A stretch of 64,000 nucleotides of DNA from contig NZ_CP150302.1 in the NCBI RefSeq assembly GCF_038051945.1, forward strand, positions 1,116,001 through 1,180,000, in the 5' to 3' direction. This DNA is from Paenibacillus sp. FSL H3-0469. Its GTDB lineage: Bacteria > Bacillota > Bacilli > Paenibacillales > Paenibacillaceae. Shown piece by piece: positions 1-64,000 of the stretch (within the stretch, counting starts at the first letter, position 1; the number at the start of each line of letters is the position of its first letter). The translations under genes were made by a program, and so were the position numbers. The notes beneath the pieces are model-generated. The model was given only the letters and a program-made list of their open reading frames with translations. It had not been told where the DNA came from and made no database searches.

Positions 1-119
1 TTCCCCGGATTCGTAACAGCCATCACAACCAGAACAAGAATAAGGACCAGTAACGACTTACCGCCCGATCTCCTGCGGACTCTGCGTGCAGGACTTGGCG
101 TATCATAACGCGAATTCAT
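1..119 (-). CDS. N-terminus of a short membrane protein, DUF4359-like (partial)
   Basis: Only the first 39 codons are inside the window; the gene runs off the left edge. The visible part is an Arg-rich cytoplasmic tail (ARRVRRRSGGK) followed by one hydrophobic segment ending in MAVTNPG. A basic tail, one membrane span and a TNP motif are typical of small DUF4359 proteins, but this is recollection of the family and not a search. It starts 16 bp after the stop of the small gene at 135-404, so the two may be co-transcribed. Function unknown. Confidence 0.5.
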   Translation of the reverse strand, partial: MNSRYDTPSPARRVRRRSGGKSLLVLILVLVVMAVTNPG

Positions 120-134
120 TCTTTTCCCCCTCAG

Positions 135-404
135 CTACAGAATATACAACATCACTTGCAACAGGACTCCCAGCGGATTCAACATCATCCGGTACACGAA
201 CAGCATCCCACCTGTAATTCCACTGGCCCCGACATCAACACTGCTCCAATCCCACACCGGCAGAGGCGGCGCATCCAGCCCATATTGCTCCACAAGCCTT
301 TCTTGGGTCTCCGCAGGCACAGCCACTCCTTCAGCTCCTGCCACCTGACCCATCAACGTCAGCACCAGCATCAGCGAAAGAATAATCTTATATGTATTCT
401 TCAT
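135..404 (-). CDS. small exported or membrane-anchored protein of unknown function
   Basis: 89 residues. An N-terminal Lys plus hydrophobic stretch ending in VAGAEG looks like a signal peptide. The mature part is acidic and Pro-rich, and the C-terminus (about residues 65-89) is a second hydrophobic stretch ending in LQVMLYIL, so the product may be anchored at the C-terminus. I chose the second of two adjacent ATG codons because the ribosome-binding sequence GGGAG lies 6 nt before it. Family not recognised. Confidence 0.55.
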   Translation of the reverse strand: MKNTYKIILSLMLVLTLMGQVAGAEGVAVPAETQERLVEQYGLDAPPLPVWDWSSVDVGASGITGGMLFVYRMMLNPLGVLLQVMLYIL

Positions 405-596
405 CATCCGCTCCCATGTCTGCCACTAGAATTCTCTTCTGGTTAAGTATATATGATATGGAATAGTATGTAAAAGGATTTGATTTGGAGTTTTAATTCC
501 TTTATATTATGATGTAAGGGCTTTGCTCCGTCTTCATCTTCACTCTCTCCCCCACACTCAAAATCGGGAGAGTTTTTTTATTTAGGAGGTAAATGT

Positions 597-722
597 ATGA
601 ACGGAAATAAAGTTATCCTCATTCTTCTGTCCATATCCATACTCGGTATACTCCTTTATTTCGGATTAGCTTATGGATTACTATGGTATGCCTTCCGGTC
701 CTCGGTTCCTATTGAAGAATAA
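597..722 (+). CDS. 41-residue single-span membrane microprotein
   Basis: A perfect AGGAGGT at 584-590 lies 6 nt before the ATG. The product is one hydrophobic helix (about residues 5-33, IILILLSISILGILLYFGL-like) followed by WYAFRSS and an acidic end. No family recognised. The strong ribosome-binding site and clean membrane helix make it a believable gene despite its size. A similar microprotein follows 23 bp downstream, which suggests a pair. A role in membrane or stress physiology would be a guess. Confidence 0.5.
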   Translation: MNGNKVILILLSISILGILLYFGLAYGLLWYAFRSSVPIEE

Positions 723-745
723 TCTAAGAACATCGGGGGATCATT

Positions 746-856
746 GTGAAGAAATATAACAGATCTGAAAAAGTCATTATTGGAGTGCTTCTTGGCATGA
801 CGGCTGTGCTATTTTTGGGAAGCCTGTTTTTTTGGTATGTCTTCAGCACAATATAA
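746..856 (+). CDS. 36-residue single-span membrane microprotein
   Basis: GTG start with GGGGGA at 735-740. The peptide begins MKKYNRSEK (basic, cytoplasmic) followed by one hydrophobic helix ending FFWYVFSTI. It lies directly after the microprotein at 597-722 in the same orientation, so both are probably on one transcript. Function unknown. The weaker start codon and length leave room for a chance ORF. Confidence 0.42.
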   Translation: MKKYNRSEKVIIGVLLGMTAVLFLGSLFFWYVFSTI

Positions 857-1081
857 AACAACTCCGTCGCGCTCAGGTGGGGACTATTAGCCCCTTATTT
901 ATGGTGGCTTGGTTTATTCATGACAAAAAAATAGAAGGCAGGAAAAGCTTCCTGGCCTTCTGTGTTTGTACATATTTCTATGAAGTAATAATATCATTGA
1001 TATAGTAGATCGTTTTACGAATCAGTGAACCAACCTACTATAACGTTGCTTAGTTCTTGTAATATAAACGGAGGTTATAAT

Positions 1082-1480
1082 GTGGCTAAATTAAAAGACT
1101 ATTATAACAGTAATAAGTATTTGAATATGAAATTTGTTTATTATGATAATAGACCTGATCAAGGCTGTAGATTTATAGTATCGAATACTGAAGATGGAAA
1201 CAGCATGACTAGTGAAGTAGGATGGACTAATTTTACATTAAACAAATTTATTGAGATGCTCAATAACTTCCCGATGGATTCTTATGATGGATATTTCTCA
1301 CATTATGATGAATCGTTTGAATGGAAATGGATACAACAACCTGATAAAGAAGTATTTTTGCTCACGGTTTTTTCCTCAGCCAAAGAATTTTCTTATTACA
1401 GCAGCATTAAAGACATTAAAAAATTTGGTGAAGCAGTTCTTAAGGATATTAACCTTGCTCAAAAATTCGATTCAATCTAA
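1082..1480 (+). CDS. AT-rich orphan protein of unknown function
   Basis: 132 residues, Lys/Asn/Tyr/Asp-rich, soluble, with no signal peptide or membrane span. I chose GTG at 1082 because GGAGG at 1070-1074 is 7 nt upstream; a GTG at 1025 would need an extension with no ribosome-binding site. The base composition is visibly AT-richer than the neighbouring housekeeping genes, which suggests recent acquisition. The size and Trp/Tyr-rich, acidic character recall immunity-type proteins of toxin loci, but no toxin gene is adjacent, so this is only inference. The same frame continues for 36 more codons after the stop. Confidence 0.5.
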   Translation: MAKLKDYYNSNKYLNMKFVYYDNRPDQGCRFIVSNTEDGNSMTSEVGWTNFTLNKFIEMLNNFPMDSYDGYFSHYDESFEWKWIQQPDKEVFLLTVFSSAKEFSYYSSIKDIKKFGEAVLKDINLAQKFDSI

Positions 1481-1819
1481 AGGTTCATTGCTGCGCTTGG
1501 TGATTCTGTCGGAACGATGGACTTCGGCCTTGACCTATACTTCTCTCATTTCACCTCAGACTTTCAAACAGTGGCCCTTTATCCAGTGAAGTAATGCCAT
1601 TTCCCACAGCCTGGGCAAGCCCACTGACCTGAACCGTCCGCATAATAACCTCATGATTGGCAGATCCAATCCGGTACACTCCTAAGCTTCAATTCCAGTC
1701 GCTTAGAGAAATATGAAGCCCACATGAAATCAATCCTCGAATAAACACCCACCAGTATTTGTGGGCATTTTGTGGGCACTATTAATTTTGGCCCCTACTG
1801 TTCCCGCCAACCAAACACA
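1481..1819. other. stretch without a confident gene, possible decayed coding DNA
   Basis: No ORF with a start and ribosome-binding site was found. Two pieces read like protein remnants: the + strand frame after the stop at 1480 (about 36 codons, contains GTMDFGLDLYF), and a short + strand run ending SRLEKYEAHMKSILE then stop at about 1743, which could be the tail of a lost gene. Direct repeats of TGTGGGCA occur at 1759-1778. Confidence 0.3.
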
Positions 1820-1852
1820 AAAAAGCCCCCAGCGCGTATAGCGCCGGGGGCT
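1820..1852 (-). terminator. intrinsic terminator of the glnRA operon
   Basis: A 12-bp stem (AGCCCCCAGCGC at 1824-1835 with GCGCCGGGGGCT at 1841-1852, one G-T pair), read on the minus strand, is followed by a T-run, just downstream of the glnA stop. Confidence 0.85.
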
Positions 1853-1860
1853 GCTGTATC

Positions 1861-3189
1861 CTAGTAAAGCGTCATGTACTGATCTCTTTCCCACTCGTGG
1901 ACCTGGGTGCGGTAGATATCCCATTCGATTTCCTTCAGCTCGTAGAAGTGGGCCAGGGCGTGTTCGCCGAGGGCTTCTGTGATCACGTGGCTGCGGATCA
2001 TTTCGTTCAGGGCTTCCTTCAGATCGGCTGGCAGACTTGGAATGCCTTCTTCGATCCGCTCTTCTTCGGACATCACATAGATGTTACGGTCGATAGGAGC
2101 TGGAAGATCGAGCTGACGCTTGATTCCATCCAGACCTGCCTTCAGCATAACAGCCAGTGCAAGGTAAGGGTTAGCTGCTGGGTCCGGGTTACGAACCTCA
2201 ACGCGTGTGCTAAGTCCTCTCGAAGCCGGAATACGGATCATCGGGCTGCGGTTACTTGCTGACCAAGCTACATAACAAGGTGCTTCATAACCAGGCACCA
2301 GACGTTTGTAAGAGTTGACAGTCGGGTTAGTGATCGCTGCAAAAGCACGTGCGTGCTTCAGAATCCCTGCCATGTAATAACGGGCAGTCTTGCTAAGGCC
2401 CAGCTTATCGCTCTCATCGTAGAACATATTCTCTTTGCCTTTGAACAGGGATTGGTGAGCGTGCATACCAGATCCGTTCATACCAAACAGCGGTTTAGGC
2501 ATAAAGGTTGCATGCAGGCCGTGATGGCGGGCTACCGTCTTCACGACAAGCTTGAAGGTCTGAATCTGATCCGCTGCCTTGATAGCATCGGCATATTTGA
2601 AGTCAATTTCATGCTGGCCGGAAGCCACCTCATGGTGGGAGGCTTCAATTTCAAAGCCCATTTCTTCCAGTGTCAATACGATTTCACGGCGGCAGTTCTC
2701 CCCAAGATCCATCGGCGCAAGATCGAAATAACCACCCTGGTCATTCAGCTCTGTAGTCGGATTGCCCTTCTCATCTGTTCTGAACAGGAAGAATTCCGGC
2801 TCTGGTCCAACATTCATAGCGGTGAAGCCCATTTCTTCCGCTTCCTGCAGACAACGCTTAAGGATACCGCGCGGGTCTCCGGCAAACGGCGTGCCATCCG
2901 GCATGTACACATCACAAATCAGACGTGCCACACGGCTGTCAGTCACCCAAGGGAAGATAACCCAAGTGCTCAGGTCCGGATACAGATACATGTCGGATTC
3001 TTCAATCCGCACATAACCTTCGATGGAAGAGCCATCGAACATCATTTTATTGTCGAGTGCTTTTTCAAGCTGGCTTACAGGAATCTCTACATTCTTGATT
3101 GTTCCCAGCAAATCGGTGAATTGCAGGCGAATAAACCGGACGTTCTCGTCCTTGGAAATGCGCAGAATATCCTCTTTAGTAAAGCTCAC
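1861..3189 (-). CDS. glnA: type I glutamine synthetase
   Basis: 442 residues, the length of the short GSI-alpha enzymes of Bacilli. It makes glutamine from glutamate, ammonia and ATP in the cytosol. Hallmarks in order: MFDGSSIEG near residue 50, EPEFFLF near 135, [10 protein letters not shown] near 237, [17 protein letters not shown] near 285, NRSPMIRIP near 312 and [12 protein letters not shown] near 340. The start is GTG with AGGGAGAGGG upstream. It lies 29 bp after glnR, as in the Bacillus glnRA operon, where GSI-alpha activity is controlled by feedback inhibition and by interaction with GlnR; the same is expected here. Confidence 0.97.
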
Positions 3190-3218
3190 GTTACCCTCTC
3201 CCTTTCAACAGCTCTATA

Positions 3219-3629
3219 TTATTTATTAAAAAACCGGGATAGCTCACCTTGGATTAGAGACACTTGTCCCGGTCTTTTACCGGAAACCAGCTCCTGCTTC
3301 AGCAGACGGTGAAGCTGCGAATCAGACAACTCTCTACGTCTCACCTCTGTATCAGGGGTAATAACCGTAGCTTCTTCAGATTCCTTCGAGACAGGATTCA
3401 TCACCTGCTTGATGCCGGCAATGTTAACACCCTTCTCAATCAACGCCTTGATCTCAAGCAGACGTTCCACATCATTAAAAGAGAACAAACGCTGGTTGCC
3501 GGAGGTACGTGCAGGTACGATCAGGCTGTGCTGCTCATAATAACGAATCTGTCTGGCGGATAGATCAGTTAACTTCATTACGATTCCAATAGGAAATAAT
3601 GCCATATTTCTGCGGATTTCATCACCCAT
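3219..3629 (-). CDS. glnR: MerR-family nitrogen regulator GlnR
   Basis: 136 residues. An N-terminal winged-helix MerR domain (LTDLSARQIRYYEQHSLI, residues about 20-37, then RTSGNQRLFSFNDVERL) is followed by a dimer helix and a short C-terminal tail like that of GlnR, which responds to feedback-inhibited glutamine synthetase. It represses its own operon when nitrogen is plentiful. Adjacent to glnA and preceded by a consensus operator (3701-3717), so autoregulation is well supported. Confidence 0.95.
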   Translation of the reverse strand: MGDEIRRNMALFPIGIVMKLTDLSARQIRYYEQHSLIVPARTSGNQRLFSFNDVERLLEIKALIEKGVNIAGIKQVMNPVSKESEEATVITPDTEVRRRELSDSQLHRLLKQELVSGKRPGQVSLIQGELSRFFNK

Positions 3630-3666
3630 GACTCATCCAACCTTCCAATGATCTTTTTCTCATCTC

Positions 3667-3695
3667 ATTGTACATTTCCTTATATGGCGTGTCAA
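3667..3695 (-). promoter_or_regulatory. sigma-A promoter of glnRA
   Basis: On the minus strand TTGACA (3690-3695), a 17-nt spacer and TACAAT (3667-3672): near-perfect -35 and -10 boxes about 40 bp upstream of the glnR start. Confidence 0.85.
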
Positions 3696-3700
3696 TGGTA

Positions 3701-3717
3701 TGTGAGTTTTTCTCACA
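3701..3717 (-). promoter_or_regulatory. GlnR/TnrA-type operator
   Basis: TGTGAGTTTTTCTCACA fits the consensus TGTNA-N7-TNACA exactly. It lies 5 bp upstream of the -35 box of the glnRA promoter. A further imperfect TGTGAG half-site lies near 3733-3738. Confidence 0.85.
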
Positions 3718-3889
3718 AGATTTCTTTCACCCATTGTGAGATTAAGAGATCAAAGTGTCAGATGCATGGAATTTGGTTTCCCGAAGTATACCACATCGAG
3801 CAATCCTCACGCAAAATCACAGGCTACTGTGAAGGCTGCGGCAAGCCAGTATTCGGCTGTACAACCCTGGTATCCCGCTTCATGTCATG

Positions 3890-4462
3890 TTATGCTTCAA
3901 TGATCCATTCCCCTTCACCCGTTGGCGTCTCAAATCCGTTCAGGAAACGGGTCAGAATCTCCCCGGTAATGGTGAATGCCGCATTGGCGTCAAACCGTGC
4001 GCTGCGGATGCGGAGCCTCCGGCGCAGCTCTACCGGCTCTACCTTTAGATGAACCAAGACCCACTGTCCGCCGTACTGCTCGATCAACTGTTTGTATTCG
4101 TCACGTCTTCGCTGCTGCCAGAAGCTGAAATCTATCACGACATGACGCTTCCCTGCAAGCAGCTCTATTAGCTCCTTGCGCAGCTTCTGTTCCGACTGCT
4201 CTTTGAAGGATTCATAAGCCTCTTCAGGGTAATCAATGCCATAACGGCCATGGGTGCTCCAGATATCCTCATCGATGGACAGCCGGACGAATCCCTCCTG
4301 CTCCAGCTTGAGCGCAAAGGTTGTCTTGCCCGATCCCGCTACTCCACACATCATTACAGCAACCGGAGCTGCATTCTCCTGCTTTCTCTGCAGCAAGCTT
4401 TCAATAGCTGTTGCTTCCTCCAACGTACGACCCCCACTCCAAGTTTGATACATAAACATCAC
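3890..4462 (-). CDS. small P-loop ATPase/kinase, zeta-toxin/AAA_33-like
   Basis: 190 residues. Walker A GVAGSGKTT near residue 40, LSIDEDIWSTHGRYG (acceptor-site-like segment) near 62, a Walker-B-like VVIDFSFW near 107, and a later Arg-rich RRRLRIRSARFD segment that may form the lid. This layout is that of small phosphotransferases acting on metabolites, nucleotides or RNA; the substrate cannot be told. It begins 21 bp after the ynbB stop on the same strand, so it joins the ynbB transcript. The start is a weak GTG with no clear ribosome-binding site; ATG at 4453 is an alternative. In Bacillus no gene lies between ynbB and glnR, so this is an insertion. Confidence 0.75.
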   Translation of the reverse strand: MMFMYQTWSGGRTLEEATAIESLLQRKQENAAPVAVMMCGVAGSGKTTFALKLEQEGFVRLSIDEDIWSTHGRYGIDYPEEAYESFKEQSEQKLRKELIELLAGKRHVVIDFSFWQQRRRDEYKQLIEQYGGQWVLVHLKVEPVELRRRLRIRSARFDANAAFTITGEILTRFLNGFETPTGEGEWIIEA

Positions 4463-4483
4463 GGTTTCTATGTCGCACTTATC

Positions 4484-5737
4484 CTACAACAGCTTGCGCT
4501 CCCTCATACTCTGCAAGGCCATTAAGACCCCGTATTTGACATGAGAATAGGTTAATCCGCCTTGCATATATCCGATATACGGTGCGCGGATGGGCGCATC
4601 TGCCGACAGCTCCAGGCTGCCGCCCTGGATGAACGTCCCGGCCGCCATGATGACCGGATGCTCATACCCCGGCATGTCCCAAGGCTCAGGCACGACATGG
4701 CTGTCTACCGCCGCTGCGCGCTGGATGCCCTGTACGAACGCAATCAGGTGCTCGGGTCCGTCAAAAGCCACCGCCTGGATCAGATCCGTACGCGGCTCAT
4801 GCCAGGCAGGCTTGGTAGTGAAGCCGCAGCGCTGGAACACCGCCGCAGCGAAAATACTGCCCTTCACCGCTTGTCCCACCGTATGCGGGGCCATGAACAG
4901 ACCTTGATATAGGCCGCGAGTCGTGCCCAGCATCGCCCCTACCTCGCCGCCGATTCCAGGGGCAGTCAGGCGGTAGGCCGCCAGCTCCACCAGATCTGCG
5001 CGGCCGCAGATATAACCGCCGGTCTCAGCGATTCCGCCGCCGGGATTCTTGATCAGCGAACCTGCGACGAGATCAGCGCCAACCTGCGGCGGCTCCAGCT
5101 TCTCGGTGAACTCTCCGTAGCAGTTATCCACGAATACGATGACATCCGGCTTAATGGCTTTTACCCGCGCTGCCATCTCGCCAATCTCAGCGACCGTGAA
5201 GGATGAACGCCAGTCATAGCCGCGTGAACGCTGGATTCCGATGACCTTGGTCTTGTCATTTATCGCTAAGGCGACCTCATCCCAGTCAACCTTACCCTCT
5301 TCTGTCAGCGCAGTCTCACGGTACCCGATGCCGAAATCCGCCAGAGAGCCGGTCCCGTCTCCAGGCTTGCCGACTACCTTATGCAGCGTATCATAGGGGC
5401 GTCCTGTAATATATACTAGCTCATCCCCAGGCCTTAACACGCCGAACAGAGCTGTAGAGATCGTATGCGTTCCTGAAGCGAAATGCGGCCGGACCAGCGC
5501 AGCTTCCGCACCGAATACTTCGGCATAGACCAGATCCAGCACCTCGCGCCCCCGGTCATTGTAAGCATACCCGGTAGAGCCTGCGAAGTGAAAATCACTC
5601 ACATGCTGGCGCTGAAAGGCTTCGATCACCTTCCACTGATTATGATCCACAATCCGGTCCAGCGCCTTGACCGCGCCTTCGATTTCCTGCTCTGCAGCTT
5701 CCGCTGCCTGTAATAAATCCTCTGCAAATCCTGCCAT
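4484..5737 (-). CDS. ynbB: PLP-dependent lyase-like protein YnbB (methionine gamma-lyase family)
   Basis: 417 residues from ATG at 5737; longer versions starting at 5809 use an unlikely TTG. A fold-type I PLP enzyme: SGTHTISTALFGVLRPGDELVY near residues 85-106, VFVDNCYGEF (PLP-aspartate region) near 205, and SLIKNPGGGIAETGGYI with the candidate Schiff-base Lys near 235. Similar proteins are annotated as aluminium-resistance or methionine gamma-lyase related, but the true reaction is not established. It sits between hflX and glnR as in Bacillus. AGGAG lies 13 nt before the start, a rather long spacing. Confidence 0.85.
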   Translation of the reverse strand: MAGFAEDLLQAAEAAEQEIEGAVKALDRIVDHNQWKVIEAFQRQHVSDFHFAGSTGYAYNDRGREVLDLVYAEVFGAEAALVRPHFASGTHTISTALFGVLRPGDELVYITGRPYDTLHKVVGKPGDGTGSLADFGIGYRETALTEEGKVDWDEVALAINDKTKVIGIQRSRGYDWRSSFTVAEIGEMAARVKAIKPDVIVFVDNCYGEFTEKLEPPQVGADLVAGSLIKNPGGGIAETGGYICGRADLVELAAYRLTAPGIGGEVGAMLGTTRGLYQGLFMAPHTVGQAVKGSIFAAAVFQRCGFTTKPAWHEPRTDLIQAVAFDGPEHLIAFVQGIQRAAAVDSHVVPEPWDMPGYEHPVIMAAGTFIQGGSLELSADAPIRAPYIGYMQGGLTYSHVKYGVLMALQSMRERKLL

Positions 5738-5911
5738 GTCCCCTTCATCTCTCCTAACATTCTGTATAATGATATCCCGCTTCTGCATCAGGGAAAACCC
5801 GCACAGCAAAGCCTGCCTGGATCAGTATCCAAAGCAGACTGTTGCAGTGCGGGGATATAGATACTTCATCTCTAACCAGCCAAATCAGCTTCAAATGGGT
5901 CAGATAAGCAA

Positions 5912-7201
5912 TTATTGCGGCTCCACAAATTCAGCCAGCTTATAGCTCCATTTATCGTAATCCTCTTTGTTCAGCCGCACGTTATAGAGTACGTCGCTTC
6001 CGTCATAATCCTGTTCAAGCACCTCGCCCACCCGGTAGAGCAGTGAGGACAGATCGCCCCGGTCTCCGGGAATGCGGAAGATAAGAGTATCCCCGGCAAG
6101 CTGGTCGCTGATGATCTCCGTAATCCGTGAGAGGTCGTCCTCATTAAAAGCACTGATTTTCAGGAAGCCCTCTCCGGTCGGGAGCATCTCCAGCTGCTGC
6201 GGCTGACACAGATCGATTTTGTTGAACAATACAACCTGCGGCTTGCCTGCCGCGCCCAGATCCTGCAGAATAGTCTGAACGACCTCCATCTGCTCCTCAC
6301 GCATCGGAGAAGAGGCATCCACTACATGCAGTACCAGATTGGCTTCATTCACTTCCTCCAGGGTAGCGCGGAAGGAGGCTACGAGATCATGCGGCAGATT
6401 CTGAATGAAGCCGACGGTGTCTGTAAGCACGACCTCCTTGCCGCCCGGAAGCTGAAGCACACGTGAGGTAGGGTCAAGGGTAGCGAATAATTGGTTCTCG
6501 ATGTACACATCGGCATCTGTCAGCTGCTTCAGCAGTGTGGATTTGCCCGCGTTGGTATAGCCTACCAAGGCCACCTGAACCGCACCGCTCTTCCGGCGGT
6601 GTTCACGGTGCAGCTCACGCGTCTTGACCACCTCGTCCAGCTGGCGCTTCAGCTCGGTAATGCGGTCACGGATATGCCGGCGGTCCGTCTCCAGCTTGCT
6701 CTCTCCGGGACCTCTCGTACCGATTCCGCCACCCTGACGCGACAGATTCTTGCCTTGCCCGGACAGACGCGGCAGCAGATAAGACAGCTGAGCAAGTTCT
6801 ACCTGGATAATCCCTTCACGGGTCTTCGCCCGTCCGGCAAAGATATCGAGAATCAGCTGCGTACGGTCAATGATTTTGAGATCCAGCGCCTCTTCCAGAT
6901 TGCGCACCTGCGCCCCGGACAGCTCCTGATCGAAGATGGCGGTATTCGCGCCAAGCCCGTCAGCGGCCATCCGGAGCTCTTCCACCTTGCCTTTACCGAT
7001 AAACCACCTGGAATCGGGGGTCTCCTTGTTCTGCCGCAAGACATCCAGCACCTCTACCCCGGCGGTCTCTGCTAATTGTACCAGCTCCTGAAGCGATAGC
7101 TCCGGGTCGATCCCGGTGCGTTTGATCTTGTCAGTCACCAGACTGACGAGAATCGCCCGGTCCTGCACTTCTGTCTCTGTGTCATGTGTTGTAGTTGCCA
7201 T
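5912..7201 (-). CDS. hflX: ribosome-associated GTPase HflX
   Basis: 429 residues. An N-terminal HflX domain, a glycine-rich linker (RLSGQGKNLSRQGGGIGTRGPGES region, about 145-168), then the G domain: G1 GYTNAGKST near 213, G3 DTVGF near 260, G4 NKID near 325. HflX binds the 50S subunit and splits or rescues stalled 70S ribosomes under stress. AGGAG precedes the ATG. It follows spoVK by 32 bp and precedes ynbB, as in B. subtilis. Confidence 0.96.
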   Translation of the reverse strand: MATTTHDTETEVQDRAILVSLVTDKIKRTGIDPELSLQELVQLAETAGVEVLDVLRQNKETPDSRWFIGKGKVEELRMAADGLGANTAIFDQELSGAQVRNLEEALDLKIIDRTQLILDIFAGRAKTREGIIQVELAQLSYLLPRLSGQGKNLSRQGGGIGTRGPGESKLETDRRHIRDRITELKRQLDEVVKTRELHREHRRKSGAVQVALVGYTNAGKSTLLKQLTDADVYIENQLFATLDPTSRVLQLPGGKEVVLTDTVGFIQNLPHDLVASFRATLEEVNEANLVLHVVDASSPMREEQMEVVQTILQDLGAAGKPQVVLFNKIDLCQPQQLEMLPTGEGFLKISAFNEDDLSRITEIISDQLAGDTLIFRIPGDRGDLSSLLYRVGEVLEQDYDGSDVLYNVRLNKEDYDKWSYKLAEFVEPQ

Positions 7202-7233
7202 TCATTCCATGCTCCTCATCTATTCTTCCTGGA

Positions 7234-8208
7234 CTATCCTTTGAAATCCTCGGTCCGCAGCGTCATTAGCTCCTGCTTACCCGGACTTGTACTCTCATAC
7301 TGGTTCAAGAGCCGCACAGCCTGAGCGCGTACCGCCTTCTCAATACTGTTGCGCACATACCTTGCATTGCTGAAAGCATGCAGACTCTCTGTCTTCTCCA
7401 TAAGCAAATGCTGCTTGAGTCTGAGTATGGCCTGCGGCATCAGAATATAATCACGGTCCTTGGCCATCAGCTCGGCAATCTGCAGCAGCTGGTCGATGGT
7501 ATAATCGGGAAATTCAACCTGGATCGGAAACCGCGAGGGCAGACCCGGATTGCTCATCAGAAAATAATCAATCTCGCCGGAATACCCGGCCAGAATCAGA
7601 ACAAACTGGCTGCGGTGGTCCTCCATCGATTTGACTAATGTGTCGATGGCCTCTTTACCGAAATCCTTATCTCCGCCACGGGCCAGACTGTAAGCTTCAT
7701 CGATGAAGAGAATGCCACCGAGCGCTTTTTTAACGAGATCCCGCGTCTTCTGGGCAGTATGTCCGATATATTCGCCTACCAGATCTGCGCGCTCTACTTC
7801 AATCAGATGCCCTTTGCTGAGCACACCCATCCGCTGGAACAGCTTCGCCACAATTCGTGCAACTGTGGTTTTGCCTGTCCCCGGATTGCCCTTGAATACC
7901 ATATGGTAGGCCTGGCCTCCGGTGGCAAGTCCGGCTTCACTGCGCATCTGGGCCACCTGCAGCAGGGCATAGATCTCAAAGACCAGTTCTTTGATGTTAT
8001 CCAGACCTACAAGTGCATCCAGCTCCCGGCTCAGCTCCTGGAACAGTCCGCTATGGCTGCCGGGCTTAGGAGTTGCCGTACCGCCCGCGTGATCAGCCGG
8101 CAAGCCGGACACCGGGGCCGGAGCCTGATTATTCAGCACAATGTTAATCTGCCTGGACGGTCTGCGTTCTTCCCGTCCGCTGCTTGCCGCCGCTACATGT
8201 CCGTTCAC
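7234..8208 (-). CDS. spoVK: stage V sporulation protein K, AAA ATPase
   Basis: 324 residues, CbbX/SpoVK-type AAA+ ATPase. The first 70 residues are a low-complexity Pro/Ala/Gly leader. Walker A GNPGTGKTT near 112, Walker B ILFIDEAYSLARGGDKD near 175, and a sensor region VLILAGY near 210 are present. Known in Bacillus to be needed for spore maturation. GTG start with GAGGTG 9 nt upstream. The long gap to the upstream ydcF-like gene (90 bp) suggests its own promoter. Confidence 0.93.
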   Translation of the reverse strand: MNGHVAAASSGREERRPSRQINIVLNNQAPAPVSGLPADHAGGTATPKPGSHSGLFQELSRELDALVGLDNIKELVFEIYALLQVAQMRSEAGLATGGQAYHMVFKGNPGTGKTTVARIVAKLFQRMGVLSKGHLIEVERADLVGEYIGHTAQKTRDLVKKALGGILFIDEAYSLARGGDKDFGKEAIDTLVKSMEDHRSQFVLILAGYSGEIDYFLMSNPGLPSRFPIQVEFPDYTIDQLLQIAELMAKDRDYILMPQAILRLKQHLLMEKTESLHAFSNARYVRNSIEKAVRAQAVRLLNQYESTSPGKQELMTLRTEDFKG

Positions 8209-8298
8209 CTAGTTCACCTCATTATACAGGTCTGACTTGCTCTAACCAGTCTATTCCAGTATAAAAGGCGTTATTAGCAGTTTTGAAAATTAGCAGAT

Positions 8299-8955
8299 TT
8301 ACAGCGACAGCTCCTGCAATTTCCATTTGGTGTAGGCCAGAATCTCGCGGGGCTTGTACTTAAGCATTGACATCACTTTAGACTCCGTGACGCCAAGCTC
8401 CGGGTTCTTATACCCCAGCTTACGCGCAATCTCCAAGGCGCGGCGGCCATGGAAATCATGGGTAATTACGACGGCTGAAGACAATCCTTCCTGCTGCATA
8501 ATTGTCTTGCTGAACAGCAGGTTCTCGTAAGTGCTGGTAGACTGGTCCTCCAGATAGATCACCTTATCCGGGACTTCATGGGCAACCAGATACCTCTTCA
8601 TACCTTCGGCTTCCGTGTATTTGTAGTCCGGCTGATCCAGCCCTCCAGAGACAACAAAATGGCTGAATGCACCAGACTTATACAGCTCAAGCGCATAATC
8701 CAGCCGTTCCTTCAGCCCCGGACTCGGTTCATCCCCCCACATCGACATCCCCAGAATGACTCCCGCGTCCGCCTTCACCATGGGCGAGGTAGTTGCTGCA
8801 CTGTTAATTCTGTTAAAGACTACTCCGCACCAGATGAATCCGGCCACAATCAGTACCAGCAGCGATACCGTCAGTACCCTCTTCGTACGATGGTGGCGCC
8901 TCCGCGACACTTTGCGGATCGGGGATGAACCCCGTTGATAGACATACCAATCCAT
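8299..8955 (-). CDS. YdcF/SanA-type DUF218 membrane protein
   Basis: 218 residues. A basic N-terminus (RKVSRRRHHRTKR) and one membrane span (about 28-48) are followed by an extracytoplasmic DUF218 domain: VILGMSMW near 67, VVSGGLDQPDYKYTEAEGM near 105, STSTYENLLFSK near 140, VVITHDFHGRRA near 163. Family members are linked to envelope and peptidoglycan precursor metabolism; the activity is unproven. It begins 3 nt after the DUF402 gene, with AGGAGG inside that gene, so the two are translationally close. Confidence 0.88.
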   Translation of the reverse strand: MDWYVYQRGSSPIRKVSRRRHHRTKRVLTVSLLVLIVAGFIWCGVVFNRINSAATTSPMVKADAGVILGMSMWGDEPSPGLKERLDYALELYKSGAFSHFVVSGGLDQPDYKYTEAEGMKRYLVAHEVPDKVIYLEDQSTSTYENLLFSKTIMQQEGLSSAVVITHDFHGRRALEIARKLGYKNPELGVTESKVMSMLKYKPREILAYTKWKLQELSL

Positions 8956-8958
8956 GAT

Positions 8959-9513
8959 CTACTTCCTCCTAAATTCTCCGTGATGAAACAATTCGGCACG
9001 ATGCTTCAGTGAAAGGGAGAAATACGGAAAGGCATGAGCGTCTATCGCACGCAGTATGGCATTGGCTGTTGACCAGGCTAACTGATAATCACTGTCCGTG
9101 ATATCTTCCCGCTCCAGCGCTTCCTCCAGTTCATCCTCATCCAGCAAAAACACTTCACCATTCCACAGCACTACAACGTCCAGATACAGATCGTCGAACC
9201 AGGGAACCCCTTGATCCGTTACGCCCTGAACCTTGCAGGTGTCAATGTACCACTGCACAATATTTTGCCGTTCATCAAACATGGCCGTCACAATATAGTG
9301 GCTGTCCTTGGGAAAATACTGCAGCCATGAATATCCCTTGTCCGCAATGCGGTATGTATGCCTGCCGTAACTCTTCCATAGCGGCTCCTTCAGCCCGTAT
9401 ATAGTGTAGAGTGTGATATAACCGCTGAACTCCCGGGTCTCCACATAGCGGCAGGCAAAATGGCGGCGGGTAATCCTGCGCCAGTTGGCCCGGTCTCCGA
9501 ATTTACGTTTCAT
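8959..9513 (-). CDS. DUF402 protein, nucleoside tri-/diphosphate phosphatase-like
   Basis: 184 residues from ATG at 9513 (AGAGGG 8 nt upstream); a longer start at 9543 is less likely. The body contains YTIYGLKEPLWKSYGRHTY, the metal-site-like region WYIDTCKVQG near 95 and WFDDLYLDVVVLWNGEVFLLDEDEL near 110-135, as in the Ntdp/YgaC family. Characterised members hydrolyse nucleoside tri- and diphosphates and need metal ions. Paired with the ydcF-like gene downstream. Confidence 0.85.
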   Translation of the reverse strand: MKRKFGDRANWRRITRRHFACRYVETREFSGYITLYTIYGLKEPLWKSYGRHTYRIADKGYSWLQYFPKDSHYIVTAMFDERQNIVQWYIDTCKVQGVTDQGVPWFDDLYLDVVVLWNGEVFLLDEDELEEALEREDITDSDYQLAWSTANAILRAIDAHAFPYFSLSLKHRAELFHHGEFRRK

Positions 9514-9671
9514 ATGAATAACCCTCTTCTGATAATGGTGCATTCAGCTTAACACATTTTGCAGAGACACTCAAAACAAGAAAACCCCGACATCCGGCAA
9601 TTCTGCATCGTGCAGAGCTCCCGGAGCTGTCAGGGTGATCGTTAATGCTATGAATTTGACTTCATGTTATT

Positions 9672-12323
9672 CTAATGCACATTGCCGGGGCCTTCAACAA
9701 AACCGCTGCCCGGATCACTTGCCGGATCAGTTCCGGCATTCGGGTCAGGGATGATTCCGGGATCGACAGTACCGCTCGTCGCCTCCGGTGCCGGTGTCGG
9801 TAACGGCTCTGGCGTGGCAGGCGGCGGTGTCATCTCAGGCGGGGATGTGGCTGCTCCGCTGCCGTCCTCCCCTCCTTGACCATTGCCGTTATTGCCAGGA
9901 CCATGGTTACCCGGTCCATTATTGCCGGAACCGTTATTTCCCGGTCCATTATCCGGCGGATTGCCGCCATTCTCGCCATTTCCGGAATTGCCGCCGTTAT
10001 CGGGGTTATCCGTAGGCATATTCGGGTCAGGCGTTATCTCTGGCTCAGGGGTCTGAAGCTCATCCTGAACGGACACTGTTACAGTCTCGGACGGTTCGCT
10101 CTCCTGATCAAGCTCCTGATAGTATGCAGTCACATAATATTCATAAGACAGTCCCGGCATCGCACTGATGTCCCCTATATTGGAGGCCATGGTGTTCATG
10201 AGCGGGGTGAAATCTGTCTCAGACGTCTCGCGGCGGTAAATACGGTATTCCACCCCGCTGGCCGCAGCAGGGTTCCAGCTCATATTCACCGTCATCGTGG
10301 AAGGATCATACGCTGCCTGGAAGCCCGTCACCGTAGTTACCGCTTCAGGCGTCGGTGTAACCTCTACCTCTGGAACAGCTCCCTTCGGTACCGGGAACTG
10401 CTTGGCAGGTACACCTTCCAGCGCCTTCTCCATGACCTTACCCCAGAAGGCAGCAGCCAGCGGACTGCTGTTCTTCAGCAGATGGGTCTTGCTCGGCTTG
10501 TCATAGCCCATCCATACCGCTGCTGTCCATTCCGGCGTATAACCCACGAACCAGACATCCCGGTTCGAGCTGATGCCCTTATACCCGCTCTGCGTTGTAC
10601 CGGTCTTACCGGCTACCGGACGGTTAATTTTCGCTTTTTTACCCGTACCGTCCTGTACAACACGCTGCATCATCTCAGTCATCTGATAAGCGGTCTGTTC
10701 ACTCATCACGCGCTCAGGCTTAGTGTTCGCCTTGTAGACCGTCTTATCATCACTATCGGCTATCGACTTAATAGCATATGCTTCCCGCAGCTCTCCGCCA
10801 TTGGCGAAGGCGCTGTAAGCCTGTGCCATCTCCATCGTGTTCGTTCCCTCACTCATCCCGCCGAGGGCGAGCGACAGGTTCTTGTCTTCATCCTTCAGGT
10901 TGATCCCCAGCTTCTTGGCGAACTGGAAGCCGGTATTCACACCGATCTCATTCAGCAGCCAGACCGCCGGAATATTCTCCGACTTCGTCAGCGCATCACT
11001 CATACTGATCGATTTCGAGTACCCGTGCAGATTGTTCGGACAATATTTGCCGAAGCACTGCTTCTCATTGCTCAGCATGGAATCATTCGTGAATTTGCCG
11101 GATTCCAGTGCCGGTGCATAGGATACCAGGGGCTTGAAGGCAGAACCCGGTGAGCGGCGGCTGCCGTCGATCCGGCTGTAGCCTTTTTTCTCATAGTTAC
11201 GTCCGCCCATCAAGGCTACAACACTGCCATTCTCCTGATTCACAATAGTCATTGAGCCCTGGACCAGCTCATCGTCCACACTCTTCTCGAAGTTATCACT
11301 GTCGGCAAAAGCATCCTCAATCGTCTCCTGGGCATGCTTATCCATGGTTGTATAAATCTTATAGCCGCCAATGTTGAGATCATCCTCGGTCAGCCCGAAT
11401 TTGTCCTCAGCCTCACCAATCGCATAATCGATGAATGCCTGGTAACGCTGCTTCTTCTCAGGCGGCTTGTAGTTGTAATCCACGGCCTTCGCCTCGTCCA
11501 TCTGCTCCTTGGTAATCAGCTTCTGCTCATACATGAGTTGAAGCACTACGCCGCGGCGTTCCTTCGACAGCTCAGGGTTACGCAGCGGATTATAGCGGGA
11601 CGGCCCTTTGGGCATTGCAGCCAGAGTGGCTATTTCCCACAGCTCAAGTTTATTCAGATTGCTTTCCCCGAAATAACGGATGGAAGCAGCCTTGATCCCG
11701 TAAACCGTTCCGCCGAACGGAATCCGGTTCAGGTACATCTTAATGATTTCTTCTTTGGTTTCTGTTTTCTCCAGTGCCACGGCAATCGAAACCTCGGTCG
11801 CCTTACGGAAGAAGGTCTTATCCCGGGTCAGGAAGATATTCTTTGCCAGCTGCTGGGTGATCGTACTGCCGCCTTCAACCATGCTGCGCGCCGCAATATC
11901 CTTGACAGCCGCGCGTCCGATGGACCAGAGATCCACCCCGTTGTGCTCGAAGAACCTTTTGTCCTCGGTGGCTACGAATGCGTCAATCAGCAGCTTGGGA
12001 ATATCCTGGTATTCCACCGGGTCGCTCTTCTCCAGCGACAGCTCGCCGATCAGATTCCGGTTCCGGTCAAAAATCTGCGTCGGCGGGTTCACCGTCAGCT
12101 TATCCCTGTTCTCATCAAGCAGCTTCTGCCCGTTCAGCATGATGAACAAGTAACCGCCCAGCGCGCAAAAAATAGCCAGCGCAACTGAAAAAAACAAACT
12201 CCACAGCACACGTTTTTTGGTTAAGAACCTTTTCTTTTTTTTCTTCGGCTTCCCTTGGGAGCTAGACGGCTGACTTCCTCTGTTTCTATTGCCGCCGCTC
12301 CGGGTTAGTTGGTCTCTGGACAT
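9672..12323 (-). CDS. class A penicillin-binding protein (PBP1A type)
   Basis: 883 residues from ATG at 12323 (AGGAGG 4 nt upstream). A basic cytoplasmic tail and one membrane span (about 40-65) precede a GT51 transglycosylase domain (EDKRFFEHNGVD, EGGSTITQQLAKNIFLT) and a transpeptidase with SxxK in SPGSAFKP (near 393), SEN and KTGTT (near 575). After it come a fibronectin type III-like domain (about 665-760) and a Gly/Asn/Pro-rich low-complexity tail of about 120 residues, probably reaching into the wall. It polymerises and crosslinks peptidoglycan outside the membrane. Confidence 0.95.
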   Translation of the reverse strand: MSRDQLTRSGGNRNRGSQPSSSQGKPKKKKKRFLTKKRVLWSLFFSVALAIFCALGGYLFIMLNGQKLLDENRDKLTVNPPTQIFDRNRNLIGELSLEKSDPVEYQDIPKLLIDAFVATEDKRFFEHNGVDLWSIGRAAVKDIAARSMVEGGSTITQQLAKNIFLTRDKTFFRKATEVSIAVALEKTETKEEIIKMYLNRIPFGGTVYGIKAASIRYFGESNLNKLELWEIATLAAMPKGPSRYNPLRNPELSKERRGVVLQLMYEQKLITKEQMDEAKAVDYNYKPPEKKQRYQAFIDYAIGEAEDKFGLTEDDLNIGGYKIYTTMDKHAQETIEDAFADSDNFEKSVDDELVQGSMTIVNQENGSVVALMGGRNYEKKGYSRIDGSRRSPGSAFKPLVSYAPALESGKFTNDSMLSNEKQCFGKYCPNNLHGYSKSISMSDALTKSENIPAVWLLNEIGVNTGFQFAKKLGINLKDEDKNLSLALGGMSEGTNTMEMAQAYSAFANGGELREAYAIKSIADSDDKTVYKANTKPERVMSEQTAYQMTEMMQRVVQDGTGKKAKINRPVAGKTGTTQSGYKGISSNRDVWFVGYTPEWTAAVWMGYDKPSKTHLLKNSSPLAAAFWGKVMEKALEGVPAKQFPVPKGAVPEVEVTPTPEAVTTVTGFQAAYDPSTMTVNMSWNPAAASGVEYRIYRRETSETDFTPLMNTMASNIGDISAMPGLSYEYYVTAYYQELDQESEPSETVTVSVQDELQTPEPEITPDPNMPTDNPDNGGNSGNGENGGNPPDNGPGNNGSGNNGPGNHGPGNNGNGQGGEDGSGAATSPPEMTPPPATPEPLPTPAPEATSGTVDPGIIPDPNAGTDPASDPGSGFVEGPGNVH

Positions 12324-12375
12324 GCTGCCTCCTGACTCCCTTAACGGAAAAAACATAAATGATGTTCACGAATGA

Positions 12376-12400
12376 AAAGAACAACCTTCTCAGGTTGCTC
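12376..12400 (-). terminator. intrinsic terminator after hfq
   Basis: A 9-bp stem (12379-12387 with 12392-12400), TCTC/GAGA loop, then TTTTC on the minus strand, 60 bp downstream of hfq. Confidence 0.7.
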
Positions 12401-12462
12401 TCTCGCACTCTCTATTCAAACGATTTATAAACAAAAAGGTTTCGCTTCAAAACAGTAAAATC

Positions 12463-12702
12463 TTAATTCTCGTTATTGTTGTCCTGCATCAGTGATACGC
12501 TTCGCTGCGGAGTAAACGTGGAGATCGCATGCTTGTACACCATCTGCTGGCGCCCGTCACTGTCGATGACAATGGTGAAGTTGTCGAACGCTTTGATAAT
12601 TCCCCGGATTTGAAAGCCGTTGGTCAAATATACTGTAGCAGGGATATTCTCTTTGCGCAGCTGGTTCAAGAACGTATCTTGAATGTTAATGGACTTGTTC
12701 AT
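12463..12702 (-). CDS. hfq: RNA chaperone Hfq
   Basis: 79 residues from ATG at 12702 (GGGGG 8 nt upstream); an upstream ATG at 12750 would overlap miaA more and lacks a ribosome-binding site. Sm1 motif in [19 protein letters not shown] and Sm2 motif [10 protein letters not shown], with the start [19 protein letters not shown] typical of Bacillus Hfq. It forms a hexamer that binds small RNAs and A-rich mRNA. It follows miaA, a classic pairing. Confidence 0.97.
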
Positions 12703-12721
12703 ATGACGTACCCCCAATGGT

Positions 12722-13702
12722 TCAATTAGATTGTTCAGAAGTATATTCAAGACCTGTAAGAAACTTTCCTGCTATTATACCATTTAATTTCGCAAAATTC
12801 TCAGAAAAGTTTTGGCTCTCCAGGATGTCAATCCACTGAATCTCCTTCATGTGGCGAAACCATGACAACTGCCGCTTGGCAAACCGGCGGGTATCACGCT
12901 TCAGCAGCACCACGGCTTCCTCAAGCGTCATTTCCCCCTCCAGATAGGCGGCAATTTCCTTGTAGCCCAGACCCTGCATAGACACAAGACTCCTGCCGTA
13001 GCCTTGATCCAGCAGCCGCTGCACCTCAGGCACGAGGCCATCCGCCAGCATCTGATCGATTCGCTCTTCAATACGTTTATATAGTATTTTCCGGTCCATT
13101 GTCAAACCGATCAGACATAAATCATAGGGAGACTCCTTGTTCTGGCCGGCCAGCGAGTCGGATAACGGGACGTTCGTCTGGTGAAAAATCTCCAGCGCGC
13201 GGATGATCCGCCTGCGGTCATTGGGATGCAGCCGCTCCGCGCTGGCCGGGTCCACCGCTGCCAGACGGGCATGCAGGGCATCAGCCCCATGCTCTTCGGC
13301 GTAAGCCTCCTGCTGCTCGCGGAACGCCTCGTCAGCCACTGCTTCAGAGAAGCGGAAGCCGTAGCATAACGATTCAATATACAGTCCTGTTCCGCCCACA
13401 ATAAAAGGCAGCTTGCCTCTCGCGCTGATCTCCTCGATCAGCCTTGCCCCCTGCTCCTGGAATTCAGCCGTAGAATACGCATCCTGCGGATCATGAATAT
13501 CAATCAGATGATGGGGGATGCCCTTCATCTCCTCAGGCGTAATCTTGGCCGTCCCGATATCCATCCCGCGGTAGACCTGCATTGAATCCCCGGAGATGAT
13601 CTCGGCTCCGTGCGCTTCGGCCAGCTCCAGGCTCAGTCTGGTTTTTCCGACCGCAGTCGGTCCCAGCAGTACAAGCACTTTGCGTTTCGTCTCAATTGTC
13701 AA
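12722..13702 (-). CDS. miaA: tRNA dimethylallyltransferase
   Basis: 326 residues. P-loop GPTAVGKT near residue 14, [18 protein letters not shown] near 38, GGTGLYI near 103 and the substrate segment MQGLGYKEI near 245. It transfers a dimethylallyl group to A37 of tRNAs reading UNN codons. TTG start with GGGGTG 7 nt upstream, overlapping the 3' end of the preceding methyltransferase gene by 11 bp, so the two are translationally coupled. Confidence 0.96.
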
Positions 13703-14471
13703 TGGTAATCACCCCGTACGATGTTTTGGCATTGGCCCGCAGCAGCTCCTTGAAGCCGAGGCGGGTGAATTCTCCGCTCAGCGCCTTCTCCTTGAGCAGC
13801 ACGGTCTTGCGTGCCACCCTGGTGGCCTCAGCCACGCTGTCAGCCGATAGCGCAGCAGAATTGGCGAATTGCCGCAGCGGCGAGATCGCTGCCGAATCCG
13901 TCAGCGGGACCCGGAACATCGGATCGAAGTAGACAATGTCGATGCTCTTGTCCGGCTGGGCCCGCAGGTATTCCAGATGGTCCCCGTGCCGCACATCAAT
14001 ACGGCGCAGCGCCTCATTCACCTTCACCTGGCCGGATACATACCCGCTCATCCCTTCCAGAAGGAGGGCGTACAGCGGCAGCGAGCTTTCCAGCGCCGTC
14101 ACCTTGGAGGTCTCTCCTCCAGTGACTGCGAACAGCAACGAATCCGCTCCGAGTCCGGCCGTGCAGTCCAGCACGCTGTCGCCGGGGAGCATGCCTGCGG
14201 CATCGATCATGGGATCCGGCTCACCTCTTAAGATTCTTTTGGCGCGGACAAAACCCATGCTGGGATGGAATTCCATCGGCGGCATTCCCGGTGTAATCAG
14301 CCGGACCGCCTCCTGGAGGACCACCAGAATCTGTTCATCCCCGTAATGCTCCACCAGCTTGCCCATCGAGAATTTCGCTCTCGGCGCATAGGCGCAGCCA
14401 GTGCGGTCCGCAAGCTCCCGGGCCCGGGCCACCACTTGCGGTATCGGGTCAAAGCCCGTCGTTATAATCAT
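13692..14471 (-). CDS. class I SAM-dependent methyltransferase, RsmJ-like
   Basis: 259 residues. SAM-binding motif VLDCTAGLGADSLLFA near residue 102, acidic end of strand 2 (ALES) near 126, and catalytic-type FDPMF near 185. The arrangement resembles RsmJ-type 16S rRNA methyltransferases, but the first 90 residues differ and the substrate is not certain. GGAGG 5 nt before the ATG. It lies between mutL and miaA, overlapping miaA. Confidence 0.78.
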   Translation of the reverse strand: MIITTGFDPIPQVVARARELADRTGCAYAPRAKFSMGKLVEHYGDEQILVVLQEAVRLITPGMPPMEFHPSMGFVRAKRILRGEPDPMIDAAGMLPGDSVLDCTAGLGADSLLFAVTGGETSKVTALESSLPLYALLLEGMSGYVSGQVKVNEALRRIDVRHGDHLEYLRAQPDKSIDIVYFDPMFRVPLTDSAAISPLRQFANSAALSADSVAEATRVARKTVLLKEKALSGEFTRLGFKELLRANAKTSYGVITIDN

Positions 14472-14513
14472 GTTGCCTCCGATCCTGCACTCTATAAATG
14501 TACAATATAGCCA

Positions 14514-16607
14514 CTACATCACGCGCTTAAACAGCTTCTCCAGATCATAAGCCGAGAATGACACAACGATCGGACGTCCATGCGGGCAGGTATAAGGCTG
14601 ACGGCAGGCCGCGAGCCTGGTAAGGAGCGATTCCACTTCCAGCTCTGTAAGCTTCTGGTTGGCTTTGATCGAAGCCTTGCAAGAGCAGAGAATGGAGGAT
14701 TTCTCGCGCAGCTTGGCGAGGTCAATCGACCGTTCGCTCAGCACCCACTCTGCCATCTCTTCAATGACCGCCTTCTCGTCCCCTTCCGGGAACCAGTACG
14801 GCAGGGAACGAACCAGGAAGGTCTGGCCGCCAAAATGCTCAAGCACGACCCCCGCCTGCTCGAACCAATGCAGCCGTTCGCTAAGCTGCCTGCTCTCCGA
14901 AGGCGTGAACTCCAGCGTAATCGGCAGCAAAAGCTCCTGTGAAGCATCCTCCGGCTTGCCGAATTTCTCATAATAGAATTCATAATTCACCCGCTCATGC
15001 GCAGCGTGCTGGTCAATCAGGTACAGCCCGCTGTCATTCTGGGCGATGATATAGGTTCCGTGATGCTGGCCGATATAATTCAGCTCGGGAAACTGCGGAA
15101 GACCAGTGTCAGTCTGCTCAACAGGTGCGTACAGCTCCCCGGCCGCCTGCTGCTGCCCCCGGCCAGCGGTGGCTGCCTGAGGACGGTAGCTGTCGCGGAA
15201 GCCGCTAAACGGCTGGCGGTATGAACCCTGGGTGGCGTTACCGCCGCTGTATGCAGCGGCCGTCTCTCTGGCCTGCTGCGTATTGCTGCTATATGGCTGG
15301 GTATTCCCGGATGCTTGGGAAGCAGTATAAGGGGTTCCAGCGGCAGGGTTGGCAGCGTCCGTTAATGGACCAGCACTGCCAGAGAACGGGACGCCGCTCC
15401 GTCCGCTGACAGGCGGCTGACTGCTCCCTCCAGCGCCAGCACCGCCAGGCATTCCCTGGCCGTAGCTGGTCGGAGTTGCTATCTTGTCTGTGCCTCCCGT
15501 TTCCGTACCTTGCTGAATACTGCCCGGAGCTGCACCTTTGGAGAAGGCGAATTGCTCCTGAATGAAAGAGCTGCTATTCTTGCCGCCGATGATCTCCTTG
15601 GTAGGGCGCGGAATCAGGCTCTGGCCCATCAGCAGCGCGCGGAGCTGCTGCTCAATGAACCCGTACAGCTCAGGTTCTTTGCTGAAGCGCACTTCAAGCT
15701 TGGCCGGGTGCACGTTGACATCCACCAGTGACGGGTGCATCTCCAGCTTCAGGACCAGCAGCGGATAACGGTTGATCGGCAGCAGCGTATGATAAGCGCG
15801 CATAATCGCTGCGTTCAGTCCGTTGCTGCGGATGTAACGTCCCCCGACCAGCGTCGTAACCGCATTGCGGTTCGAGCGTGTCCACTCCGGACGGCTGATA
15901 TAGCCGGAGATCCGGAAGTCCGGATCTTCCGCCGACACTGGGAGCATGGCCTTAGCCGCTGAGGTGCCATATACTGCAGCAATCACCTGCAACAGGTCTC
16001 CGTTGCCCAGCGTATGCAGCAATTGATTGCTGTTATGCTGGAGGGTGAAGGAGATATCCGGGTGGGCCAGTGCCATCCGGTACATGGCATCCGAGATATG
16101 GCCCAGCTCAGTCTGGATGCTCTTCATATACTTCAGGCGTGCAGGCGTATTATAGAATAGCTCGCGCACGGTAAGGTCACTTCCCTTGCCGGAAGCTGCA
16201 TCTTCATTACGGATCAGCCTGCCGCCCTCGATATCCAGCACCCGGCCCTTCCCGTCGTCTCCGCTTGCGGTCAGCAGCGTCAGCTTCGATACCGCAGCGA
16301 TACTCGCCAGCGCTTCACCGCGGAAGCCGAGGCTGGTGATCAGGAAGAGATCACGGCCGCTGGCAATTTTGCTGGTCGCATGTCGGTAGAAGGCGGTCTC
16401 GCAGTCCTCCGGCTCGATCCCCGAGCCGTTATCCTTCACCCGGATGCTCTGCAGTCCCCCCTCTTCCACTGAGACTTCAATGCGGGTGCTGCCTGCATCG
16501 ATCGCGTTCTCGACCAGCTCCTTCACTACGGAAGCTGGACGCTCGACTACCTCCCCGGCCGCAATCTGGTTGGCAATATGCTCATCCAGCACATGAATTT
16601 TAGCCAT
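14514..16607 (-). CDS. mutL: DNA mismatch repair protein MutL
   Basis: 697 residues. N-terminal GHKL ATPase: ELVENAIDAG near 31-40, DNGSGI near 59, TSLGFRGEAL near 91, and the MutL signature region up to about 330. A low-complexity Gly/Ser/Gln/Pro linker covers about 345-490. The C-terminal dimer domain carries the endonuclease motif DQHAAHERVNYE near 523 and CPHGRP near 680, so it should nick DNA as in other bacteria lacking MutH. mutS is upstream but separated by a tandem repeat array. Confidence 0.97.
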   Translation of the reverse strand: MAKIHVLDEHIANQIAAGEVVERPASVVKELVENAIDAGSTRIEVSVEEGGLQSIRVKDNGSGIEPEDCETAFYRHATSKIASGRDLFLITSLGFRGEALASIAAVSKLTLLTASGDDGKGRVLDIEGGRLIRNEDAASGKGSDLTVRELFYNTPARLKYMKSIQTELGHISDAMYRMALAHPDISFTLQHNSNQLLHTLGNGDLLQVIAAVYGTSAAKAMLPVSAEDPDFRISGYISRPEWTRSNRNAVTTLVGGRYIRSNGLNAAIMRAYHTLLPINRYPLLVLKLEMHPSLVDVNVHPAKLEVRFSKEPELYGFIEQQLRALLMGQSLIPRPTKEIIGGKNSSSFIQEQFAFSKGAAPGSIQQGTETGGTDKIATPTSYGQGMPGGAGAGGSSQPPVSGRSGVPFSGSAGPLTDAANPAAGTPYTASQASGNTQPYSSNTQQARETAAAYSGGNATQGSYRQPFSGFRDSYRPQAATAGRGQQQAAGELYAPVEQTDTGLPQFPELNYIGQHHGTYIIAQNDSGLYLIDQHAAHERVNYEFYYEKFGKPEDASQELLLPITLEFTPSESRQLSERLHWFEQAGVVLEHFGGQTFLVRSLPYWFPEGDEKAVIEEMAEWVLSERSIDLAKLREKSSILCSCKASIKANQKLTELEVESLLTRLAACRQPYTCPHGRPIVVSFSAYDLEKLFKRVM

Positions 16608-16707
16608 ATTCGTTCACCCCGCATTTATTTAATTTATAAATATTATTGAACACTAACGGACTGTAAAGACTTATTCGGACAAGCGGAAGCGGATTTTCCG
16701 TCCTTTG

Positions 16708-16726
16708 CCGTCCTTTTAAAGGACGG
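16708..16726. repeat. 19-bp perfect palindrome, copy 1
   Basis: CCGTCCTTTTAAAGGACGG. The same 19 bp with a related left flank (ACAAG-GGAA-CGG) occurs at 40103-40121. It immediately precedes the 52-bp tandem array. Confidence 0.8.
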
Positions 16727-16727
16727 T

Positions 16728-17018
16728 AATGTATGCTGTTTTTCACATACATTCAGGCCGTTTGCCTGCTTGGGGCCTGAATGTATGCTGTTTTTCACAT
16801 ACATTCGGGCCGCGTGTCTGCTTGCGAGCACAATGTATGCTGTTTTTCACATATATTCGGGCCGTGTGCCTGCTTGCGAACACAATGTATGCTGTTTTTC
16901 ACATACATTCAGGCCGTTGCATGCTTGCGGGCACAATGTATGCTGTTTTTCACATATATTCGGGCCGCGTGTCTGCTTGCGAACACAATGTATGCTGTTT
17001 TTCACATACATTTGGTCC
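16728..17018. repeat. 52-bp tandem repeat, six copies, each with a hairpin
   Basis: Units begin at 16728, 16780, 16832, 16884, 16935 and 16987 (period 52, once 51). Each opens with AATGTATG, about 10 nt of CTGTTTTTCA, then CATACATT (or CATATATT): an 8-bp inverted repeat with a U-rich loop. The spacer (GGCCG-GTGCTGCTTGCG-CAC) can form a second stem; in unit 1 CATTCAGGCC pairs with GGCCTGAATG. The period is not a multiple of three, so the ORFs crossing it are not genes. It fills the mutS-mutL gap. Confidence 0.92.
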
Positions 17019-17088
17019 ATATTCCGCTGTCAGTCAAGTCCGGACCTTGCTTTACTTTAAACAGGATGCCTGCAGCAGTTCTGCTGAA

Positions 17089-19947
17089 CTACAGCTCTCT
17101 TGCCTTCAGCTTCAGCTCATTCAAGAGGCCCATCGCCTGCAGCGGGGTCATGTTCATCAGATCCGCGCCTTGCACGGCGTTGATTAACTCTTTGAGCAGC
17201 GGATTGTCTTTGACGGCAGGTGCCGCTGCTCCGCCCTTGCGGTTCTTGCGCGGCTCTTCCTCGCCAAAGATAGACAGTTGTACCACTTCATTGTCCTCTT
17301 CCTCTACAGGAGAAGCAAGGGATACGGCAGCTTCCCGCTGTCCGGCAGCCATAGAAGCCGCTGCTTCGGGATGCGGATCTGGATGTACCGGAGCCCCCGT
17401 GGTGCGTTCACCCGAATAGGACTGGCTGCCTGTGGCAGTTCCCTCTCCGGCATCCGGCGTCTGCGCAGCGGTAGCCTGATTCTCCTCTATAACCGTTCCG
17501 CTCCCGCTCCGGTCACTGTAACCCGTGCCGTAATTCAGCGCTGCGCTGCCCGGCGGAGAAGCCTGCTCAATGCTCTGAAGCAGCCCGTAGGCCCGGTCTA
17601 TAATTCCTTCCGGCAATCCGGCCAGCCTTGCACAATAGATCCCGTAGCTGCTGTCCGCAGCTCCCGGCACCAGCTTGCGGAGGAAGTTCACCTTGTCGCC
17701 GCTCTCCTGGACCGCCATCGAATAATTCCGCAGCCCCTCAAGGCTCTGCTCCAGATGGGCCAGCTCATGGAAATGCGTCGAGACCAGTGCCTTACAGGCG
17801 ATGGTATCATGCACATATTCGATCACCGCCTGGGCAATCGCCATCCCCTCGCTGGTCGAGGTCCCCCGGCCCAGCTCATCGATGATGATCAGGCTGCGGG
17901 CAGTTGCTTTCTCGGTCATGACCTGAATGTCGGCCATCTCGACCATGAACGTGCTCTGGCCGCCGATCAGGTCGTCCGCTGCACCGATCCGCGTGAAGAT
18001 GCGGTCGATCAGTGCCACCTCGGCGCTGGCCGCAGGCACGAAGCAGCCGATCTGGGCCATGATGCAGATGAGCGCCACCTGGCGCATATACGTGCTTTTG
18101 CCGGCCATGTTCGGCCCTGTAATCAGCAGGATATTGCCCTCGTCCTTGCTGAGTGTGCTGCCGTTGGCAATGAACGCCGAATCCTTCAGCACCGCCTCCA
18201 CGACCGGATGGCGTCCGCCTTCGACCCGCAGATCATAGCTGTCGGACAGCTTCGGCTTCACGAACCGGTGCTCCGCGCTGACCGCTGCGAGGCACTGATA
18301 CACATCAATCTCTGCCACCTTCTCGGCCAGCGCCTGCAGGCGCGGAACCTGGCTGCTGATCCGCTCGCGCAGCTCGGTGAACAGACTGTATTCCAGATCT
18401 GTCATCTTGTCCTGGGCTTCCAGGATCAGCGCTTCCTTCTCCTTCAGCTCAGGCGTGACATAACGCTCGGCGTTGGCCAGTGTCTGCTTGCGCTCGTAAC
18501 GGCCTTCCGGCAGCGAGGACAGATTGGAGCGGGTAATTTCTATATAATATCCGAAGACTTTGTTGTAGCCGATCTTGAGGGATTTGATCCCGGTCACCTG
18601 GCGTTCCTTCGCTTCAAGCTCGGCAATCCAGCGCTTGCCGCTGCTGCTGGCTTCCCGCAGCTCGTCCAGCCGCTCATGGTAGCCCGCGCGGATAATTCCG
18701 CCGTCACGCACGGACACCGGTGCATCCTCCACAATCGCCCGTTCAATATCCTCACGAAGCTCCGCACATTCATCCATGGACGCGCCGATCTCCCTTAAGG
18801 TAGAAGAGCCGGAGGTCAGGCACATCTCCTTCAGCGCAGGAATCTGAGCCAGAGACAACCTCAGTGCATTCATATCCCGCCCGTTCGCGCTGCCGAAGGC
18901 AATCCGTCCGACCAGCCGCTCCAGATCGTAAATCTCCTTCAGCGCCCCGCGCAGATCCTCGCGGACGATGAACTGGTTATACAGATAATCGACGGCTTCC
19001 AGACGGCGCTCAATCGGCGCGCGCTGCAAGAGCGGCTTATCAATCCGGCGGCGCAGCAGGCGGCCGCCCATGGAGGTCTCGGTGCGGTCCAGGAGCCAGA
19101 GCAGCGAGCCTTTTTTGGAGCGTTCCCTCACAGTCTCGGTCAGTTCAAGATTACGCCGGGTGAACGGATCGAGAATCATATAATTCCCCGGCTCGTAAGG
19201 TGAGATCTGGGTAAGCTGTCCCAGGGAACGGCGCTGGGTCTCACTGAAATAGGAGATCAGCAGCGCCAGGGCACGGCCGCGCTCCTTCTCCAGCCGGACC
19301 CAGGCCGCTTCGCCGAATTGGCGGCGGGCCAGCGCTTCCTCCTGCTTGTCCCATGGGGTATAGACCACCGGCTTAGCCAGCAGAGAAGCTTCACTGCGCA
19401 GCTCCTCCAGCAGGGCCGAATCTCCGATAATCTCCGCAGGCTCATAGATACCAATCTCATCGCGCAGCCACTCGGTGCTTGCGAGTACCGAGGTAACATA
19501 CAGCTCACCTGTCGTCAAATCGCAGGCGGCCAGCGCCATCATCCCGTCTTCCTCTGTTACGCAGACGAGATAGTTGTTGCTTTTGTCCGAAATGATCTTG
19601 CCGTCCATCACCGTACCTGGTGTTACGACCCGGACGATATCGCGGCGGACCATCCCTTTGGTCACCGCAGGATCATCCAGCTGCTCGCAGATCGCGACCT
19701 TGTAGCCCTTCTCGATCAGTCGCTGTATGTACCCCTCGGCGGCATGATACGGCACACCGCACATCGGAATTTTTTCCCCGATCCCGCCATCGCGGCCTGT
19801 TAAAGTAATCTCAAGCTCTTTGGATGCAAGCAGCGCATCCTCAAAGAACATTTCATAGAAATCGCCCAGACGAAAGAAAAGGAAAGCATCTTTAGCCCCT
19901 TCCTTGACTTTGAGATACTGCTGAATCATCGGCGTATAGTTTGCCAT
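17089..19947 (-). CDS. mutS: DNA mismatch recognition ATPase MutS
   Basis: 952 residues, longer than the usual 850-870 because of a low-complexity insert (about 815-905, Ser/Gly/Thr/Ala/Glu-rich) before the C-terminal helices. Mismatch-binding GDFYEMFFEDA near residue 28-38, Walker A GPNMAGKST near 610, IIDELGRGTST near 690, and THFHELAHLE near 725. It finds mismatches and recruits MutL. GGAGG 6 nt before the ATG. Normally follows cotE directly; here 4 kb separate them. Confidence 0.97.
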   Translation of the reverse strand: MANYTPMIQQYLKVKEGAKDAFLFFRLGDFYEMFFEDALLASKELEITLTGRDGGIGEKIPMCGVPYHAAEGYIQRLIEKGYKVAICEQLDDPAVTKGMVRRDIVRVVTPGTVMDGKIISDKSNNYLVCVTEEDGMMALAACDLTTGELYVTSVLASTEWLRDEIGIYEPAEIIGDSALLEELRSEASLLAKPVVYTPWDKQEEALARRQFGEAAWVRLEKERGRALALLISYFSETQRRSLGQLTQISPYEPGNYMILDPFTRRNLELTETVRERSKKGSLLWLLDRTETSMGGRLLRRRIDKPLLQRAPIERRLEAVDYLYNQFIVREDLRGALKEIYDLERLVGRIAFGSANGRDMNALRLSLAQIPALKEMCLTSGSSTLREIGASMDECAELREDIERAIVEDAPVSVRDGGIIRAGYHERLDELREASSSGKRWIAELEAKERQVTGIKSLKIGYNKVFGYYIEITRSNLSSLPEGRYERKQTLANAERYVTPELKEKEALILEAQDKMTDLEYSLFTELRERISSQVPRLQALAEKVAEIDVYQCLAAVSAEHRFVKPKLSDSYDLRVEGGRHPVVEAVLKDSAFIANGSTLSKDEGNILLITGPNMAGKSTYMRQVALICIMAQIGCFVPAASAEVALIDRIFTRIGAADDLIGGQSTFMVEMADIQVMTEKATARSLIIIDELGRGTSTSEGMAIAQAVIEYVHDTIACKALVSTHFHELAHLEQSLEGLRNYSMAVQESGDKVNFLRKLVPGAADSSYGIYCARLAGLPEGIIDRAYGLLQSIEQASPPGSAALNYGTGYSDRSGSGTVIEENQATAAQTPDAGEGTATGSQSYSGERTTGAPVHPDPHPEAAASMAAGQREAAVSLASPVEEEDNEVVQLSIFGEEEPRKNRKGGAAAPAVKDNPLLKELINAVQGADLMNMTPLQAMGLLNELKLKAREL

Positions 19948-20035
19948 CGTCTACCTCCATACCTGCTTCATACTGTTCTCTATTATAGCAGAAACTCCGC
20001 TCCCCGGGTTACCCCCGGCAAGCACGCGGCGTTTG

Positions 20036-20480
20036 CTAAAAGTTGGGGCGGGTGTGGCGGGCGCTGGGGGCGGGTTGTTCGTGGGGAATTAGGGTCTTTG
20101 TTGGGAGGATGCGCGATGTGAGTGTAGGAGATATGGTGGTTTGAGGGTCGGAGTAATGCGGAGATGTTGGGGGCAGGTGTAAGGACGGGGTGAGGCGGAT
20201 AATGGGGCGGTCGTGAGTAGCTGCTGTGGAGGAGATACGCGTGCGAGGGCAGGGTGAGACGGAATGCTAGGGCAGGCGGAGATGTGCGGAGCGAGAGTAA
20301 ACTGTGGGGAGAGATGCGCGTGCGAGGGGCTGAGTGAGATGGGATGCTGGGCGGGGTAAGGGTGTGGGGGCGGGTGTGTGGAGCTTGTGGGTGATCGAGT
20401 CTAAGAGCTGAGTGAGACGGTATACTGGGCTAGTCGGAGATGTGGGGGCGGGTGAGAGTAACTTATGGGGATCGAGTGTA
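20036..20480. repeat. G-rich, non-coding, degenerate repeats of about 79 bp
   Basis: The + strand is strikingly rich in G (many GGGG and GGCGGG runs) with few C. Similar segments begin near 20234, 20313, 20393 and 20470 (spacing 79, 80, 77), each with GA(T)-CGCGTGCGAGG or GATCGAGT then GAGTGAGA-GG-ATGCTGGGC. No ORF has coding character. Strong strand asymmetry could permit G-quadruplexes or R-loops. Confidence 0.7.
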
Positions 20481-20817
20481 ATGTGTATGCGGAAGAATGT
20501 TGGTCAAAAAATCAGTACAGAATGTGGGTGAGCATATCGGTGCAGCTGAGAACGCTTGGTCAGAGTGCGGACTGCATGTGGTAGGAATATAGTTGAGAAT
20601 GCTGGGTGAGGATGTGGCGCTGGCGGGTGTAACTTCTGGGGGATTGCAAGTGTGGCGTGCCGAATGGGGCTGCATGTGTGAGCGAAAAATATGGTGGCGG
20701 AGGCCCAGACCATCATAATGAAGCATGGTGCTGAGAGTTCCCGGTAATTTTTTCATTCTATTGCACTTTATACTTTAGATGGTCCTGTAAATAGCTAAAA
20801 AATGGGATCTGTTGCAA

Positions 20818-21202
20818 TTTGTACAGTAGAAATCCTGAAAACAAGAGTTTTCGGACCAAATCCCAGAAATCTAATGTACGAAATACATTAGAATGAATCA
20901 CAGCGCTGGGAAACGGCGATTCTGCTGCAGTAAATACAATCACTTTGATAACCACTTCCTTAATGACTCCACCAGACCCATGTAGTTGCGATAGCGGGGT
21001 TAGAATAGTAGTTGTATTGGGCGTTAGGCTTAATTGCAGTTCGTACAACTAAAACGTCCGATATTCCACCGATTATCCATTTAGTTGTAATCTGTACATA
21101 TAAAAACCCATCTGTACTTGGGTTCTGGCGATTCGGGCAAATTTAGTTGTACACACTACAATTAGAAGAGAAAAAGCTTCTTTTAGAGTGTGTTTAGTTG
21201 TA
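20818..21202. repeat. dispersed TTTAGTTGTA elements and a perfect inverted repeat
   Basis: TTTAGTTGTA occurs at 21080-21089, 21142-21151 and 21193-21202, each followed within 12 nt by a GTACA or TACA sequence, with relatives at 20818 and 21041. At 20871-20891 CTAATGTA and TACATTAG form a perfect inverted repeat around 5 nt. No gene was found between 19948 and 21458. Confidence 0.65.
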
Positions 21203-21375
21203 CAGAGTACACCTATCGCTAGGCACCTATCACTGAATGATCGCTTCGAACGAAGTTTCATATAATGGGCGCAAGTTTGAAGGGGATGATTAGCTGAGTA
21301 ACTTAAGTATTCAGAGTAATTTAGAGTACTTGTAGTAATTTAGAGCAATTGTGCACAGTAGTTTGTTTTTAAAAC

Positions 21376-21434
21376 AGCCGCCATAGTTACAGATTTCCAC
21401 ACCTAGCGGTGCAGAAAAGCTGTAACCGGCGGCT
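21376..21434 (-). terminator. large hairpin downstream of the amidoligase-like gene
   Basis: Arms of about 15-17 nt (AGCCGCC-ATAG-TTACAG and CTGTAACCGGCGGCT) around a 25-nt loop, then TTTTAAAAAC on the minus strand. Confidence 0.65.
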
Positions 21435-21458
21435 ATCTGGACTTGACGGCGGCGGGCT

Positions 21459-23144
21459 CTATTGATAAGCATCCGCCCGCCCGGAGGGCAGCGCCCCGGA
21501 GTCCGGCGGGGCGCTCCGTACCCAGGAGCCGCGGATATCCCGCGACTCATCCCAGCTCTGCTGCTCCGCTATGGCGCGCAGCAGCGGATCAATCCACCGG
21601 GCGGCGGCAGCGTAGCCGCCCAGTGCGCGCAGCTGCGCCTCCAGGGGAGGCCAGGCTGTGCGCAGAAGGTCTTTGCCGCCGCTGTAGAAGGCGGCATGCA
21701 GGTCTTCCCGGTCGAGCGGACGCAGCGGCAGGTCTTCATAATGGCTCACGATCAGGTGAGCCAGGCAGACCGCGCCTTTGGCGATGACCGGGGAGACCAG
21801 GAAGCTCGGCAGGGTCCGGTACTCGAAGCCGCCATGCGGCTGAGGACGGAAATCGCCGAGCACGCCATAGCGGGGACGCCGGGCCGCAGCCCGGATGTCC
21901 TCCAGCAGGAACAGGGGCAGCGCTAGATAGTTATCTAGCGCGCGCAGGAGCGGCGCACACAGCGTGACGCCGCTGAAGTGCAGGTGGCCGCCGAGGGCCC
22001 AGCCCCGCAGCGGCATACCTCCCGCCCGCCAGCGCAGCGAGCGGTCGGCAATGAGCCGGTCCGCCTCGCGTGCGGCGGACATCAGCTGCGCCAGCAGCGC
22101 GCGCGGTTCCCCGCGCGGCGCAGGGCGCAGCTCCGCCACCGGGAACACGCCGCGCGTTCCCGGGGGTCCGGCGTCGCAGCCCGCGACGCCGTCCATGGGC
22201 AGGTACCGCGACGCCGGCACGACGCGGCCCGTGGATTCCCGGAGCAGCAGGAACTCCGGGTCCATGCCCATGAGCAGCCCAGGCCGGCCCGGCTGCTCAC
22301 TGTCGAGCATCCGAGCAAGCGCTGCGGATGCTGACCGGTACGGCTCAGGCAGCGCTCCTGAGGAATCAGGCATCACCGGAGTAATGCCTGTCACCATATA
22401 CCGCCGCCCGCCCATGGCCCGCAGCTCCACCTCGCCGCTGTCCAGCCCCAGACTATAGAGCGCCCGCACCGCTGTAGTCCGCAGAACCCCCGCAGTCCCC
22501 CGCAAATCCCTTCCCCCACCACCTAAACTGCCAAGCTCATCCCCACGACTCCCATACTCACCCTGCCCTTCAACTCCCCCACCAACACTCCAGTACTCAC
22601 CTTGCCCTTCAGCTCCTCCCACACCACTCCCATACTCATCTTGCCCCCCTGCTACTCCCTCACTACTCCCATACTCACCTTGCCCTCCAGCACCTACTCC
22701 ATTACTCCCATCCCCATCTCGCCCTCCAGCTACACGCCCAACGCTCTCATACTCCCCTTGCTCTCCAGCTCCTCCCATACCATTCCTATACTCCCCCTGC
22801 CCTCCGACTCCCCCACCATCACGCTCATACTCCCCTTGCCCTCCAACTCCCAGCCCGCCGCTCCCATCCCTACCCAACCATCCAGCCGCTCCCCCGCCAG
22901 CGCCCATAGCTGCTCCCGCTCCAAGCGGCTGGCAGTCCAGCACGGCCAGATTGAAGATGAGCACGCGGTAGTGCTGTCTGTAGCTTGCAGGGTCTTGTCC
23001 ATGTGAGTGGGCATGGGTACCTCTTGTATCTTGCCGCGACCCTCTAGCGATAGAATCGGAGTCGGCCTCAATCCCGCAGCGCCGGAGCCTGCGTTCCATC
23101 TGCTCCGGCGCAAGCTGCCGGAATACGTTCAGCCCTTCATTCAT
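21459..23144 (-). CDS. putative amidoligase (COOH-NH2 ligase type 2) with Gly-rich repeat insert
   Basis: 561 residues from ATG at 23144 (GGAGG 8 nt upstream). The C-terminal half has amidoligase-type motifs: GMDPEFLLL near 290, ELRP near 333, GGHLHFSG near 385 and FEYRTLPS near 440. These fit the glutamine-synthetase-like fold of phage phiEco32-type COOH-NH2 ligases, which join a carboxylate to an amine using ATP; the target is unknown. Between an N-terminal domain and the catalytic part lie eight to nine 13-residue repeats of GGQGEY type (about residues 86-202). Very GC-rich. It separates cotE from mutS. Confidence 0.72.
   Translation of the reverse strand: MNEGLNVFRQLAPEQMERRLRRCGIEADSDSIARGSRQDTRGTHAHSHGQDPASYRQHYRVLIFNLAVLDCQPLGAGAAMGAGGGAAGWLGRDGSGGLGVGGQGEYERDGGGVGGQGEYRNGMGGAGEQGEYESVGRVAGGRDGDGSNGVGAGGQGEYGSSEGVAGGQDEYGSGVGGAEGQGEYWSVGGGVEGQGEYGSRGDELGSLGGGGRDLRGTAGVLRTTAVRALYSLGLDSGEVELRAMGGRRYMVTGITPVMPDSSGALPEPYRSASAALARMLDSEQPGRPGLLMGMDPEFLLLRESTGRVVPASRYLPMDGVAGCDAGPPGTRGVFPVAELRPAPRGEPRALLAQLMSAAREADRLIADRSLRWRAGGMPLRGWALGGHLHFSGVTLCAPLLRALDNYLALPLFLLEDIRAAARRPRYGVLGDFRPQPHGGFEYRTLPSFLVSPVIAKGAVCLAHLIVSHYEDLPLRPLDREDLHAAFYSGGKDLLRTAWPPLEAQLRALGGYAAAARWIDPLLRAIAEQQSWDESRDIRGSWVRSAPPDSGALPSGRADAYQ
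22537..22885 (-). repeat. 39-bp in-frame minisatellite encoding GQGEY repeats
   Basis: Eight to nine 39-bp units inside the amidoligase-like gene, coding 13-residue units such as GGQGEY-X3-G-X3. One unit is degenerate (GGRDGDGSNGVGA). The period is a multiple of three, so copy number can change without a frameshift. Confidence 0.85.
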
Positions 23145-23502
23145 GTCTAATGCCTCCGCCCATACGAAATTCCTCAGTGCCTTATCCCCTTGCGTACCAT
23201 CCTGTACCGGACAATACCCTTTGAGCATAAGCCGCTGAGGAAGCCTGACCCCCAAATGTTCAAGTGGAAATAGCGTGAAAACCAAAGTAAAAATAATACA
23301 TATATAAGACCGTATAAAAATTGAACCCGAAGCTTGATCGCCGCTGCGGTGTATACTTAGACATCCGAACGCCGCCCTGTTTAAATTCCCTGATGAATGC
23401 CGCTTCTCCAGCGCAAGCCTCCCCCTCCGCATCCCTGTGCCTTGAAGGATACTCAACAACCTGAAGCCTAAATCCTTACCCTGCAAAAAATATTTTTATA
23501 TT
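23145..23502. other. gap upstream of the amidoligase-like gene
   Basis: About 360 bp with no convincing gene. The amidoligase frame stays open upstream to 23486 but without a ribosome-binding site there; an ATG near 23229 is possible but weaker than the one at 23144. AT-rich stretches near 23290 and 23490-23510 could hold a promoter, but no clear -35/-10 pair was found. Confidence 0.4.
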
Positions 23503-23530
23503 TTAAAAAAAAGAGGGCATTCGCCCTCTA
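23503..23530 (-). terminator. intrinsic terminator of cotE
   Basis: AGAGGGC (23513-23519) and GCCCTCT (23524-23530), a 4-nt loop, then a run of eight T on the minus strand, 70 bp after cotE. Confidence 0.88.
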
Positions 23531-23599
23531 CGCCGCTGCCCTCTCATCATATAATGGATCATAACCCACACAGTACTTCAGGCAGCGGCGCATTCCTTC

Positions 23600-24157
23600 C
23601 TACAACTCATCATCCAGAGCGTCAGGGTCCAGATCATCGTAATCATAATTCTCGCCTTCAAAATCATAATCCTTGTCTTCCAGATCGTCACTCTGATCAC
23701 TGACAAACACGCGGAGCTTGGTCTCAGCCACCAGTTCCGCATCGAACTCGCGTTCCACGCGGAGTGTCACACTGCCTCCGCCCGGTGATACCCCGGCTTC
23801 CACACAATTGGGTTCCTGCGTTGCCTCCGCAGAGACCTGTGCCGTGGAAGCACGGTGTCTCGGGTCGAGGTACGACAATGGAATAAGCTCCACATAGGAG
23901 ACCGTTTCCTTGGCAACCTCGGTCTGCTTGTTTTTGTCGTACGAATACCAGATGTTCACATCATAGGTACCAATCACTTCGATTCCGTTCCCGGCGGCAA
24001 CCGCTTCGTACTGGTGGTTAATGATCCAAGCCCCCAGAATACTAGTCGGATGATGTGGCGGAGTCACGGTATGGGTTGCTGTAGAGAACTTACGACCTTT
24101 GCCGCAAATTGCCTTCGTAATGATCTCCCTTGTTTGACGTTTATGGCTTAATGACAT
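23600..24157 (-). CDS. cotE: outer spore coat morphogenetic protein CotE
   Basis: 185 residues from ATG at 24157 (GGAGGAGG 7 nt upstream). REIITKAICGKGRKFSTATHTV near 9-30, SSILGAWIINHQYEA-like segment near 39-53 (here TSILGAWIINH), DVNIWYSYDKNKQTEV near 67, QEPNCVEAGVSPGG near 112, and a very acidic C-terminal tail (from about 155). It organises the outer coat around the forespore. In Bacillus it lies between ymcA (ricA) and mutS. Confidence 0.96.
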   Translation of the reverse strand: MSLSHKRQTREIITKAICGKGRKFSTATHTVTPPHHPTSILGAWIINHQYEAVAAGNGIEVIGTYDVNIWYSYDKNKQTEVAKETVSYVELIPLSYLDPRHRASTAQVSAEATQEPNCVEAGVSPGGGSVTLRVEREFDAELVAETKLRVFVSDQSDDLEDKDYDFEGENYDYDDLDPDALDDEL

Positions 24158-24191
24158 CTTTGAACCTCCTCCATACAATCATTCACTATCA

Positions 24192-24199
24192 AGTGTATG
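24192..24199 (-). promoter_or_regulatory. possible sigma-E -10 box of cotE
   Basis: On the minus strand CATACACT matches the sigma-E -10 pattern CATACANT, 35 bp before the cotE start. The -35 region is not convincing, so this is tentative. Confidence 0.35.
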
Positions 24200-24334
24200 C
24201 ACGTTCTGGGCATTTGTTGATTGTTAGAGTAGAAATAAATTTGGGTAAGCCCTCAGATGCCGTAACTGAAGCCCTTTGCTTCATTTTATTGCCGGATTTA
24301 GTCCATTATGAGTCTCCTGATCCGAAAAAAAACA

Positions 24335-24373
24335 AAAGTAGCGGCTCCCCCAAACCGGGAAAACCGCTACTTT
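24335..24373 (-). terminator. terminator of the HD-GYP gene, possibly bidirectional
   Basis: A 10-bp stem AAAGTAGCGG/CCGCTACTTT, with T-runs on both sides, 44 bp after the HD-GYP stop. Confidence 0.85.
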
Positions 24374-24416
24374 TTGTTGTGCCAACATCTTAAGCCGGGA
24401 AGGGCCAGGCTCTCTG

Positions 24417-25436
24417 CTAGGAAAGCACACGTACGATACCAAGCTGCCGGTGGCGGCTGAGATCGATGAAGTCCTCACCGATGTTCACCAGCGGACGCAG
24501 CGGGTCATGGGCCAGAATCATAATGATTTTGCCGATCTGCCCGTCCGTCAGGAGCACCTCATTGCCGATCATCGACTGCATCAGCTTATTAATGAACACA
24601 CTGCAGATATACGGGTCCAGCTTGCCGTAGACATTCTCGTCCATCTGCTTAAGCACCTCATACAGCGGCGCGGCTGTACGGTAGAACCGGTCCGAAGTCA
24701 TCGCGTGGAAAATATCCGCCACCGCTACGATCTTGCTGAAATCCGTAATCCGGTGGCCCAGCACGCCGAACGGATAGCCGCTGCCGTCCATCCGTTCGTG
24801 ATGCTGCAGCGCCACGAGCGCCTGCATATGATTGGTGCCCACCGTATCGCGGATCATCTCATAGCCATAGGTCGTGTGCTTCTTCATCAGGGCATATTCA
24901 TCCTCACTCAGCGGACCCGGCTTGGTAAGGATCTCGGCCGGAATCATAATTTTGCCGATATCATGCAGCGTCGCAGCAATCGTCAGCATACTCAGCTCGT
25001 CAGGCTTCAGCTTCAGCCATTTGCCGAGCAGTGTAGAGATGATCCCTACTGCCACATTATGCCTGTATGTATAATCATCCTTAGTCTGCAGCGCAGACAA
25101 TATTCCAAAGAAATCATTCTTCTCGCTCACCTGCTGGATGAACGGGATCACTTCATTCCTAAGCTCAATCATCGGCAGACGCTTCGTCTTCGTATAGCGC
25201 AGCTGTTCAAAAATACTCTCCATTGCCGCCGTACAGTCATCCACAGCCAGCTGATAGAATGCAGCGCTATCGACCTGGACCACATCCTGCGGCTCCAGAA
25301 CGATCTTGTGCTGCGTAATCAGGCGGATATGCTCTCCGGTGAGCAGGGTCAATGCCGGCAAGACAAATACACCGCTATGATTAAAAAGGTTCGCTACCAG
25401 CTGTTTGCCGATATATTGATCATTGCTGTTATTCAT
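24417..25436 (-). CDS. HD-GYP domain phosphodiesterase
   Basis: 339 residues from ATG at 25436. The HD motif LHDIGKIMIP is near 155 and the GYP motif HHERMDGSGYPFG near 210, with HNVAVG near 130. All main metal ligands appear present, so cyclic di-GMP (or a related cyclic dinucleotide) hydrolysis is likely. The first 100 residues are a family-specific N-terminal region without a recognised sensor domain. No membrane span. It stands alone between cotE and the exporter-like gene. Confidence 0.9.
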   Translation of the reverse strand: MNNSNDQYIGKQLVANLFNHSGVFVLPALTLLTGEHIRLITQHKIVLEPQDVVQVDSAAFYQLAVDDCTAAMESIFEQLRYTKTKRLPMIELRNEVIPFIQQVSEKNDFFGILSALQTKDDYTYRHNVAVGIISTLLGKWLKLKPDELSMLTIAATLHDIGKIMIPAEILTKPGPLSEDEYALMKKHTTYGYEMIRDTVGTNHMQALVALQHHERMDGSGYPFGVLGHRITDFSKIVAVADIFHAMTSDRFYRTAAPLYEVLKQMDENVYGKLDPYICSVFINKLMQSMIGNEVLLTDGQIGKIIMILAHDPLRPLVNIGEDFIDLSRHRQLGIVRVLS

Positions 25437-25572
25437 ATTCCTCACCTGCCAGACCAAGATTCTTGAGTTTTGGACATCACTTAAGAGACAAGCTCACTTG
25501 CGGTGCTTATGTTTCTTATCGTTATTTTACACCGGATTGTGAATACCTGACACCTAAATTACATGGATTTGC

Positions 25573-26562
25573 TTACGCTTTGCCCTTCGCAGGCTGCTTG
25601 TCCTTCGCCGGACGCAGCTCCACCGGGCTTTTATAGCGTTTGGCAATCTTAAGATACAGCGCAAGCTCACGGCATAATTGCAGAATCGCGGAGCGGATCT
25701 CGAATTCCTCACGCGAATCCGGCAGCTCCATCTCCTGGAACTCCTGCTGCAGCTCCTCCAGCAGCCGTTCGGTCCGGCCGGTATATTCCTCAGCCAGCAC
25801 ATCACCGCTAAGCTGGTCGAACAGCTCTGCCACCATATCTCCGTGCGGCAGCTGCCGGTAGACCTGCGAGAGCAGCTGCATCATATTCTGGATGGACTCC
25901 AGCTGCTCCTTACGCATATAGAAGTACACATTCCAGGCTTCATCCGGGTGGATCACATGATTCTCCATTTCCCTGGATGCCGCGCTCAGCCCCTTCTGTA
26001 CAGCCTCCCCTGCCCCGATCAGCTCTTTCCCGTCCCAGATATAGCCGGGATCACGGAGCGTTCTGGCCATTTGCCGGAAGATGACCGAGAAGTAGCCGTC
26101 CACCTCTTTGCGGATGCCCGCAATGATCCCGCCGGTCTGCGGCATATAGATGAAGTTCACAAGTCCGGCGGAGCCGAGGCCGATAATCAGCAGCTCCACC
26201 TGTTGCAGCAGGATATGAACCGTGATATCAGCTTGTCCAAACACGCGGAACACAATGACCGAGCTGGTGACGATCCCTTCCTTGAAGCCGGATTTGACGA
26301 TCAGCGGGAAGCCGAACAATACATACAGTCCTAGTACCCAATAATGAAAGCCCAGGGCCCAAAACAGAATACAGCCCAAAAAGAGTCCCACCAATGAGGC
26401 GAAAAAGCGCGCCGAAATCGTGCGTAGACTCCTTTTACGGGTCGTTTCCACCCCGAGAATGGCCAGCAATCCCGCGCTTTGGGCATTAGGGATACCAGCG
26501 GCGGCTGCCAGCAGAATAGACAGCAGAGTTGCAGCCGCCGTTTTAATAATACGAAATCCCAT
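25573..26562 (-). CDS. aromatic acid exporter family membrane protein (DUF939-like)
   Basis: 329 residues. The N-terminal half (about 1-140) holds five or six hydrophobic helices (LLSILLAAAAGI, ASLVGLFLGCILFWALG, VLGLYVLFGFPLIV and others). The C-terminal half is soluble and helical (LLEELQQEFQEMELPDSREEFEI near 265-290) and ends in a Lys-rich tail. This two-part plan matches the ArAE/DUF939 group. The substrate is unknown. ATG start; convergent or adjacent operons on the same strand. Confidence 0.82.
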   Translation of the reverse strand: MGFRIIKTAAATLLSILLAAAAGIPNAQSAGLLAILGVETTRKRSLRTISARFFASLVGLFLGCILFWALGFHYWVLGLYVLFGFPLIVKSGFKEGIVTSSVIVFRVFGQADITVHILLQQVELLIIGLGSAGLVNFIYMPQTGGIIAGIRKEVDGYFSVIFRQMARTLRDPGYIWDGKELIGAGEAVQKGLSAASREMENHVIHPDEAWNVYFYMRKEQLESIQNMMQLLSQVYRQLPHGDMVAELFDQLSGDVLAEEYTGRTERLLEELQQEFQEMELPDSREEFEIRSAILQLCRELALYLKIAKRYKSPVELRPAKDKQPAKGKA

Positions 26563-26657
26563 GTGAATATCTCTCCTACACCGTTAAGCTTCAACATTCA
26601 GATAAAGATATAGTCATGGTACAAGATTTTGCCAAGAGACACAATATGACATGGTTC

Positions 26658-27494
26658 TTACCGTCTCGACAGCAGCAGCTTCTCCACATACACCACCAGC
26701 TGGTACATGGCCGTAGCCACAGCCGCAATAATGAGCAGGCTCGACATGACCAGGGTGAAGTTGAACACCTGAAAACCGTAAATAATCAGATACCCCAGTC
26801 CCGATTTCGCCACCAAAAATTCACCGACAATGACACCGACCCAGGACATGCCGACATTCACCTTGAGGGTGGAGACCACCGCCGGGAACGACGCCGGGAG
26901 AATAACTTTGCAGAACTCCTGGCTTTTGGAGGCGCCGAAGGAGCGGACCACCTTGACCAGATTCGGGTCCACGCTGCAAAAGCTGTTGTACACTACCAGA
27001 GTCGTGATAATCACGGTAATCGATAAGGTGGTAACGACGATGGCGGTGAAGCCTGCCCCGAACATGACAATGAAGATCGGTCCGAGCGCCACCTTCGGCA
27101 TACTGTTGAATACAACCATATAAGGGTCCAGGACGGCGGACAGAAAAGGTGACCACCAGATCACGACAGCCAGCAGCGTCCCGATTAAGGTGCCCAGAAT
27201 AAAGCCCACCGCGGTCTCGCCCACGGTCATTCCCAGATGCGGCCACAGACTGCCGCTGACCATGTCCTCCCAGATCTGCCCGAACACCTTCGTCGGGTAG
27301 CTGAACAACAGCTCATCGATCCAGCCCATTCTGGCCCCGGCTTCCCAGAGCACGAAGAACACCAGCAGCAGGCTGCTCCGGACCATAAGCACCTGACTCT
27401 TGCGGCGCAGCTTCTTCTTCCTGTAATCCGCATGCTTCTGTTCCAGCCACTGCGCACGGGAGGCCGTCTCACGGGGCTGCGCTTCTGTATTCAC
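26658..27494 (-). CDS. ABC transporter permease, SsuC/TauC-like
   Basis: 278 residues from GTG at 27494, which overlaps the ATPase stop (ATGTGA). Six hydrophobic helices and the cytoplasmic EAA-like loop (VRSFGASKSQEFCKVILPASFPAV near 195-218) show a BPD-type import permease. It joins the ATPase and binding protein upstream as the last gene of a three-gene operon. The set belongs to the nitrate/sulfonate/taurine/pyrimidine group; the substrate cannot be read from sequence. Confidence 0.9.
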   Translation of the reverse strand: MNTEAQPRETASRAQWLEQKHADYRKKKLRRKSQVLMVRSSLLLVFFVLWEAGARMGWIDELLFSYPTKVFGQIWEDMVSGSLWPHLGMTVGETAVGFILGTLIGTLLAVVIWWSPFLSAVLDPYMVVFNSMPKVALGPIFIVMFGAGFTAIVVTTLSITVIITTLVVYNSFCSVDPNLVKVVRSFGASKSQEFCKVILPASFPAVVSTLKVNVGMSWVGVIVGEFLVAKSGLGYLIIYGFQVFNFTLVMSSLLIIAAVATAMYQLVVYVEKLLLSRR

Positions 27495-28270
27495 ATCTCT
27501 TCCCTCCCTGCCAGCTCCATTTCCTTCCATACCTCGTGAAAAAGCTCCGCGAAGCCCGGCAGGTCCCGCGCATACAGCGGCGGGGTGCGGCGGATCGCTT
27601 CCGGAATCTCAAAAATCCGGCGGATTCTGCCCGGATTCGGCTGGAGAAGAATGACCCGGCTGCTGACCGCAATCGCTTCAGACAGGTCATGCGTAACCAG
27701 AATCGCCGTGGTTCCCCGGCGCATCAGCGTCTCCGAGACCAGATCCTCCAGCTGCAGCTTAATCTGGTAGTCCAGCGCCGAGAATGGCTCATCAAGCAGC
27801 AGCAAGCTGGGGTCGGTAGCCAGCGTCCGCACGAGAGCAACACGCTGGCGCATCCCTCCCGAGAGCTGTGCCGGATAGGCTTGCTCCTTGCCTTCCAGCC
27901 CCATATCGGCCAGCAGCTGCAACGATTTGGCACGCGAGCTTCCGGTGAGCCTTCCGGTCAGCTCCAGCCCGAGCAACGCGTTATCCTCAATCGTTCTCCA
28001 GGGAAACAGATAGTCCTGCTGGAGCATATAGCCGACTTCCGGCGAAGGTCCCGCGGCCTTACGTCCGCTGAGCAGCACCTCACCGCGTGAAGCCTGCAGC
28101 AGCCCGGCGATGATCGACAGAATCGTTGTTTTGCCGCAGCCGCTCGGTCCGACCAGACTGACGAACTCGCCTTGGCCAACGCTGAGATTCAGATCCTCTA
28201 TAGCAAGCGAAGCCTCGCGGTCTCCCAGATAGGCGTGCGTGACTTCCTTCAACTCGACTACTGGAAGCAT
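27491..28270 (-). CDS. ABC transporter ATP-binding protein, SsuB/TauB-like
   Basis: 259 residues from ATG at 28270, with GAGGAGG about 9 nt upstream; a GTG at 28288 overlaps the preceding stop. Walker A GPSGCGKTT near 40, Q-loop MLQQDYLFPW near 85, signature LSGGMRQR near 138, Walker B LLLLDEPFSALD near 158, H-loop THD near 195. Energises the permease in the same operon. Confidence 0.93.
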   Translation of the reverse strand: MLPVVELKEVTHAYLGDREASLAIEDLNLSVGQGEFVSLVGPSGCGKTTILSIIAGLLQASRGEVLLSGRKAAGPSPEVGYMLQQDYLFPWRTIEDNALLGLELTGRLTGSSRAKSLQLLADMGLEGKEQAYPAQLSGGMRQRVALVRTLATDPSLLLLDEPFSALDYQIKLQLEDLVSETLMRRGTTAILVTHDLSEAIAVSSRVILLQPNPGRIRRIFEIPEAIRRTPPLYARDLPGFAELFHEVWKEMELAGREEM

Positions 28271-28284
28271 AGTGGTCGGCCTCC

Positions 28285-29295
28285 TCACTCCTTGATGGTG
28301 CTCTCTGCCTGCTCTGCAAAGCTGTTATTAACTATTTTAGCGGCAGGGATTCGTTCCTTCAGCTCACCGGCATGGTCAATAACATCCAGCAGATTATTCC
28401 ATTCCTTGTCATCAATTACCGGATTCACCGCATAGGTATCCTGTTCCTTATAACGGCTGATGGCAGAGACCACAATGCCCCGGTCAATCTTTTCAAAATA
28501 AGGCATGACCGCGTCAGCAATCTCCTCAGGACTATGAGCCTTCACCCATAACTGGGCACGCTGGACCGCATTGGTGAATTTCTGCACCGTGTCCTGATTC
28601 TTAGTAATGTAGCTCTGCTTGGACATGAATACCGTATACGGCAGATAACCGCTCTCTACCCCGAAGGAAGCAACCACCTGGCCCCGGCCCTCACTCTCGA
28701 AGATCGATGCCTGAGGCTCGAACAGCTGTACATAATCCCCGGTCCCTGAAGCAAACGCGCCGGCAATATTGGCAAAATCAATGTTCTGGATCAGCGTCAG
28801 ATCCTTCCCCGCATCAATCCCCTTATTCAGCAGCGTGAATGCGCCCGCCATCTGCGGCATGCCCCCTTGCCTTTGCCCCAGGAAGGTCGAGCCCTTCACT
28901 TTGTCCCATGTGAAATGGCTGTCCGGTGTACGCGCGAACAAGAAGGTTCCATCCCGCTGTGTAAGCTGGGCAAAATTGATTACAGGATCATCCGCCCCCT
29001 GCTGGTACACATAAATGGAGGTCTCCGAACCGACCAGCGCCACATCGATTGCTCCTGATAGCAGGGCCGTCATGGTTTTATCTCCGCCAGGTATCGTCTG
29101 CAGCTCCACATCCAGCCCTTCATCCTTGAAAAAGCCCTGCGATAAGGCCACATATTCAGGCGCATAGAACACGGAACGGGTAACTTCGCCGATCTTCACC
29201 TTGACATCACCGGATTTACTGCCGCAGCCTGCAAGAACAGAGCCGAGCACAAGCATTACCAAGAACGGCAATGACAGTCTTTTGAACCCTTTCAT
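28285..29295 (-). CDS. ABC transporter substrate-binding lipoprotein, NMT1/SsuA-like
   Basis: 336 residues from ATG at 29295. The signal peptide ends in the lipobox LAGC, so the mature protein is anchored to the membrane by a lipid. The body has the NMT1-like pattern FYAPEYVALSQGFFKDEGLDVE near 45, ALLSGAIDVALVGSE near 82, and KGSTFLGQRQGG near 137. Candidate substrates are aliphatic sulfonates, thiamine-precursor pyrimidines or similar. First gene of the three-gene operon. Confidence 0.9.
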   Translation of the reverse strand: MKGFKRLSLPFLVMLVLGSVLAGCGSKSGDVKVKIGEVTRSVFYAPEYVALSQGFFKDEGLDVELQTIPGGDKTMTALLSGAIDVALVGSETSIYVYQQGADDPVINFAQLTQRDGTFLFARTPDSHFTWDKVKGSTFLGQRQGGMPQMAGAFTLLNKGIDAGKDLTLIQNIDFANIAGAFASGTGDYVQLFEPQASIFESEGRGQVVASFGVESGYLPYTVFMSKQSYITKNQDTVQKFTNAVQRAQLWVKAHSPEEIADAVMPYFEKIDRGIVVSAISRYKEQDTYAVNPVIDDKEWNNLLDVIDHAGELKERIPAAKIVNNSFAEQAESTIKE

Positions 29296-29376
29296 CCTCT
29301 CCACTCCTTTCCTCCCGGGTCTTTCGCCCTTGCTCTATGCATATGCGGGAGTCTATGGAAAGGTTAAAGTACAATA

Positions 29377-29391
29377 TATAAAGCGCTTACA
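29377..29391 (-). promoter_or_regulatory. cre-like site upstream of the ABC import operon
   Basis: On the minus strand TGTAAGCGCTTTATA resembles the CcpA cre consensus TGWAANCGNTNWCA except at the 3' end, about 85 bp before the binding-protein start. A related AAGCGCTT core lies before the GH8 gene near 60540. Confidence 0.35.
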
Positions 29392-29523
29392 TTAAATTGC
29401 GTTCGTATACCCCGCCCGCATTATGAGCGATCGCAGCGCCGTATTCACGCTGTACCGGACCAGCGAGCCGGACCCGTCAGAGTTAGTCGGTGCTTCCGCC
29501 AAAGCTATTTTGCCAGAACAATC

Positions 29524-30168
29524 TTAATAGAGCAGCCATTCCCCAAAAGCATGACATAGCTCTGCCCGGGTCAGCGGGAACGCAATGATATAACCGTCAT
29601 CCTGTTCACTGCTGCTGCGTAGAAGCCATCCGCCCGAAGAAGCTTCTATGTAAGAGATCTGCTGCAGGGTCCAGCCCTCATCATTCCGCACACATAACCG
29701 CAGTTCACCGGAAGCTGTCCGGTTCTTAAGTACTTTAGCCAATTCTACAGAGCTGTCAGGATCACCTGTCTCCGCTTCCAGTGAAGCCGCCAGCACACAG
29801 AGGTTCCACGTTCCGGCCTTCTTATGAATCTCCTCATAACTCCGTCTGGACAGGAATACCGCTGGAGCGGACTGGTTCCGGGGCTGCGCACGCTCGAAGC
29901 AATTGAACAGGTAACAGCAGGCGCGCTTCATCTCTGCCGGCTCTTTCAGTTCGTAGGCGAAATCGTCCTCTTCTGTTAACCCTCTCAGGAGGATCTTATC
30001 CTTATGTACTTGCAGGCATACATCCTGCGCATATTCACGCTCATTGAATTTCACTCTGCAGATCCGCTTGGAGCCGGAGGCTGCGTGCAGGAGCTCCGCC
30101 ACCACTCTACGCTCGGTCTCACCGGGGAACAGATACTGTGCCAGACAGATCACCTCTTGCTTATTCAC
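29524..30168 (-). CDS. soluble protein of unknown function
   Basis: 214 residues, Cys-containing, with no signal peptide or membrane span. The first half is mixed alpha/beta with CRVKFNEREYAQDVCLQVHKD near 40, and the C-terminus ends in RAELCHAFGEWLLY. The pattern recalls regulatory or secretion-linked proteins but no family is recognised. TAA stop, ATG start; it stands alone with its own upstream gap. No role is proposed. Confidence 0.65.
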   Translation of the reverse strand: MNKQEVICLAQYLFPGETERRVVAELLHAASGSKRICRVKFNEREYAQDVCLQVHKDKILLRGLTEEDDFAYELKEPAEMKRACCYLFNCFERAQPRNQSAPAVFLSRRSYEEIHKKAGTWNLCVLAASLEAETGDPDSSVELAKVLKNRTASGELRLCVRNDEGWTLQQISYIEASSGGWLLRSSSEQDDGYIIAFPLTRAELCHAFGEWLLY

Positions 30169-30352
30169 ATTCTTTATCCCTTCCTTTTAGGCATACATCT
30201 ATGTTTTAATGTAAATGAGTGGCTTTCAAAAAAACAAGCAAAACTATAAAACTTGCAATCTTTATGTTATCATAAGCTAATTTTAAGGTAAAATTAAGAA
30301 ACACAGGGTAAGATCAATACCATGAAATACTTTTAGCGAGGTGGTTTTCAAA

Positions 30353-30592
30353 ATGAGAATGCTCATCACATTTCAAAACAAGCTTGTCCCTGTATATTTC
30401 ACAACAGAAAACAAACAGCCGACCCAAAAAGTACTTCGACTGCTAAACAGCACCCTTGAACTCAAAATTCAAAAAGGCAAAAACGCCCTGCAGACCTGTT
30501 TGAATTCCCTGATCAGTATCGAAATTAAAGGCTCAGAAGCTATATTGCACAGTTACAGTGAAAATGATTCATTGGCCTTATCCCTCTATTAA
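30353..30592 (+). CDS. 79-residue small basic protein of unknown function
   Basis: ATG at 30353 with GAGGTGG 8 nt upstream. Begins MRMLITFQNKLVPVYF; mixed sheet and helix, with no membrane span or signal peptide. The stop codon lies inside the loop of an intrinsic terminator, so this is a single-gene transcript. Its AT content is higher than its neighbours. Family not recognised. Confidence 0.6.
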   Translation: MRMLITFQNKLVPVYFTTENKQPTQKVLRLLNSTLELKIQKGKNALQTCLNSLISIEIKGSEAILHSYSENDSLALSLY

Positions 30593-30606
30593 ACAGAGGG
30601 ATATTT
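30580..30606 (+). terminator. terminator overlapping the stop codon of the 79-residue gene
   Basis: ATCCCTCT (30580-30587) and AGAGGGAT (30595-30602) followed by a T-run. Confidence 0.88.
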
Positions 30607-30729
30607 TTTTGCCGGTATTTGGCGGTATACATATATGGATAAACAACTTAAAAAAGCACATTCCCGCAAGTGAGGGATGCGCTTAGTCTATGGTTTACAG
30701 GGGCTTAACACTCAACATTATACCGGCAG

Positions 30730-30867
30730 TTATCCAATCCGGAGGTTCCGGTTCTCCTCTTTCTCCGCCTTTTTAATTCGCAATTTGAACAACTTCACCA
30801 GGTTACGCCGGGTATGCTCTTCGTGACAGCTGTCCAGTTTCTTCAGGATGAAACGGTCGATGGACAT
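30730..30867 (-). CDS. 45-residue Lys/Arg/Glu-rich small protein
   Basis: ATG at 30867 with AAAGGAG 8 nt upstream (a longer frame to 30921 lacks one). The product starts MSIDRFILKKLDSC and is otherwise a single charged amphipathic helix (NLVKLFKLRIKKAEKEEN). Could bind nucleic acid or a protein partner, but this is inference. Family not recognised. Confidence 0.5.
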   Translation of the reverse strand: MSIDRFILKKLDSCHEEHTRRNLVKLFKLRIKKAEKEENRNLRIG

Positions 30868-31172
30868 GTCAATCGCTCCTTTAAATGGGGGCTTAGTCCC
30901 GTGATCTGGAGAGGGAATCATTTCCTCTTCTCCTTATATCACCTATATAACCGGGCCGCAGAATCATTAAACTTGTCCCTGGCTGCGCCTGCACCGCTTG
31001 CGAAATTTGGAATACTACATATAGACCGTTCCCGGGCGGATTAGAGCGCTGTTATAGAAGATATGGTACATTTGCGAAGAATAGCAGCTTCTGCAAGCAG
31101 AATAAAAATTTTATACGACGGATATTTACAAACTAAAAATTAAATGCTATATTATCGATAGTTAATATTAAA

Positions 31173-31182
31173 TAGATATCTA
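31173..31182. promoter_or_regulatory. palindrome upstream of azoR, possible operator
   Basis: TAGATATCTA lies just before the azoR ribosome-binding site, with TATCGATA 20 bp further upstream. It shares TAGAT/ATCTA half-sites with the palindrome at 35961-35976 next to the ArsR-family gene. Confidence 0.35.
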
Positions 31183-31195
31183 AGGAGAAATCATA

Positions 31196-31822
31196 ATGTC
31201 GAATGTACTGTTTATCAAAGCTAATAACCGCCCTGCCGAGCAATCCGTAAGTGTTCAGCTCTACAACGAATTCCTGTCCAGCTACAAGGAGACTCATCCG
31301 CAGGACCAGATCACTGAACTCGACCTGTTCGCTGAACAGCTTCCTTACTACGATAACACTCTGATCACTGGTGTATACAAAGCCGCTCAAGGCTTCGAAG
31401 CTACTCCTGAAGAAGCAGCAGGCGCAGCACTTGTGAAGAAATATCTGGACCAGTTCCTGGCTGCTGACAAAGTAGTATTCGCCTTCCCGCTCTGGAACAT
31501 GACCGTTCCGGCTGTACTGCACACTTATATCGATTACTTGAACCAGGCTGGAACTACCTTCAAGTATACTGCAGAAGGTCCTGTAGGACTCTTGACTGGT
31601 AAAAAAGCAGCTGTTCTGAACGCCAGAGGCGGCGTGTACTCCGAAGGCCCGGCCGCAAGTGCTGAAATGGCTGTTAACTTCATCATGGGCAACCTGAACT
31701 TCTGGGGCTTCAAAGAAACTACACAGGTAATCATCGAAGGACACAACCAGAACCCGGACAAATCCGCTGACATCATCGCTTCCGGCCTGCAACTGGCTAA
31801 AACTGCAGCAGCATCGTTCTAA
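31196..31822 (+). CDS. azoR: FMN-dependent NADH:quinone reductase / azoreductase
   Basis: 208 residues, the usual length. Flavodoxin-like fold with the N-terminal strand MSNVLFIKANNRP, FPLWNMTVPAVLHTYIDYL near 99-117 (FMN and substrate pocket) and LNARGGVYSEGPAA near 139. Reduces quinones and azo compounds with NAD(P)H, giving protection against electrophile stress. TAAGGAG precedes the ATG. It is monocistronic, with a terminator after it; palindromes in its promoter region suggest a repressor. Confidence 0.93.
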   Translation: MSNVLFIKANNRPAEQSVSVQLYNEFLSSYKETHPQDQITELDLFAEQLPYYDNTLITGVYKAAQGFEATPEEAAGAALVKKYLDQFLAADKVVFAFPLWNMTVPAVLHTYIDYLNQAGTTFKYTAEGPVGLLTGKKAAVLNARGGVYSEGPAASAEMAVNFIMGNLNFWGFKETTQVIIEGHNQNPDKSADIIASGLQLAKTAAASF

Positions 31823-31875
31823 TCTGATCATAAAAGCTTTTTGAAAGTCTTCGTAGGGAGACTGACCAAAAACGG

Positions 31876-31915
31876 AAAGCAGCGATTCCCCACTAACGGG
31901 AGAATCGCTGCTTTT
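31876..31915 (+). terminator. intrinsic terminator of azoR
   Basis: AAAGCAGCGATTC and GAATCGCTGCTTT stem of 13 bp followed by T-run, 55 bp after the stop. Confidence 0.9.
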
Positions 31916-31993
31916 TAGTGTGCCAGATGCCATTTTTATAATAGTTGCTGAAGCAGGTGGATTTTCTCCACTTGTTATTTAATAAGCGGCCTC

Positions 31994-32102
31994 GAGCTAG
32001 GGAGCAGTTGGAAAAGCAGCACTTAATATCCTTGATTTTGTCCAAATGAGCTATTTACGGTGTAGTAAGTGACGTTTATCCAACTAATTTCCTCTCTAGC
32101 TC
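31994..32102. repeat. 109-bp imperfect inverted repeat
   Basis: Outer arms GAGCTAGGGAG and CTCTCTAGCTC (one mismatch), inner arms AGTTGGAAAAGCAGCACTTAAT-like (32006-32027) and its near-complement (32064-32085, 17 of 22 matching). Resembles a dispersed palindromic element rather than a terminator. The remaining intergenic DNA to 32269 holds nothing else that I recognise. Confidence 0.65.
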
Positions 32103-32269
32103 CCAAACCACCAAATTAAAATACGTTTTTCCAACTACTCTCCAGGGTGGCGTAGCTCCTACTTACACAATGCTCAGCATCCAGCAAGCTTATTCCGTTA
32201 TGCAAACTTTCATCCCTATTCCCAAGCTCGCTTCCATGCTCCTGCAACGCCCTGCAATGTCATCGCTGC

Positions 32270-33373
32270 TTAATATTCATCCAACACCCGCTGCCAGCTG
32301 TTGCCCTTGGCACGGGGCGGGGTGCTCTTGGTGGAGGCGGCGGCTGTCTTGCGCTTCTGCCGCGCTTCCTTGCTGTTCTGGAACTGCAGCTCCTTCTGCG
32401 TCTTGTGGTAATTCTGCAGCCGCTTCCCGTCCAATACTCCGCTCGCGGCCGCCTCAAGCACGGCGCAGCCTTCCTCCCGTGTATGCGTACAGTCACTGAA
32501 GCGGCATTCAGCCGCAAGGCTGCTGATCTCACCGAACGCCAGGTCCAGTCCGCCGTCATCCTCCCACAATTGCAGCTCGCGCATTCCCGGCGTATCGACG
32601 ATAATCCCGCCGTCCGGGAGGACAAACAGCTCACGGTGAGTGGTCGTATGACGTCCGCGGCTGTCCCCTTCCCGCACATCCTGGGTGAGCTGCAGATTGC
32701 GGCCGCTGAGCCAGTTAACCATCGTGGATTTGCCGCAGCCGGACGAACCGGTCAGAGCTACCGTCTGGCCGCTGCCGATGTAAGGCTGGAGCTCCTCCCG
32801 TCCGTCGCCTAGTAAGGCGCTGACCACATGGACCGGGACACCTGGAGCCGCCTGCTGCATTTCGGCCATTTTCAGCTCCGCATCAGTGCACAGATCTGCC
32901 TTGGTCAATAGAATGACCGGATTCGCCCCGCTGTTCCACGCCATAATCAGATAACGCTCCATCCGCCGCACATTGAAATCATCATTCAGTGCACTGACCA
33001 GGAATAGAGTATCTACATTGGAAGCCACGATCTGCTCCTCCTGAGTCGGGCCCGCCACCTTGCGCGAGATGACGCTGTGACGGGAAAGCACGCCATGAAT
33101 TACTGCATGTGCTCCTCCATCCTGCATCGCCAGGACCACCCAGTCGCCTACCGCTGGATACTCGCCTGACCCGCTCAGCGAATGCCGGAACTTGCCTGAC
33201 AGCTCACCCCATATTTCACCTGCTGTGGTAATTACTCTGTATTTACTGCCGAAATCCCCGGCAATCCGGCCCGCTGCATAGTCCCTGCCGTCCAGCAGCC
33301 GCAGCTTATCTGTCCATTTCCGGTTCCATTCTTCATTCCAGCCGTACTGTTCAAGCTTAATATCGATATTCAT
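32270..33373 (-). CDS. rsgA: ribosome small-subunit-dependent GTPase RsgA, divergent paralogue type
   Basis: 367 residues from ATG at 33373 (AGGAGG 6 nt upstream). An N-terminal OB-fold is followed by a circularly permuted GTPase: G4 LLTKADL near 155, G1 GSSGCGKST near 205, G3 DTPGMRE near 250. The zinc knuckle CRFSDCTHTREEGC near 280 is complete, and a Lys/Arg-rich tail follows. It helps 30S maturation. The usual rsgA is near prkC, so this is probably the second, longer type found in many Firmicutes. Confidence 0.93.
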   Translation of the reverse strand: MNIDIKLEQYGWNEEWNRKWTDKLRLLDGRDYAAGRIAGDFGSKYRVITTAGEIWGELSGKFRHSLSGSGEYPAVGDWVVLAMQDGGAHAVIHGVLSRHSVISRKVAGPTQEEQIVASNVDTLFLVSALNDDFNVRRMERYLIMAWNSGANPVILLTKADLCTDAELKMAEMQQAAPGVPVHVVSALLGDGREELQPYIGSGQTVALTGSSGCGKSTMVNWLSGRNLQLTQDVREGDSRGRHTTTHRELFVLPDGGIIVDTPGMRELQLWEDDGGLDLAFGEISSLAAECRFSDCTHTREEGCAVLEAAASGVLDGKRLQNYHKTQKELQFQNSKEARQKRKTAAASTKSTPPRAKGNSWQRVLDEY

Positions 33374-33468
33374 GCATTTCCTCCTGAATGGGTTATTATT
33401 GTTCTTAATACATCCGCTTACCACACATCCATGTATCTCCGGGAAGTAATGCTCCTTAAGGCGCACGC

Positions 33469-33502
33469 AAAAAAGCCGCCGGAACCCAAAGGTTCCGGCG
33501 GC
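33469..33502 (-). terminator. intrinsic terminator, distal of a near-identical pair
   Basis: A perfect 12-bp stem GCCGCCGGAACC/GGTTCCGGCGGC with loop CAAA and T6 on the minus strand. It nearly repeats the terminator at 33655-33690, sharing the sequence on its minus-strand 3' side. Confidence 0.88.
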
Positions 33503-33577
33503 AGAGGCAGACCCGGCAGCGAGCTGGCCCATGCTGTGGTACAGCAAAGAACCGCCCGCTGGGCAGAGTCATTCCAG

Positions 33578-33624
33578 AATAGCGGAAGCTACTCTCTTCG
33601 CGAGAAGGAGCAGACTCCGCTATT
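33578..33624. repeat. hairpin element between the twin terminators
   Basis: Arms AATAGCGGA and TCCGCTATT enclose an inner CTCTCTTCGCGAGAAGGAG stem. Possibly a small structured RNA or dispersed palindrome; no coding ORF with a start is in this 150-bp interval. Confidence 0.55.
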
Positions 33625-33654
33625 TCGGGCGTGATGCAGCAAAACTGCACACGC

Positions 33655-33690
33655 AAAAAAGCCGCCGGAACCGATACGGTTCCCGGCGGC
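33655..33690 (-). terminator. intrinsic terminator of the short peptide transcript
   Basis: GCCGCCGGAACC (33661-33672) with GGTTCCCGGCGGC (33678-33690, one bulge) then T6 on the minus strand. Confidence 0.88.
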
Positions 33691-33735
33691 TCTAGAAGGC
33701 AACATAGAGCTTACTTGCGAAGCTGGGATTAATAA

Positions 33736-33816
33736 TTACTCCACAGCCGCTTTTCCCGGAAGACACGTATCCACAACAGTAGCAACCAATCCTGAACCGC
33801 TTGTATAAACTGCCAT
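33736..33816 (-). CDS. 26-residue peptide on its own short transcript (frame uncertain)
   Basis: ATG at 33816 follows AAGGAG by 10 nt; product starts MAVYTSGSGLV and ends LPGKAAVE. A competing frame starts at ATG 33823 and ends at 33692 (43 residues, Cys-rich: GCYCCGYVSSGKSGC) but its ATG is only 3 nt from AAGGAG. A strong promoter (33851-33880) and a terminator (33655-33690) delimit a transcript of roughly 180 nt. It may be a tiny secreted or signalling peptide, or a small RNA. Which frame is translated is unresolved. Confidence 0.45.
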   Translation of the reverse strand: MAVYTSGSGLVATVVDTCLPGKAAVE

Positions 33817-33850
33817 TTGACATCGTCTCCTTCCGAAATAATATGCTGTT

Positions 33851-33880
33851 ATAATATACGGCCCGGATGCCGTTTGTCAA
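33851..33880 (-). promoter_or_regulatory. sigma-A promoter of the short peptide transcript
   Basis: On the minus strand TTGACA (33875-33880), 18-nt spacer, TATTAT (33851-33856), about 30 bp before the ribosome-binding site AAGGAG. Confidence 0.75.
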
Positions 33881-33898
33881 CAGCAGGCCCTAACTTTC

Positions 33899-34570
33899 TC
33901 AAATAATCCCCCTCAGCTCATCCAGTTCCTGAATGACCGCAACCGGCTTCACGTTCAGCGATTCATCCCAGGCATGATTGCGTTTCAGCCAGATCGTATC
34001 CATCCCGCTTCTCGCCGCCCCCCAGATATCATTCACGGGGTGATCCCCGATGAAGATCGTCTGTTCCGCCGTGGAACCCAGACGTTCCAGGGCTAACCGG
34101 TAGATCGCAGGATCAGGCTTGCTGATCCCGGCTTCGCCCGAAATGACAATCGTGCGGAAGTAGCCGCGGAGTCCGAGCAGATCGATTTTGCCATATTGAA
34201 TATCTGTGCCGCCGTTCGTGACCAATCCCAGCGGATATCCGCGTTCCCGGCAATACTCCAGCGTCTCCACCGCATGCTTCATCATCGCCCCGTGACGGAT
34301 ATAGGTCTCGTCATAATAGGCCCGGATGTCCGCAGCGGTCAACGCCTTCTCCCAAGGCAGAACCTCGCTCAGCTCCGCGAAAAACCCGTCCTTATCCCGG
34401 TATCCGTCGGCATCCCTGATAATCATATCCTCCACCACCTGCAGTGCCTGCTCTTCGCTAAGATGTCCCAGGAAATCCTGCACAAACTTCATGCTGAAGC
34501 TGCGGAAGGTCTGATCACGGTCCATCAGGGTGTTGTCCAGATCAAACAGCAAAGCTTGTACCTCTCTCAT
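33899..34570 (-). CDS. HAD-family hydrolase
   Basis: 223 residues from ATG at 34570 (GGGGAG 7 nt upstream). Motif I LLFDLDNTLMD near 7-17, motif II LVTNGG near 113, motif III Lys in SKPDPAIYRLALERLG near 145, and motif IV IFIGDHPVNDIWGA near 170. An alpha-helical cap lies between motifs I and II, as in YjjG/phosphoglycolate-type enzymes acting on small phosphates. Substrate unknown. Single gene. Confidence 0.9.
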   Translation of the reverse strand: MREVQALLFDLDNTLMDRDQTFRSFSMKFVQDFLGHLSEEQALQVVEDMIIRDADGYRDKDGFFAELSEVLPWEKALTAADIRAYYDETYIRHGAMMKHAVETLEYCRERGYPLGLVTNGGTDIQYGKIDLLGLRGYFRTIVISGEAGISKPDPAIYRLALERLGSTAEQTIFIGDHPVNDIWGAARSGMDTIWLKRNHAWDESLNVKPVAVIQELDELRGII

Positions 34571-34725
34571 GTATACGCTCCCCTTCTGTCGTCCATTTCT
34601 GCGATAAAACACCAGATGCTTATTGTACTACGCCCCGTAGCGCAAAATAAAGACCATTCCGCCGGGAAGGACAACCTCTCCTTCGTCAGAATGGCCTGTA
34701 TAGGGGAATCAGGTTGGCTGAGCTG

Positions 34726-35184
34726 TCAGGATTCAAAATGCTCTGCCCGGTGCGTCAGCATCATTTCCTCGTCGGTAATATAGAGCGGGAACGGCGGTGT
34801 CTCCTTCAGATAACGCTCAGTGGAGAGCAGCCGGTAATGAACCTCAGGGAGCCAGGCGTCTTCGAGCAGCGGGAGCTTGCCAGTGTCACTGATATAATTG
34901 TCTACCGCCGATTGAACCATGTCGAGGTAGTATGGCACCAGCTTGTCAGATTCTTCAAAAATCTCAAAGGTCTCGCTGGACATATAGAACTTCTGCTGCG
35001 GGACTCCGCCTAAATATCGTTTGAGCCGGTTCAGGTCAATACTCTTATCTTCCTGGATCAGAGCGGTACGGTTAATGGGAGCGGGCATATCTTCTTCAAA
35101 TTGCCTTACAGCCTGCTTGATCTGCGGCAAGGTAACGGTTGGATGATTGGGTTGCAAGTTTTTTTTGGCACGTTTGAATATCAT
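34726..35184 (-). CDS. DUF3939-like protein
   Basis: 152 residues. LKRYLGGVPQQKFYMSSETFEIF near 54-76 and ERYLKETPPFPLYITDEEMMLTHR near 123-146 match my memory of the DUF3939 pattern of Bacilli, whose role is unknown. No signal peptide; cytosolic and acidic. AGGTCTCC-type upstream sequence gives GGAG before the ATG. Stands alone between the HAD and ArsR genes. Confidence 0.65.
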   Translation of the reverse strand: MIFKRAKKNLQPNHPTVTLPQIKQAVRQFEEDMPAPINRTALIQEDKSIDLNRLKRYLGGVPQQKFYMSSETFEIFEESDKLVPYYLDMVQSAVDNYISDTGKLPLLEDAWLPEVHYRLLSTERYLKETPPFPLYITDEEMMLTHRAEHFES

Positions 35185-35304
35185 ACTGAAGGTCTCCTTT
35201 CGAAGCTTTTGTCAGATAACGCTTACAATACCATTTTATTCGTTATTTGAACAATTAATCAGCAGTTTCGCACTTGTCATAAAAAATCCCCATTTATTAG
35301 ATCA

Positions 35305-35901
35305 TTATTTGACATTTTCCCAGTGAGTCCAGAGTTCGGGCGGGTTGAGCTCGTACTTATCATTCTCCCGGTACATGAACTGGTGCATAATGAACTCGCG
35401 GCGGATTGTGGCATAATCATCATGGAACGGCTTAATGAACTCGTTGATCTCTTTCTCCGAATAGACTGTGCCGGGTTCGAGCTTCTCCACCATATATTGC
35501 AGCGCGATTAATTTCTTCTTGTATTGTGCGGGAATCTGGCGCAGGCGTCCGTCTTTGGCAAAAAAATTACGGAGCACCGACTCCTTCAGACTGTGTTCAG
35601 GCGACTCTTCCTCCATCTCCTCCACCCCCTTTGCAAAAATAAATTTCAGCGAAGCCTCGGAGCCTGACTGGATAAACTCGGGATTCAGCTTAAAATATAC
35701 GGTATTCTTGTCTCTGCGCTCCTGAATGAGAGCGGCTTCGCGCAGCTTGGCGGCATGGTGGGTCACGGTAGGCTGCGAGAGATTCAGCTTCTCGGCCAAG
35801 GCATGACCGTGAACCTCGCCCCGGGAGAGGAGCAGCAGTATACGCAGCCGGGTCGGATCGGATAAGGCTTTGTGATAGGCGACAATTTTCTCTAATTGCA
35901 A
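35305..35901 (-). CDS. ArsR-family regulator with C-terminal DUF2087 domain
   Basis: 198 residues. Winged helix (ALSDPTRLRILLLLSRGEVHGHALAEKLNLSQPTVTHHAAKLREAALI, about residues 12-58) with no clear CxC metal site, then a linker and a DUF2087 domain (RQIPAQYKKKLIALQYMVEKLEPGTVYSEKEINEFI near 118-150, DYATIRREFIMHQFMYRENDKYEL near 157). It transcribes away from ypdA, and a TTAGATATATATCTAA palindrome lies between them, so it may control itself, ypdA or both. Confidence 0.88.
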   Translation of the reverse strand: MQLEKIVAYHKALSDPTRLRILLLLSRGEVHGHALAEKLNLSQPTVTHHAAKLREAALIQERRDKNTVYFKLNPEFIQSGSEASLKFIFAKGVEEMEEESPEHSLKESVLRNFFAKDGRLRQIPAQYKKKLIALQYMVEKLEPGTVYSEKEINEFIKPFHDDYATIRREFIMHQFMYRENDKYELNPPELWTHWENVK

Positions 35902-35960
35902 GCGGGACCACCCTCCTAGTGATGTTCGTAATGCAGTTTGTGTGACCTGACATCTTAACT

Positions 35961-35976
35961 TTAGATATATATCTAA
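35961..35976. promoter_or_regulatory. 16-bp perfect palindrome, candidate ArsR operator
   Basis: TTAGATATATATCTAA sits 60 bp upstream of the ArsR/DUF2087 gene in the divergent region shared with ypdA. Confidence 0.5.
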
Positions 35977-36099
35977 TTATATACCCATCATGGCCTTGGA
36001 TCAATCCCCAATTTGCGGAATTCACCGGCCATGGCAAAAAACAAAAATATAAGGTACCATTTACTGAATAGAATACTACCTTAGGAGGACATAGATATT

Positions 36100-37086
36100 A
36101 TGCTAGACGTGATTATTATCGGCGCCGGTCCCTGCGGACTGTCTGCAGCCATCGAATGCCAGCGCCAAGGGCTCTCCAGTCTGATTGTGGAAAAGAACTT
36201 CATTGTCCATTCCATCTACCTGTATCCGACCAACATGCAGTTCTTCAGCACCACCCCGCTGCTCGAGATTGGAGATGTGCCCTTCACCTCTCCGAACGAC
36301 AAGCCCTACCGCCATGAGGCGCTTGTCTACTACCGCCGCGCTGCCGCGCAGCATCAGCTTGAGATTGCCGCTTATGAAGAAGCGCTGTCCGTTCTGCCGC
36401 AGGAGGATGGCAGCTTCGTTGTACATACGGTCAACAAGCGCGGTGAGGAGCAGCAGCGCAGAGCAGCAAATGTAGTCATCTCTACCGGTTACTTCGACCA
36501 GCCTAACCTGATCGGGATTCCCGGGGAGGAGCTGCCGAAGGTCACGCATTATTTTGGCGAAGCACATCCTTATTCCGGCATGAAGGTGGCTGTAATCGGG
36601 GGCAGTAATTCAGCGGTGGACGCTGCGCTGGAGCTGCTGCGGGTAGGCGCCAAGGTGGATATGGTCTACCGGGGAAGCAGTATTTCGGACAATATCAAGC
36701 CTTGGGTGCGTCCGATCTTCGAGAGTATGGTGCAAAAGGGGAGCATAACCCTGCATCTGGAATCGCGCGTCACGGAGATCACCCCGGCCTCGGTTCGGGT
36801 AACCTCCTCCGTGAACGGGGAACCTACCGAGCTGGATAATGACTTCGTGCTGGCGATGACCGGCTTCCGTCCCAGCAGAGCCCTGCTCACCTCTGCCGGG
36901 GTGCAGATGGATGACTCTATGGATAAACCAGCCTTTAACCCCGCGACAATGGTGAGTAATATACCGGGCATCTATGTCGCCGGGGTTATCGCTTCCGGAC
37001 GGAATGCCAACGAGGTATTCATCGAGAGCGGACGCGGGCACGGTAAGCTGATTGCCGATCATATTGTGAGCACAAGGCTTACTTAA
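36100..37086 (+). CDS. ypdA: bacillithiol disulfide reductase YpdA
   Basis: 328 residues. FAD-binding GAGPCGLSAAIE near 8-19, NADPH-binding GGSNSAVDAALELL near 167, and the second FAD segment GIYVAGVIASGRNANEVFIE near 290. No CxxC redox pair, as expected for this group, which uses a single Cys (here in GPCGL) and reduces oxidised bacillithiol. AGGAGG lies 11 nt before the ATG. Followed after 21 bp by a DUF441 gene. Confidence 0.92.
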   Translation: MLDVIIIGAGPCGLSAAIECQRQGLSSLIVEKNFIVHSIYLYPTNMQFFSTTPLLEIGDVPFTSPNDKPYRHEALVYYRRAAAQHQLEIAAYEEALSVLPQEDGSFVVHTVNKRGEEQQRRAANVVISTGYFDQPNLIGIPGEELPKVTHYFGEAHPYSGMKVAVIGGSNSAVDAALELLRVGAKVDMVYRGSSISDNIKPWVRPIFESMVQKGSITLHLESRVTEITPASVRVTSSVNGEPTELDNDFVLAMTGFRPSRALLTSAGVQMDDSMDKPAFNPATMVSNIPGIYVAGVIASGRNANEVFIESGRGHGKLIADHIVSTRLT

Positions 37087-37107
37087 GAGAAGGAGTGTAT
37101 CCAAGCT

Positions 37108-37551
37108 ATGGATATAACCTCGTTATTGCTGCTGGGTCTGGCAGCGCTCGGTGTCATCAGCAGCAACTCGCCGATTACCATCGCCATGGTTGTGCTGCTG
37201 CTGATCCGTGTGCTCGGACTTCAGCAGGCTTTTCCCTGGCTGGAGAAATACGGGCTGACCGTCGGCATCATCATCCTGACCATCGGGGTTATGACACCAC
37301 TCGCCAGCGGGAAGATCTCCCTCCAGACCGTCGGACAGTCATTCCTCCACTGGAAATCCCTGGCCGCCATCGGAGTTGGTGTCCTGGTCGCTTACCTGGG
37401 CGGACGCGGAGCTGTGCTCATGGGCAGCCAGCCGACCATCGTCGCCGGGCTTCTCATCGGAACTGTCCTTGGCGTGGCGCTGTTCAAAGGCGTTCCGGTC
37501 GGCCCGCTTATCGCTGCCGGCATCCTGTCGCTGCTGATCGGACGGATGTAA
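37108..37551 (+). CDS. DUF441 membrane protein
   Basis: 147 residues, at least four membrane helices ([13 protein letters not shown] near 5, [15 protein letters not shown] near 25, [14 protein letters not shown] near 50, [14 protein letters not shown] near 88, [12 protein letters not shown] near 134). The [15 protein letters not shown] segment is typical of DUF441 (YtwI/YeaL). Function not known; co-transcribed with ypdA. Confidence 0.88.
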
Positions 37552-37584
37552 ATCTAGATACACCTCAAGACCAAGCAAGACGAA

Positions 37585-37626
37585 ACAGGCTGCAAGTCCA
37601 CCTGCGCGGGTGGAACTGCAGCCTGT
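37585..37626. terminator. convergent terminator after the DUF441 gene
   Basis: ACAGGCTGCA..CCACC and GGTGG..TGCAGCCTGT stem followed by TTGTTTTG on the + strand, between the convergent DUF441 and ABC exporter genes. Confidence 0.8.
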
Positions 37627-37656
37627 TTGTTTTGAATAAGAATAATATTTGCCGTA

Positions 37657-39405
37657 TTAAGCATCCAGCCGTTGAACGTTGAACAACCGGGCGTAACTCC
37701 CCGCAAGTCCCATGAGCTCTTCATGGGTGCCGCGTTCGGTGATTTCCCCGTTCTCCAGCACGATAATCTGGTCGGCATGGGTAATCGTGGACAGCCTGTG
37801 GGCCACAATCAGCGTCGTCCGCTCAGATGCCAAGGATTGCAATGCCTGCTGAATCAGGTGCTCAGATTCCAAATCCAGCGCGGAGGTCGCTTCGTCCAGA
37901 ATCAGCACCTTGGGGTCTTTCAGGAATACCCGTGCAATCGCCACGCGCTGCTTCTGTCCGCCGGACAGCTTCACACCCCGCTCCCCCACCTCGGTATCAT
38001 AGCCTTCCGGCAGCTGCATGATGAAGTCGTGGGCATTCGCAGACACCGCCGCCTTCATGACCTCCTCTTCCCCCGCTTCCGGGTTGCCGAACCGGATGTT
38101 GTCGCGTACCGAGCCGCTGAACAGGAAATTATCCTGCAGCACCATGCCCACCGTCCGCCGCAGACTCTCCTGCGTCAGTCCGCGGATATCGTGGCCATCC
38201 ATGCGCAAACTGCCTTCGCTGATGTCGTAGAAGCGCGGGATCAGGCTGATCAGCGAGGATTTGCCGCCACCGCTCATCCCGACAAAAGCCACCGTCTGGC
38301 CTGGAGCAATGCTCAGATTAATGTCCCGCAGCACCCACTCATGCTCGTCGCTGTACTTGAACCACACCTTGCTGAATTCGATCTTCCCGGCTGGCTTCAG
38401 CAGCGGCTTCGCGCCCGGAGCATCAACAATATCATACGGCTCATTCAGCAGCTCCAGCACACGCTCCAGCGAGGCCGATGCCTGGGTCAGCACCGTCGAG
38501 GAATTAATCAGCCGGCGCAGCGGCGCATACATCCGGTCCAGATAGCCGAAGAAGGCCACGAAGGTTCCGAGGGTCAAATTGCCCTGGATGACCTGGTATC
38601 CCCCGTATCCGATGACAAGCAGCGGAGCAATATCGGTCAGGGTGTTGATAATCGCGAAGGTAAAGGCATTCCAACGCGTTTGCGCCAGCGCTTTTTGCAG
38701 AAACTTGCCGTTGATCTCCTCGAATTGCTGCTGGTCTACCCGCTCCATCGTGAAGCTGCGGATGACCGCAATCCCTTGAATTCGTTCATGCAGATAGCCC
38801 TGTATGACGGCAAGAGCCTGCGACCGGTCTTTGGTCAATACCTTTAGGCGTTTGTACAGCGTATTGACGGCAATGCCATACAGCGGCAGAATCGCAATCG
38901 CCACCAGCGTCAGCACCGGATTCAGATAGAGCATGAAGCCCAGGGCGAAGAGCAGGGTGAACATATCCAGCCAGACATTCATCATTCCGACCTCAACCAG
39001 GTTCTTCGACTGCTCCACATCGTTAATGAACCGGGAGATAGCCTCGCCTACCTTCGTATTCTGGTAATAACGCAGCGACAGCCGCTGCAGATGCCCGTAG
39101 AGCTTGTTGCGCATATCGAATAACACCTTGCTCGTAATCAGCTGGGCGAAATACTGGCGGTAATACTCCACCGGCCCGCGGACAATCACGAATAGAACAA
39201 GGCCCCCGCCTATCACCGTCATCAGCTTCGAGACCCGCTCCGCTATCGTCAGTGCGGGATTACCCAGCAGCTCATCGACCACATATTTCAGAATCATCGG
39301 CAGCGTCAGCGGAATGCTGAATTTGACCATCCCGATGATCAGAGTGAGCACAATCCATTTCATATACGGCCGAACAAAGGTATAATAAGATTTCCAAGAT
39401 TTCAC
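37657..39405 (-). CDS. ABC exporter half-transporter (fused permease-ATPase)
   Basis: 582 residues. Six-helix exporter domain (about 1-320) then an ATPase: Walker A GMSGGGKSS near 370, Q-loop VLQDNFLF near 415, signature LSGGQKQR near 478, Walker B VLILDEATSALD near 500, H-loop AHRLS near 532. Both catalytic Glu and His are canonical, so it can work as a homodimer for drugs or lipids. GTG start. Encoded alone, unlike the pair at 41-45 kb. Confidence 0.93.
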   Translation of the reverse strand: MKSWKSYYTFVRPYMKWIVLTLIIGMVKFSIPLTLPMILKYVVDELLGNPALTIAERVSKLMTVIGGGLVLFVIVRGPVEYYRQYFAQLITSKVLFDMRNKLYGHLQRLSLRYYQNTKVGEAISRFINDVEQSKNLVEVGMMNVWLDMFTLLFALGFMLYLNPVLTLVAIAILPLYGIAVNTLYKRLKVLTKDRSQALAVIQGYLHERIQGIAVIRSFTMERVDQQQFEEINGKFLQKALAQTRWNAFTFAIINTLTDIAPLLVIGYGGYQVIQGNLTLGTFVAFFGYLDRMYAPLRRLINSSTVLTQASASLERVLELLNEPYDIVDAPGAKPLLKPAGKIEFSKVWFKYSDEHEWVLRDINLSIAPGQTVAFVGMSGGGKSSLISLIPRFYDISEGSLRMDGHDIRGLTQESLRRTVGMVLQDNFLFSGSVRDNIRFGNPEAGEEEVMKAAVSANAHDFIMQLPEGYDTEVGERGVKLSGGQKQRVAIARVFLKDPKVLILDEATSALDLESEHLIQQALQSLASERTTLIVAHRLSTITHADQIIVLENGEITERGTHEELMGLAGSYARLFNVQRLDA

Positions 39406-39524
39406 GGCGTGTCAGGTCCTTTCCAATTCATTCTTCATCAGGGTACAGTTGACATTTGCGCGCTGCAGTGTTTTATTATTTTTAAACAGTTACGGTTGCA
39501 GTACCGAAATTCAGGAGGATAATG

Positions 39525-40040
39525 ATGCCCAGACAATTTGTGACGGAAGCCGTCATGATGGCGATTTACGGCCAGCTTCTCATTCCGCGGAGCCCTGTAG
39601 AATATATAGTCCCTTATACCACAATTATGGAGCTGTACGAGCTGCGGGACAGCGATGAGCCGGTGATGAGCCAGGCGGATGACGACAAGCATGTCAGACT
39701 CAGAATCCGTGAGCTGATCAACTATTTCGAGGAGCCGCTAAATGCCAAGAAGATTAACCGCTGCCTGAATATCCCCTGGGCCAAAAGCTCCGGCATCCTC
39801 CTCGGCGGACACGCGCAGATTACCATCATCAACAGCATGGACAATGCCTCCTACGGCGAAGCTTTCGATCCGATTGAGACAGAGCTGCTGCTGGCTTCCC
39901 AGCGTGAGAAGGTGCCGATTCTGACCGACCAGTTCGAGCTGATCCAGCGCATCATTGAAGGCGGGGTTCCCGTCCAGGTGTATGATATTGATGATTTCGA
40001 ATTCGCCATGGAGGAAGAAACCTTCCGCAGCTCACACTGA
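39525..40040 (+). CDS. conserved protein of unknown function
   Basis: 171 residues from ATG at 39525 (AGGAGG 6 nt upstream; the ATG three nt earlier is too close). RQFVTEAVMMAIYGQLLIP then VEYIVPYTTIMELYELRDSDEP and a C-terminal EKVPILTDQFELIQRIIEGGVPVQVYDIDDFE. Related proteins in Paenibacillus carry the label ADP-heptose synthase, but no nucleotidyltransferase motif (HxGH) is visible, so I do not adopt it. Soluble; likely regulatory or structural. Confidence 0.62.
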   Translation: MPRQFVTEAVMMAIYGQLLIPRSPVEYIVPYTTIMELYELRDSDEPVMSQADDDKHVRLRIRELINYFEEPLNAKKINRCLNIPWAKSSGILLGGHAQITIINSMDNASYGEAFDPIETELLLASQREKVPILTDQFELIQRIIEGGVPVQVYDIDDFEFAMEEETFRSSH

Positions 40041-40102
40041 TCGCGTCACCTGAACAGCGGGCGGTTTCCCTTTCCTGATGCGTACAAGTGGAAACGGCTT
40101 GG

Positions 40103-40121
40103 CCGTCCTTTTAAAGGACGG
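40103..40121. repeat. 19-bp palindrome, copy 2
   Basis: Identical to the palindrome at 16708-16726. It lies in a longer stretch (40085-40180) that includes AGCGAGAAATAGAAGGATAA and looks like a dispersed element. Confidence 0.75.
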
Positions 40122-40184
40122 TACCGCTTCAGCGAGAAATAGAAGGATAAGTTATCGTGTGAAACCTATAAATTCTTATATTTT

Positions 40185-40220
40185 GGAACAAGCCCTTGCC
40201 GGACGGCAAGGGCTTGTTCC
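40185..40220. repeat. perfect 16-bp inverted repeat
   Basis: GGAACAAGCCCTTGCC and its complement around a 4-nt loop between the convergent genes ending at 40040 and 40266. The flanks are not T-rich on the outgoing strand, so terminator activity is possible but not clear. Confidence 0.6.
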
Positions 40221-40265
40221 GCATCCCCGGCAGTGCCGGGATCTGCCATTCGCTCCAGCACTCCC

Positions 40266-40568
40266 TTATGCCACCGGCACAGGCTCATACTTATATTCGA
40301 TGTCATCCTCAGCTTGCGAATAGACAATCGACAGATTGTACCCCTCCATATACCACAGATCCTGCTCTTCCATGTAGAAGGTCAAGCCGCCCTCCATGAA
40401 CTTCACAGCAGGACGTCCAGGCTGCTCGGTGGCAATGCCCAGCGAGAAGCCTGGGTGCAGGCCCCCGCCTGAGCTGTACCGGGGAAACAACCGGATATAT
40501 GCCCCCTCCTGGAGGCTCAGTTCTCTTTTGAACCAGGCGGCTGCTTCCGGACTAATGAATATGTTCAT
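40266..40568 (-). CDS. HesB/YneR-family protein
   Basis: 100 residues from ATG at 40568. Begins MNIFISPEAAAWFKREL, then IRLFPRYSSGGGLHPGFSLG and LTFYMEEQDLWYMEGYNLSI. The fold is that of the HesB-like Fe-S carrier family, but the Cys residues of true A-type carriers are absent, as in the YneR subgroup of Firmicutes, whose role is unknown. Soluble, single gene. Confidence 0.85.
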   Translation of the reverse strand: MNIFISPEAAAWFKRELSLQEGAYIRLFPRYSSGGGLHPGFSLGIATEQPGRPAVKFMEGGLTFYMEEQDLWYMEGYNLSIVYSQAEDDIEYKYEPVPVA

Positions 40569-40671
40569 CTCTCCACTCCTCCCCTCTACCCCAATCATAC
40601 CCAAAAAACTTCAATTCACCAAATCATTGCAGCAATGCAGTCAGATATCCTGCCGCCCCGCAAAATTAAGT

Positions 40672-40701
40672 TTGACAATTCTTAAAGTGTGATGATAAAC
40701 T
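40672..40701 (+). promoter_or_regulatory. probable promoter of the bmrCD-like leader
   Basis: TTGACA at 40672-40677, an 18-nt spacer and TAAACT at 40696-40701; the leader ORF starts 57 bp later. Confidence 0.6.
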
Positions 40702-40757
40702 CGGAACATAACGAAACGTCTTCAAGTAATTACCAAAATGAAGAAAGGGTGATCTCG

Positions 40758-40850
40758 GTGTTTAACATGGATATGGTATACCTCGCCACTATTGTAGAAA
40801 ACTATACCCAACTGAATACCGAAGCAGCCCGAGCAGTGGAGAATTCCTGA
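40758..40850 (+). CDS. 30-residue leader peptide ORF upstream of the bmrCD-like genes
   Basis: GTG start with AAGGG 8 nt upstream; product begins MFNMDMVYLATIV and ends EAARAVENS. It lies in a 400-bp leader and is followed by a structured region and an intrinsic terminator at 40954-40987, before the exporter genes. In B. subtilis the homologous exporter BmrCD is controlled by a translated leader (bmrB) by ribosome-mediated attenuation when ribosomes are slowed by antibiotics. The same layout here suggests a leader with the same job; sequence similarity to BmrB was not tested. Confidence 0.68.
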   Translation: MFNMDMVYLATIVENYTQLNTEAARAVENS

Positions 40851-40953
40851 GGTTCATGCGTATTACGCGTAACGTATGAGAACAGGCTTAACTTATCTCT
40901 CACATGTCTCTGTGCTGCTTATAGCACCGTGGACATGATAACCGCAATTACAG

Positions 40954-40987
40954 GCGTATCATCCGTTTTCGGATGGTACGCTTTTTC
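40954..40987 (+). terminator. attenuator terminator in the bmrCD-like leader
   Basis: A 12-bp stem (GCGTATCATCCG with CGGATGGTACGC, one G-T pair), loop TTTT, then TTTTT. It is 100 bp before the bmrC-like start and on the same strand, so it must be read through for expression. Upstream TACGC near 40869-40873 could pair with GCGTA of the first arm as an antiterminator. Confidence 0.82.
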
Positions 40988-41087
40988 GCGTGCTGTGAGG
41001 TTATAATCCGCTGCAAAGTGTCCATGAATGTTCCGTTAACCAAGCTAACTTAGTAATTACTCCAAGCACGAAAGGAAGGGATTCACC

Positions 41088-42836
41088 TTGTTCTCCGTAC
41101 TCCGAAATCTCGGCTGGTTCTTCCGCCGGGAAAAAAGGCGCTATACTATAGGCCTCATCCTTCTTATTGTGGTAGGTGTGTTAGAACTCCTGCCTCCACG
41201 CCTGCTCGGCAACGCCATTGACGAAATCGTCACCGGTGCCATCACTGCAGGTTCACTCATGAAATACATTGGCCTGATCGTACTTATGCTGCTGATCATT
41301 TACTGGATCACCTACATATGGATGCATAAGCTGTTCGGGGGATCGAATCTGGTGGAGCGTCTGCTCCGCTCACGCTTCATGAATCATCTCATGACGATGA
41401 CCCCCGCCTTCTTCGAGCGTAACCGCACCGGGGATCTGATGGCCCGCGCCACCAATGATATCCGCGCGGTATCCGCCACCGTGGGCTTCGGGATGCTCAC
41501 CCTTGTCGACTCCACTGTGTATCTCACGGTTGTCCTGTTCGCTATGGGGTTCCTGGTCAGCTGGAAGCTGACACTGGCTGCCGTCATCCCGCTTCCGATG
41601 ATTGCGGTAGCCATGGTGTTCTACGGCAAAGCGATCCACGACCGTTACAGTCTGGCGCAGGATGCCTTCGGTGACATGAACGACCAGGTACTGGAATCCG
41701 TATCGGGCATCCGCGTCATCCGTGCTTATGTGCAGGAGCGGCATGATGAGAAGTGCTTCTCTGACATTACAGATGATGTATACCGCAAAAATATGGCGGT
41801 CGCCCGGGTCGATGCCTTCTTCGAGCCGACGATCCGCTTGTTCGTGGGCCTTAGTTATATCATCGCTCTGACCTACGGAATCTATCTCGTATTCCGCAAT
41901 CAGATTACGCTTGGCGATCTGGTATCATTCAATATGTATCTCGGGATGATTGTGTGGCCGATGTTCGCCATCGGCGAGCTGATTAATATCATGCAGCGCG
42001 GCGGCGCTTCATTGGAGCGGATCGACGAGACGCTGAATGCGAAGCCTGATGTCAAGGATGTGCCTCATCCGGTTCCGGTAGCCCAGCCGACTACCATCGA
42101 GTTGAAGGATGTAACCTTCCGCTATCCGACCTCTACCATCGACAATCTCAGCGGAGTCAGCTTGTCTCTCTCCCAGGGCCAGACGCTTGGCGTGGTCGGA
42201 CGGACCGGCAGCGGCAAATCGACGCTGCTGAAGCAGCTGCTGCATGAATATCCGGCTGGCACAGGTGAGATTCTGATCTCCGGTGTGCCGATCACCCAGA
42301 TTGCTCTCGACCAGCTTCACAGCTGGATGGGCTACGTGCCGCAGGAACAGATCCTCTTCTCCAAGTCCGTGCGCGAGAACATCCAGTTCGGACATTCCGG
42401 GGCCAGCGATGAACGGATCATGCAGGCGATTACCGCCGCAGCCTTCCAGAATGACCTCGGCACGTTGTCTGACGGGCTGGATACGATGGTTGGCGAGCGC
42501 GGCGTCTCCCTCTCCGGCGGACAGAAGCAGCGGGTCTCCATCTCCCGGGCCTTCATCGCGAATCCTGACATTCTGATTCTGGATGATGCTCTGTCTGCCG
42601 TGGACGCGCGGACAGAAGCGAAGATTATCGAGAACATCCGCGAGGAGCGCAGCGGCAAAACGACGCTGATCTCCACCCACCGCCTCTCGGCGATTGAGCA
42701 TGCCGATCTGATCGTTGTCCTCGAAGACGGGCATATTACAGAACAAGGTACACACCAGGAGCTGCTGGAACTCGGCGGCTGGTACCGTGAGCAGTTCGAC
42801 CGCCAGCAGGTTGAGAATAATCTGACGAATGAATAA
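41088..42836 (+). CDS. bmrC: heterodimeric multidrug ABC exporter subunit, BmrC-like
   Basis: 582 residues. TTG start with AAGGAAGGG about 7 nt upstream. Six-helix exporter domain then ATPase: Walker A GRTGSGKST near 372, signature LSGGQKQR near 480, Walker B ILILDDALSAVD near 500, in which the catalytic Glu is replaced by Asp, and H-loop THRLSA. A degenerate ATP site in one subunit is the hallmark of heterodimeric exporters such as BmrCD. It pairs with the next gene, whose site is canonical. Confidence 0.88.
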   Translation: MFSVLRNLGWFFRREKRRYTIGLILLIVVGVLELLPPRLLGNAIDEIVTGAITAGSLMKYIGLIVLMLLIIYWITYIWMHKLFGGSNLVERLLRSRFMNHLMTMTPAFFERNRTGDLMARATNDIRAVSATVGFGMLTLVDSTVYLTVVLFAMGFLVSWKLTLAAVIPLPMIAVAMVFYGKAIHDRYSLAQDAFGDMNDQVLESVSGIRVIRAYVQERHDEKCFSDITDDVYRKNMAVARVDAFFEPTIRLFVGLSYIIALTYGIYLVFRNQITLGDLVSFNMYLGMIVWPMFAIGELINIMQRGGASLERIDETLNAKPDVKDVPHPVPVAQPTTIELKDVTFRYPTSTIDNLSGVSLSLSQGQTLGVVGRTGSGKSTLLKQLLHEYPAGTGEILISGVPITQIALDQLHSWMGYVPQEQILFSKSVRENIQFGHSGASDERIMQAITAAAFQNDLGTLSDGLDTMVGERGVSLSGGQKQRVSISRAFIANPDILILDDALSAVDARTEAKIIENIREERSGKTTLISTHRLSAIEHADLIVVLEDGHITEQGTHQELLELGGWYREQFDRQQVENNLTNE

Positions 42837-42858
42837 CCCCATACAGGAGGTGTCACCG

Positions 42859-44952
42859 TTGACACAGAGTACAGGCAAACGTCTGCTGCAATATGCACTG
42901 ACCGCCAAAAAGACCTTCATCGCCGCCCTTCTGCTCCTTACGATCGGAGTAGCGGCTGAGCTGGCAGGGCCTTTTATCGCCAAGAGCATGATTGACAATC
43001 ATCTGCTTGCGATTGAGAAGCCCTACTTCCAGACAGCCTCGCCGAAGGATGCTGCGGAATATAACAACACTTATTACAAACGCGGTGACCGTTTTGCCGC
43101 AGGTGAAGCCAAGGGCCAGGAAGTCCGTCTGCTTCAGGCAGGCAGAAGCTTCTACTTCATCAATGAAGCTGTACCAAAGGCCGAAGGCGAGCGCAGCTTC
43201 ACGGACGGTAAGCTCCAGATCAAATATGGCGAGCAGACCACGGTCTATCCGGCCGTCAAGCTGTCGGCTGGTGATCTGTTCTCCTTCTACAAGCCGGAGC
43301 TTCCGGGAATCTATCAACTGGTCGCTCTATACGCCATGTTCCTTGTGATCTCTATTATTGCTGAGTTCGGCAAAACCTACTGGCTGCAATCGTCTGCCAA
43401 TCAGGTCATCCGCAAGCTGCGGACCGATGTCTATGCCCATATCCAGCGCCTGCCGGTCTATTTCTTCGATAACCTGCCTGCCGGAAAGGTAGTCTCCCGG
43501 GTAACCAATGATACAGAAGCGGTCAAGGATCTCTTCATTGCCGTGTTATCCAACTTCGCTACAGGGATCATCAATATCACCGGTGTCTATGTAGCCCTCT
43601 TCCTGCTGGATGTGAAGCTGGGACTGGTCAGTTTGTTCGTTGTACCGATTATTATTCTTTGGATCGTGCTGTACCGCAAAATCGCTACCAAATACAACAC
43701 GATCATCCGCTCGCGGCTTAGTGAGATTAATGCCATTATCAATGAATCGATTCAAGGGATGTCGATCATCCGGATTTTCCGCCGCCAGAAGCAGAGTAGT
43801 GCTGAATTCGAGCAGCTCAATGACGACTATCTGAAATATCAGAACAAAATGCTCAACCTGAACGCCTTCACCTCCCACAACCTGGTGAACTCGCTGCGCA
43901 GCCTCTCCTTCGTGCTGGTACTGTGGTATTTCGGCTTCGGCAGCCTGGACGGTTCAACCTTCGTATCGCTTGGCGTTCTCTATGCGTTCGTCGATGTTCT
44001 GGGCCGGATGTTCCAGCCGATTACGGGCATGGTCAACCAGCTGGCGAATCTGGACAGCTCAATGGTCTCCGCCGGCCGCGTATTCACGCTGATGGATGAG
44101 CCGGGAGAGCCGGTCACTGACGGATCGATGCCGCGATACAAGGGAAATGTCGTATTCAAGGATGTCTCCTTTGCTTATAAAAAGGACTTCGTCCTGCGCG
44201 ATATCTCCTTCGAGGCGCGCCCTGGTGAGACTGTCGCCCTTGTCGGCCATACCGGCTCCGGCAAAAGCTCCATCATCAACCTGCTGTTCCGCTTCTATGA
44301 TCCGCAGCAAGGAAGCATAACGATCGATGGGCAAAAGGTCAAGGATCTGCCGAAGCAATGGCTGCGCAGTCATATGGGCATCGTGCTTCAGGACCCCTAC
44401 CTCTTCACCGGTACCATTGCCTCCAATGTCAGTCTGGGTGACGAACGGATCTCAAGAGAGCGTGTCGAACGCGCCTTGCGCGAGGTAGGGGCCGATAAAC
44501 TGCTGGCCCATCTGCCGCAAGGCTTCGATGAACCTGTCATTGAGAAGGGCAGCACCCTGTCCGCCGGACAGCGGCAGCTGATCTCCTTCGCCAGAGCGTT
44601 ATCCTTCGATCCGGCGATCCTGATTCTGGATGAAGCCACGTCCAACATCGATACCGAGACCGAGAGCATTATCCAGCAAGCATTGGAGGTGCTGAAAAAA
44701 GGGCGGACCACCTTCATCATCGCCCACCGGCTGTCCACCATCCGCAGTGCGGACCAGATTCTGGTACTGCACCGGGGCCAGATCGTCGAACGCGGCAGCC
44801 ATGATGAGCTGATGGCACAGGGCGGCAGATACTTCCGCATGTATCAGCTTCAGCTGGGTGCAGGTGCCGGGAACGGCCCGGGCGAGCCGGCTCCGGAGTC
44901 CGGGGACTCTGCTTCTGCCGCCGGACTCCGGCCATCGCTGGAACAGATCTAG
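42859..44952 (+). CDS. bmrD: heterodimeric multidrug ABC exporter subunit, BmrD-like
   Basis: 697 residues from TTG at 42859 (AGGAGG 8 nt upstream); the ATG at 42829 overlaps bmrC but has no ribosome-binding site. Between the first and second membrane helices lies an extra-cytoplasmic insertion of about 100 residues (SPKDAAEYNNTYYKRGDRF to GEQTTVYPAVKL), a known BmrD feature. ATPase: Walker A GHTGSGKSS, signature LSAGQRQL, Walker B ILILDEATSNID with catalytic Glu, H-loop AHRLS. It should carry the active hydrolysis site of the pair. Confidence 0.9.
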   Translation: MTQSTGKRLLQYALTAKKTFIAALLLLTIGVAAELAGPFIAKSMIDNHLLAIEKPYFQTASPKDAAEYNNTYYKRGDRFAAGEAKGQEVRLLQAGRSFYFINEAVPKAEGERSFTDGKLQIKYGEQTTVYPAVKLSAGDLFSFYKPELPGIYQLVALYAMFLVISIIAEFGKTYWLQSSANQVIRKLRTDVYAHIQRLPVYFFDNLPAGKVVSRVTNDTEAVKDLFIAVLSNFATGIINITGVYVALFLLDVKLGLVSLFVVPIIILWIVLYRKIATKYNTIIRSRLSEINAIINESIQGMSIIRIFRRQKQSSAEFEQLNDDYLKYQNKMLNLNAFTSHNLVNSLRSLSFVLVLWYFGFGSLDGSTFVSLGVLYAFVDVLGRMFQPITGMVNQLANLDSSMVSAGRVFTLMDEPGEPVTDGSMPRYKGNVVFKDVSFAYKKDFVLRDISFEARPGETVALVGHTGSGKSSIINLLFRFYDPQQGSITIDGQKVKDLPKQWLRSHMGIVLQDPYLFTGTIASNVSLGDERISRERVERALREVGADKLLAHLPQGFDEPVIEKGSTLSAGQRQLISFARALSFDPAILILDEATSNIDTETESIIQQALEVLKKGRTTFIIAHRLSTIRSADQILVLHRGQIVERGSHDELMAQGGRYFRMYQLQLGAGAGNGPGEPAPESGDSASAAGLRPSLEQI

Positions 44953-45035
44953 GCCGGCTGCTTAAGCCAGGGGCTCGAGTACAGCAATTTAGCCTAATGG
45001 CAGGCAATCGCATATACCGTTACATTGCATTAAGA

Positions 45036-45069
45036 ACACCCCCTGACGAAGGAAGGCATCAGGGGGTGT
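45036..45069 (+). terminator. intrinsic terminator of the bmrCD-like operon
   Basis: An 11-bp stem ACACCCCCTGA/TCAGGGGGTGT followed by CTTTCACTT, 85 bp after bmrD. Confidence 0.75.
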
Positions 45070-45076
45070 CTTTCAC

Positions 45077-45105
45077 TTGATATCAGAACGTTTGTTCTGT
45101 ATAAT
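45077..45105 (+). promoter_or_regulatory. promoter of the YcaQ-family gene with an internal LexA box
   Basis: TTGATA (45077-45082), a 17-nt spacer, TATAAT (45100-45105). The spacer carries CAGAACGTTTGTTCTG (45084-45099), which contains a perfect Bacillus-type LexA core GAAC-N4-GTTC. LexA bound there would block RNA polymerase, so expression should rise in the SOS response. Confidence 0.78.
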
Positions 45106-45138
45106 GGAGCAATACATATTATGGATGAGGTGAAGATG

Positions 45139-46461
45139 ATGATAACCTACAGTCTTAGCAAGCGGCAAGCCCGGCTGTTCCTGCTGCGCCATCAGCGGCT
45201 TGTCCCGGATGGATTGCCCGGCGGTAAGCAGAGCATCTATGACTTCGTCCGGCATGTAGGCTGTATTCAGTATGATCCGCTCAGCATAGCCGGACATAAC
45301 CACGAGCTGGTACTTCAGGCGAGAATCCCCGGCTTCGTGCCCGAGATGGCCAATGAGCTGCTATATAAGGACAGACTGCTGATTGACGGCTGGGATAAGA
45401 ACATGTCGATTTACTGTACAGAGGATTGGCCGTATTTCCAGCGGCGCCGGGAAGCTGCCGCCAGGCATCAGCATAACGAGGCTATGGCGGCCATGATTAC
45501 TCATGTCCGCGCGGAGCTGGATGCACGCGGACCGCTCTCTTCACTGGACTTTGCGAGCAAAGAGAAGATCGACTGGTCCTGGGCTCCGGCAAGACTCTCC
45601 CGGGCTGCTATGGAGAGCATGTACTTCTGGGGCGAGCTATCCATCCATCACCGGGTGCACACCCGCCGTTATTACGACTTCACTGCCAAGCTGCTTCCTC
45701 CTGAACTGCTTAGCGCAAGCGATCCTAACGAGACGCTGGAGCAGCATCACGATTGGTATGTGCTGCGCCGGATTGGCAGTATCGGCCTGCAATGGAACCG
45801 GTCCGGGGACGGCTGGCTCGGCATTGCAGGCCTGAAGAGTAAGGAGCGGACAGCATCTGTGCAGCGGCTGCTGGAGAAGGACCTGCTCCGCGAGGTACAG
45901 GTGGATGGACTAAAGCTCCCGCTATACATCCGCACAGCAGACCTCCCTGAGCTTGAAGCCGTATTGCTTGAAGATGATACTACGGGTGCAGATGAGTCCG
46001 CAGCAGGGTCTCAGGCTGGTAATAAAGGCGGGGCCGGTCATGCTGAGGGAGCGTCATCCTTCGCAGCGGCACTGGCTCCTCTGGACAATCTGCTGTGGGA
46101 CAGAGAGCTGATCCTACAGCTATTTGGCTTTCAATACCGCTGGGAGGTCTATAAGCCAGTGCTTGAACGGGAATACGGCTACTATGTCCTCCCCCTCCTC
46201 TACGGCGACCGCTTCATCGGCCGGCTGGAGCCGGTGATGAACAAGAAGACCGGCGTGCTGACCATCGTCCGCTGGTGGTGGGAGGACGGGGAGGCGCTTG
46301 AACGCACCATGCTCCCCGCGCTCACCGGAGCCTTCTCCTCGTTGCAACGCTCGACCGGAGCCACCGCGATCCGCTTCGCGCCGGATGTCGTTCACTCCTG
46401 CGGACTGCAGGAGCTGGAGGAGGCGCTGTCTGCTACAGCTACGCCTGTAAAGACAAATTAA
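45139..46461 (+). CDS. YcaQ/AlkX-family winged-helix DNA glycosylase
   Basis: 440 residues from ATG at 45139, with GAGGTG 6 nt upstream; three in-frame ATG codons compete. The HTH_42 family signature is present: RHVGCIQYDPLSIAG near 36 (the Q-Y-D triplet is the catalytic motif in the YcaQ-type branch) and the C-terminal REYGYYVLPLLYGDRFIGR near 355. A poorly conserved Ser/Gly/Ala-rich insert (about 275-300) precedes APLDNLLWDR. Such enzymes remove alkylated or crosslinked bases. The LexA box upstream fits a DNA repair role. Confidence 0.85.
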   Translation: MITYSLSKRQARLFLLRHQRLVPDGLPGGKQSIYDFVRHVGCIQYDPLSIAGHNHELVLQARIPGFVPEMANELLYKDRLLIDGWDKNMSIYCTEDWPYFQRRREAAARHQHNEAMAAMITHVRAELDARGPLSSLDFASKEKIDWSWAPARLSRAAMESMYFWGELSIHHRVHTRRYYDFTAKLLPPELLSASDPNETLEQHHDWYVLRRIGSIGLQWNRSGDGWLGIAGLKSKERTASVQRLLEKDLLREVQVDGLKLPLYIRTADLPELEAVLLEDDTTGADESAAGSQAGNKGGAGHAEGASSFAAALAPLDNLLWDRELILQLFGFQYRWEVYKPVLEREYGYYVLPLLYGDRFIGRLEPVMNKKTGVLTIVRWWWEDGEALERTMLPALTGAFSSLQRSTGATAIRFAPDVVHSCGLQELEEALSATATPVKTN

Positions 46462-46577
46462 TTCAATCATCTGATACCCCAGCGGGTGGAGGATATATGG
46501 ACTTATGCGGTCTACACAGCTTGTGTGAACCACCTCTCACACATTACTCACATCCACCCGCTTCTGGAGCAATCAGC

Positions 46578-46805
46578 GAATTCAGGGGCACTAGTGCTCC
46601 TCATTTGGACTTTTGGCTCGTATCCGCTGAATTCAGGGGCACTAGTGCTCCTCATTTGGACTTTTGGCTCGTATCCGCTAAATTCAGGGGCACTAGTGCT
46701 CTTCATTTGAGCGTTTAACTCGCATCCGCTGAATTCAGGGGCACTAATGCTCCTCATTCGGGCCTTTGGCTCGTATCCGCTGAATTCAGGGGCACTAGTG
46801 CCCCT
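46578..46805. repeat. 51-bp tandem repeat, five copies
   Basis: Units begin near 46578, 46629, 46680, 46731 and 46782, period exactly 51. Each has GAATTCAGGGGCACTAGTGC, containing the palindrome GCACTAGTGC, then CTCCTCATTTGGAC and CTTTTGGCTCGTATCCGC. The 51-bp period keeps frames open across copies, so repetitive ORFs cross it, but none has a ribosome-binding site or start of its own. Confidence 0.92.
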
Positions 46806-46844
46806 CGCAGCTCTCCGTCAGCCCACATGACGTCTCTCCAGCAC

Positions 46845-46922
46845 ATTGTATTCAGTTTTCTGCATTCATCCGGCATACGCACAACCTACCCCAATGTATT
46901 CAATTTTCCGCATACATCCGGT
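46845..46922. repeat. two units of the AATGTATT/CATACAT element
   Basis: ATTGTATTCAGTTTTCTGCATTCAT (46845) and AATGTATTCAATTTTCCGCATACAT (46893), 48 bp apart, related to the 52-bp array at 16728 and the pair at 59006-59085. Confidence 0.7.
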
Positions 46923-46953
46923 CATCCCCTGAGCTCAGCTCGCACTACCAAAA

Positions 46954-46996
46954 AAGACTCCCTCTGGCGCAGTCATGCTGCGATAAGGGGAGTCTT
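46954..46996 (-). terminator. terminator of the gene at 47029
   Basis: AGACTCCCT and AGGGGAGTCT stem, T-run on the minus strand, 33 bp after the stop. Confidence 0.8.
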
Positions 46997-47028
46997 CTCG
47001 TAGGTGTAGCTATATTTCATTGGACACG

Positions 47029-47493
47029 TCATTGGATATGCTCTTCCTCAAGACCCAGCTTGCTGTACATCTCTGTACAATAGCCCTGCAGCTTAATCTC
47101 CAGCCGGCTTGCCTTGTTCTTGAAGCGCTTCAGTTCACGGATCATATGGGCCCGGCCGGCCGGGGTGAAGGTCTCTTGAATCCGTTCCTTGAAGTAATCA
47201 TGGACGATATGATTGCGTTCCTTCCATACGGCCTGCAATTGACTGGTCTCTTCCTCAGAGAAGGGGAAGTGATGCTGGATTTCTTTGATGAGCTGGCCGA
47301 GTGAATTGCTAAGCTTGCGTTGATACAACTCTGCGATTTCGGCATCGGTTGGCGTCTTACCCCGCGACAGCTTCGTCAGCAGCAGCAGATTCGTTAATTG
47401 CTGCTCCAGTGCCTGGCAATAGTACACAGCCAGCCCGAAATAGGCAAATAGCTCTTTGGATTGTTCACTCTCCGGTATTTGTGTATCCTTCAT
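47029..47493 (-). CDS. soluble helical protein of unknown function
   Basis: 154 residues, strongly helical and charged: YYCQALEQQLTNLLLLTKL near 24-42, AELYQRKLSNSLGQLIKEIQHHF near 53, HMIRELKRFKNKASRLEIKLQ near 115. GGGAGG precedes the ATG. Recalls small helical bundle proteins. Family not recognised; no role is proposed. Downstream of the ABC exporter operon but with its own ribosome-binding site and gap (140 bp). Confidence 0.62.
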   Translation of the reverse strand: MKDTQIPESEQSKELFAYFGLAVYYCQALEQQLTNLLLLTKLSRGKTPTDAEIAELYQRKLSNSLGQLIKEIQHHFPFSEEETSQLQAVWKERNHIVHDYFKERIQETFTPAGRAHMIRELKRFKNKASRLEIKLQGYCTEMYSKLGLEEEHIQ

Positions 47494-47635
47494 CGTTCCT
47501 CCCGTCCTTAATCTGGTTATTTGATCGTGTGTGGTTGAACTTTTCGTTCTATTTTGGAATAACCGTTACTGCGGTGAATATTTGGCCTCCGTCACCTTTT
47601 TCAAATTGTAAATCATCAAGTTCAAAGGACACAGC

Positions 47636-48346
47636 TCAGTTTGTTTTGTTATAGTCCATGCGGCCGGAACGGTAGATGTAGAACCCGGCAAGCAATATTA
47701 TGTACGCCAACGCATGGGCATAGGCTCTGAGCACGGAAGAAACCGGCAGAGTCTCTGCATTCATCATCCTGTCCATAACCGGATATACCGGCGGCAGGAG
47801 AATGGATACAACGGGCCCAGGCACCACTTCAGCCACTTTACCGGCGCTAATAGATAAAATGAGGAGAATCAGCATCATTCCGGCCGCATAGCCAGCCCGC
47901 GGTACCCACGAGGATTGCAGGTACAAGGAAAGAGTGATCCCTAATAACCCCATTAGAGCATGTCCGGCCAAACCAAGCAAGATCCGCTGAAGTCCGGCAG
48001 GTTCTTGGAAGCTTCCGGCCAACACGGGATAAAGTACGATGATTATATCCAGCAGAAGCGTAAGCAGAACAAGGGTCAGCAGACTTCCGATACTGTAGCG
48101 TCGGGCACTACGGAGCTGAACAATAACCACCTGCTTCTGCACCGCCTGCTCATGGTTAAGGAAGCTTAGGCCGAGCCACGCACAGGCTACGAATAAAAAG
48201 ACTGCCGTTGCCGAGTAGCTGCTCATTACCGGGTTAGGCTTATAGGAATACAGTATTAATACCGGAATCATAATGCCGGCAACCGGTCCGAAGAACCGCT
48301 GGGAGACTGTATAACTGTGCAAAAAATAACTGATTAGCCCTTTCAC
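47636..48346 (-). CDS. ABC-2-type membrane permease
   Basis: 236 residues, six hydrophobic helices. GTG start overlaps the ATPase stop (GTGA), so the pair is translationally coupled. A basic cytoplasmic loop (VQLRSARRYS near 77-86) and the terminal YIYRSGRMDYN are seen. The partner ATPase is the next gene upstream. Substrate unknown; this size and form suit small exporters of lipids, peptides or antibiotics. Confidence 0.82.
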   Translation of the reverse strand: MKGLISYFLHSYTVSQRFFGPVAGIMIPVLILYSYKPNPVMSSYSATAVFLFVACAWLGLSFLNHEQAVQKQVVIVQLRSARRYSIGSLLTLVLLTLLLDIIIVLYPVLAGSFQEPAGLQRILLGLAGHALMGLLGITLSLYLQSSWVPRAGYAAGMMLILLILSISAGKVAEVVPGPVVSILLPPVYPVMDRMMNAETLPVSSVLRAYAHALAYIILLAGFYIYRSGRMDYNKTN

Positions 48347-49287
48347 CCGCGTTCACTCCCGCTCTGATCCTTGGGGTCCATCCACTCGGCCAGGTCACTT
48401 AATCCCCCGAGAGGCTTCACCGAAACTATAGAACCGCCCGCTGCAAGAATCTGCTTCAGGCATGTATCTGACATTTGCTGATCTACAGTCAACCCTGTAC
48501 AAGCTGTACCGGCAAAATCCGGCTCCGGTAGCACGCGGATGACTCCAGACAAGGCTTCCAGAGCCTGCTGGGCTTGTCCCGGCAGTGCCGTATAGACGAT
48601 ATTCACTACTGGAGCACTCTTCAGCTTCTCCGCTCCATGAATCGTCCGGATGGTCTGCCCTTCATGTAATACATATACTGTATCCGCGACAGCTTCGATG
48701 AGCTGCGGTTCGTGAACGGACAAGACGAGTGCTGTCCCCTCCGCCTTCAGCTCCAGCAGGATATCGATAAGCGTATCTTGTGCGGGCAGATCCAATCCTG
48801 ACACGGGCTCATCGAGCAGGAGCAGCTGCGGCCGGATCAGCAGACTCTGGATCAGGTTGACCTTCTGCAGCATCCCCTTGGAGAAGCCAGCCAGCTTGCG
48901 GCTGCGGGAGGATTCGAGACTGAACAGCTGCAGCAGTTCGTTGATCCGGGATGCCGAAGCCGCTTCGGAGAGTCCGGCAATCCGGCCCATGCAGCGCAGA
49001 TAGTCTTCGGCGGTGAGCTTCAAGCCGGGAAAGGCTTCAGGTGCATAGCCTGTGGTTATCGCCTGGCGGTCGCAGGTAAGCGTGCCGGAAGTCAGCTTCA
49101 GCAGTCCCGCGAGGATGGACAACAGCGTACTCTTGCCGGACCCGTTGCGGCCAATCAGAGCGGTGGCCGTGCCAGGAAGAACCGTCATCGATATCCCGGT
49201 AAGTACCGGGCGGCTTCCATACCGCTTGCTGCCTTCAGTAATTGTAATTAGAGGTGATGCATTCGTGGCTTCCAGGCCTCCTTCCAT
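48343..49287 (-). CDS. ABC transporter ATP-binding protein (exporter)
   Basis: 314 residues. Walker A GRNGSGKST near 45, degenerate signature GFSKGMLQK near 135, Walker B LLLLDEPVSGLD near 155, H-loop VHEPQ near 190. The final 90 residues are a variable extra region (VDQQMSDTCLKQILAAGGSI). Translation is coupled to the permease. ATG at 49287 with an unclear ribosome-binding site; a start nearer the conserved LITITEGSKRYG is also possible. Confidence 0.85.
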   Translation of the reverse strand: MEGGLEATNASPLITITEGSKRYGSRPVLTGISMTVLPGTATALIGRNGSGKSTLLSILAGLLKLTSGTLTCDRQAITTGYAPEAFPGLKLTAEDYLRCMGRIAGLSEAASASRINELLQLFSLESSRSRKLAGFSKGMLQKVNLIQSLLIRPQLLLLDEPVSGLDLPAQDTLIDILLELKAEGTALVLSVHEPQLIEAVADTVYVLHEGQTIRTIHGAEKLKSAPVVNIVYTALPGQAQQALEALSGVIRVLPEPDFAGTACTGLTVDQQMSDTCLKQILAAGGSIVSVKPLGGLSDLAEWMDPKDQSGSERG

Positions 49288-49493
49288 TCGTGCATGCCAA
49301 TGGGCCTCACCGGACGGCAGCCTGATTATTCTCTTAATGTAACATTCGCCGGAATGCCTTTATTCTCCTTTTTAATTTCCCGGTTCCATCCATTTCACAT
49401 CGAAAAAACCAGAACTGTGCAGAATAAAGTCTGCAGCCGCCCTGGTTCCTGTTAAGTATTCAATGCAGTATATGTCAGTCCTAAAGGGTGATG

Positions 49494-49841
49494 TCAGGCG
49501 TAGACTTCAACAGCTTCACTGACCCTTCTGCAGGCCATGGCTGCATTGCGGCAGGTATCGATGCAATCCTGGCAATGGTTATGCTTATGACGGCTGCTTG
49601 TGTCGGCGCAGCGGTCACAGATGTCAGCACATAATTTGAGGATTTCGGCCACGAACGGGCTTCGGCGGGTCATCGCTTGAATAGCGAAGGAGCAGATGTC
49701 TGCGCATTCACGGTCCAGCTGGATGCTCTCCCGCAGATCGGCCAGATCATATTCCTTGAGGCTTGAGACATAGCTATAGTTACAGGCATCCATACATTTA
49801 ATCAAAGCATTAATGCATTCCTGATATTGAATTCGGGTCAT
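49494..49841 (-). CDS. Cys-rich four-helix copper-binding protein (DUF326-like)
   Basis: 115 residues with repeated Cys pairs on helices: ECINALIKCMDAC near 8-20, RECADICSFAIQA near 44, LCADICDRCADTSSRHKHNHCQDCIDTCRNAAMAC near 69-103. This matches the copper storage/four-helix-bundle family, which holds Cu(I) inside the bundle. AGGAGG precedes the ATG. No signal peptide, so the protein should be cytosolic. Next to the COG0523 GTPase, but with a 95-bp gap. Confidence 0.88.
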   Translation of the reverse strand: MTRIQYQECINALIKCMDACNYSYVSSLKEYDLADLRESIQLDRECADICSFAIQAMTRRSPFVAEILKLCADICDRCADTSSRHKHNHCQDCIDTCRNAAMACRRVSEAVEVYA

Positions 49842-49936
49842 AGCCTTACAACCTCCTGCAATTAGTATAGGGTATGCCTATGTATTAACCTGCAAGAATA
49901 AGAACGAACCATTCATAAGGAACTGCAGATGGTTAA

Positions 49937-50938
49937 CTATAGGCTTCGTTTGACCGCTGCGGGTCTGGTCACTAGACGTCTCTCCAGGCGCAGAAGCTCC
50001 CTGCGCAGATCGCCGGAGGAGAAATGCTCACCGATAAATACCGCAACATCCGGCACCTCGCCTTGGGGCGTAATTCTCATGAAATCCGCCTCCCTGTAGG
50101 CGTACTGAAATAGAAACCGGCTGGAGGTATCTGTAAAAGTTACGATTCCCTTGGCCCGGTACACATCGCGCGGCAGCTCCTTCACAAACCGTTCAAATTC
50201 CTCGCTGTTCACGGGATTCTGGAAATAATGGGTGTAAGCCATCACATGATCATGGGACGCATGCATCGCCCCCTCAGCCCCGCTCTCCACCTGCTCCCCG
50301 CCCGCAGACCGGTCATCCATATGAACGGCTCCCACACTACCCAGCAGCACTTCTGGCTCCAGTTCACAGCGTACCGCCGGCAGAATCTCCGCGTAGGCGT
50401 TCCACTTGCGCAATACTTCCGAGATCTCTGCAATCTCTGCGGCTTGAATGCGGTCTGTCTTGTTCAGGATCAGGACGGATGCACAGCGGATCTGCTCCTG
50501 CATCAGACGGTAGGTAGCCCCTTGCTGGGAACGGTACAGCTCCAGCAGATGGGCGGCATCGACGACGGTAATCAGCCCCTTCAGCTCCACTTGCTGATAT
50601 AAAGAGGTCTCCGTCACCGCATCCACAATCTCCAGCGGGTTGGCTGCACCCGTAGCCTCGATGATAACTACATCCGGCGATTCTTTTTTGATTAGCGTGG
50701 TCAGCTCCGTACTTAAGTCCCCCCTGCTTGTGCAGCAGATGCAGCCGCCCAGCATCTCAGCCATGGGCACAGACTGCTCCACCAGCAAGCCATCCAGATT
50801 CACTTCACCCAGCTCGTTCATGATTACAGCCGGCCGCAAGCCCTGAAGGTTCCAATGATCCAAAAGACGCTGTAGTAATGTGGTCTTGCCGCTGCCGAGA
50901 AATCCCGACAAAATATATACTGGTAATGACTGTTCCAA
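49937..50938 (-). CDS. COG0523-family GTPase, metal chaperone-like (YciC/CobW)
   Basis: 333 residues. Walker A GFLGSGKTT near 12, the metal-binding GCICC near 66, Walker B-like VVIIEATG near 92, G4 LNKTD near 159, and a C-terminal half with a His-rich patch (HASHDHVMAYTHYF near 230). The GCxCC motif ties it to zinc or cobalt handling. TTG start with AGAGGG upstream. Without a visible Zur operator (none found near 50940-51100), the exact metal is open. Confidence 0.88.
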   Translation of the reverse strand: MEQSLPVYILSGFLGSGKTTLLQRLLDHWNLQGLRPAVIMNELGEVNLDGLLVEQSVPMAEMLGGCICCTSRGDLSTELTTLIKKESPDVVIIEATGAANPLEIVDAVTETSLYQQVELKGLITVVDAAHLLELYRSQQGATYRLMQEQIRCASVLILNKTDRIQAAEIAEISEVLRKWNAYAEILPAVRCELEPEVLLGSVGAVHMDDRSAGGEQVESGAEGAMHASHDHVMAYTHYFQNPVNSEEFERFVKELPRDVYRAKGIVTFTDTSSRFLFQYAYREADFMRITPQGEVPDVAVFIGEHFSSGDLRRELLRLERRLVTRPAAVKRSL

Positions 50939-51120
50939 GTTTGCCCTCTCCCTGCCTCAATCGGTTATGGTAGCGAGTGTACTACAATGACCGCCTCTGT
51001 GCAAGGCGGTACTGTCTATGTAGGCTACAGCAGCTTCCCCCGGAGCTTGTTATTACTGCTTCCATCCCCTATCATGAGAAATATAAGCTGCACAGCAGAT
51101 AATAAAGGGAGCTGGTTCGT

Positions 51121-51636
51121 ATATCATCCGTCGAAGAACACCGGAGCGAAGCCCCGGATTCAGTCGCTTGCTACATCATAACGGTCTCGGATACCCGGAC
51201 CACCGATACGGACACAGGAGGTCCGCTGATCCAGAGCCTGCTGGAAGCCGCCGGTTATAACGTGATCGGCCGCACCATCGTGAAGGATGATTATGAGGAT
51301 ATCCGGGAGCTGGTCTACAAAAGCTCCGTTCATTCCGGCATCGAAGCCGTGCTTCTGACCGGAGGGACCGGTATTTCCCCCCGTGACACCACCTATGAGG
51401 CCGTAGCCTCTTTGCTGGACAAGTCGCTGCCGGGCTTCGGGGAGATTTTCCGGCTGCTTAGCTTCACAGAAGATATCGGCTCTGCCGCTATGCTCAGCCG
51501 GGCCATTGCCGGGACGATCGGCAGTACCGCTGTCTTCTCCATGCCGGGCTCCACCGGTGCGATCAAGCTGGCCATGGAACGGCTGATCCTGCCCGAGCTG
51601 CGCCATGTCATGCGCGAGATTTACAAGCGTTCCTGA
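51121..51636 (+). CDS. moaB: molybdenum cofactor protein MoaB with a non-standard ATA start
   Basis: 171 residues. The first recognisable residues, SSVEEHRSEAPDSVACYIITVSDTRT, begin at 51124 and match the usual MoaB start; the codon before them is ATA, with AAAGGGAG 9 nt upstream. No ATG, GTG or TTG lies in frame between an upstream stop and position 51262, where a GTG would remove the first 47 residues. Later motifs (LLTGGTGISPRD, AMLSRAIAGTIG, FSMPGSTGAIKLAMERLILPEL) are intact. It adenylates molybdopterin. Either ATA is used as a start or it is a mutation or sequencing error. Confidence 0.8.
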   Translation: MSSVEEHRSEAPDSVACYIITVSDTRTTDTDTGGPLIQSLLEAAGYNVIGRTIVKDDYEDIRELVYKSSVHSGIEAVLLTGGTGISPRDTTYEAVASLLDKSLPGFGEIFRLLSFTEDIGSAAMLSRAIAGTIGSTAVFSMPGSTGAIKLAMERLILPELRHVMREIYKRS

Positions 51637-51754
51637 GACGAAGCATGGGCAGCATGGACGGACACCTATTTTGCCGAAAAATAGACGAATGAACAAGCAG
51701 GCTCCTACATAACGCGTATACTGGCATAAGTCCACTGCGAAGGAGCTGAGTGTA

Positions 51755-51970
51755 ATGAGAAATTGTCCGAAATGTCCTACCCAAACGGTTACAGATCCCA
51801 CACAGGTTGTATATGAAGATTACTATCATCCCCAGGAAGTCCAGGTGGTCCACCATGTCGAGGTCGTCAGACGCCATCACTGTGTTCCGGTCCCTCACCA
51901 TATCTACACTTATTCCGTCCGGGATGAAATGTGCGGGCCTACCGCAATGGTGCGCAGCAGAAGAAGATAG
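51755..51970 (+). CDS. CotD-like spore coat protein
   Basis: 71 residues, His/Val/Tyr/Pro-rich with few Cys: CPKCPTQ near 4-10, VHHVEVVRRHHCVPVPHHIYTY near 32-53, MCGPTAMVRSRRR at the end. This composition is that of CotD-family coat proteins. AAGGAG precedes the ATG. Ends in a bidirectional terminator. Confidence 0.78.
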   Translation: MRNCPKCPTQTVTDPTQVVYEDYYHPQEVQVVHHVEVVRRHHCVPVPHHIYTYSVRDEMCGPTAMVRSRRR

Positions 51971-52003
51971 TCTGCCTCTCCCGTCTGTACGATAGTATAT
52001 TGT

Positions 52004-52059
52004 AAAAAGCAAAACCGCCGTCTGCGCTTGAAAGATACGCACAGCGGCGGTTTTGCTTT
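52004..52059. terminator. bidirectional terminator
   Basis: AAAAGCAAAACCGCCG and CGGCGGTTTTGCTTTT arms with T-runs on both strands, between the convergent coat-protein and DUF1349 genes. Confidence 0.9.
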
Positions 52060-52072
52060 TGTCCGGAAAAAT

Positions 52073-52672
52073 CTATACGATTGGCGGGTCTGTATGAACA
52101 TCTGCATCGGGTACTGTAGCTGCCCAGCGTGTGAAGGTAACGTGAAAGCCGGCCCGCGTTGGAGCGCACAGGAACGGTCCCGCTTGGGTGCCATTCTCAT
52201 ACGGGAACCGGGCAACACGGATAGTCCGCCATGGATGATTCTCTGTTCGCGCTCTGAGGATTACCGCATCCTTCATCCGCGAAGCCCGGAGGGTAACCAC
52301 CTCGCCCTTCCATTCGGGAACAGGGGACAATGACCAGTCAGAGTAACCGTCCGTCACAACTGCACCTATATGAGGAACACCGTCATTCAGCTCAATACCG
52401 GCCTTGATCCATTGCTCGCCGCTGTGCCATAGCATAATGCCTGCCTGGTCATACAGCTCCGTGAACCCGTCCAGCGCGAAGCTGATCTCTACCGCCTCTG
52501 CCGTATTCCAGGGGGCAAGCAGCGCATGACCGTTGTCATGCTGGAAGCCGTACATCGTCTTTTCCCAGTAATCGCTGCCCTCCGCTGCAAGGGTCACCAG
52601 TTGACCGTCCACGGTCCTGCTTGACACCGGTTCATTGCTCCATACTCCATCCTGCCACTCTATGAATCTCAT
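52073..52672 (-). CDS. DUF1349 protein, concanavalin-like fold
   Basis: 199 residues. EISFALDGFTELYDQAGIMLWHSGEQWIKAGIELNDGVPHIGAVVTDGYSDWS (about 62-115) is the DUF1349 core, a beta-sandwich found in proteins that bind or act on sugars. Its ATG overlaps the stop of the MFS gene upstream by one base (TAATG), so they are coupled. Substrate unknown; a sugar-related job is likely from the family. Confidence 0.86.
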   Translation of the reverse strand: MRFIEWQDGVWSNEPVSSRTVDGQLVTLAAEGSDYWEKTMYGFQHDNGHALLAPWNTAEAVEISFALDGFTELYDQAGIMLWHSGEQWIKAGIELNDGVPHIGAVVTDGYSDWSLSPVPEWKGEVVTLRASRMKDAVILRARTENHPWRTIRVARFPYENGTQAGPFLCAPTRAGFHVTFTRWAATVPDADVHTDPPIV

Positions 52673-53880
52673 TACAGGTTCACCTCTCCTTGTCGTTTGC
52701 TCATCATCCTATTAATGATTTCAGAGCTTACTATCATCACTATGATATACCCGATCATTGCCGGCGGGAGAATCATGAAGGTGCTCCGCGCCGCCGCCCA
52801 GCCCAACAATGGAGGCAGAAACGCACCGCCGGTGTAAGCCAAGGCCATCTGATACCCCATAATCTTCTGCGAATTCTCCGCTCCGAACCGGGCGGGCGTC
52901 TCATGCAGCATGCAGGGGAAGATCGGTGCCGAGCCGAGGCCAATCAGAATAAAAGCGACCAGTGAATATACCGCCGGAAGCGGCAAGGCCAGCAGCAGCG
53001 CACCACCGAGTGAAATCGCCAGCCCGCCGCGAATCAGCGTACGGTTGCTGAAGCGGAAGGTAATGAAGCCGGTGATCAGCCGCCCGGCCGTGATTCCGCC
53101 ATAATAGAGCGAGACCCATCCGGCGGCAGTTGCCGGGGATACTTCCTTTACGTTGACCAAATAGCTGCTGCCCCATAGCCCCACCGTGGCTTCTACTCCG
53201 CAATAGAACAGAAAGGTAAGCATCGCCAGCTTCACGCCTTTGATCCGCAGCACCTTACCCTCAGCGGGAACGGCCGCAGGCCGGGAATCTGCCTTCTCAG
53301 ACATCCCAACAGGCTGCTGTCCGCCCCGTTTGCTTACCTTTGTCCACAGCGGCAGACTGAAAAACAGTACCACGACTAGTGCGAACTGAATCATGCTGAC
53401 CGCGAAAAACCCTGTTCTCCAAGACTCGCCATTCGCAATATACCGCGACATCAGGATCGGCCCCAGCATAGCCCCTATCCCCCAGAAACAGTGCAGCCAG
53501 CTCATATGATGCGCTTTGTAATGAGTCGCCACATAATTATTCAACCCTGTATCAATCGAACCGGCCCCCAGACCGAGCGGCAAGGCCAGCAGAGCCACCC
53601 ACAAGGCGGAAGAGGAATAGGAGAAACCGAGCAGGGCCAGAGCCGTTACCGCCACGCTGATAAAAGTAACCATTCCCGTTCCGAGCCGCTTCAGCACCAC
53701 ACTGCTGGCCAAGCTTGAGATAATCGTGCCGGCGACCACTATCATCGACAGCAGTCCGGCCAGCTCGACCGGCGCCCCGAAGTCCAGCCGGATAACCGGC
53801 CAGGCTGCGCCAAGCATCGAATCCGGCAGTCCCAGGCTGATGAACGCCAGATAAATAATAATTAAGAATACTGTTGCCAT
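52672..53880 (-). CDS. MFS transporter, FucP-like
   Basis: 402 residues with about twelve membrane helices in two halves, joined by a loop rich in Lys/Gln/Gly/Pro (about 185-215). GMVTFISVAVTALALLGF and TGLNNYVATHYKAHHMSWLHCFWGIGAMLGP are typical of the sugar/fucose-permease group. GGGGG precedes the ATG. Coupled to DUF1349, so the pair may take up and process a sugar. Substrate not decidable. Confidence 0.88.
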   Translation of the reverse strand: MATVFLIIIYLAFISLGLPDSMLGAAWPVIRLDFGAPVELAGLLSMIVVAGTIISSLASSVVLKRLGTGMVTFISVAVTALALLGFSYSSSALWVALLALPLGLGAGSIDTGLNNYVATHYKAHHMSWLHCFWGIGAMLGPILMSRYIANGESWRTGFFAVSMIQFALVVVLFFSLPLWTKVSKRGGQQPVGMSEKADSRPAAVPAEGKVLRIKGVKLAMLTFLFYCGVEATVGLWGSSYLVNVKEVSPATAAGWVSLYYGGITAGRLITGFITFRFSNRTLIRGGLAISLGGALLLALPLPAVYSLVAFILIGLGSAPIFPCMLHETPARFGAENSQKIMGYQMALAYTGGAFLPPLLGWAAARSTFMILPPAMIGYIIVMIVSSEIINRMMSKRQGEVNL

Positions 53881-54044
53881 GCTACCCCCGCCTAACCTTC
53901 TAATGGTTGCTGAACTCCTCCACCTGTAGCGGTGGCGGCTTGACCTCGAAGCTACTTTTTAACTGTCTGTCGCCTCGTTACTATATTACTTTATAAAAGT
54001 ATTATACTAAATAGTTTTTTCGGGTTACTTGAAGCAGCAAATAG

Positions 54045-54067
54045 CCCGGCAGAGTGACTCTGCCGGG
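54045..54067. terminator. short GC hairpin between MFS and oxidoreductase genes
   Basis: CCCGGCAGAGT and ACTCTGCCGGG arms; the T-run after it is weak on the minus strand. Could terminate the oxidoreductase operon. Confidence 0.55.
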
Positions 54068-54130
54068 CGGGTACTAACTTTAGCTGTTGCGTATGCTTAA
54101 GAATGCTAAGCTTCCAATAGATTCTGCACC

Positions 54131-56437
54131 TTACAAGTCAGGATGCTCATGCTTAGCTTTGAGGCGGCTCCAGCGGCGCTGAACTTCACCCTCGAAGCTG
54201 CGCAGAGCCGGTTCATTCTCCGGCTTCAGCAAATGGCGGGTCTTGCCCATTGTCTTCAGCCAGGCGGATACTTCTATCCGTTTGTCCTTATCTTCCGGGT
54301 TATAGGTGATATTGGTAATTCCCTGCTCTACTTCATAGAGCGGGAAGAAGCAGGATTCGACAGCCAGGGACACGATATCTGTGCCGTCCTTGTCGTCGCT
54401 CATCCAGTTCAGCGGACAGGCAATGAGAATCTTGCCGTAGACCAGACCTTCATTCTGCGCATACCACTGGGCCTTCGCCGCTTTCTTCAGCATATCCTGC
54501 GGATAAGCTTCACAGCCGGTGAAGACATAAGGAATGTTGGTAGCCGCCATAATCTGCGCTGTATCCTTGTGCTGGGTCACCTTGCCCTGCTGGGTTTTGC
54601 CGATGCTTGAGGTGGAAGTCCGGTGTCCGAGTGGTGTCGAATAGGACTGCTGCGCCCCTGTATTCATATATCCTTCGTTATCATATTCCACAATGATCAT
54701 CTTGTGGCCGCGCAGCGCTGCACCGATCGCAGGCCCCATCCCGATGTCCATCCCGCCGTCGCCGGTAACCATAACGAACGTGAAGTCTTCCTTCAGCCCC
54801 AGCCCGTCAAGCTCACCGCGGCGTTTGCGTTCCCAGAACATCTCAACCACACCGGACAGCGTAGCTGCGCCGTTCTGGAACAGATTGTGGATGAACGTCG
54901 ATTTATGGGAGGAATACGGATATCCGGTAGTCGTTACCATCGCGCAGCCGGTGTGGTAGAGTGCTACGATATCGCCTTCGATCCCTTTGAAGAACAGCTC
55001 CAGCCCGGAGAAAATCCCGCAGCCCGGACATGCGCCGTGCCCTGGAGATAGACGTCTCGGCTTCTTCATCAGCGAACGGACCGGCGGAACTCTGACACTC
55101 AGCTTGCCAGTCTCTTCGTTCCGGGTTACCGTGATCAGGCCGGTCTTCAGCTTATCGAAGTCCATCGGCTTCAAGAGGCGCTTCGGCGCATTCTCCGGCG
55201 CTCCCGGATTATGGCCATAGTAATCGAACGGAATCTCTACACGGTCCGCAACAACGGCATCCATAGCCAACTGGAAGAAGTGATGCCCGTCCTCGGCATA
55301 GAAGTCTTTACCGCCTAGTCCGTAGATCCGGCTGATCACCTTAGTCGTTGTATTGCCGTAAGTGAACAGTGCAGCCTTAATCTCGTTCACCATGTTACCG
55401 CCGTGTCCGCCAACCGAATCGGCACGGTCACCTACAGTAATGGCTTTGACATGCTTCAGTGCTTCAGCAATCTGCTTCTGCGGGAACGGACGGATCATGT
55501 TCGGGGAGATTGCCCCTGCCTTGATTCCCTGCTCACGGAGCTGATCCACTACGTCCTTAATAATCTCCGAAGCCGAGTTCATCAGGAAGACAGCAACATC
55601 GGCATCCTCCATCCGGTACTGCTCGATCATCTCATAATGGCGTCCGGTCAGCTCTGCGAATTCCTGGGCAATTTCTTCAAAGACTTCACCCGCATTGTAC
55701 ATCGCAACGGATTGCTGATATCGGTTGTTGATGTAATCCGGTTCATTCATGTAAGGCCCCACAGTGACCGGGTTATTGCGGTCAAGGGTATCGGTAAAGC
55801 CTGCAGGCGGCTGTTCGCCAACGAACTTATGAACATCCTCACGATGGGCAAAAGCCTGCACCCGGCGCTTCTGGTGCGAAGTGAAGTAACCGTCAGAGGC
55901 CACCATCACCGGCAGCCGGACCTTGGCGTGTTCCGCCAGCTTCAGCGCCATCAGGTTCATATCATAGACCGACTGCGGATCACGGCACATCAGGATCGGC
56001 CAGCCGGTGTTCAGGGCAAAATACAGATCGGAATGGTCTCCGTGAATATTCAGCGGTCCCGAGATCGAACGGCAGACCAGATTCATGACCATCGGCATCC
56101 GCGTACCTGCTTGTACAGGCAATTGCTCCAGCATGAACATGTACCCTTGAGCGCTCGTTGCATTAAATACACGACCGCCTGCTGTCGAAGCACCGTAGCA
56201 GATCCCTGCAGAGCTGTGCTCGCCATCGGACGGTACCAGCATAATATCGTGCTGGCCGCTGGCCTTCATCGTATCGAGGAACTGGGCCACCTCAGTCGAT
56301 GGGGAGATCGGGAAATAACCCATGACATGATAGTTAATCTGATGCGCGGCATAGGCCGCCATTTCATTGCCGGACTCGTATAGGAATTTCTGCTCCACCT
56401 TGGCGGAGCCTAGTTCTTTTTCATAATCAATAGCCAC
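54131..56437 (-). CDS. fused alpha-beta subunit, 2-oxoacid:ferredoxin oxidoreductase
   Basis: 768 residues from GTG at 56437 (GGTGG 8 nt upstream). N-terminal two-thirds is the alpha subunit (YFPISPSTEVAQFLD near 50, HGDHSDLYFALNTGWPIL near 132); the C-terminal third is the beta subunit, with HGACPGCG near 467, TPP-binding GDGGMDIGMGPAIGA near 559 and Asn in YMNTG. The two normally separate chains are joined in one protein. It decarboxylates 2-oxoacids (pyruvate or another) and passes electrons to ferredoxin. The gamma-delta partner is 26 bp upstream. Confidence 0.92.
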   Translation of the reverse strand: MAIDYEKELGSAKVEQKFLYESGNEMAAYAAHQINYHVMGYFPISPSTEVAQFLDTMKASGQHDIMLVPSDGEHSSAGICYGASTAGGRVFNATSAQGYMFMLEQLPVQAGTRMPMVMNLVCRSISGPLNIHGDHSDLYFALNTGWPILMCRDPQSVYDMNLMALKLAEHAKVRLPVMVASDGYFTSHQKRRVQAFAHREDVHKFVGEQPPAGFTDTLDRNNPVTVGPYMNEPDYINNRYQQSVAMYNAGEVFEEIAQEFAELTGRHYEMIEQYRMEDADVAVFLMNSASEIIKDVVDQLREQGIKAGAISPNMIRPFPQKQIAEALKHVKAITVGDRADSVGGHGGNMVNEIKAALFTYGNTTTKVISRIYGLGGKDFYAEDGHHFFQLAMDAVVADRVEIPFDYYGHNPGAPENAPKRLLKPMDFDKLKTGLITVTRNEETGKLSVRVPPVRSLMKKPRRLSPGHGACPGCGIFSGLELFFKGIEGDIVALYHTGCAMVTTTGYPYSSHKSTFIHNLFQNGAATLSGVVEMFWERKRRGELDGLGLKEDFTFVMVTGDGGMDIGMGPAIGAALRGHKMIIVEYDNEGYMNTGAQQSYSTPLGHRTSTSSIGKTQQGKVTQHKDTAQIMAATNIPYVFTGCEAYPQDMLKKAAKAQWYAQNEGLVYGKILIACPLNWMSDDKDGTDIVSLAVESCFFPLYEVEQGITNITYNPEDKDKRIEVSAWLKTMGKTRHLLKPENEPALRSFEGEVQRRWSRLKAKHEHPDL

Positions 56438-56463
56438 AATGTATTCCACCTTTCTTCCGGGTT

Positions 56464-57480
56464 TTAGACTGGAGTTACCAGATCGAACTGATGCTTCACG
56501 GTATGGCTGTCTGCGAAGCCTTCCTTCTCTCTCATGCTGGATAATGCTGAGGTCGGGCAGGCACCGATACATTTCAGGCAGCCTTTACAGTACTGGTAGT
56601 CAATACCAAGCAGGAACATCTGCGAACGGCCCTTGCGGTCCAGGCGCTCTTCCCACACGAAGCACTGGTCAGGACATACCGTGTCACACTGTGCGCAGTT
56701 GATGCAGGACTCCATCTCAAAGACCGGAAGCATACCGGAACGGGAGATGCTGAGGTTCTTCAGGAAGCTGCCGCCTGGATTCGTGATCGTTCCGCCCATC
56801 GGCTGAGTCTCATAACCGAGAGCCGAGATATCGGAACGGACATATTCAGGCATCGTATCACAAGCAGCCAGCTCAAACTGCATGAATTTCACTTCATTGT
56901 AGCCGCGCTCGAAGGTGGTGATAGCCGACTGGACGGCCTGCGGATATTTTTTGCCGAGGGACTTCTCAATGACGCCCTTCATAATATCTGTGTCCAGGAA
57001 CGGGCAGAGCCGGAAAAGCGCCCCCAGCATGGCCATATTGACGCGGTTCTTCTCCTTGAGTGCGATGCTGGTAGCATCGATCACTGCAATCGTGCCGGCC
57101 TTCATCTTCAGCAGCTCTCTGAGTTCTTCCGGCGTCTTGGCCGAGTTCACAAGAACGGTGCTGTGTTCATGAATTCCGCTGGTTACATTAACGGTCTTGG
57201 CAAGTGCTTCGTGAAATACCCCTACAACATGCGGACGCTCGACCGGGGAAGTATCGCGGATATGGGTATCCATATCACAGAAACGGATGTGAGCCTTAAC
57301 CGCAGACCCCTTCTTCTCCGAACCGTACGATGAGAAGCTGACGCCGTTAAGCCCTGCGCCGACCACTCCTGCTTCCGCCAGCATTTTACCTGCCAGGTTC
57401 GCGCCCAGGCCTCCAATGGACTCCAGACGAATCTCAAAGAATCCCAGCTCATTTACTATTGGCAATTGTACCACCGACAT
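56464..57480 (-). CDS. fused gamma-delta subunit, 2-oxoacid:ferredoxin oxidoreductase
   Basis: 338 residues from ATG at 57480. N-terminal gamma domain GFFEIRLESIGGLGANLAGKML near 13 and VSFSSYGSEKKGSA near 47. C-terminal ferredoxin with two 4Fe-4S clusters: CINCAQCDTVCPDQC near 255 and CKGCLKCIGACP near 293. So delta is also fused. The two genes form one operon and would make a compact version of the four-chain enzyme. The 520-bp gap before it has no promoter I can point to. Confidence 0.9.
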   Translation of the reverse strand: MSVVQLPIVNELGFFEIRLESIGGLGANLAGKMLAEAGVVGAGLNGVSFSSYGSEKKGSAVKAHIRFCDMDTHIRDTSPVERPHVVGVFHEALAKTVNVTSGIHEHSTVLVNSAKTPEELRELLKMKAGTIAVIDATSIALKEKNRVNMAMLGALFRLCPFLDTDIMKGVIEKSLGKKYPQAVQSAITTFERGYNEVKFMQFELAACDTMPEYVRSDISALGYETQPMGGTITNPGGSFLKNLSISRSGMLPVFEMESCINCAQCDTVCPDQCFVWEERLDRKGRSQMFLLGIDYQYCKGCLKCIGACPTSALSSMREKEGFADSHTVKHQFDLVTPV

Positions 57481-57958
57481 AACCCCTTTCTTAGTACATC
57501 CTTTTGACTTTTTTAAGCGATTGTAACTTGATTTTGCAAGCCGCGAAGTGACATATCTTGCATTTTCCACGCTCAGGAAATCACAATTCTTTATAGATTT
57601 ATGCAGGTTTCTTTATACGCGACAGTGCGGTGTTATTTCAATAGAAGGAAAGCTTCCATGAAAACGACAAAATGTGAAGATTCTGTGTAATTCCGCACTT
57701 TCCTAAGCAAGCTGTGGATGAGATGTCATCCTTAATTTAGCAATAAAATTAAAAATTAAGATGTTAAAAATATCACAGAAATTCGCGTAATGCACAGCAT
57801 CGTCAATGATCTTCATCCCTTTTTGAAACAACATCTATTCTAATGGTTCAGTACATTGATAAGAGATTTGTAAAAGGGAGTTTTTGTACCTTGTTCAAGG
57901 GGGATTTATAATCAAGAGTCGATGTAACTGTAAAAGAATACGTAGGTTAGCAAACGAA
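57481..57958. other. AT-rich gap upstream of the oxidoreductase operon
   Basis: No ORF with a start and ribosome-binding site was seen. Notable features are low GC, several T/A runs, and TTGCAAGC near 57531. Possibly a leader or a regulatory region for the oxidoreductase; no specific operator found. Confidence 0.4.
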
Positions 57959-57989
57959 AAAGAGCACCCCTTTAATCGAGATGCCCTTT
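57959..57989 (-). terminator. terminator of the secreted orphan gene
   Basis: AAAGGGCA and TGCTCTTT arms (minus strand, one G-T pair) then TTTTT. Confidence 0.65.
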
Positions 57990-58002
57990 AACTTTCAATG
58001 TA

Positions 58003-58509
58003 TTAAATTGGAAGTGCAAAAAATACAAAATGGTAAGCCGACATATTCGGGTTATTGGGTGAATCAACTCTTACGTATACCGTTGCTCCCGGGGCAATGA
58101 CCATATTAGCAAAATTTTGTCTTTCCGCTGTATTTGCTTGATCGAGATAAATAGGACCAGTGTCACCCCAGCCCTCCTTTTTTATGATAACTGCCGCTCT
58201 AGTGGGTCCATTGCCTGGGAAGCCTCCCACTAATGCACTAGCCCGTAAATAGTTTGGCGTAGTGTTGGTCCATTTAAACCAATCTTGTTCTGTTCCATTT
58301 TGAATAAAAAGATCATAGGTTACTCCCCCTAAGACCCCACCTTCTCCATTCAAAATTAAACTTATTGCAGTAGACTCACTATCCCCAACTCCAACCGATG
58401 CAGGAGAAACTTCCACTGATTGTACATTTTCTTCGGCAAATGCGGAAGCCGATGGAATCAATACAACAGCAGAGATAAGAAGAACAGACAGAAACTTTTT
58501 AATTTTCAC
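58003..58509 (-). CDS. secreted protein of unknown function
   Basis: 168 residues from GTG at 58509 (GGCGGAAG upstream). Signal peptide MKIKKFLSVLLISAVVLIPSASAFA then EEN; the mature part has Gly/Asn/Thr-rich segments (GVTYDLFIQNGTEQDWFKWTN near 80, MVIAPGATVYVRVDSPNNPN near 135) suggesting a beta-sandwich. AT-rich compared with neighbours. It has its own terminator. Not matched to any family by eye. Confidence 0.68.
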   Translation of the reverse strand: MKIKKFLSVLLISAVVLIPSASAFAEENVQSVEVSPASVGVGDSESTAISLILNGEGGVLGGVTYDLFIQNGTEQDWFKWTNTTPNYLRASALVGGFPGNGPTRAAVIIKKEGWGDTGPIYLDQANTAERQNFANMVIAPGATVYVRVDSPNNPNMSAYHFVFFALPI

Positions 58510-58770
58510 AATTCTTCCGCCTTTCCAAGCATTGTTAATCGGCCGATTACATCTTAAATAATACATCTACCCCTTTATTATTTATATAGTACATAAGTTG
58601 TTAAATAATATATATTTATGGATGATTATTTTGTAGTATTTTGTTATATTATTGCATTAAATATTACTTATTGTCATATTTATCTTTTCACGCATATTCA
58701 ATGCAGGGACAAAGTCTGACATATGAAGGCATAAGATAAACGTCCTCACCGACCGGTTGCTTGGAGCCGC

Positions 58771-58975
58771 ATTGTTGCACATCTTGCAGGATTCCTCTAA
58801 AAATGTTACGGGCTACGCTACATTGTTGCATCATTTGCAGGAATTCTGGTGTTTAGTGCAAGTTAGCGCGGGCTTTGTTGCATTTCATGCATGATTTCAG
58901 CATTTGGCGCTTCTAATGGGTAGTATTGCTGCACTTCATGCAGGATTTCTCTCAAATGTTACGGGCTGCCGATTA
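58771..58975. repeat. about 51-bp degenerate tandem repeat, four copies
   Basis: Units start near 58771, 58822, 58874 and 58924, each with TTG(T/C)TGCA-N4-7-TGCA(G/T)GATT or GGATTC, giving TGCA...TGCA pairs. Spacing 51, 52, 50. Different sequence from the arrays at 16728 and 46578 but the same period. Confidence 0.72.
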
Positions 58976-59005
58976 TGGAGCCCGTCCTTTATCGCAGCAG
59001 CACCG

Positions 59006-59085
59006 ATTGTACTCGGATTTCCGCATACATTTCGGCCACTTCCTTCGTAGCAGCACATTGTGTTCAGTTTTTCATATACATTCCG
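59006..59085. repeat. two units of the AATGTATT/CATACAT element
   Basis: ATTGTACTCGGATTTCCGCATACAT (59006) and ATTGTGTTCAGTTTTTCATATACAT (59057), 51 bp apart; related to 16728-17018 and 46845-46922. Confidence 0.75.
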
Positions 59086-59117
59086 GAAGAAAATCATAAT
59101 TCCTAAACAACAAAAAA

Positions 59118-59149
59118 AGCAGCTTCACCGATTTACACCGGGAAGCTGC
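59118..59149 (-). terminator. intrinsic terminator of the GH8 gene
   Basis: GCAGCTTC and GAAGCTGC arms followed by T7 on the minus strand. Confidence 0.85.
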
Positions 59150-59159
59150 CGGGGAGTGC

Positions 59160-60389
59160 CTAGTAAGTCCACCAGTTGCCTGACATAACAATCATCGAGA
59201 ACAGCTTAATACTGTCTTCATAGTAATCCTCTGCTGCGCTGCTGGCCGTATGGCTCCAGAGCGAGTTCAGCCAGCTCTGATTGGCGGAGGAGGTCATGGC
59301 GCTTACACCGAAGGGGGCATAGAACGCGCCGCTGTTATAGCTGCCGAAGGTGGTTCCGTTCAGCTTGTAGCCATCTTTGATGTTCCCCGGTGTACTGCTA
59401 ACTTTGGTCTTGATCCAGCTGTTCAGCTGATTCAGCTGGGCTAAGGCCCGGTTATCGCCTGTCAGCAGATAATCGGTGGCGATCCGCCACGGTGTACGGC
59501 AGGAATTATAATTATAGTTGCCGTCGTTGGCATCCTCCAGGAAATTCGCGGCGGCTGGCTTATAGGTATTGCTGGAGTAAACTACGAAGTCCGGCAGCAG
59601 GCCGGTGGTTGAGCTATAGCCGGTATAGAGGCTATTAATAATCGTGTAGGTCTTGTTCGTTACATTCTGCCAGCGGGCATCCCCGGTAGCGGTCTGGAAA
59701 GCCTTCAAGTGATTCAGCATGAAGTCTGAAGGCCGGGTAGCCGTATTGTATGAACCGCTATTCGCCCAGTCTCCAAGACGGATTGTCCACTGAGTCTGAT
59801 TAATCTCCTTATCCATGATGGCGTTAATCATGTTTGTTGCTGCCTGCAAATAGTTGACGGTTCCGCTGCTTCCCCATTGCTTGTGGGCCAGCAGCAGCGA
59901 GAAGGCAATATCCATATCACCGTCGGTTGCGGAGTCTTGTCCTTCTATATTCTGGAAGCTGCTGTTCTGTTTCCATGACATCAGATAGGGATTGATGGCG
60001 CTTGGATGTGCTGTGTAATAATTGTAGAGTCCGTTATAATAGGTCTGCGCATTCGTGTCATAGCCGGCCATCAGCACAGTGAACAACATGCCATAGCCAT
60101 GCGCTTCGGAGACAGTCTCCCCCGCCGAATTATATTTGACATAATACTTACCGGTCCCGGCCGGCTTGAGATATGTGCCTTTCCATGCATCCCATTTGGT
60201 CTTAACAGCGTTATCCATGACTGTCTGTGTGACATTGTTCGGTTTAATGGTTCCGCTCGTATAGGTGGTGTGCTGCGGGAACGGTTTGTTCACTGCGGCG
60301 AAGACGGACCCGGCAGGCAGGATGAACATTGCCAAACATAGAAGCATCAGACTTTTCCAGTGCAGCTTGCGTTTCCCTTGCTTGTTCAT
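59160..60389 (-). CDS. secreted glycoside hydrolase family 8
   Basis: 409 residues from ATG at 60389, with a signal peptide ending in SVFAAVNKPF. GH8 catalytic features: acid Glu in VSEAHGYGMLF near 87 and Asp in ATDGDMDIAFSLLL near 150; later GDWANSG, PSDFMLNHLKAF and SCRTPWRIATDYLLTG. The family splits beta-1,4-glucans, chitosan or lichenan; which of these cannot be fixed from sequence alone. An AAGCGCTT site upstream suggests carbon control. Confidence 0.92.
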   Translation of the reverse strand: MNKQGKRKLHWKSLMLLCLAMFILPAGSVFAAVNKPFPQHTTYTSGTIKPNNVTQTVMDNAVKTKWDAWKGTYLKPAGTGKYYVKYNSAGETVSEAHGYGMLFTVLMAGYDTNAQTYYNGLYNYYTAHPSAINPYLMSWKQNSSFQNIEGQDSATDGDMDIAFSLLLAHKQWGSSGTVNYLQAATNMINAIMDKEINQTQWTIRLGDWANSGSYNTATRPSDFMLNHLKAFQTATGDARWQNVTNKTYTIINSLYTGYSSTTGLLPDFVVYSSNTYKPAAANFLEDANDGNYNYNSCRTPWRIATDYLLTGDNRALAQLNQLNSWIKTKVSSTPGNIKDGYKLNGTTFGSYNSGAFYAPFGVSAMTSSANQSWLNSLWSHTASSAAEDYYEDSIKLFSMIVMSGNWWTY

Positions 60390-60534
60390 AACCCGTTCAC
60401 TCCTCATCGTTGGGGTGGATACTTCAGAGAATCCATTGTACTTACAAACGGACAGCTGTAGGAAAAGTTCACCTCCTCAATCGGGTGTGGCGGCTACAGA
60501 AGAGAACATAGCGGTTATAATGAGCTGAAGAGTA

Positions 60535-60552
60535 AAATTAAAGCGCTTAAAC
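60535..60552 (-). promoter_or_regulatory. cre-like site upstream of the GH8 gene
   Basis: TTTAAGCGCTTTAAT on the minus strand, a palindromic AAGCGCTT core resembling CcpA cre, about 150 bp before the GH8 start. Confidence 0.4.
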
Positions 60553-60657
60553 TTTTGTTGCAAAAAAACTCTTTCTTCCAAATCTGTTAACTGGAACATT
60601 TTAAATATATGATTTCAGAGACTTGCTGTCAATGAGTAAATGGTCGCTCACACAAAA

Positions 60658-60702
60658 AGCCCCCTCATACCGCCGGGTTCGCACGGCAGGCCTGAGAGGG
60701 CT
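60658..60702 (-). terminator. intrinsic terminator of pncB
   Basis: AGCCCCCTCA and TGAGAGGGCT arms with TTTTTG on the minus strand. Confidence 0.82.
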
Positions 60703-60739
60703 GACTATATTCTGGTTCTAATGAAATTCAGGCCAGATT

Positions 60740-62191
60740 CTACTCCACATCCGTAATCATATGCTCCGCAATCAGCTGCTGCTTGCGGTTCCATAACTGT
60801 TCGCTGAGATTCACGCGGAAGACTTCCGGGTTCAGCTTGCGCAGGTACTCCGGCCAGAAGAGGTCTAGCTGCTCCTCATGGTAACGGCGAATCTCCGCCA
60901 GCTCCGGCAGGGTATAGACCTGGAAGCCGTTCACCACAATCGGCTCCAGCATCCGCAGAGCGTCGTAGCGCTCCACATGCTTCTTCATATAAGGGTGCAG
61001 CGGGTTGAACAGCTTCAGCCGGACACCGCTGCGGGGCGCAGGCTCATCGGCGAAGCTGATATAATCCGCCAACGCTTTTCCGTTCTGGCCGATAATGCGG
61101 TAGACTTCCTTTTTGCCGGGAGTGGATACCTTCTCGGGATTGGAAGAGATCTTGATCGTGGGGATCATCTCGCCGCTTGGAGCTTCAATCTCGACCAGCT
61201 TGTAGACGCCGCCGAGCGAAGGCTGATCCGCAGCGGTAATCAGCTGGGTGCCGACACCCCATGTATCGATTGCAGCCCCCTGCGACTTCAAGTTCATAAT
61301 GGTGTTCTCATCCAGATCATTGGAGGCCACAATCTTCACATACTGCAGCCCGGCTTCATCCAGCATCTCACGCGCCTTGCGGGACAGATAAGCAAGGTCA
61401 CCGCTGTCCAGCCGGATACCGTTCATCCGTTTGCCCTGTGCCTCCAGCTTCTTCGCCGTGTTGATGGCATTCGGCACCCCGCTGCGCAGGGTATCGAAGG
61501 TATCCACCAGCAGCGTCACGCCGTCCGGCATCACTCTGGCGTACGCGTCGAACGCCTCCTGCTCGCTTGGGAAGCTCTGCACCCAGGAATGGGCATGGGT
61601 GCCCTTCGTAGGGATGCCGAATTTCTTGCCGGCCAGCATGTTCGAGGTTGCATGGAAGCCGCCGACATAAGCGGCGCGTGCGCCCCACACTGCGGCATCC
61701 GCTTCCTGCGCACGGCGCGTTCCGAACTCCAGCAGCGTGTCGTCCGGGGCCACCTGCTTGATCCGCGAGGCCTTGGTAGCGATCAGCGTCTGATAGTTCA
61801 TGAAGTTCAGGATTGCCGTCTCGACCAGCTGCGCCTCCATAATCGTGCCTTCCACCCGGATCAGCGGCTCATCCTGGAAGACCAGGGCCCCTTCCTTCAT
61901 GGAATGGAGGCTGCCCTGGAAATGGAACTGCAGCAGCTCCTCCAGGAATGCGGGTGCATAGTTCTCCTCCTGCTCCGACAGGTAGCGGATATCGTCTTCC
62001 GTGAACCGCAGCTCGGCGATATACTGGGCTATCCGCTCAAGCCCCGCGAACACGGCGAACCCGTTGCCGAACGGAAGCTTGCGGAAGTAGGCTTCGAACA
62101 CGGCCTTGCGCTTGTGGGTACCGTTCATCCAGTGGGCGTACATCATATTAATCTGATATTTGTCTGTATGTAGAGCAAGTTCTCTCCTCAA
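60740..62191 (-). CDS. pncB: nicotinate phosphoribosyltransferase
   Basis: 483 residues from TTG at 62191, chosen because AGGAG lies 8 nt upstream (a GTG at 62215 has none). ALHTDKYQINMMYAHW near 5, FEAYFRKLPFGNGFAVFAGL near 35, TKASRIKQVAPDD near 140, LEFGTRRAQEADAAVWGARAA near 154, GTHAHSWVQSFP near 200, VDTFDTLRSGVPNAI near 235 and IKISSNPEK near 350. Forms nicotinate mononucleotide, the first step of NAD salvage. Beside pncA and the Nudix gene. Confidence 0.95.
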   Translation of the reverse strand: MRRELALHTDKYQINMMYAHWMNGTHKRKAVFEAYFRKLPFGNGFAVFAGLERIAQYIAELRFTEDDIRYLSEQEENYAPAFLEELLQFHFQGSLHSMKEGALVFQDEPLIRVEGTIMEAQLVETAILNFMNYQTLIATKASRIKQVAPDDTLLEFGTRRAQEADAAVWGARAAYVGGFHATSNMLAGKKFGIPTKGTHAHSWVQSFPSEQEAFDAYARVMPDGVTLLVDTFDTLRSGVPNAINTAKKLEAQGKRMNGIRLDSGDLAYLSRKAREMLDEAGLQYVKIVASNDLDENTIMNLKSQGAAIDTWGVGTQLITAADQPSLGGVYKLVEIEAPSGEMIPTIKISSNPEKVSTPGKKEVYRIIGQNGKALADYISFADEPAPRSGVRLKLFNPLHPYMKKHVERYDALRMLEPIVVNGFQVYTLPELAEIRRYHEEQLDLFWPEYLRKLNPEVFRVNLSEQLWNRKQQLIAEHMITDVE

Positions 62192-62255
62192 GTCCTCATC
62201 TCCTAATGTATGCACTGCTGTATAAGGGCTCTGCAGCTGCTATTGTGTTGGAACT

Positions 62256-62798
62256 CTATTCCGCCGTGACGACCTTCGCGCCGAGACTGCCGCGGAAGTG
62301 TTCAAGCGCCCACACGTGGCCGTCCGGGTTGAAGCTGGCTACGGCATCCTCATGCACGATGATCCCGAAGCCGTGGTTGTAAGCATCCACTGCCGTATGC
62401 AGCACACAGATATCCGTACATACTCCGATCAGATGCACCTCTGTAATGCCCCGCTCACGCAGCTTCAGCGCAAGATCCGTGCCGCAGAAGGCGCTGTAAC
62501 GCGTTTTGTCCATCCAGTAGATGGCTTCCCGGTTATCCTCGTAGACAGCCTTCAGGCTTCCGTACAGCTCACGTCCCTGACTTCCCCGCAGATTATGCGG
62601 CGGAAACAGCTTGGTCTCCGGGTGGTACGCGTCATCCGCCTCATGCAGATCTACAGCCATCACCACATAGTCCCCGCTCCGTACGAATTGTTCCGTCAAT
62701 TCACTGACTCTGGGCGCAATATCGATGCCGGGCTGGCCGACAGGCAGGTTCCCGTCAACGAAATCATTCGTGAAATCAATTACAATCAGTGCTCTCAT
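62256..62798 (-). CDS. pncA: nicotinamidase (isochorismatase fold)
   Basis: 180 residues. Catalytic triad region: Asp in VIDFTNDF near 8, Lys in WMDKTRYSAFCGTDL near 100, and the nucleophile Cys in LIGVCTDICVLHTAVDA near 128. Hydrolyses nicotinamide to nicotinate, which PncB uses. GGAGG upstream of the ATG. Upstream of pncB, both in the same direction. Confidence 0.95.
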   Translation of the reverse strand: MRALIVIDFTNDFVDGNLPVGQPGIDIAPRVSELTEQFVRSGDYVVMAVDLHEADDAYHPETKLFPPHNLRGSQGRELYGSLKAVYEDNREAIYWMDKTRYSAFCGTDLALKLRERGITEVHLIGVCTDICVLHTAVDAYNHGFGIIVHEDAVASFNPDGHVWALEHFRGSLGAKVVTAE

Positions 62799-62846
62799 GG
62801 TAGATCAGCCTCCTCCAAGGTTAATGGGCCTGCACTTCCCGGCAGC

Positions 62847-63617
62847 TTACGTATAAATGGATAATAACGGCTCATGGTCCGTGAACATATAGAGCTGTGC
62901 CGGGCGCTGGGAGTATTGATTGGAGCTGAGCGGGTTCCCCGCTTCATCGCTCACTTCTTTTAATATACCCTGACGGCTGCGTGTTGACGTAATTTTGCGG
63001 ATAAAATTCGGTTCTTTGAATTCCGGCACCACCGTCTGGATCACCTGGTACAGCTCGCTCAGCGTGAAATGGCGCGGCAGGAACTGCCGGGCAATCGTCG
63101 TCTGCAGCATCTGCTGCTGAATCCGCAGGTAGGCATCGGTAATAATATCATGGTGGTCAAAAGCCAGCTCCAGCTCCTCCAGCGCTTCCTGCAGGGTGAA
63201 CAGGCCAACCTCGCCTGCATCATCCGAAGCCTGCCGTTGCTCCAGCATCCACTCCTCCACTAGCGCAAAGAAGGCGTGGCTGATAATCCAGCCGCGCGGG
63301 TCACGGCCCGGCTGGCTGTAGACGCCGAGATATTCCAAATGTCCGCCGTCCACGCCCGTTTCTTCCTTCAGCTCGCGCGTGGCAGCATCATAGATCGATT
63401 CATCCTCCTGGCAAAAGCCGCCCGGCAGGGCCCACATGCCCGCACACGGCCATTTTTTGCGCCGGACCAGCATCACCTTCAGTTCGCGCAGCGGCAGTGT
63501 CTTCGTGACGGTCTTCCGCTCGCGCTTGGTTAGTGTAAACATGACAATATCCGCCGGAACGCCATCCGGAGTGCGGTACTTCTTGGCGTTATAGGCTTGT
63601 TCCGCGTTCTCAGTCAC
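62847..63617 (-). CDS. Nudix hydrolase with C-terminal winged helix, NrtR-like
   Basis: 256 residues. The Nudix box GGFCQEDESIYDAATRELKEETG near 71-93 matches GX5EX7REUXEEXGU, so catalysis is expected. After it come a linker (about 120-170) and a winged-helix C-terminal part (RHFTLSELYQVIQTVVPEF near 195-213, RKITSTRSRQGIL near 225). This two-domain plan is that of NrtR, which represses NAD genes and usually has lost hydrolysis. GTG start. It lies just before pncA and pncB. Dual enzyme and regulator is plausible. Confidence 0.85.
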   Translation of the reverse strand: MTENAEQAYNAKKYRTPDGVPADIVMFTLTKRERKTVTKTLPLRELKVMLVRRKKWPCAGMWALPGGFCQEDESIYDAATRELKEETGVDGGHLEYLGVYSQPGRDPRGWIISHAFFALVEEWMLEQRQASDDAGEVGLFTLQEALEELELAFDHHDIITDAYLRIQQQMLQTTIARQFLPRHFTLSELYQVIQTVVPEFKEPNFIRKITSTRSRQGILKEVSDEAGNPLSSNQYSQRPAQLYMFTDHEPLLSIYT

Positions 63618-63759
63618 TATAGATCATCCTTTGCCGTGCTATTGTTTGTTGTTCGTATCTTTTAATGTACCAAACCTGTCCGCCCAAAATCAACAGGAGC
63701 CGGCCTGCCGGCTTATGTAAAAAGGGACGGATTCACATCCGCCCCCGGGGTGTTCTGCA

Positions 63760-64000
63760 TTAATCTCCGCAGGTGGAGGGCGGTGCCTCGGTGCCTGCTT
63801 CCACATTGATTTTATCCGAAACGGTATCCCTGATCACTGAAATCACCATCTGCAGCAGATAATTGATATCGCTCTGGCTCTGCTGGAACTCGTTCACAAC
63901 CGGGATACTGTCGATCTCATCCTGCAGCTCTTCGATCTCACGTTCAATCTTCTCGACCATGGCCTGATTCTTGAAGCTCTCGAATGCCACGATCTCCTTC
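63760..64000 (-). CDS. ricA: RicA (YmcA) C-terminal part (partial)
   Basis: The gene runs off the right edge. The visible 79 residues, reading past a GTG at 63990, are IEREIEELQDEIDSIPVVNEFQQSQSDINYLLQMVISVIRDTV then KINVEAGTEAPPSTCGD, close to the C-terminal region of B. subtilis RicA (helix, then IPVIQEF-type segment) including a late Cys that in RicA helps bind Fe-S. It works with RicF and RicT in sporulation, biofilm and RNA processing. In Bacillus, cotE follows it. Confidence 0.82.
   Translation of the reverse strand, partial: KEIVAFESFKNQAMVEKIEREIEELQDEIDSIPVVNEFQQSQSDINYLLQMVISVIRDTVSDKINVEAGTEAPPSTCGD

Follow-up and report, generated by a model that had tools for sequence, protein, structure and literature searches.

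A predicted LexA operator at the promoter of a Paenibacillus gene for an AlkZ-like DNA glycosylase

Regulation in the closest described systems

The literature gives differing accounts of how AlkZ-like DNA glycosylases are regulated, with E. coli ycaQ looking constitutive and A. baumannii alkX being induced by a crosslinker (accessible text of PMC13303869). In the part of the E. coli study that is accessible, ycaQ was measured as uninduced by mechlorethamine or MMS (PMC7367128), whereas A. baumannii alkX is reported to be induced by mechlorethamine and species-specific regulation was suggested by the authors, the accessible text giving no LexA site for the gene (PMC13303869). As a damage-responsive AlkZ-like glycosylase, the A. 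baumannii enzyme resembles what is predicted here for a gene of Paenibacillus. A canonical LexA is not known from A. baumannii. The E. coli gene sits after lpxK, and the 250 bases upstream of ycaQ contain neither a GAAC-N4-GTTC-like site with at most one mismatch nor, with at most two mismatches, a CTGT-N8-ACAG site, the latter being the E. coli-type LexA consensus. Since ycaQ is not induced, its regulation differs from the control predicted for Paenibacillus.

The Bacillus LexA (DinR) box has the consensus CGAAC-N4-GTTCG in the accessible text of PMC4551915. Bacillus boxes and the Paenibacillus site described below have the GAAC-N4-GTTC core and the overlap with a promoter in common; they differ in the outer base, which is A/T in the Paenibacillus site (AGAAC...GTTCT) and C/G in Bacillus. 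An AlkZ-like glycosylase is not known to be among the SOS genes of B. subtilis, and PF06224 was not found in the B. subtilis control genome. A full-text literature search, with few subscription papers and no databases such as RegPrecise in its scope, brought up no paper that places an AlkZ-like gene under LexA. An earlier prediction of such control elsewhere is possible, and a Myxococcus gene, MXAN_6210, would be a lead if its product belongs to PF06224.

The promoter and the encoded glycosylase

The window, i.e. the whole stretch of 64,000 nucleotides that was analysed, is part of a 7.77-Mb single-contig genome of Paenibacillus, a soil bacterium. Two ABC-transporter genes, read as the ORFs 41088-42836 and 42829-44952, precede an inverted repeat, a promoter and the AlkZ-like gene. 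The repeat, read from the sequence as ACACCCCCTGA / TCAGGGGGTGT (45036..45069; 11-bp arms and a 12-nt loop), is likely a terminator between the transporter genes and the glycosylase promoter, and similar CCCCTG...CAGGGG repeats with a differing loop occupy the corresponding position in most of the named Paenibacillus loci. A promoter scan placed a -35 hexamer, TTGATA (45077..45082), and a -10 hexamer, TATAAT (45100..45105), on the forward strand. The combination TTGATA-N17-TATAAT (45077-45105) agrees with the consensus at 11/12 positions and ranked at the top of five matches in 3.5 kb. Its 17-nt spacer, TCAGAACGTTTGTTCTG (45083-45099), is filled in 16 of 17 bases by a 16-bp palindrome, CAGAACGTTTGTTCTG (45084..45099), with the perfect arms CAGAAC/GTTCTG, within which a motif search located the core LexA-type box GAACGTTTGTTC of the form GAAC-N4-GTTC (45086-45097). 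This confirms the arrangement described in the earlier note, a GAAC-N4-GTTC core in a larger palindrome within the 17-nt spacer of a near-consensus promoter. Further downstream, GAGGTG (45127..45132, forward strand) is the likely ribosome-binding site and has a purine-rich GGxGTG counterpart in orthologues. Because of this element and because orthologues align there, the ATG at 45139 appears to be the best-placed protein start rather than the first in-frame ATG at 45121, which gives a 446-aa reading. The AlkZ-like (PF06224, HTH_42) DNA glycosylase gene thus occupies 45139..46461 on the forward strand and would encode 440 aa.

The palindrome is very probably a LexA operator (SOS box) in the promoter of this gene, acting by occlusion and relieved upon DNA damage. 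LexA binding, occlusion and induction are inferred from the geometry of the promoter and standard LexA biology, and the substrate of the enzyme is likewise a prediction. LexA bound at 45084-45099 would cover the promoter spacer and block RNA polymerase; since the operator fills this spacer, repressor and polymerase should exclude one another. DNA damage would load RecA onto single-stranded DNA, leading to self-cleavage of LexA and a free operator. The glycosylase would then be produced together with other SOS repair proteins and would take out alkylated or crosslinked purines. Hence, the cell probably makes this repair enzyme as needed, when its DNA is damaged.

The protein matches PF06224 with 168.8 bits against a gathering threshold of 25.9 (E 3.1e-49; profile positions 1-315 of 329), and the genome has no other PF06224 gene. 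Among named relatives, those closest to the gene are from Paenibacillus, the best being P. silagei at 94%. The TfuAlkX structure 9zd6 was matched at E 1.2e-22, and E. coli YcaQ is 24% identical to the Paenibacillus protein. Besides PF06224, the Paenibacillus protein has both outer residues of the QxD motif, Q and D, and a loop tyrosine in common with E. coli YcaQ and with AlkX of A. baumannii and T. fusca. In residue numbers that follow the 446-aa reading (Q50, Y51, D52 and Tyr344), the catalytic Q50 and D52 of QxD are kept, with Q and D present in 134/134 aligned homologues, and so is the DNA-binding-loop Tyr344 (TfuAlkX Y326), a tyrosine in 133/134 homologues with one gap. Two other positions set the protein apart from YcaQ and AlkX, which have an aliphatic middle residue and an alanine where the Paenibacillus protein has Tyr and Met. 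The middle residue of QxD is Y51 (Tyr in 55/55 members of the window clade and Tyr or Phe in 128/134 homologues), whereas the YQL (YcaQ/AlkX) subfamily has by definition an aliphatic residue Phi in Q-Phi-D (accessible text of PMC9040887). Met95 stands where YQL proteins have Ala (Met in 104, Leu in 25 and Ala in 5 of the 134 homologues), a residue of the WH1 wing (A102 of TfuAlkX) that is described as highly conserved in YQL proteins in the accessible text of PMC13303869. As both the aliphatic Phi and the conserved Ala are replaced, a label as YQL/AlkX orthologue was rejected, and crosslink unhooking is a prediction weaker than that of glycosylase activity. 'AlkZ-like glycosylase' appears to be a safe label, with the function assigned at the level of the family. 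The term 'YcaQ-family' used in the earlier note therefore holds at the superfamily level, given the PF06224 match, and fails at the level of the YQL subfamily, given Tyr51 and Met95.

These differences are also seen in a tree. The proteins with Tyr or Phe in the middle of the motif form a Q[YF]D branch apart from five rows of other Bacilli homologues with an aliphatic residue and Ala, none of which has a box. E. coli YcaQ likewise falls outside this branch, but its own branch is so long (5.18) that its exact place is unsure.

Conservation of the box and competing explanations

Of 394 genomes of the family searched with the protein, 244 contained a match. The loci examined comprise 30 that were returned and the 80 next in listing order (110 in total), plus 26 loci from a named collection; a partial match (G200, from residue 120, 68% identity) was left out of the orthologue counts. 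The earlier note had named a search for the box upstream of orthologues in related genomes as a check on its proposal, and the outcome is positive: GAAC-N4-GTTC is located between -35 and -10 in 55/55 examined genome-collection orthologues with at least 60% identity. With the addition of 16 named Paenibacillus loci, some of them from species already among the 55, the box is in the spacer in 71/71 loci, compared with 0/71 for the reversed control. The 16 named loci span 144 kb and contain 16 boxes, one per locus, all at the glycosylase promoter. Going by the best placement of the script, the -35/-10 spacing in the 71 loci is 17 nt in 55, 16 nt in 12 and 18 nt in four. In a box-centred alignment of the 55 orthologues, the eight arm bases, GAAC and GTTC, are invariant (55/55; 2.0 bits per column), the central four bases average 1.14 bits and occur in 11 different N4 versions, and the upstream flanks average 0.27 bits. 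The -10 hexamer averages 1.67 bits per column and the -35 hexamer 1.21, with its TTG present in 55/55. The outermost pair of the palindrome is complementary in only 25/55 orthologues, and the distance from the box to the -10 hexamer is 2 or 3 nt. At one locus (L088, genome G173), promoter and box are found about 135 bases farther upstream than in relatives, with the box at -172, and the spacing of -35, box and -10 is intact despite this shift. The stretch between this box and the start codon looks like an insertion into the 5' leader.

Arms without a single exception in 55 orthologues and a nearly fixed distance to the -10 hexamer would be unlikely if the site were dispensable. They argue against the alternative that survives best, in which the LexA box is genuine and physiologically minor, the gene having a high basal expression and being effectively constitutive as in E. 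coli. This alternative, which we consider unlikely, can draw on the single box at the glycosylase promoter compared with several at lexA, on the near-consensus promoter and on the lack of induction of E. coli ycaQ; the centre of the spacer, however, would be an efficient position for occlusion.

The identification of the palindrome as a LexA operator also relies on the SOS genes of the same genome. Here, lexA is located 47 kb upstream of the glycosylase promoter, just beyond the window (256 bits against a cut-off of 111), and lexA was found in 100/100 genomes of the genus that were searched. The core GAACGTTTGTTC recurs as an identical 12-mer in the lexA promoter (G000:C1:1113766), beside several further boxes, and at least one exact box is present in 31/31 lexA promoters examined in the genus, including that of the genome itself. 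The motif is additionally found near the start of a YneA-like gene that is divergent from lexA (52.8 bits, below the model cut-off of 60), near the start of a YolD-like gene and some 270 bases ahead of a Y-family polymerase; recA and uvrB are each preceded by a form with one mismatch. The identical 12-mer, together with the box in all orthologues examined at 60% identity or above, supports the proposal of the earlier note that the glycosylase gene belongs to the SOS regulon. The 12-mer at lexA and the motif near the other SOS genes speak against assigning the palindrome to another repressor, be it phage-type, XRE or the winged-helix glycosylase itself, and we know of no other single regulator that shares the set of lexA, yneA, Y-family polymerase, recA and uvrB. 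Such an assignment is very improbable; in its favour are extra weak lexA-model matches in some genomes and the build of the AlkZ-like protein from winged-helix motifs (PF06224; fold described in the accessible text of PMC7367128), while the core of the site fits the Bacillus LexA consensus CGAAC-N4-GTTCG except for the outermost C/G (accessible text of PMC4551915).

Two further boxes were observed in this genome. One of them, CGAACATACGTTCT (L209:1498-1528; C1:4735916), is found some 19 bases ahead of a radical-SAM gene (TIGR03916) annotated as 'DNA modification/repair', which is likely another SOS member. The other, GAACATATGTTC (L211:1536-1624; C1:5120235), directly follows a TATAAT and lies some 88 bases ahead of a sigma-70-like gene, possibly encoding an SOS-controlled sigma factor.

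Counting the motif on its own was rejected as evidence, as the counts in both window and genome are at chance level. The window contains two GAAC-N4-GTTC matches against 0.62 expected, a number reached in 11/100 shuffles. Across the 7.77 Mb of the genome, 100 sites were counted, fewer than the 198 of the reversed control pattern. Several of the 24 RNNY-type genome sites fall within genes and are probably chance matches there. The second exact match in the window, GAACTCGCGTTC (23744-23755), was likewise taken as chance. With the bare motif at chance level, what goes beyond chance is the position in the promoter and the conservation. Accordingly, the weakest alternative, a chance palindrome in a promoter retained through shared ancestry alone, agrees with the bare counts but has a negligible probability and appears already contradicted by the conservation pattern, given that flanks and central bases diverged around invariant arms, that 16/16 occurrences in the named loci sit at the glycosylase promoter and that boxes recur in other clades at other positions.

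Promoter architectures in more distant relatives

For a distant set of 55 further loci with 40-60% identity, the box was sought between -250 and +30. An exact or one-mismatch box is present in 26/55 loci against 1/55 for the reversed control, and the stricter RNNY form in 24/55 against 0/55; coding-window controls gave 0, 0 and 6 of 55. In a tree of 134 rows, from which L017-L032 (16 named loci, likely duplicates), L220, L221, L225 and L226 were left out, the spacer-type box corresponds to one clade (55/55; support 99). A second clade has an exact box in 7/7 loci, at or downstream of the -10 hexamer in the printed cases, and a third has an exact or near box in 19/22, the printed cases being downstream or upstream of a -10-like hexamer. 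In a fourth clade of 26 homologues, 23 have no box between -250 and +30, and an exact box was present in 0/10 more remote loci examined, two of which are taxonomically Paenibacillaceae. Three architectures can be distinguished: the box within the spacer in the window clade, the box at or downstream of the -10 hexamer in the second clade, and, in the third, the box downstream of the -10 hexamer or before a co-oriented DinB-family gene. Given this frequency and the differing positions across clades, predicted LexA control is common in the AlkZ-like family, yet it is neither universal nor bound to one architecture.

Within the third clade, two pairs of loci from families of different orders (L222 and L142; L223 and L153) are about 91-92% identical in DNA across promoter and box. 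As this identity reaches through the promoter and the box, it suggests that gene and operator were passed horizontally, and recently, between families. At two related loci (L225 and L226), a DinB-family gene lies immediately upstream of the AlkZ-like gene and has a one-mismatch box some 40 bases ahead of it; the two genes may form an SOS repair operon. At L142, a 67-codon leader ORF overlaps the start of the glycosylase gene, and similar ORFs are present in several loci of the third clade; a GyrI-like reading was dropped, as Pfam gave no hit at thresholds up to E 0.1.

Taken together, it seems reasonably likely that Paenibacillaceae and some other Bacilli have, in the Q[YF]D branch, a damage-inducible repair system distinct from the characterised YcaQ/AlkX proteins. 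In this reading, installation or relocation of LexA control gave rise to at least three promoter architectures, and the operator of the third clade travelled with the gene between families. The branch represents an uncharacterised part of the AlkZ-like enzyme family. For the regulation of these enzymes, direct repression by LexA offers a concrete and testable mechanism; the prediction applies to a large Paenibacillus group and comes up again in relatives. The SOS response classically takes in nucleotide-excision genes (uvr), and the control predicted here would tie glycosylase repair to it as well.
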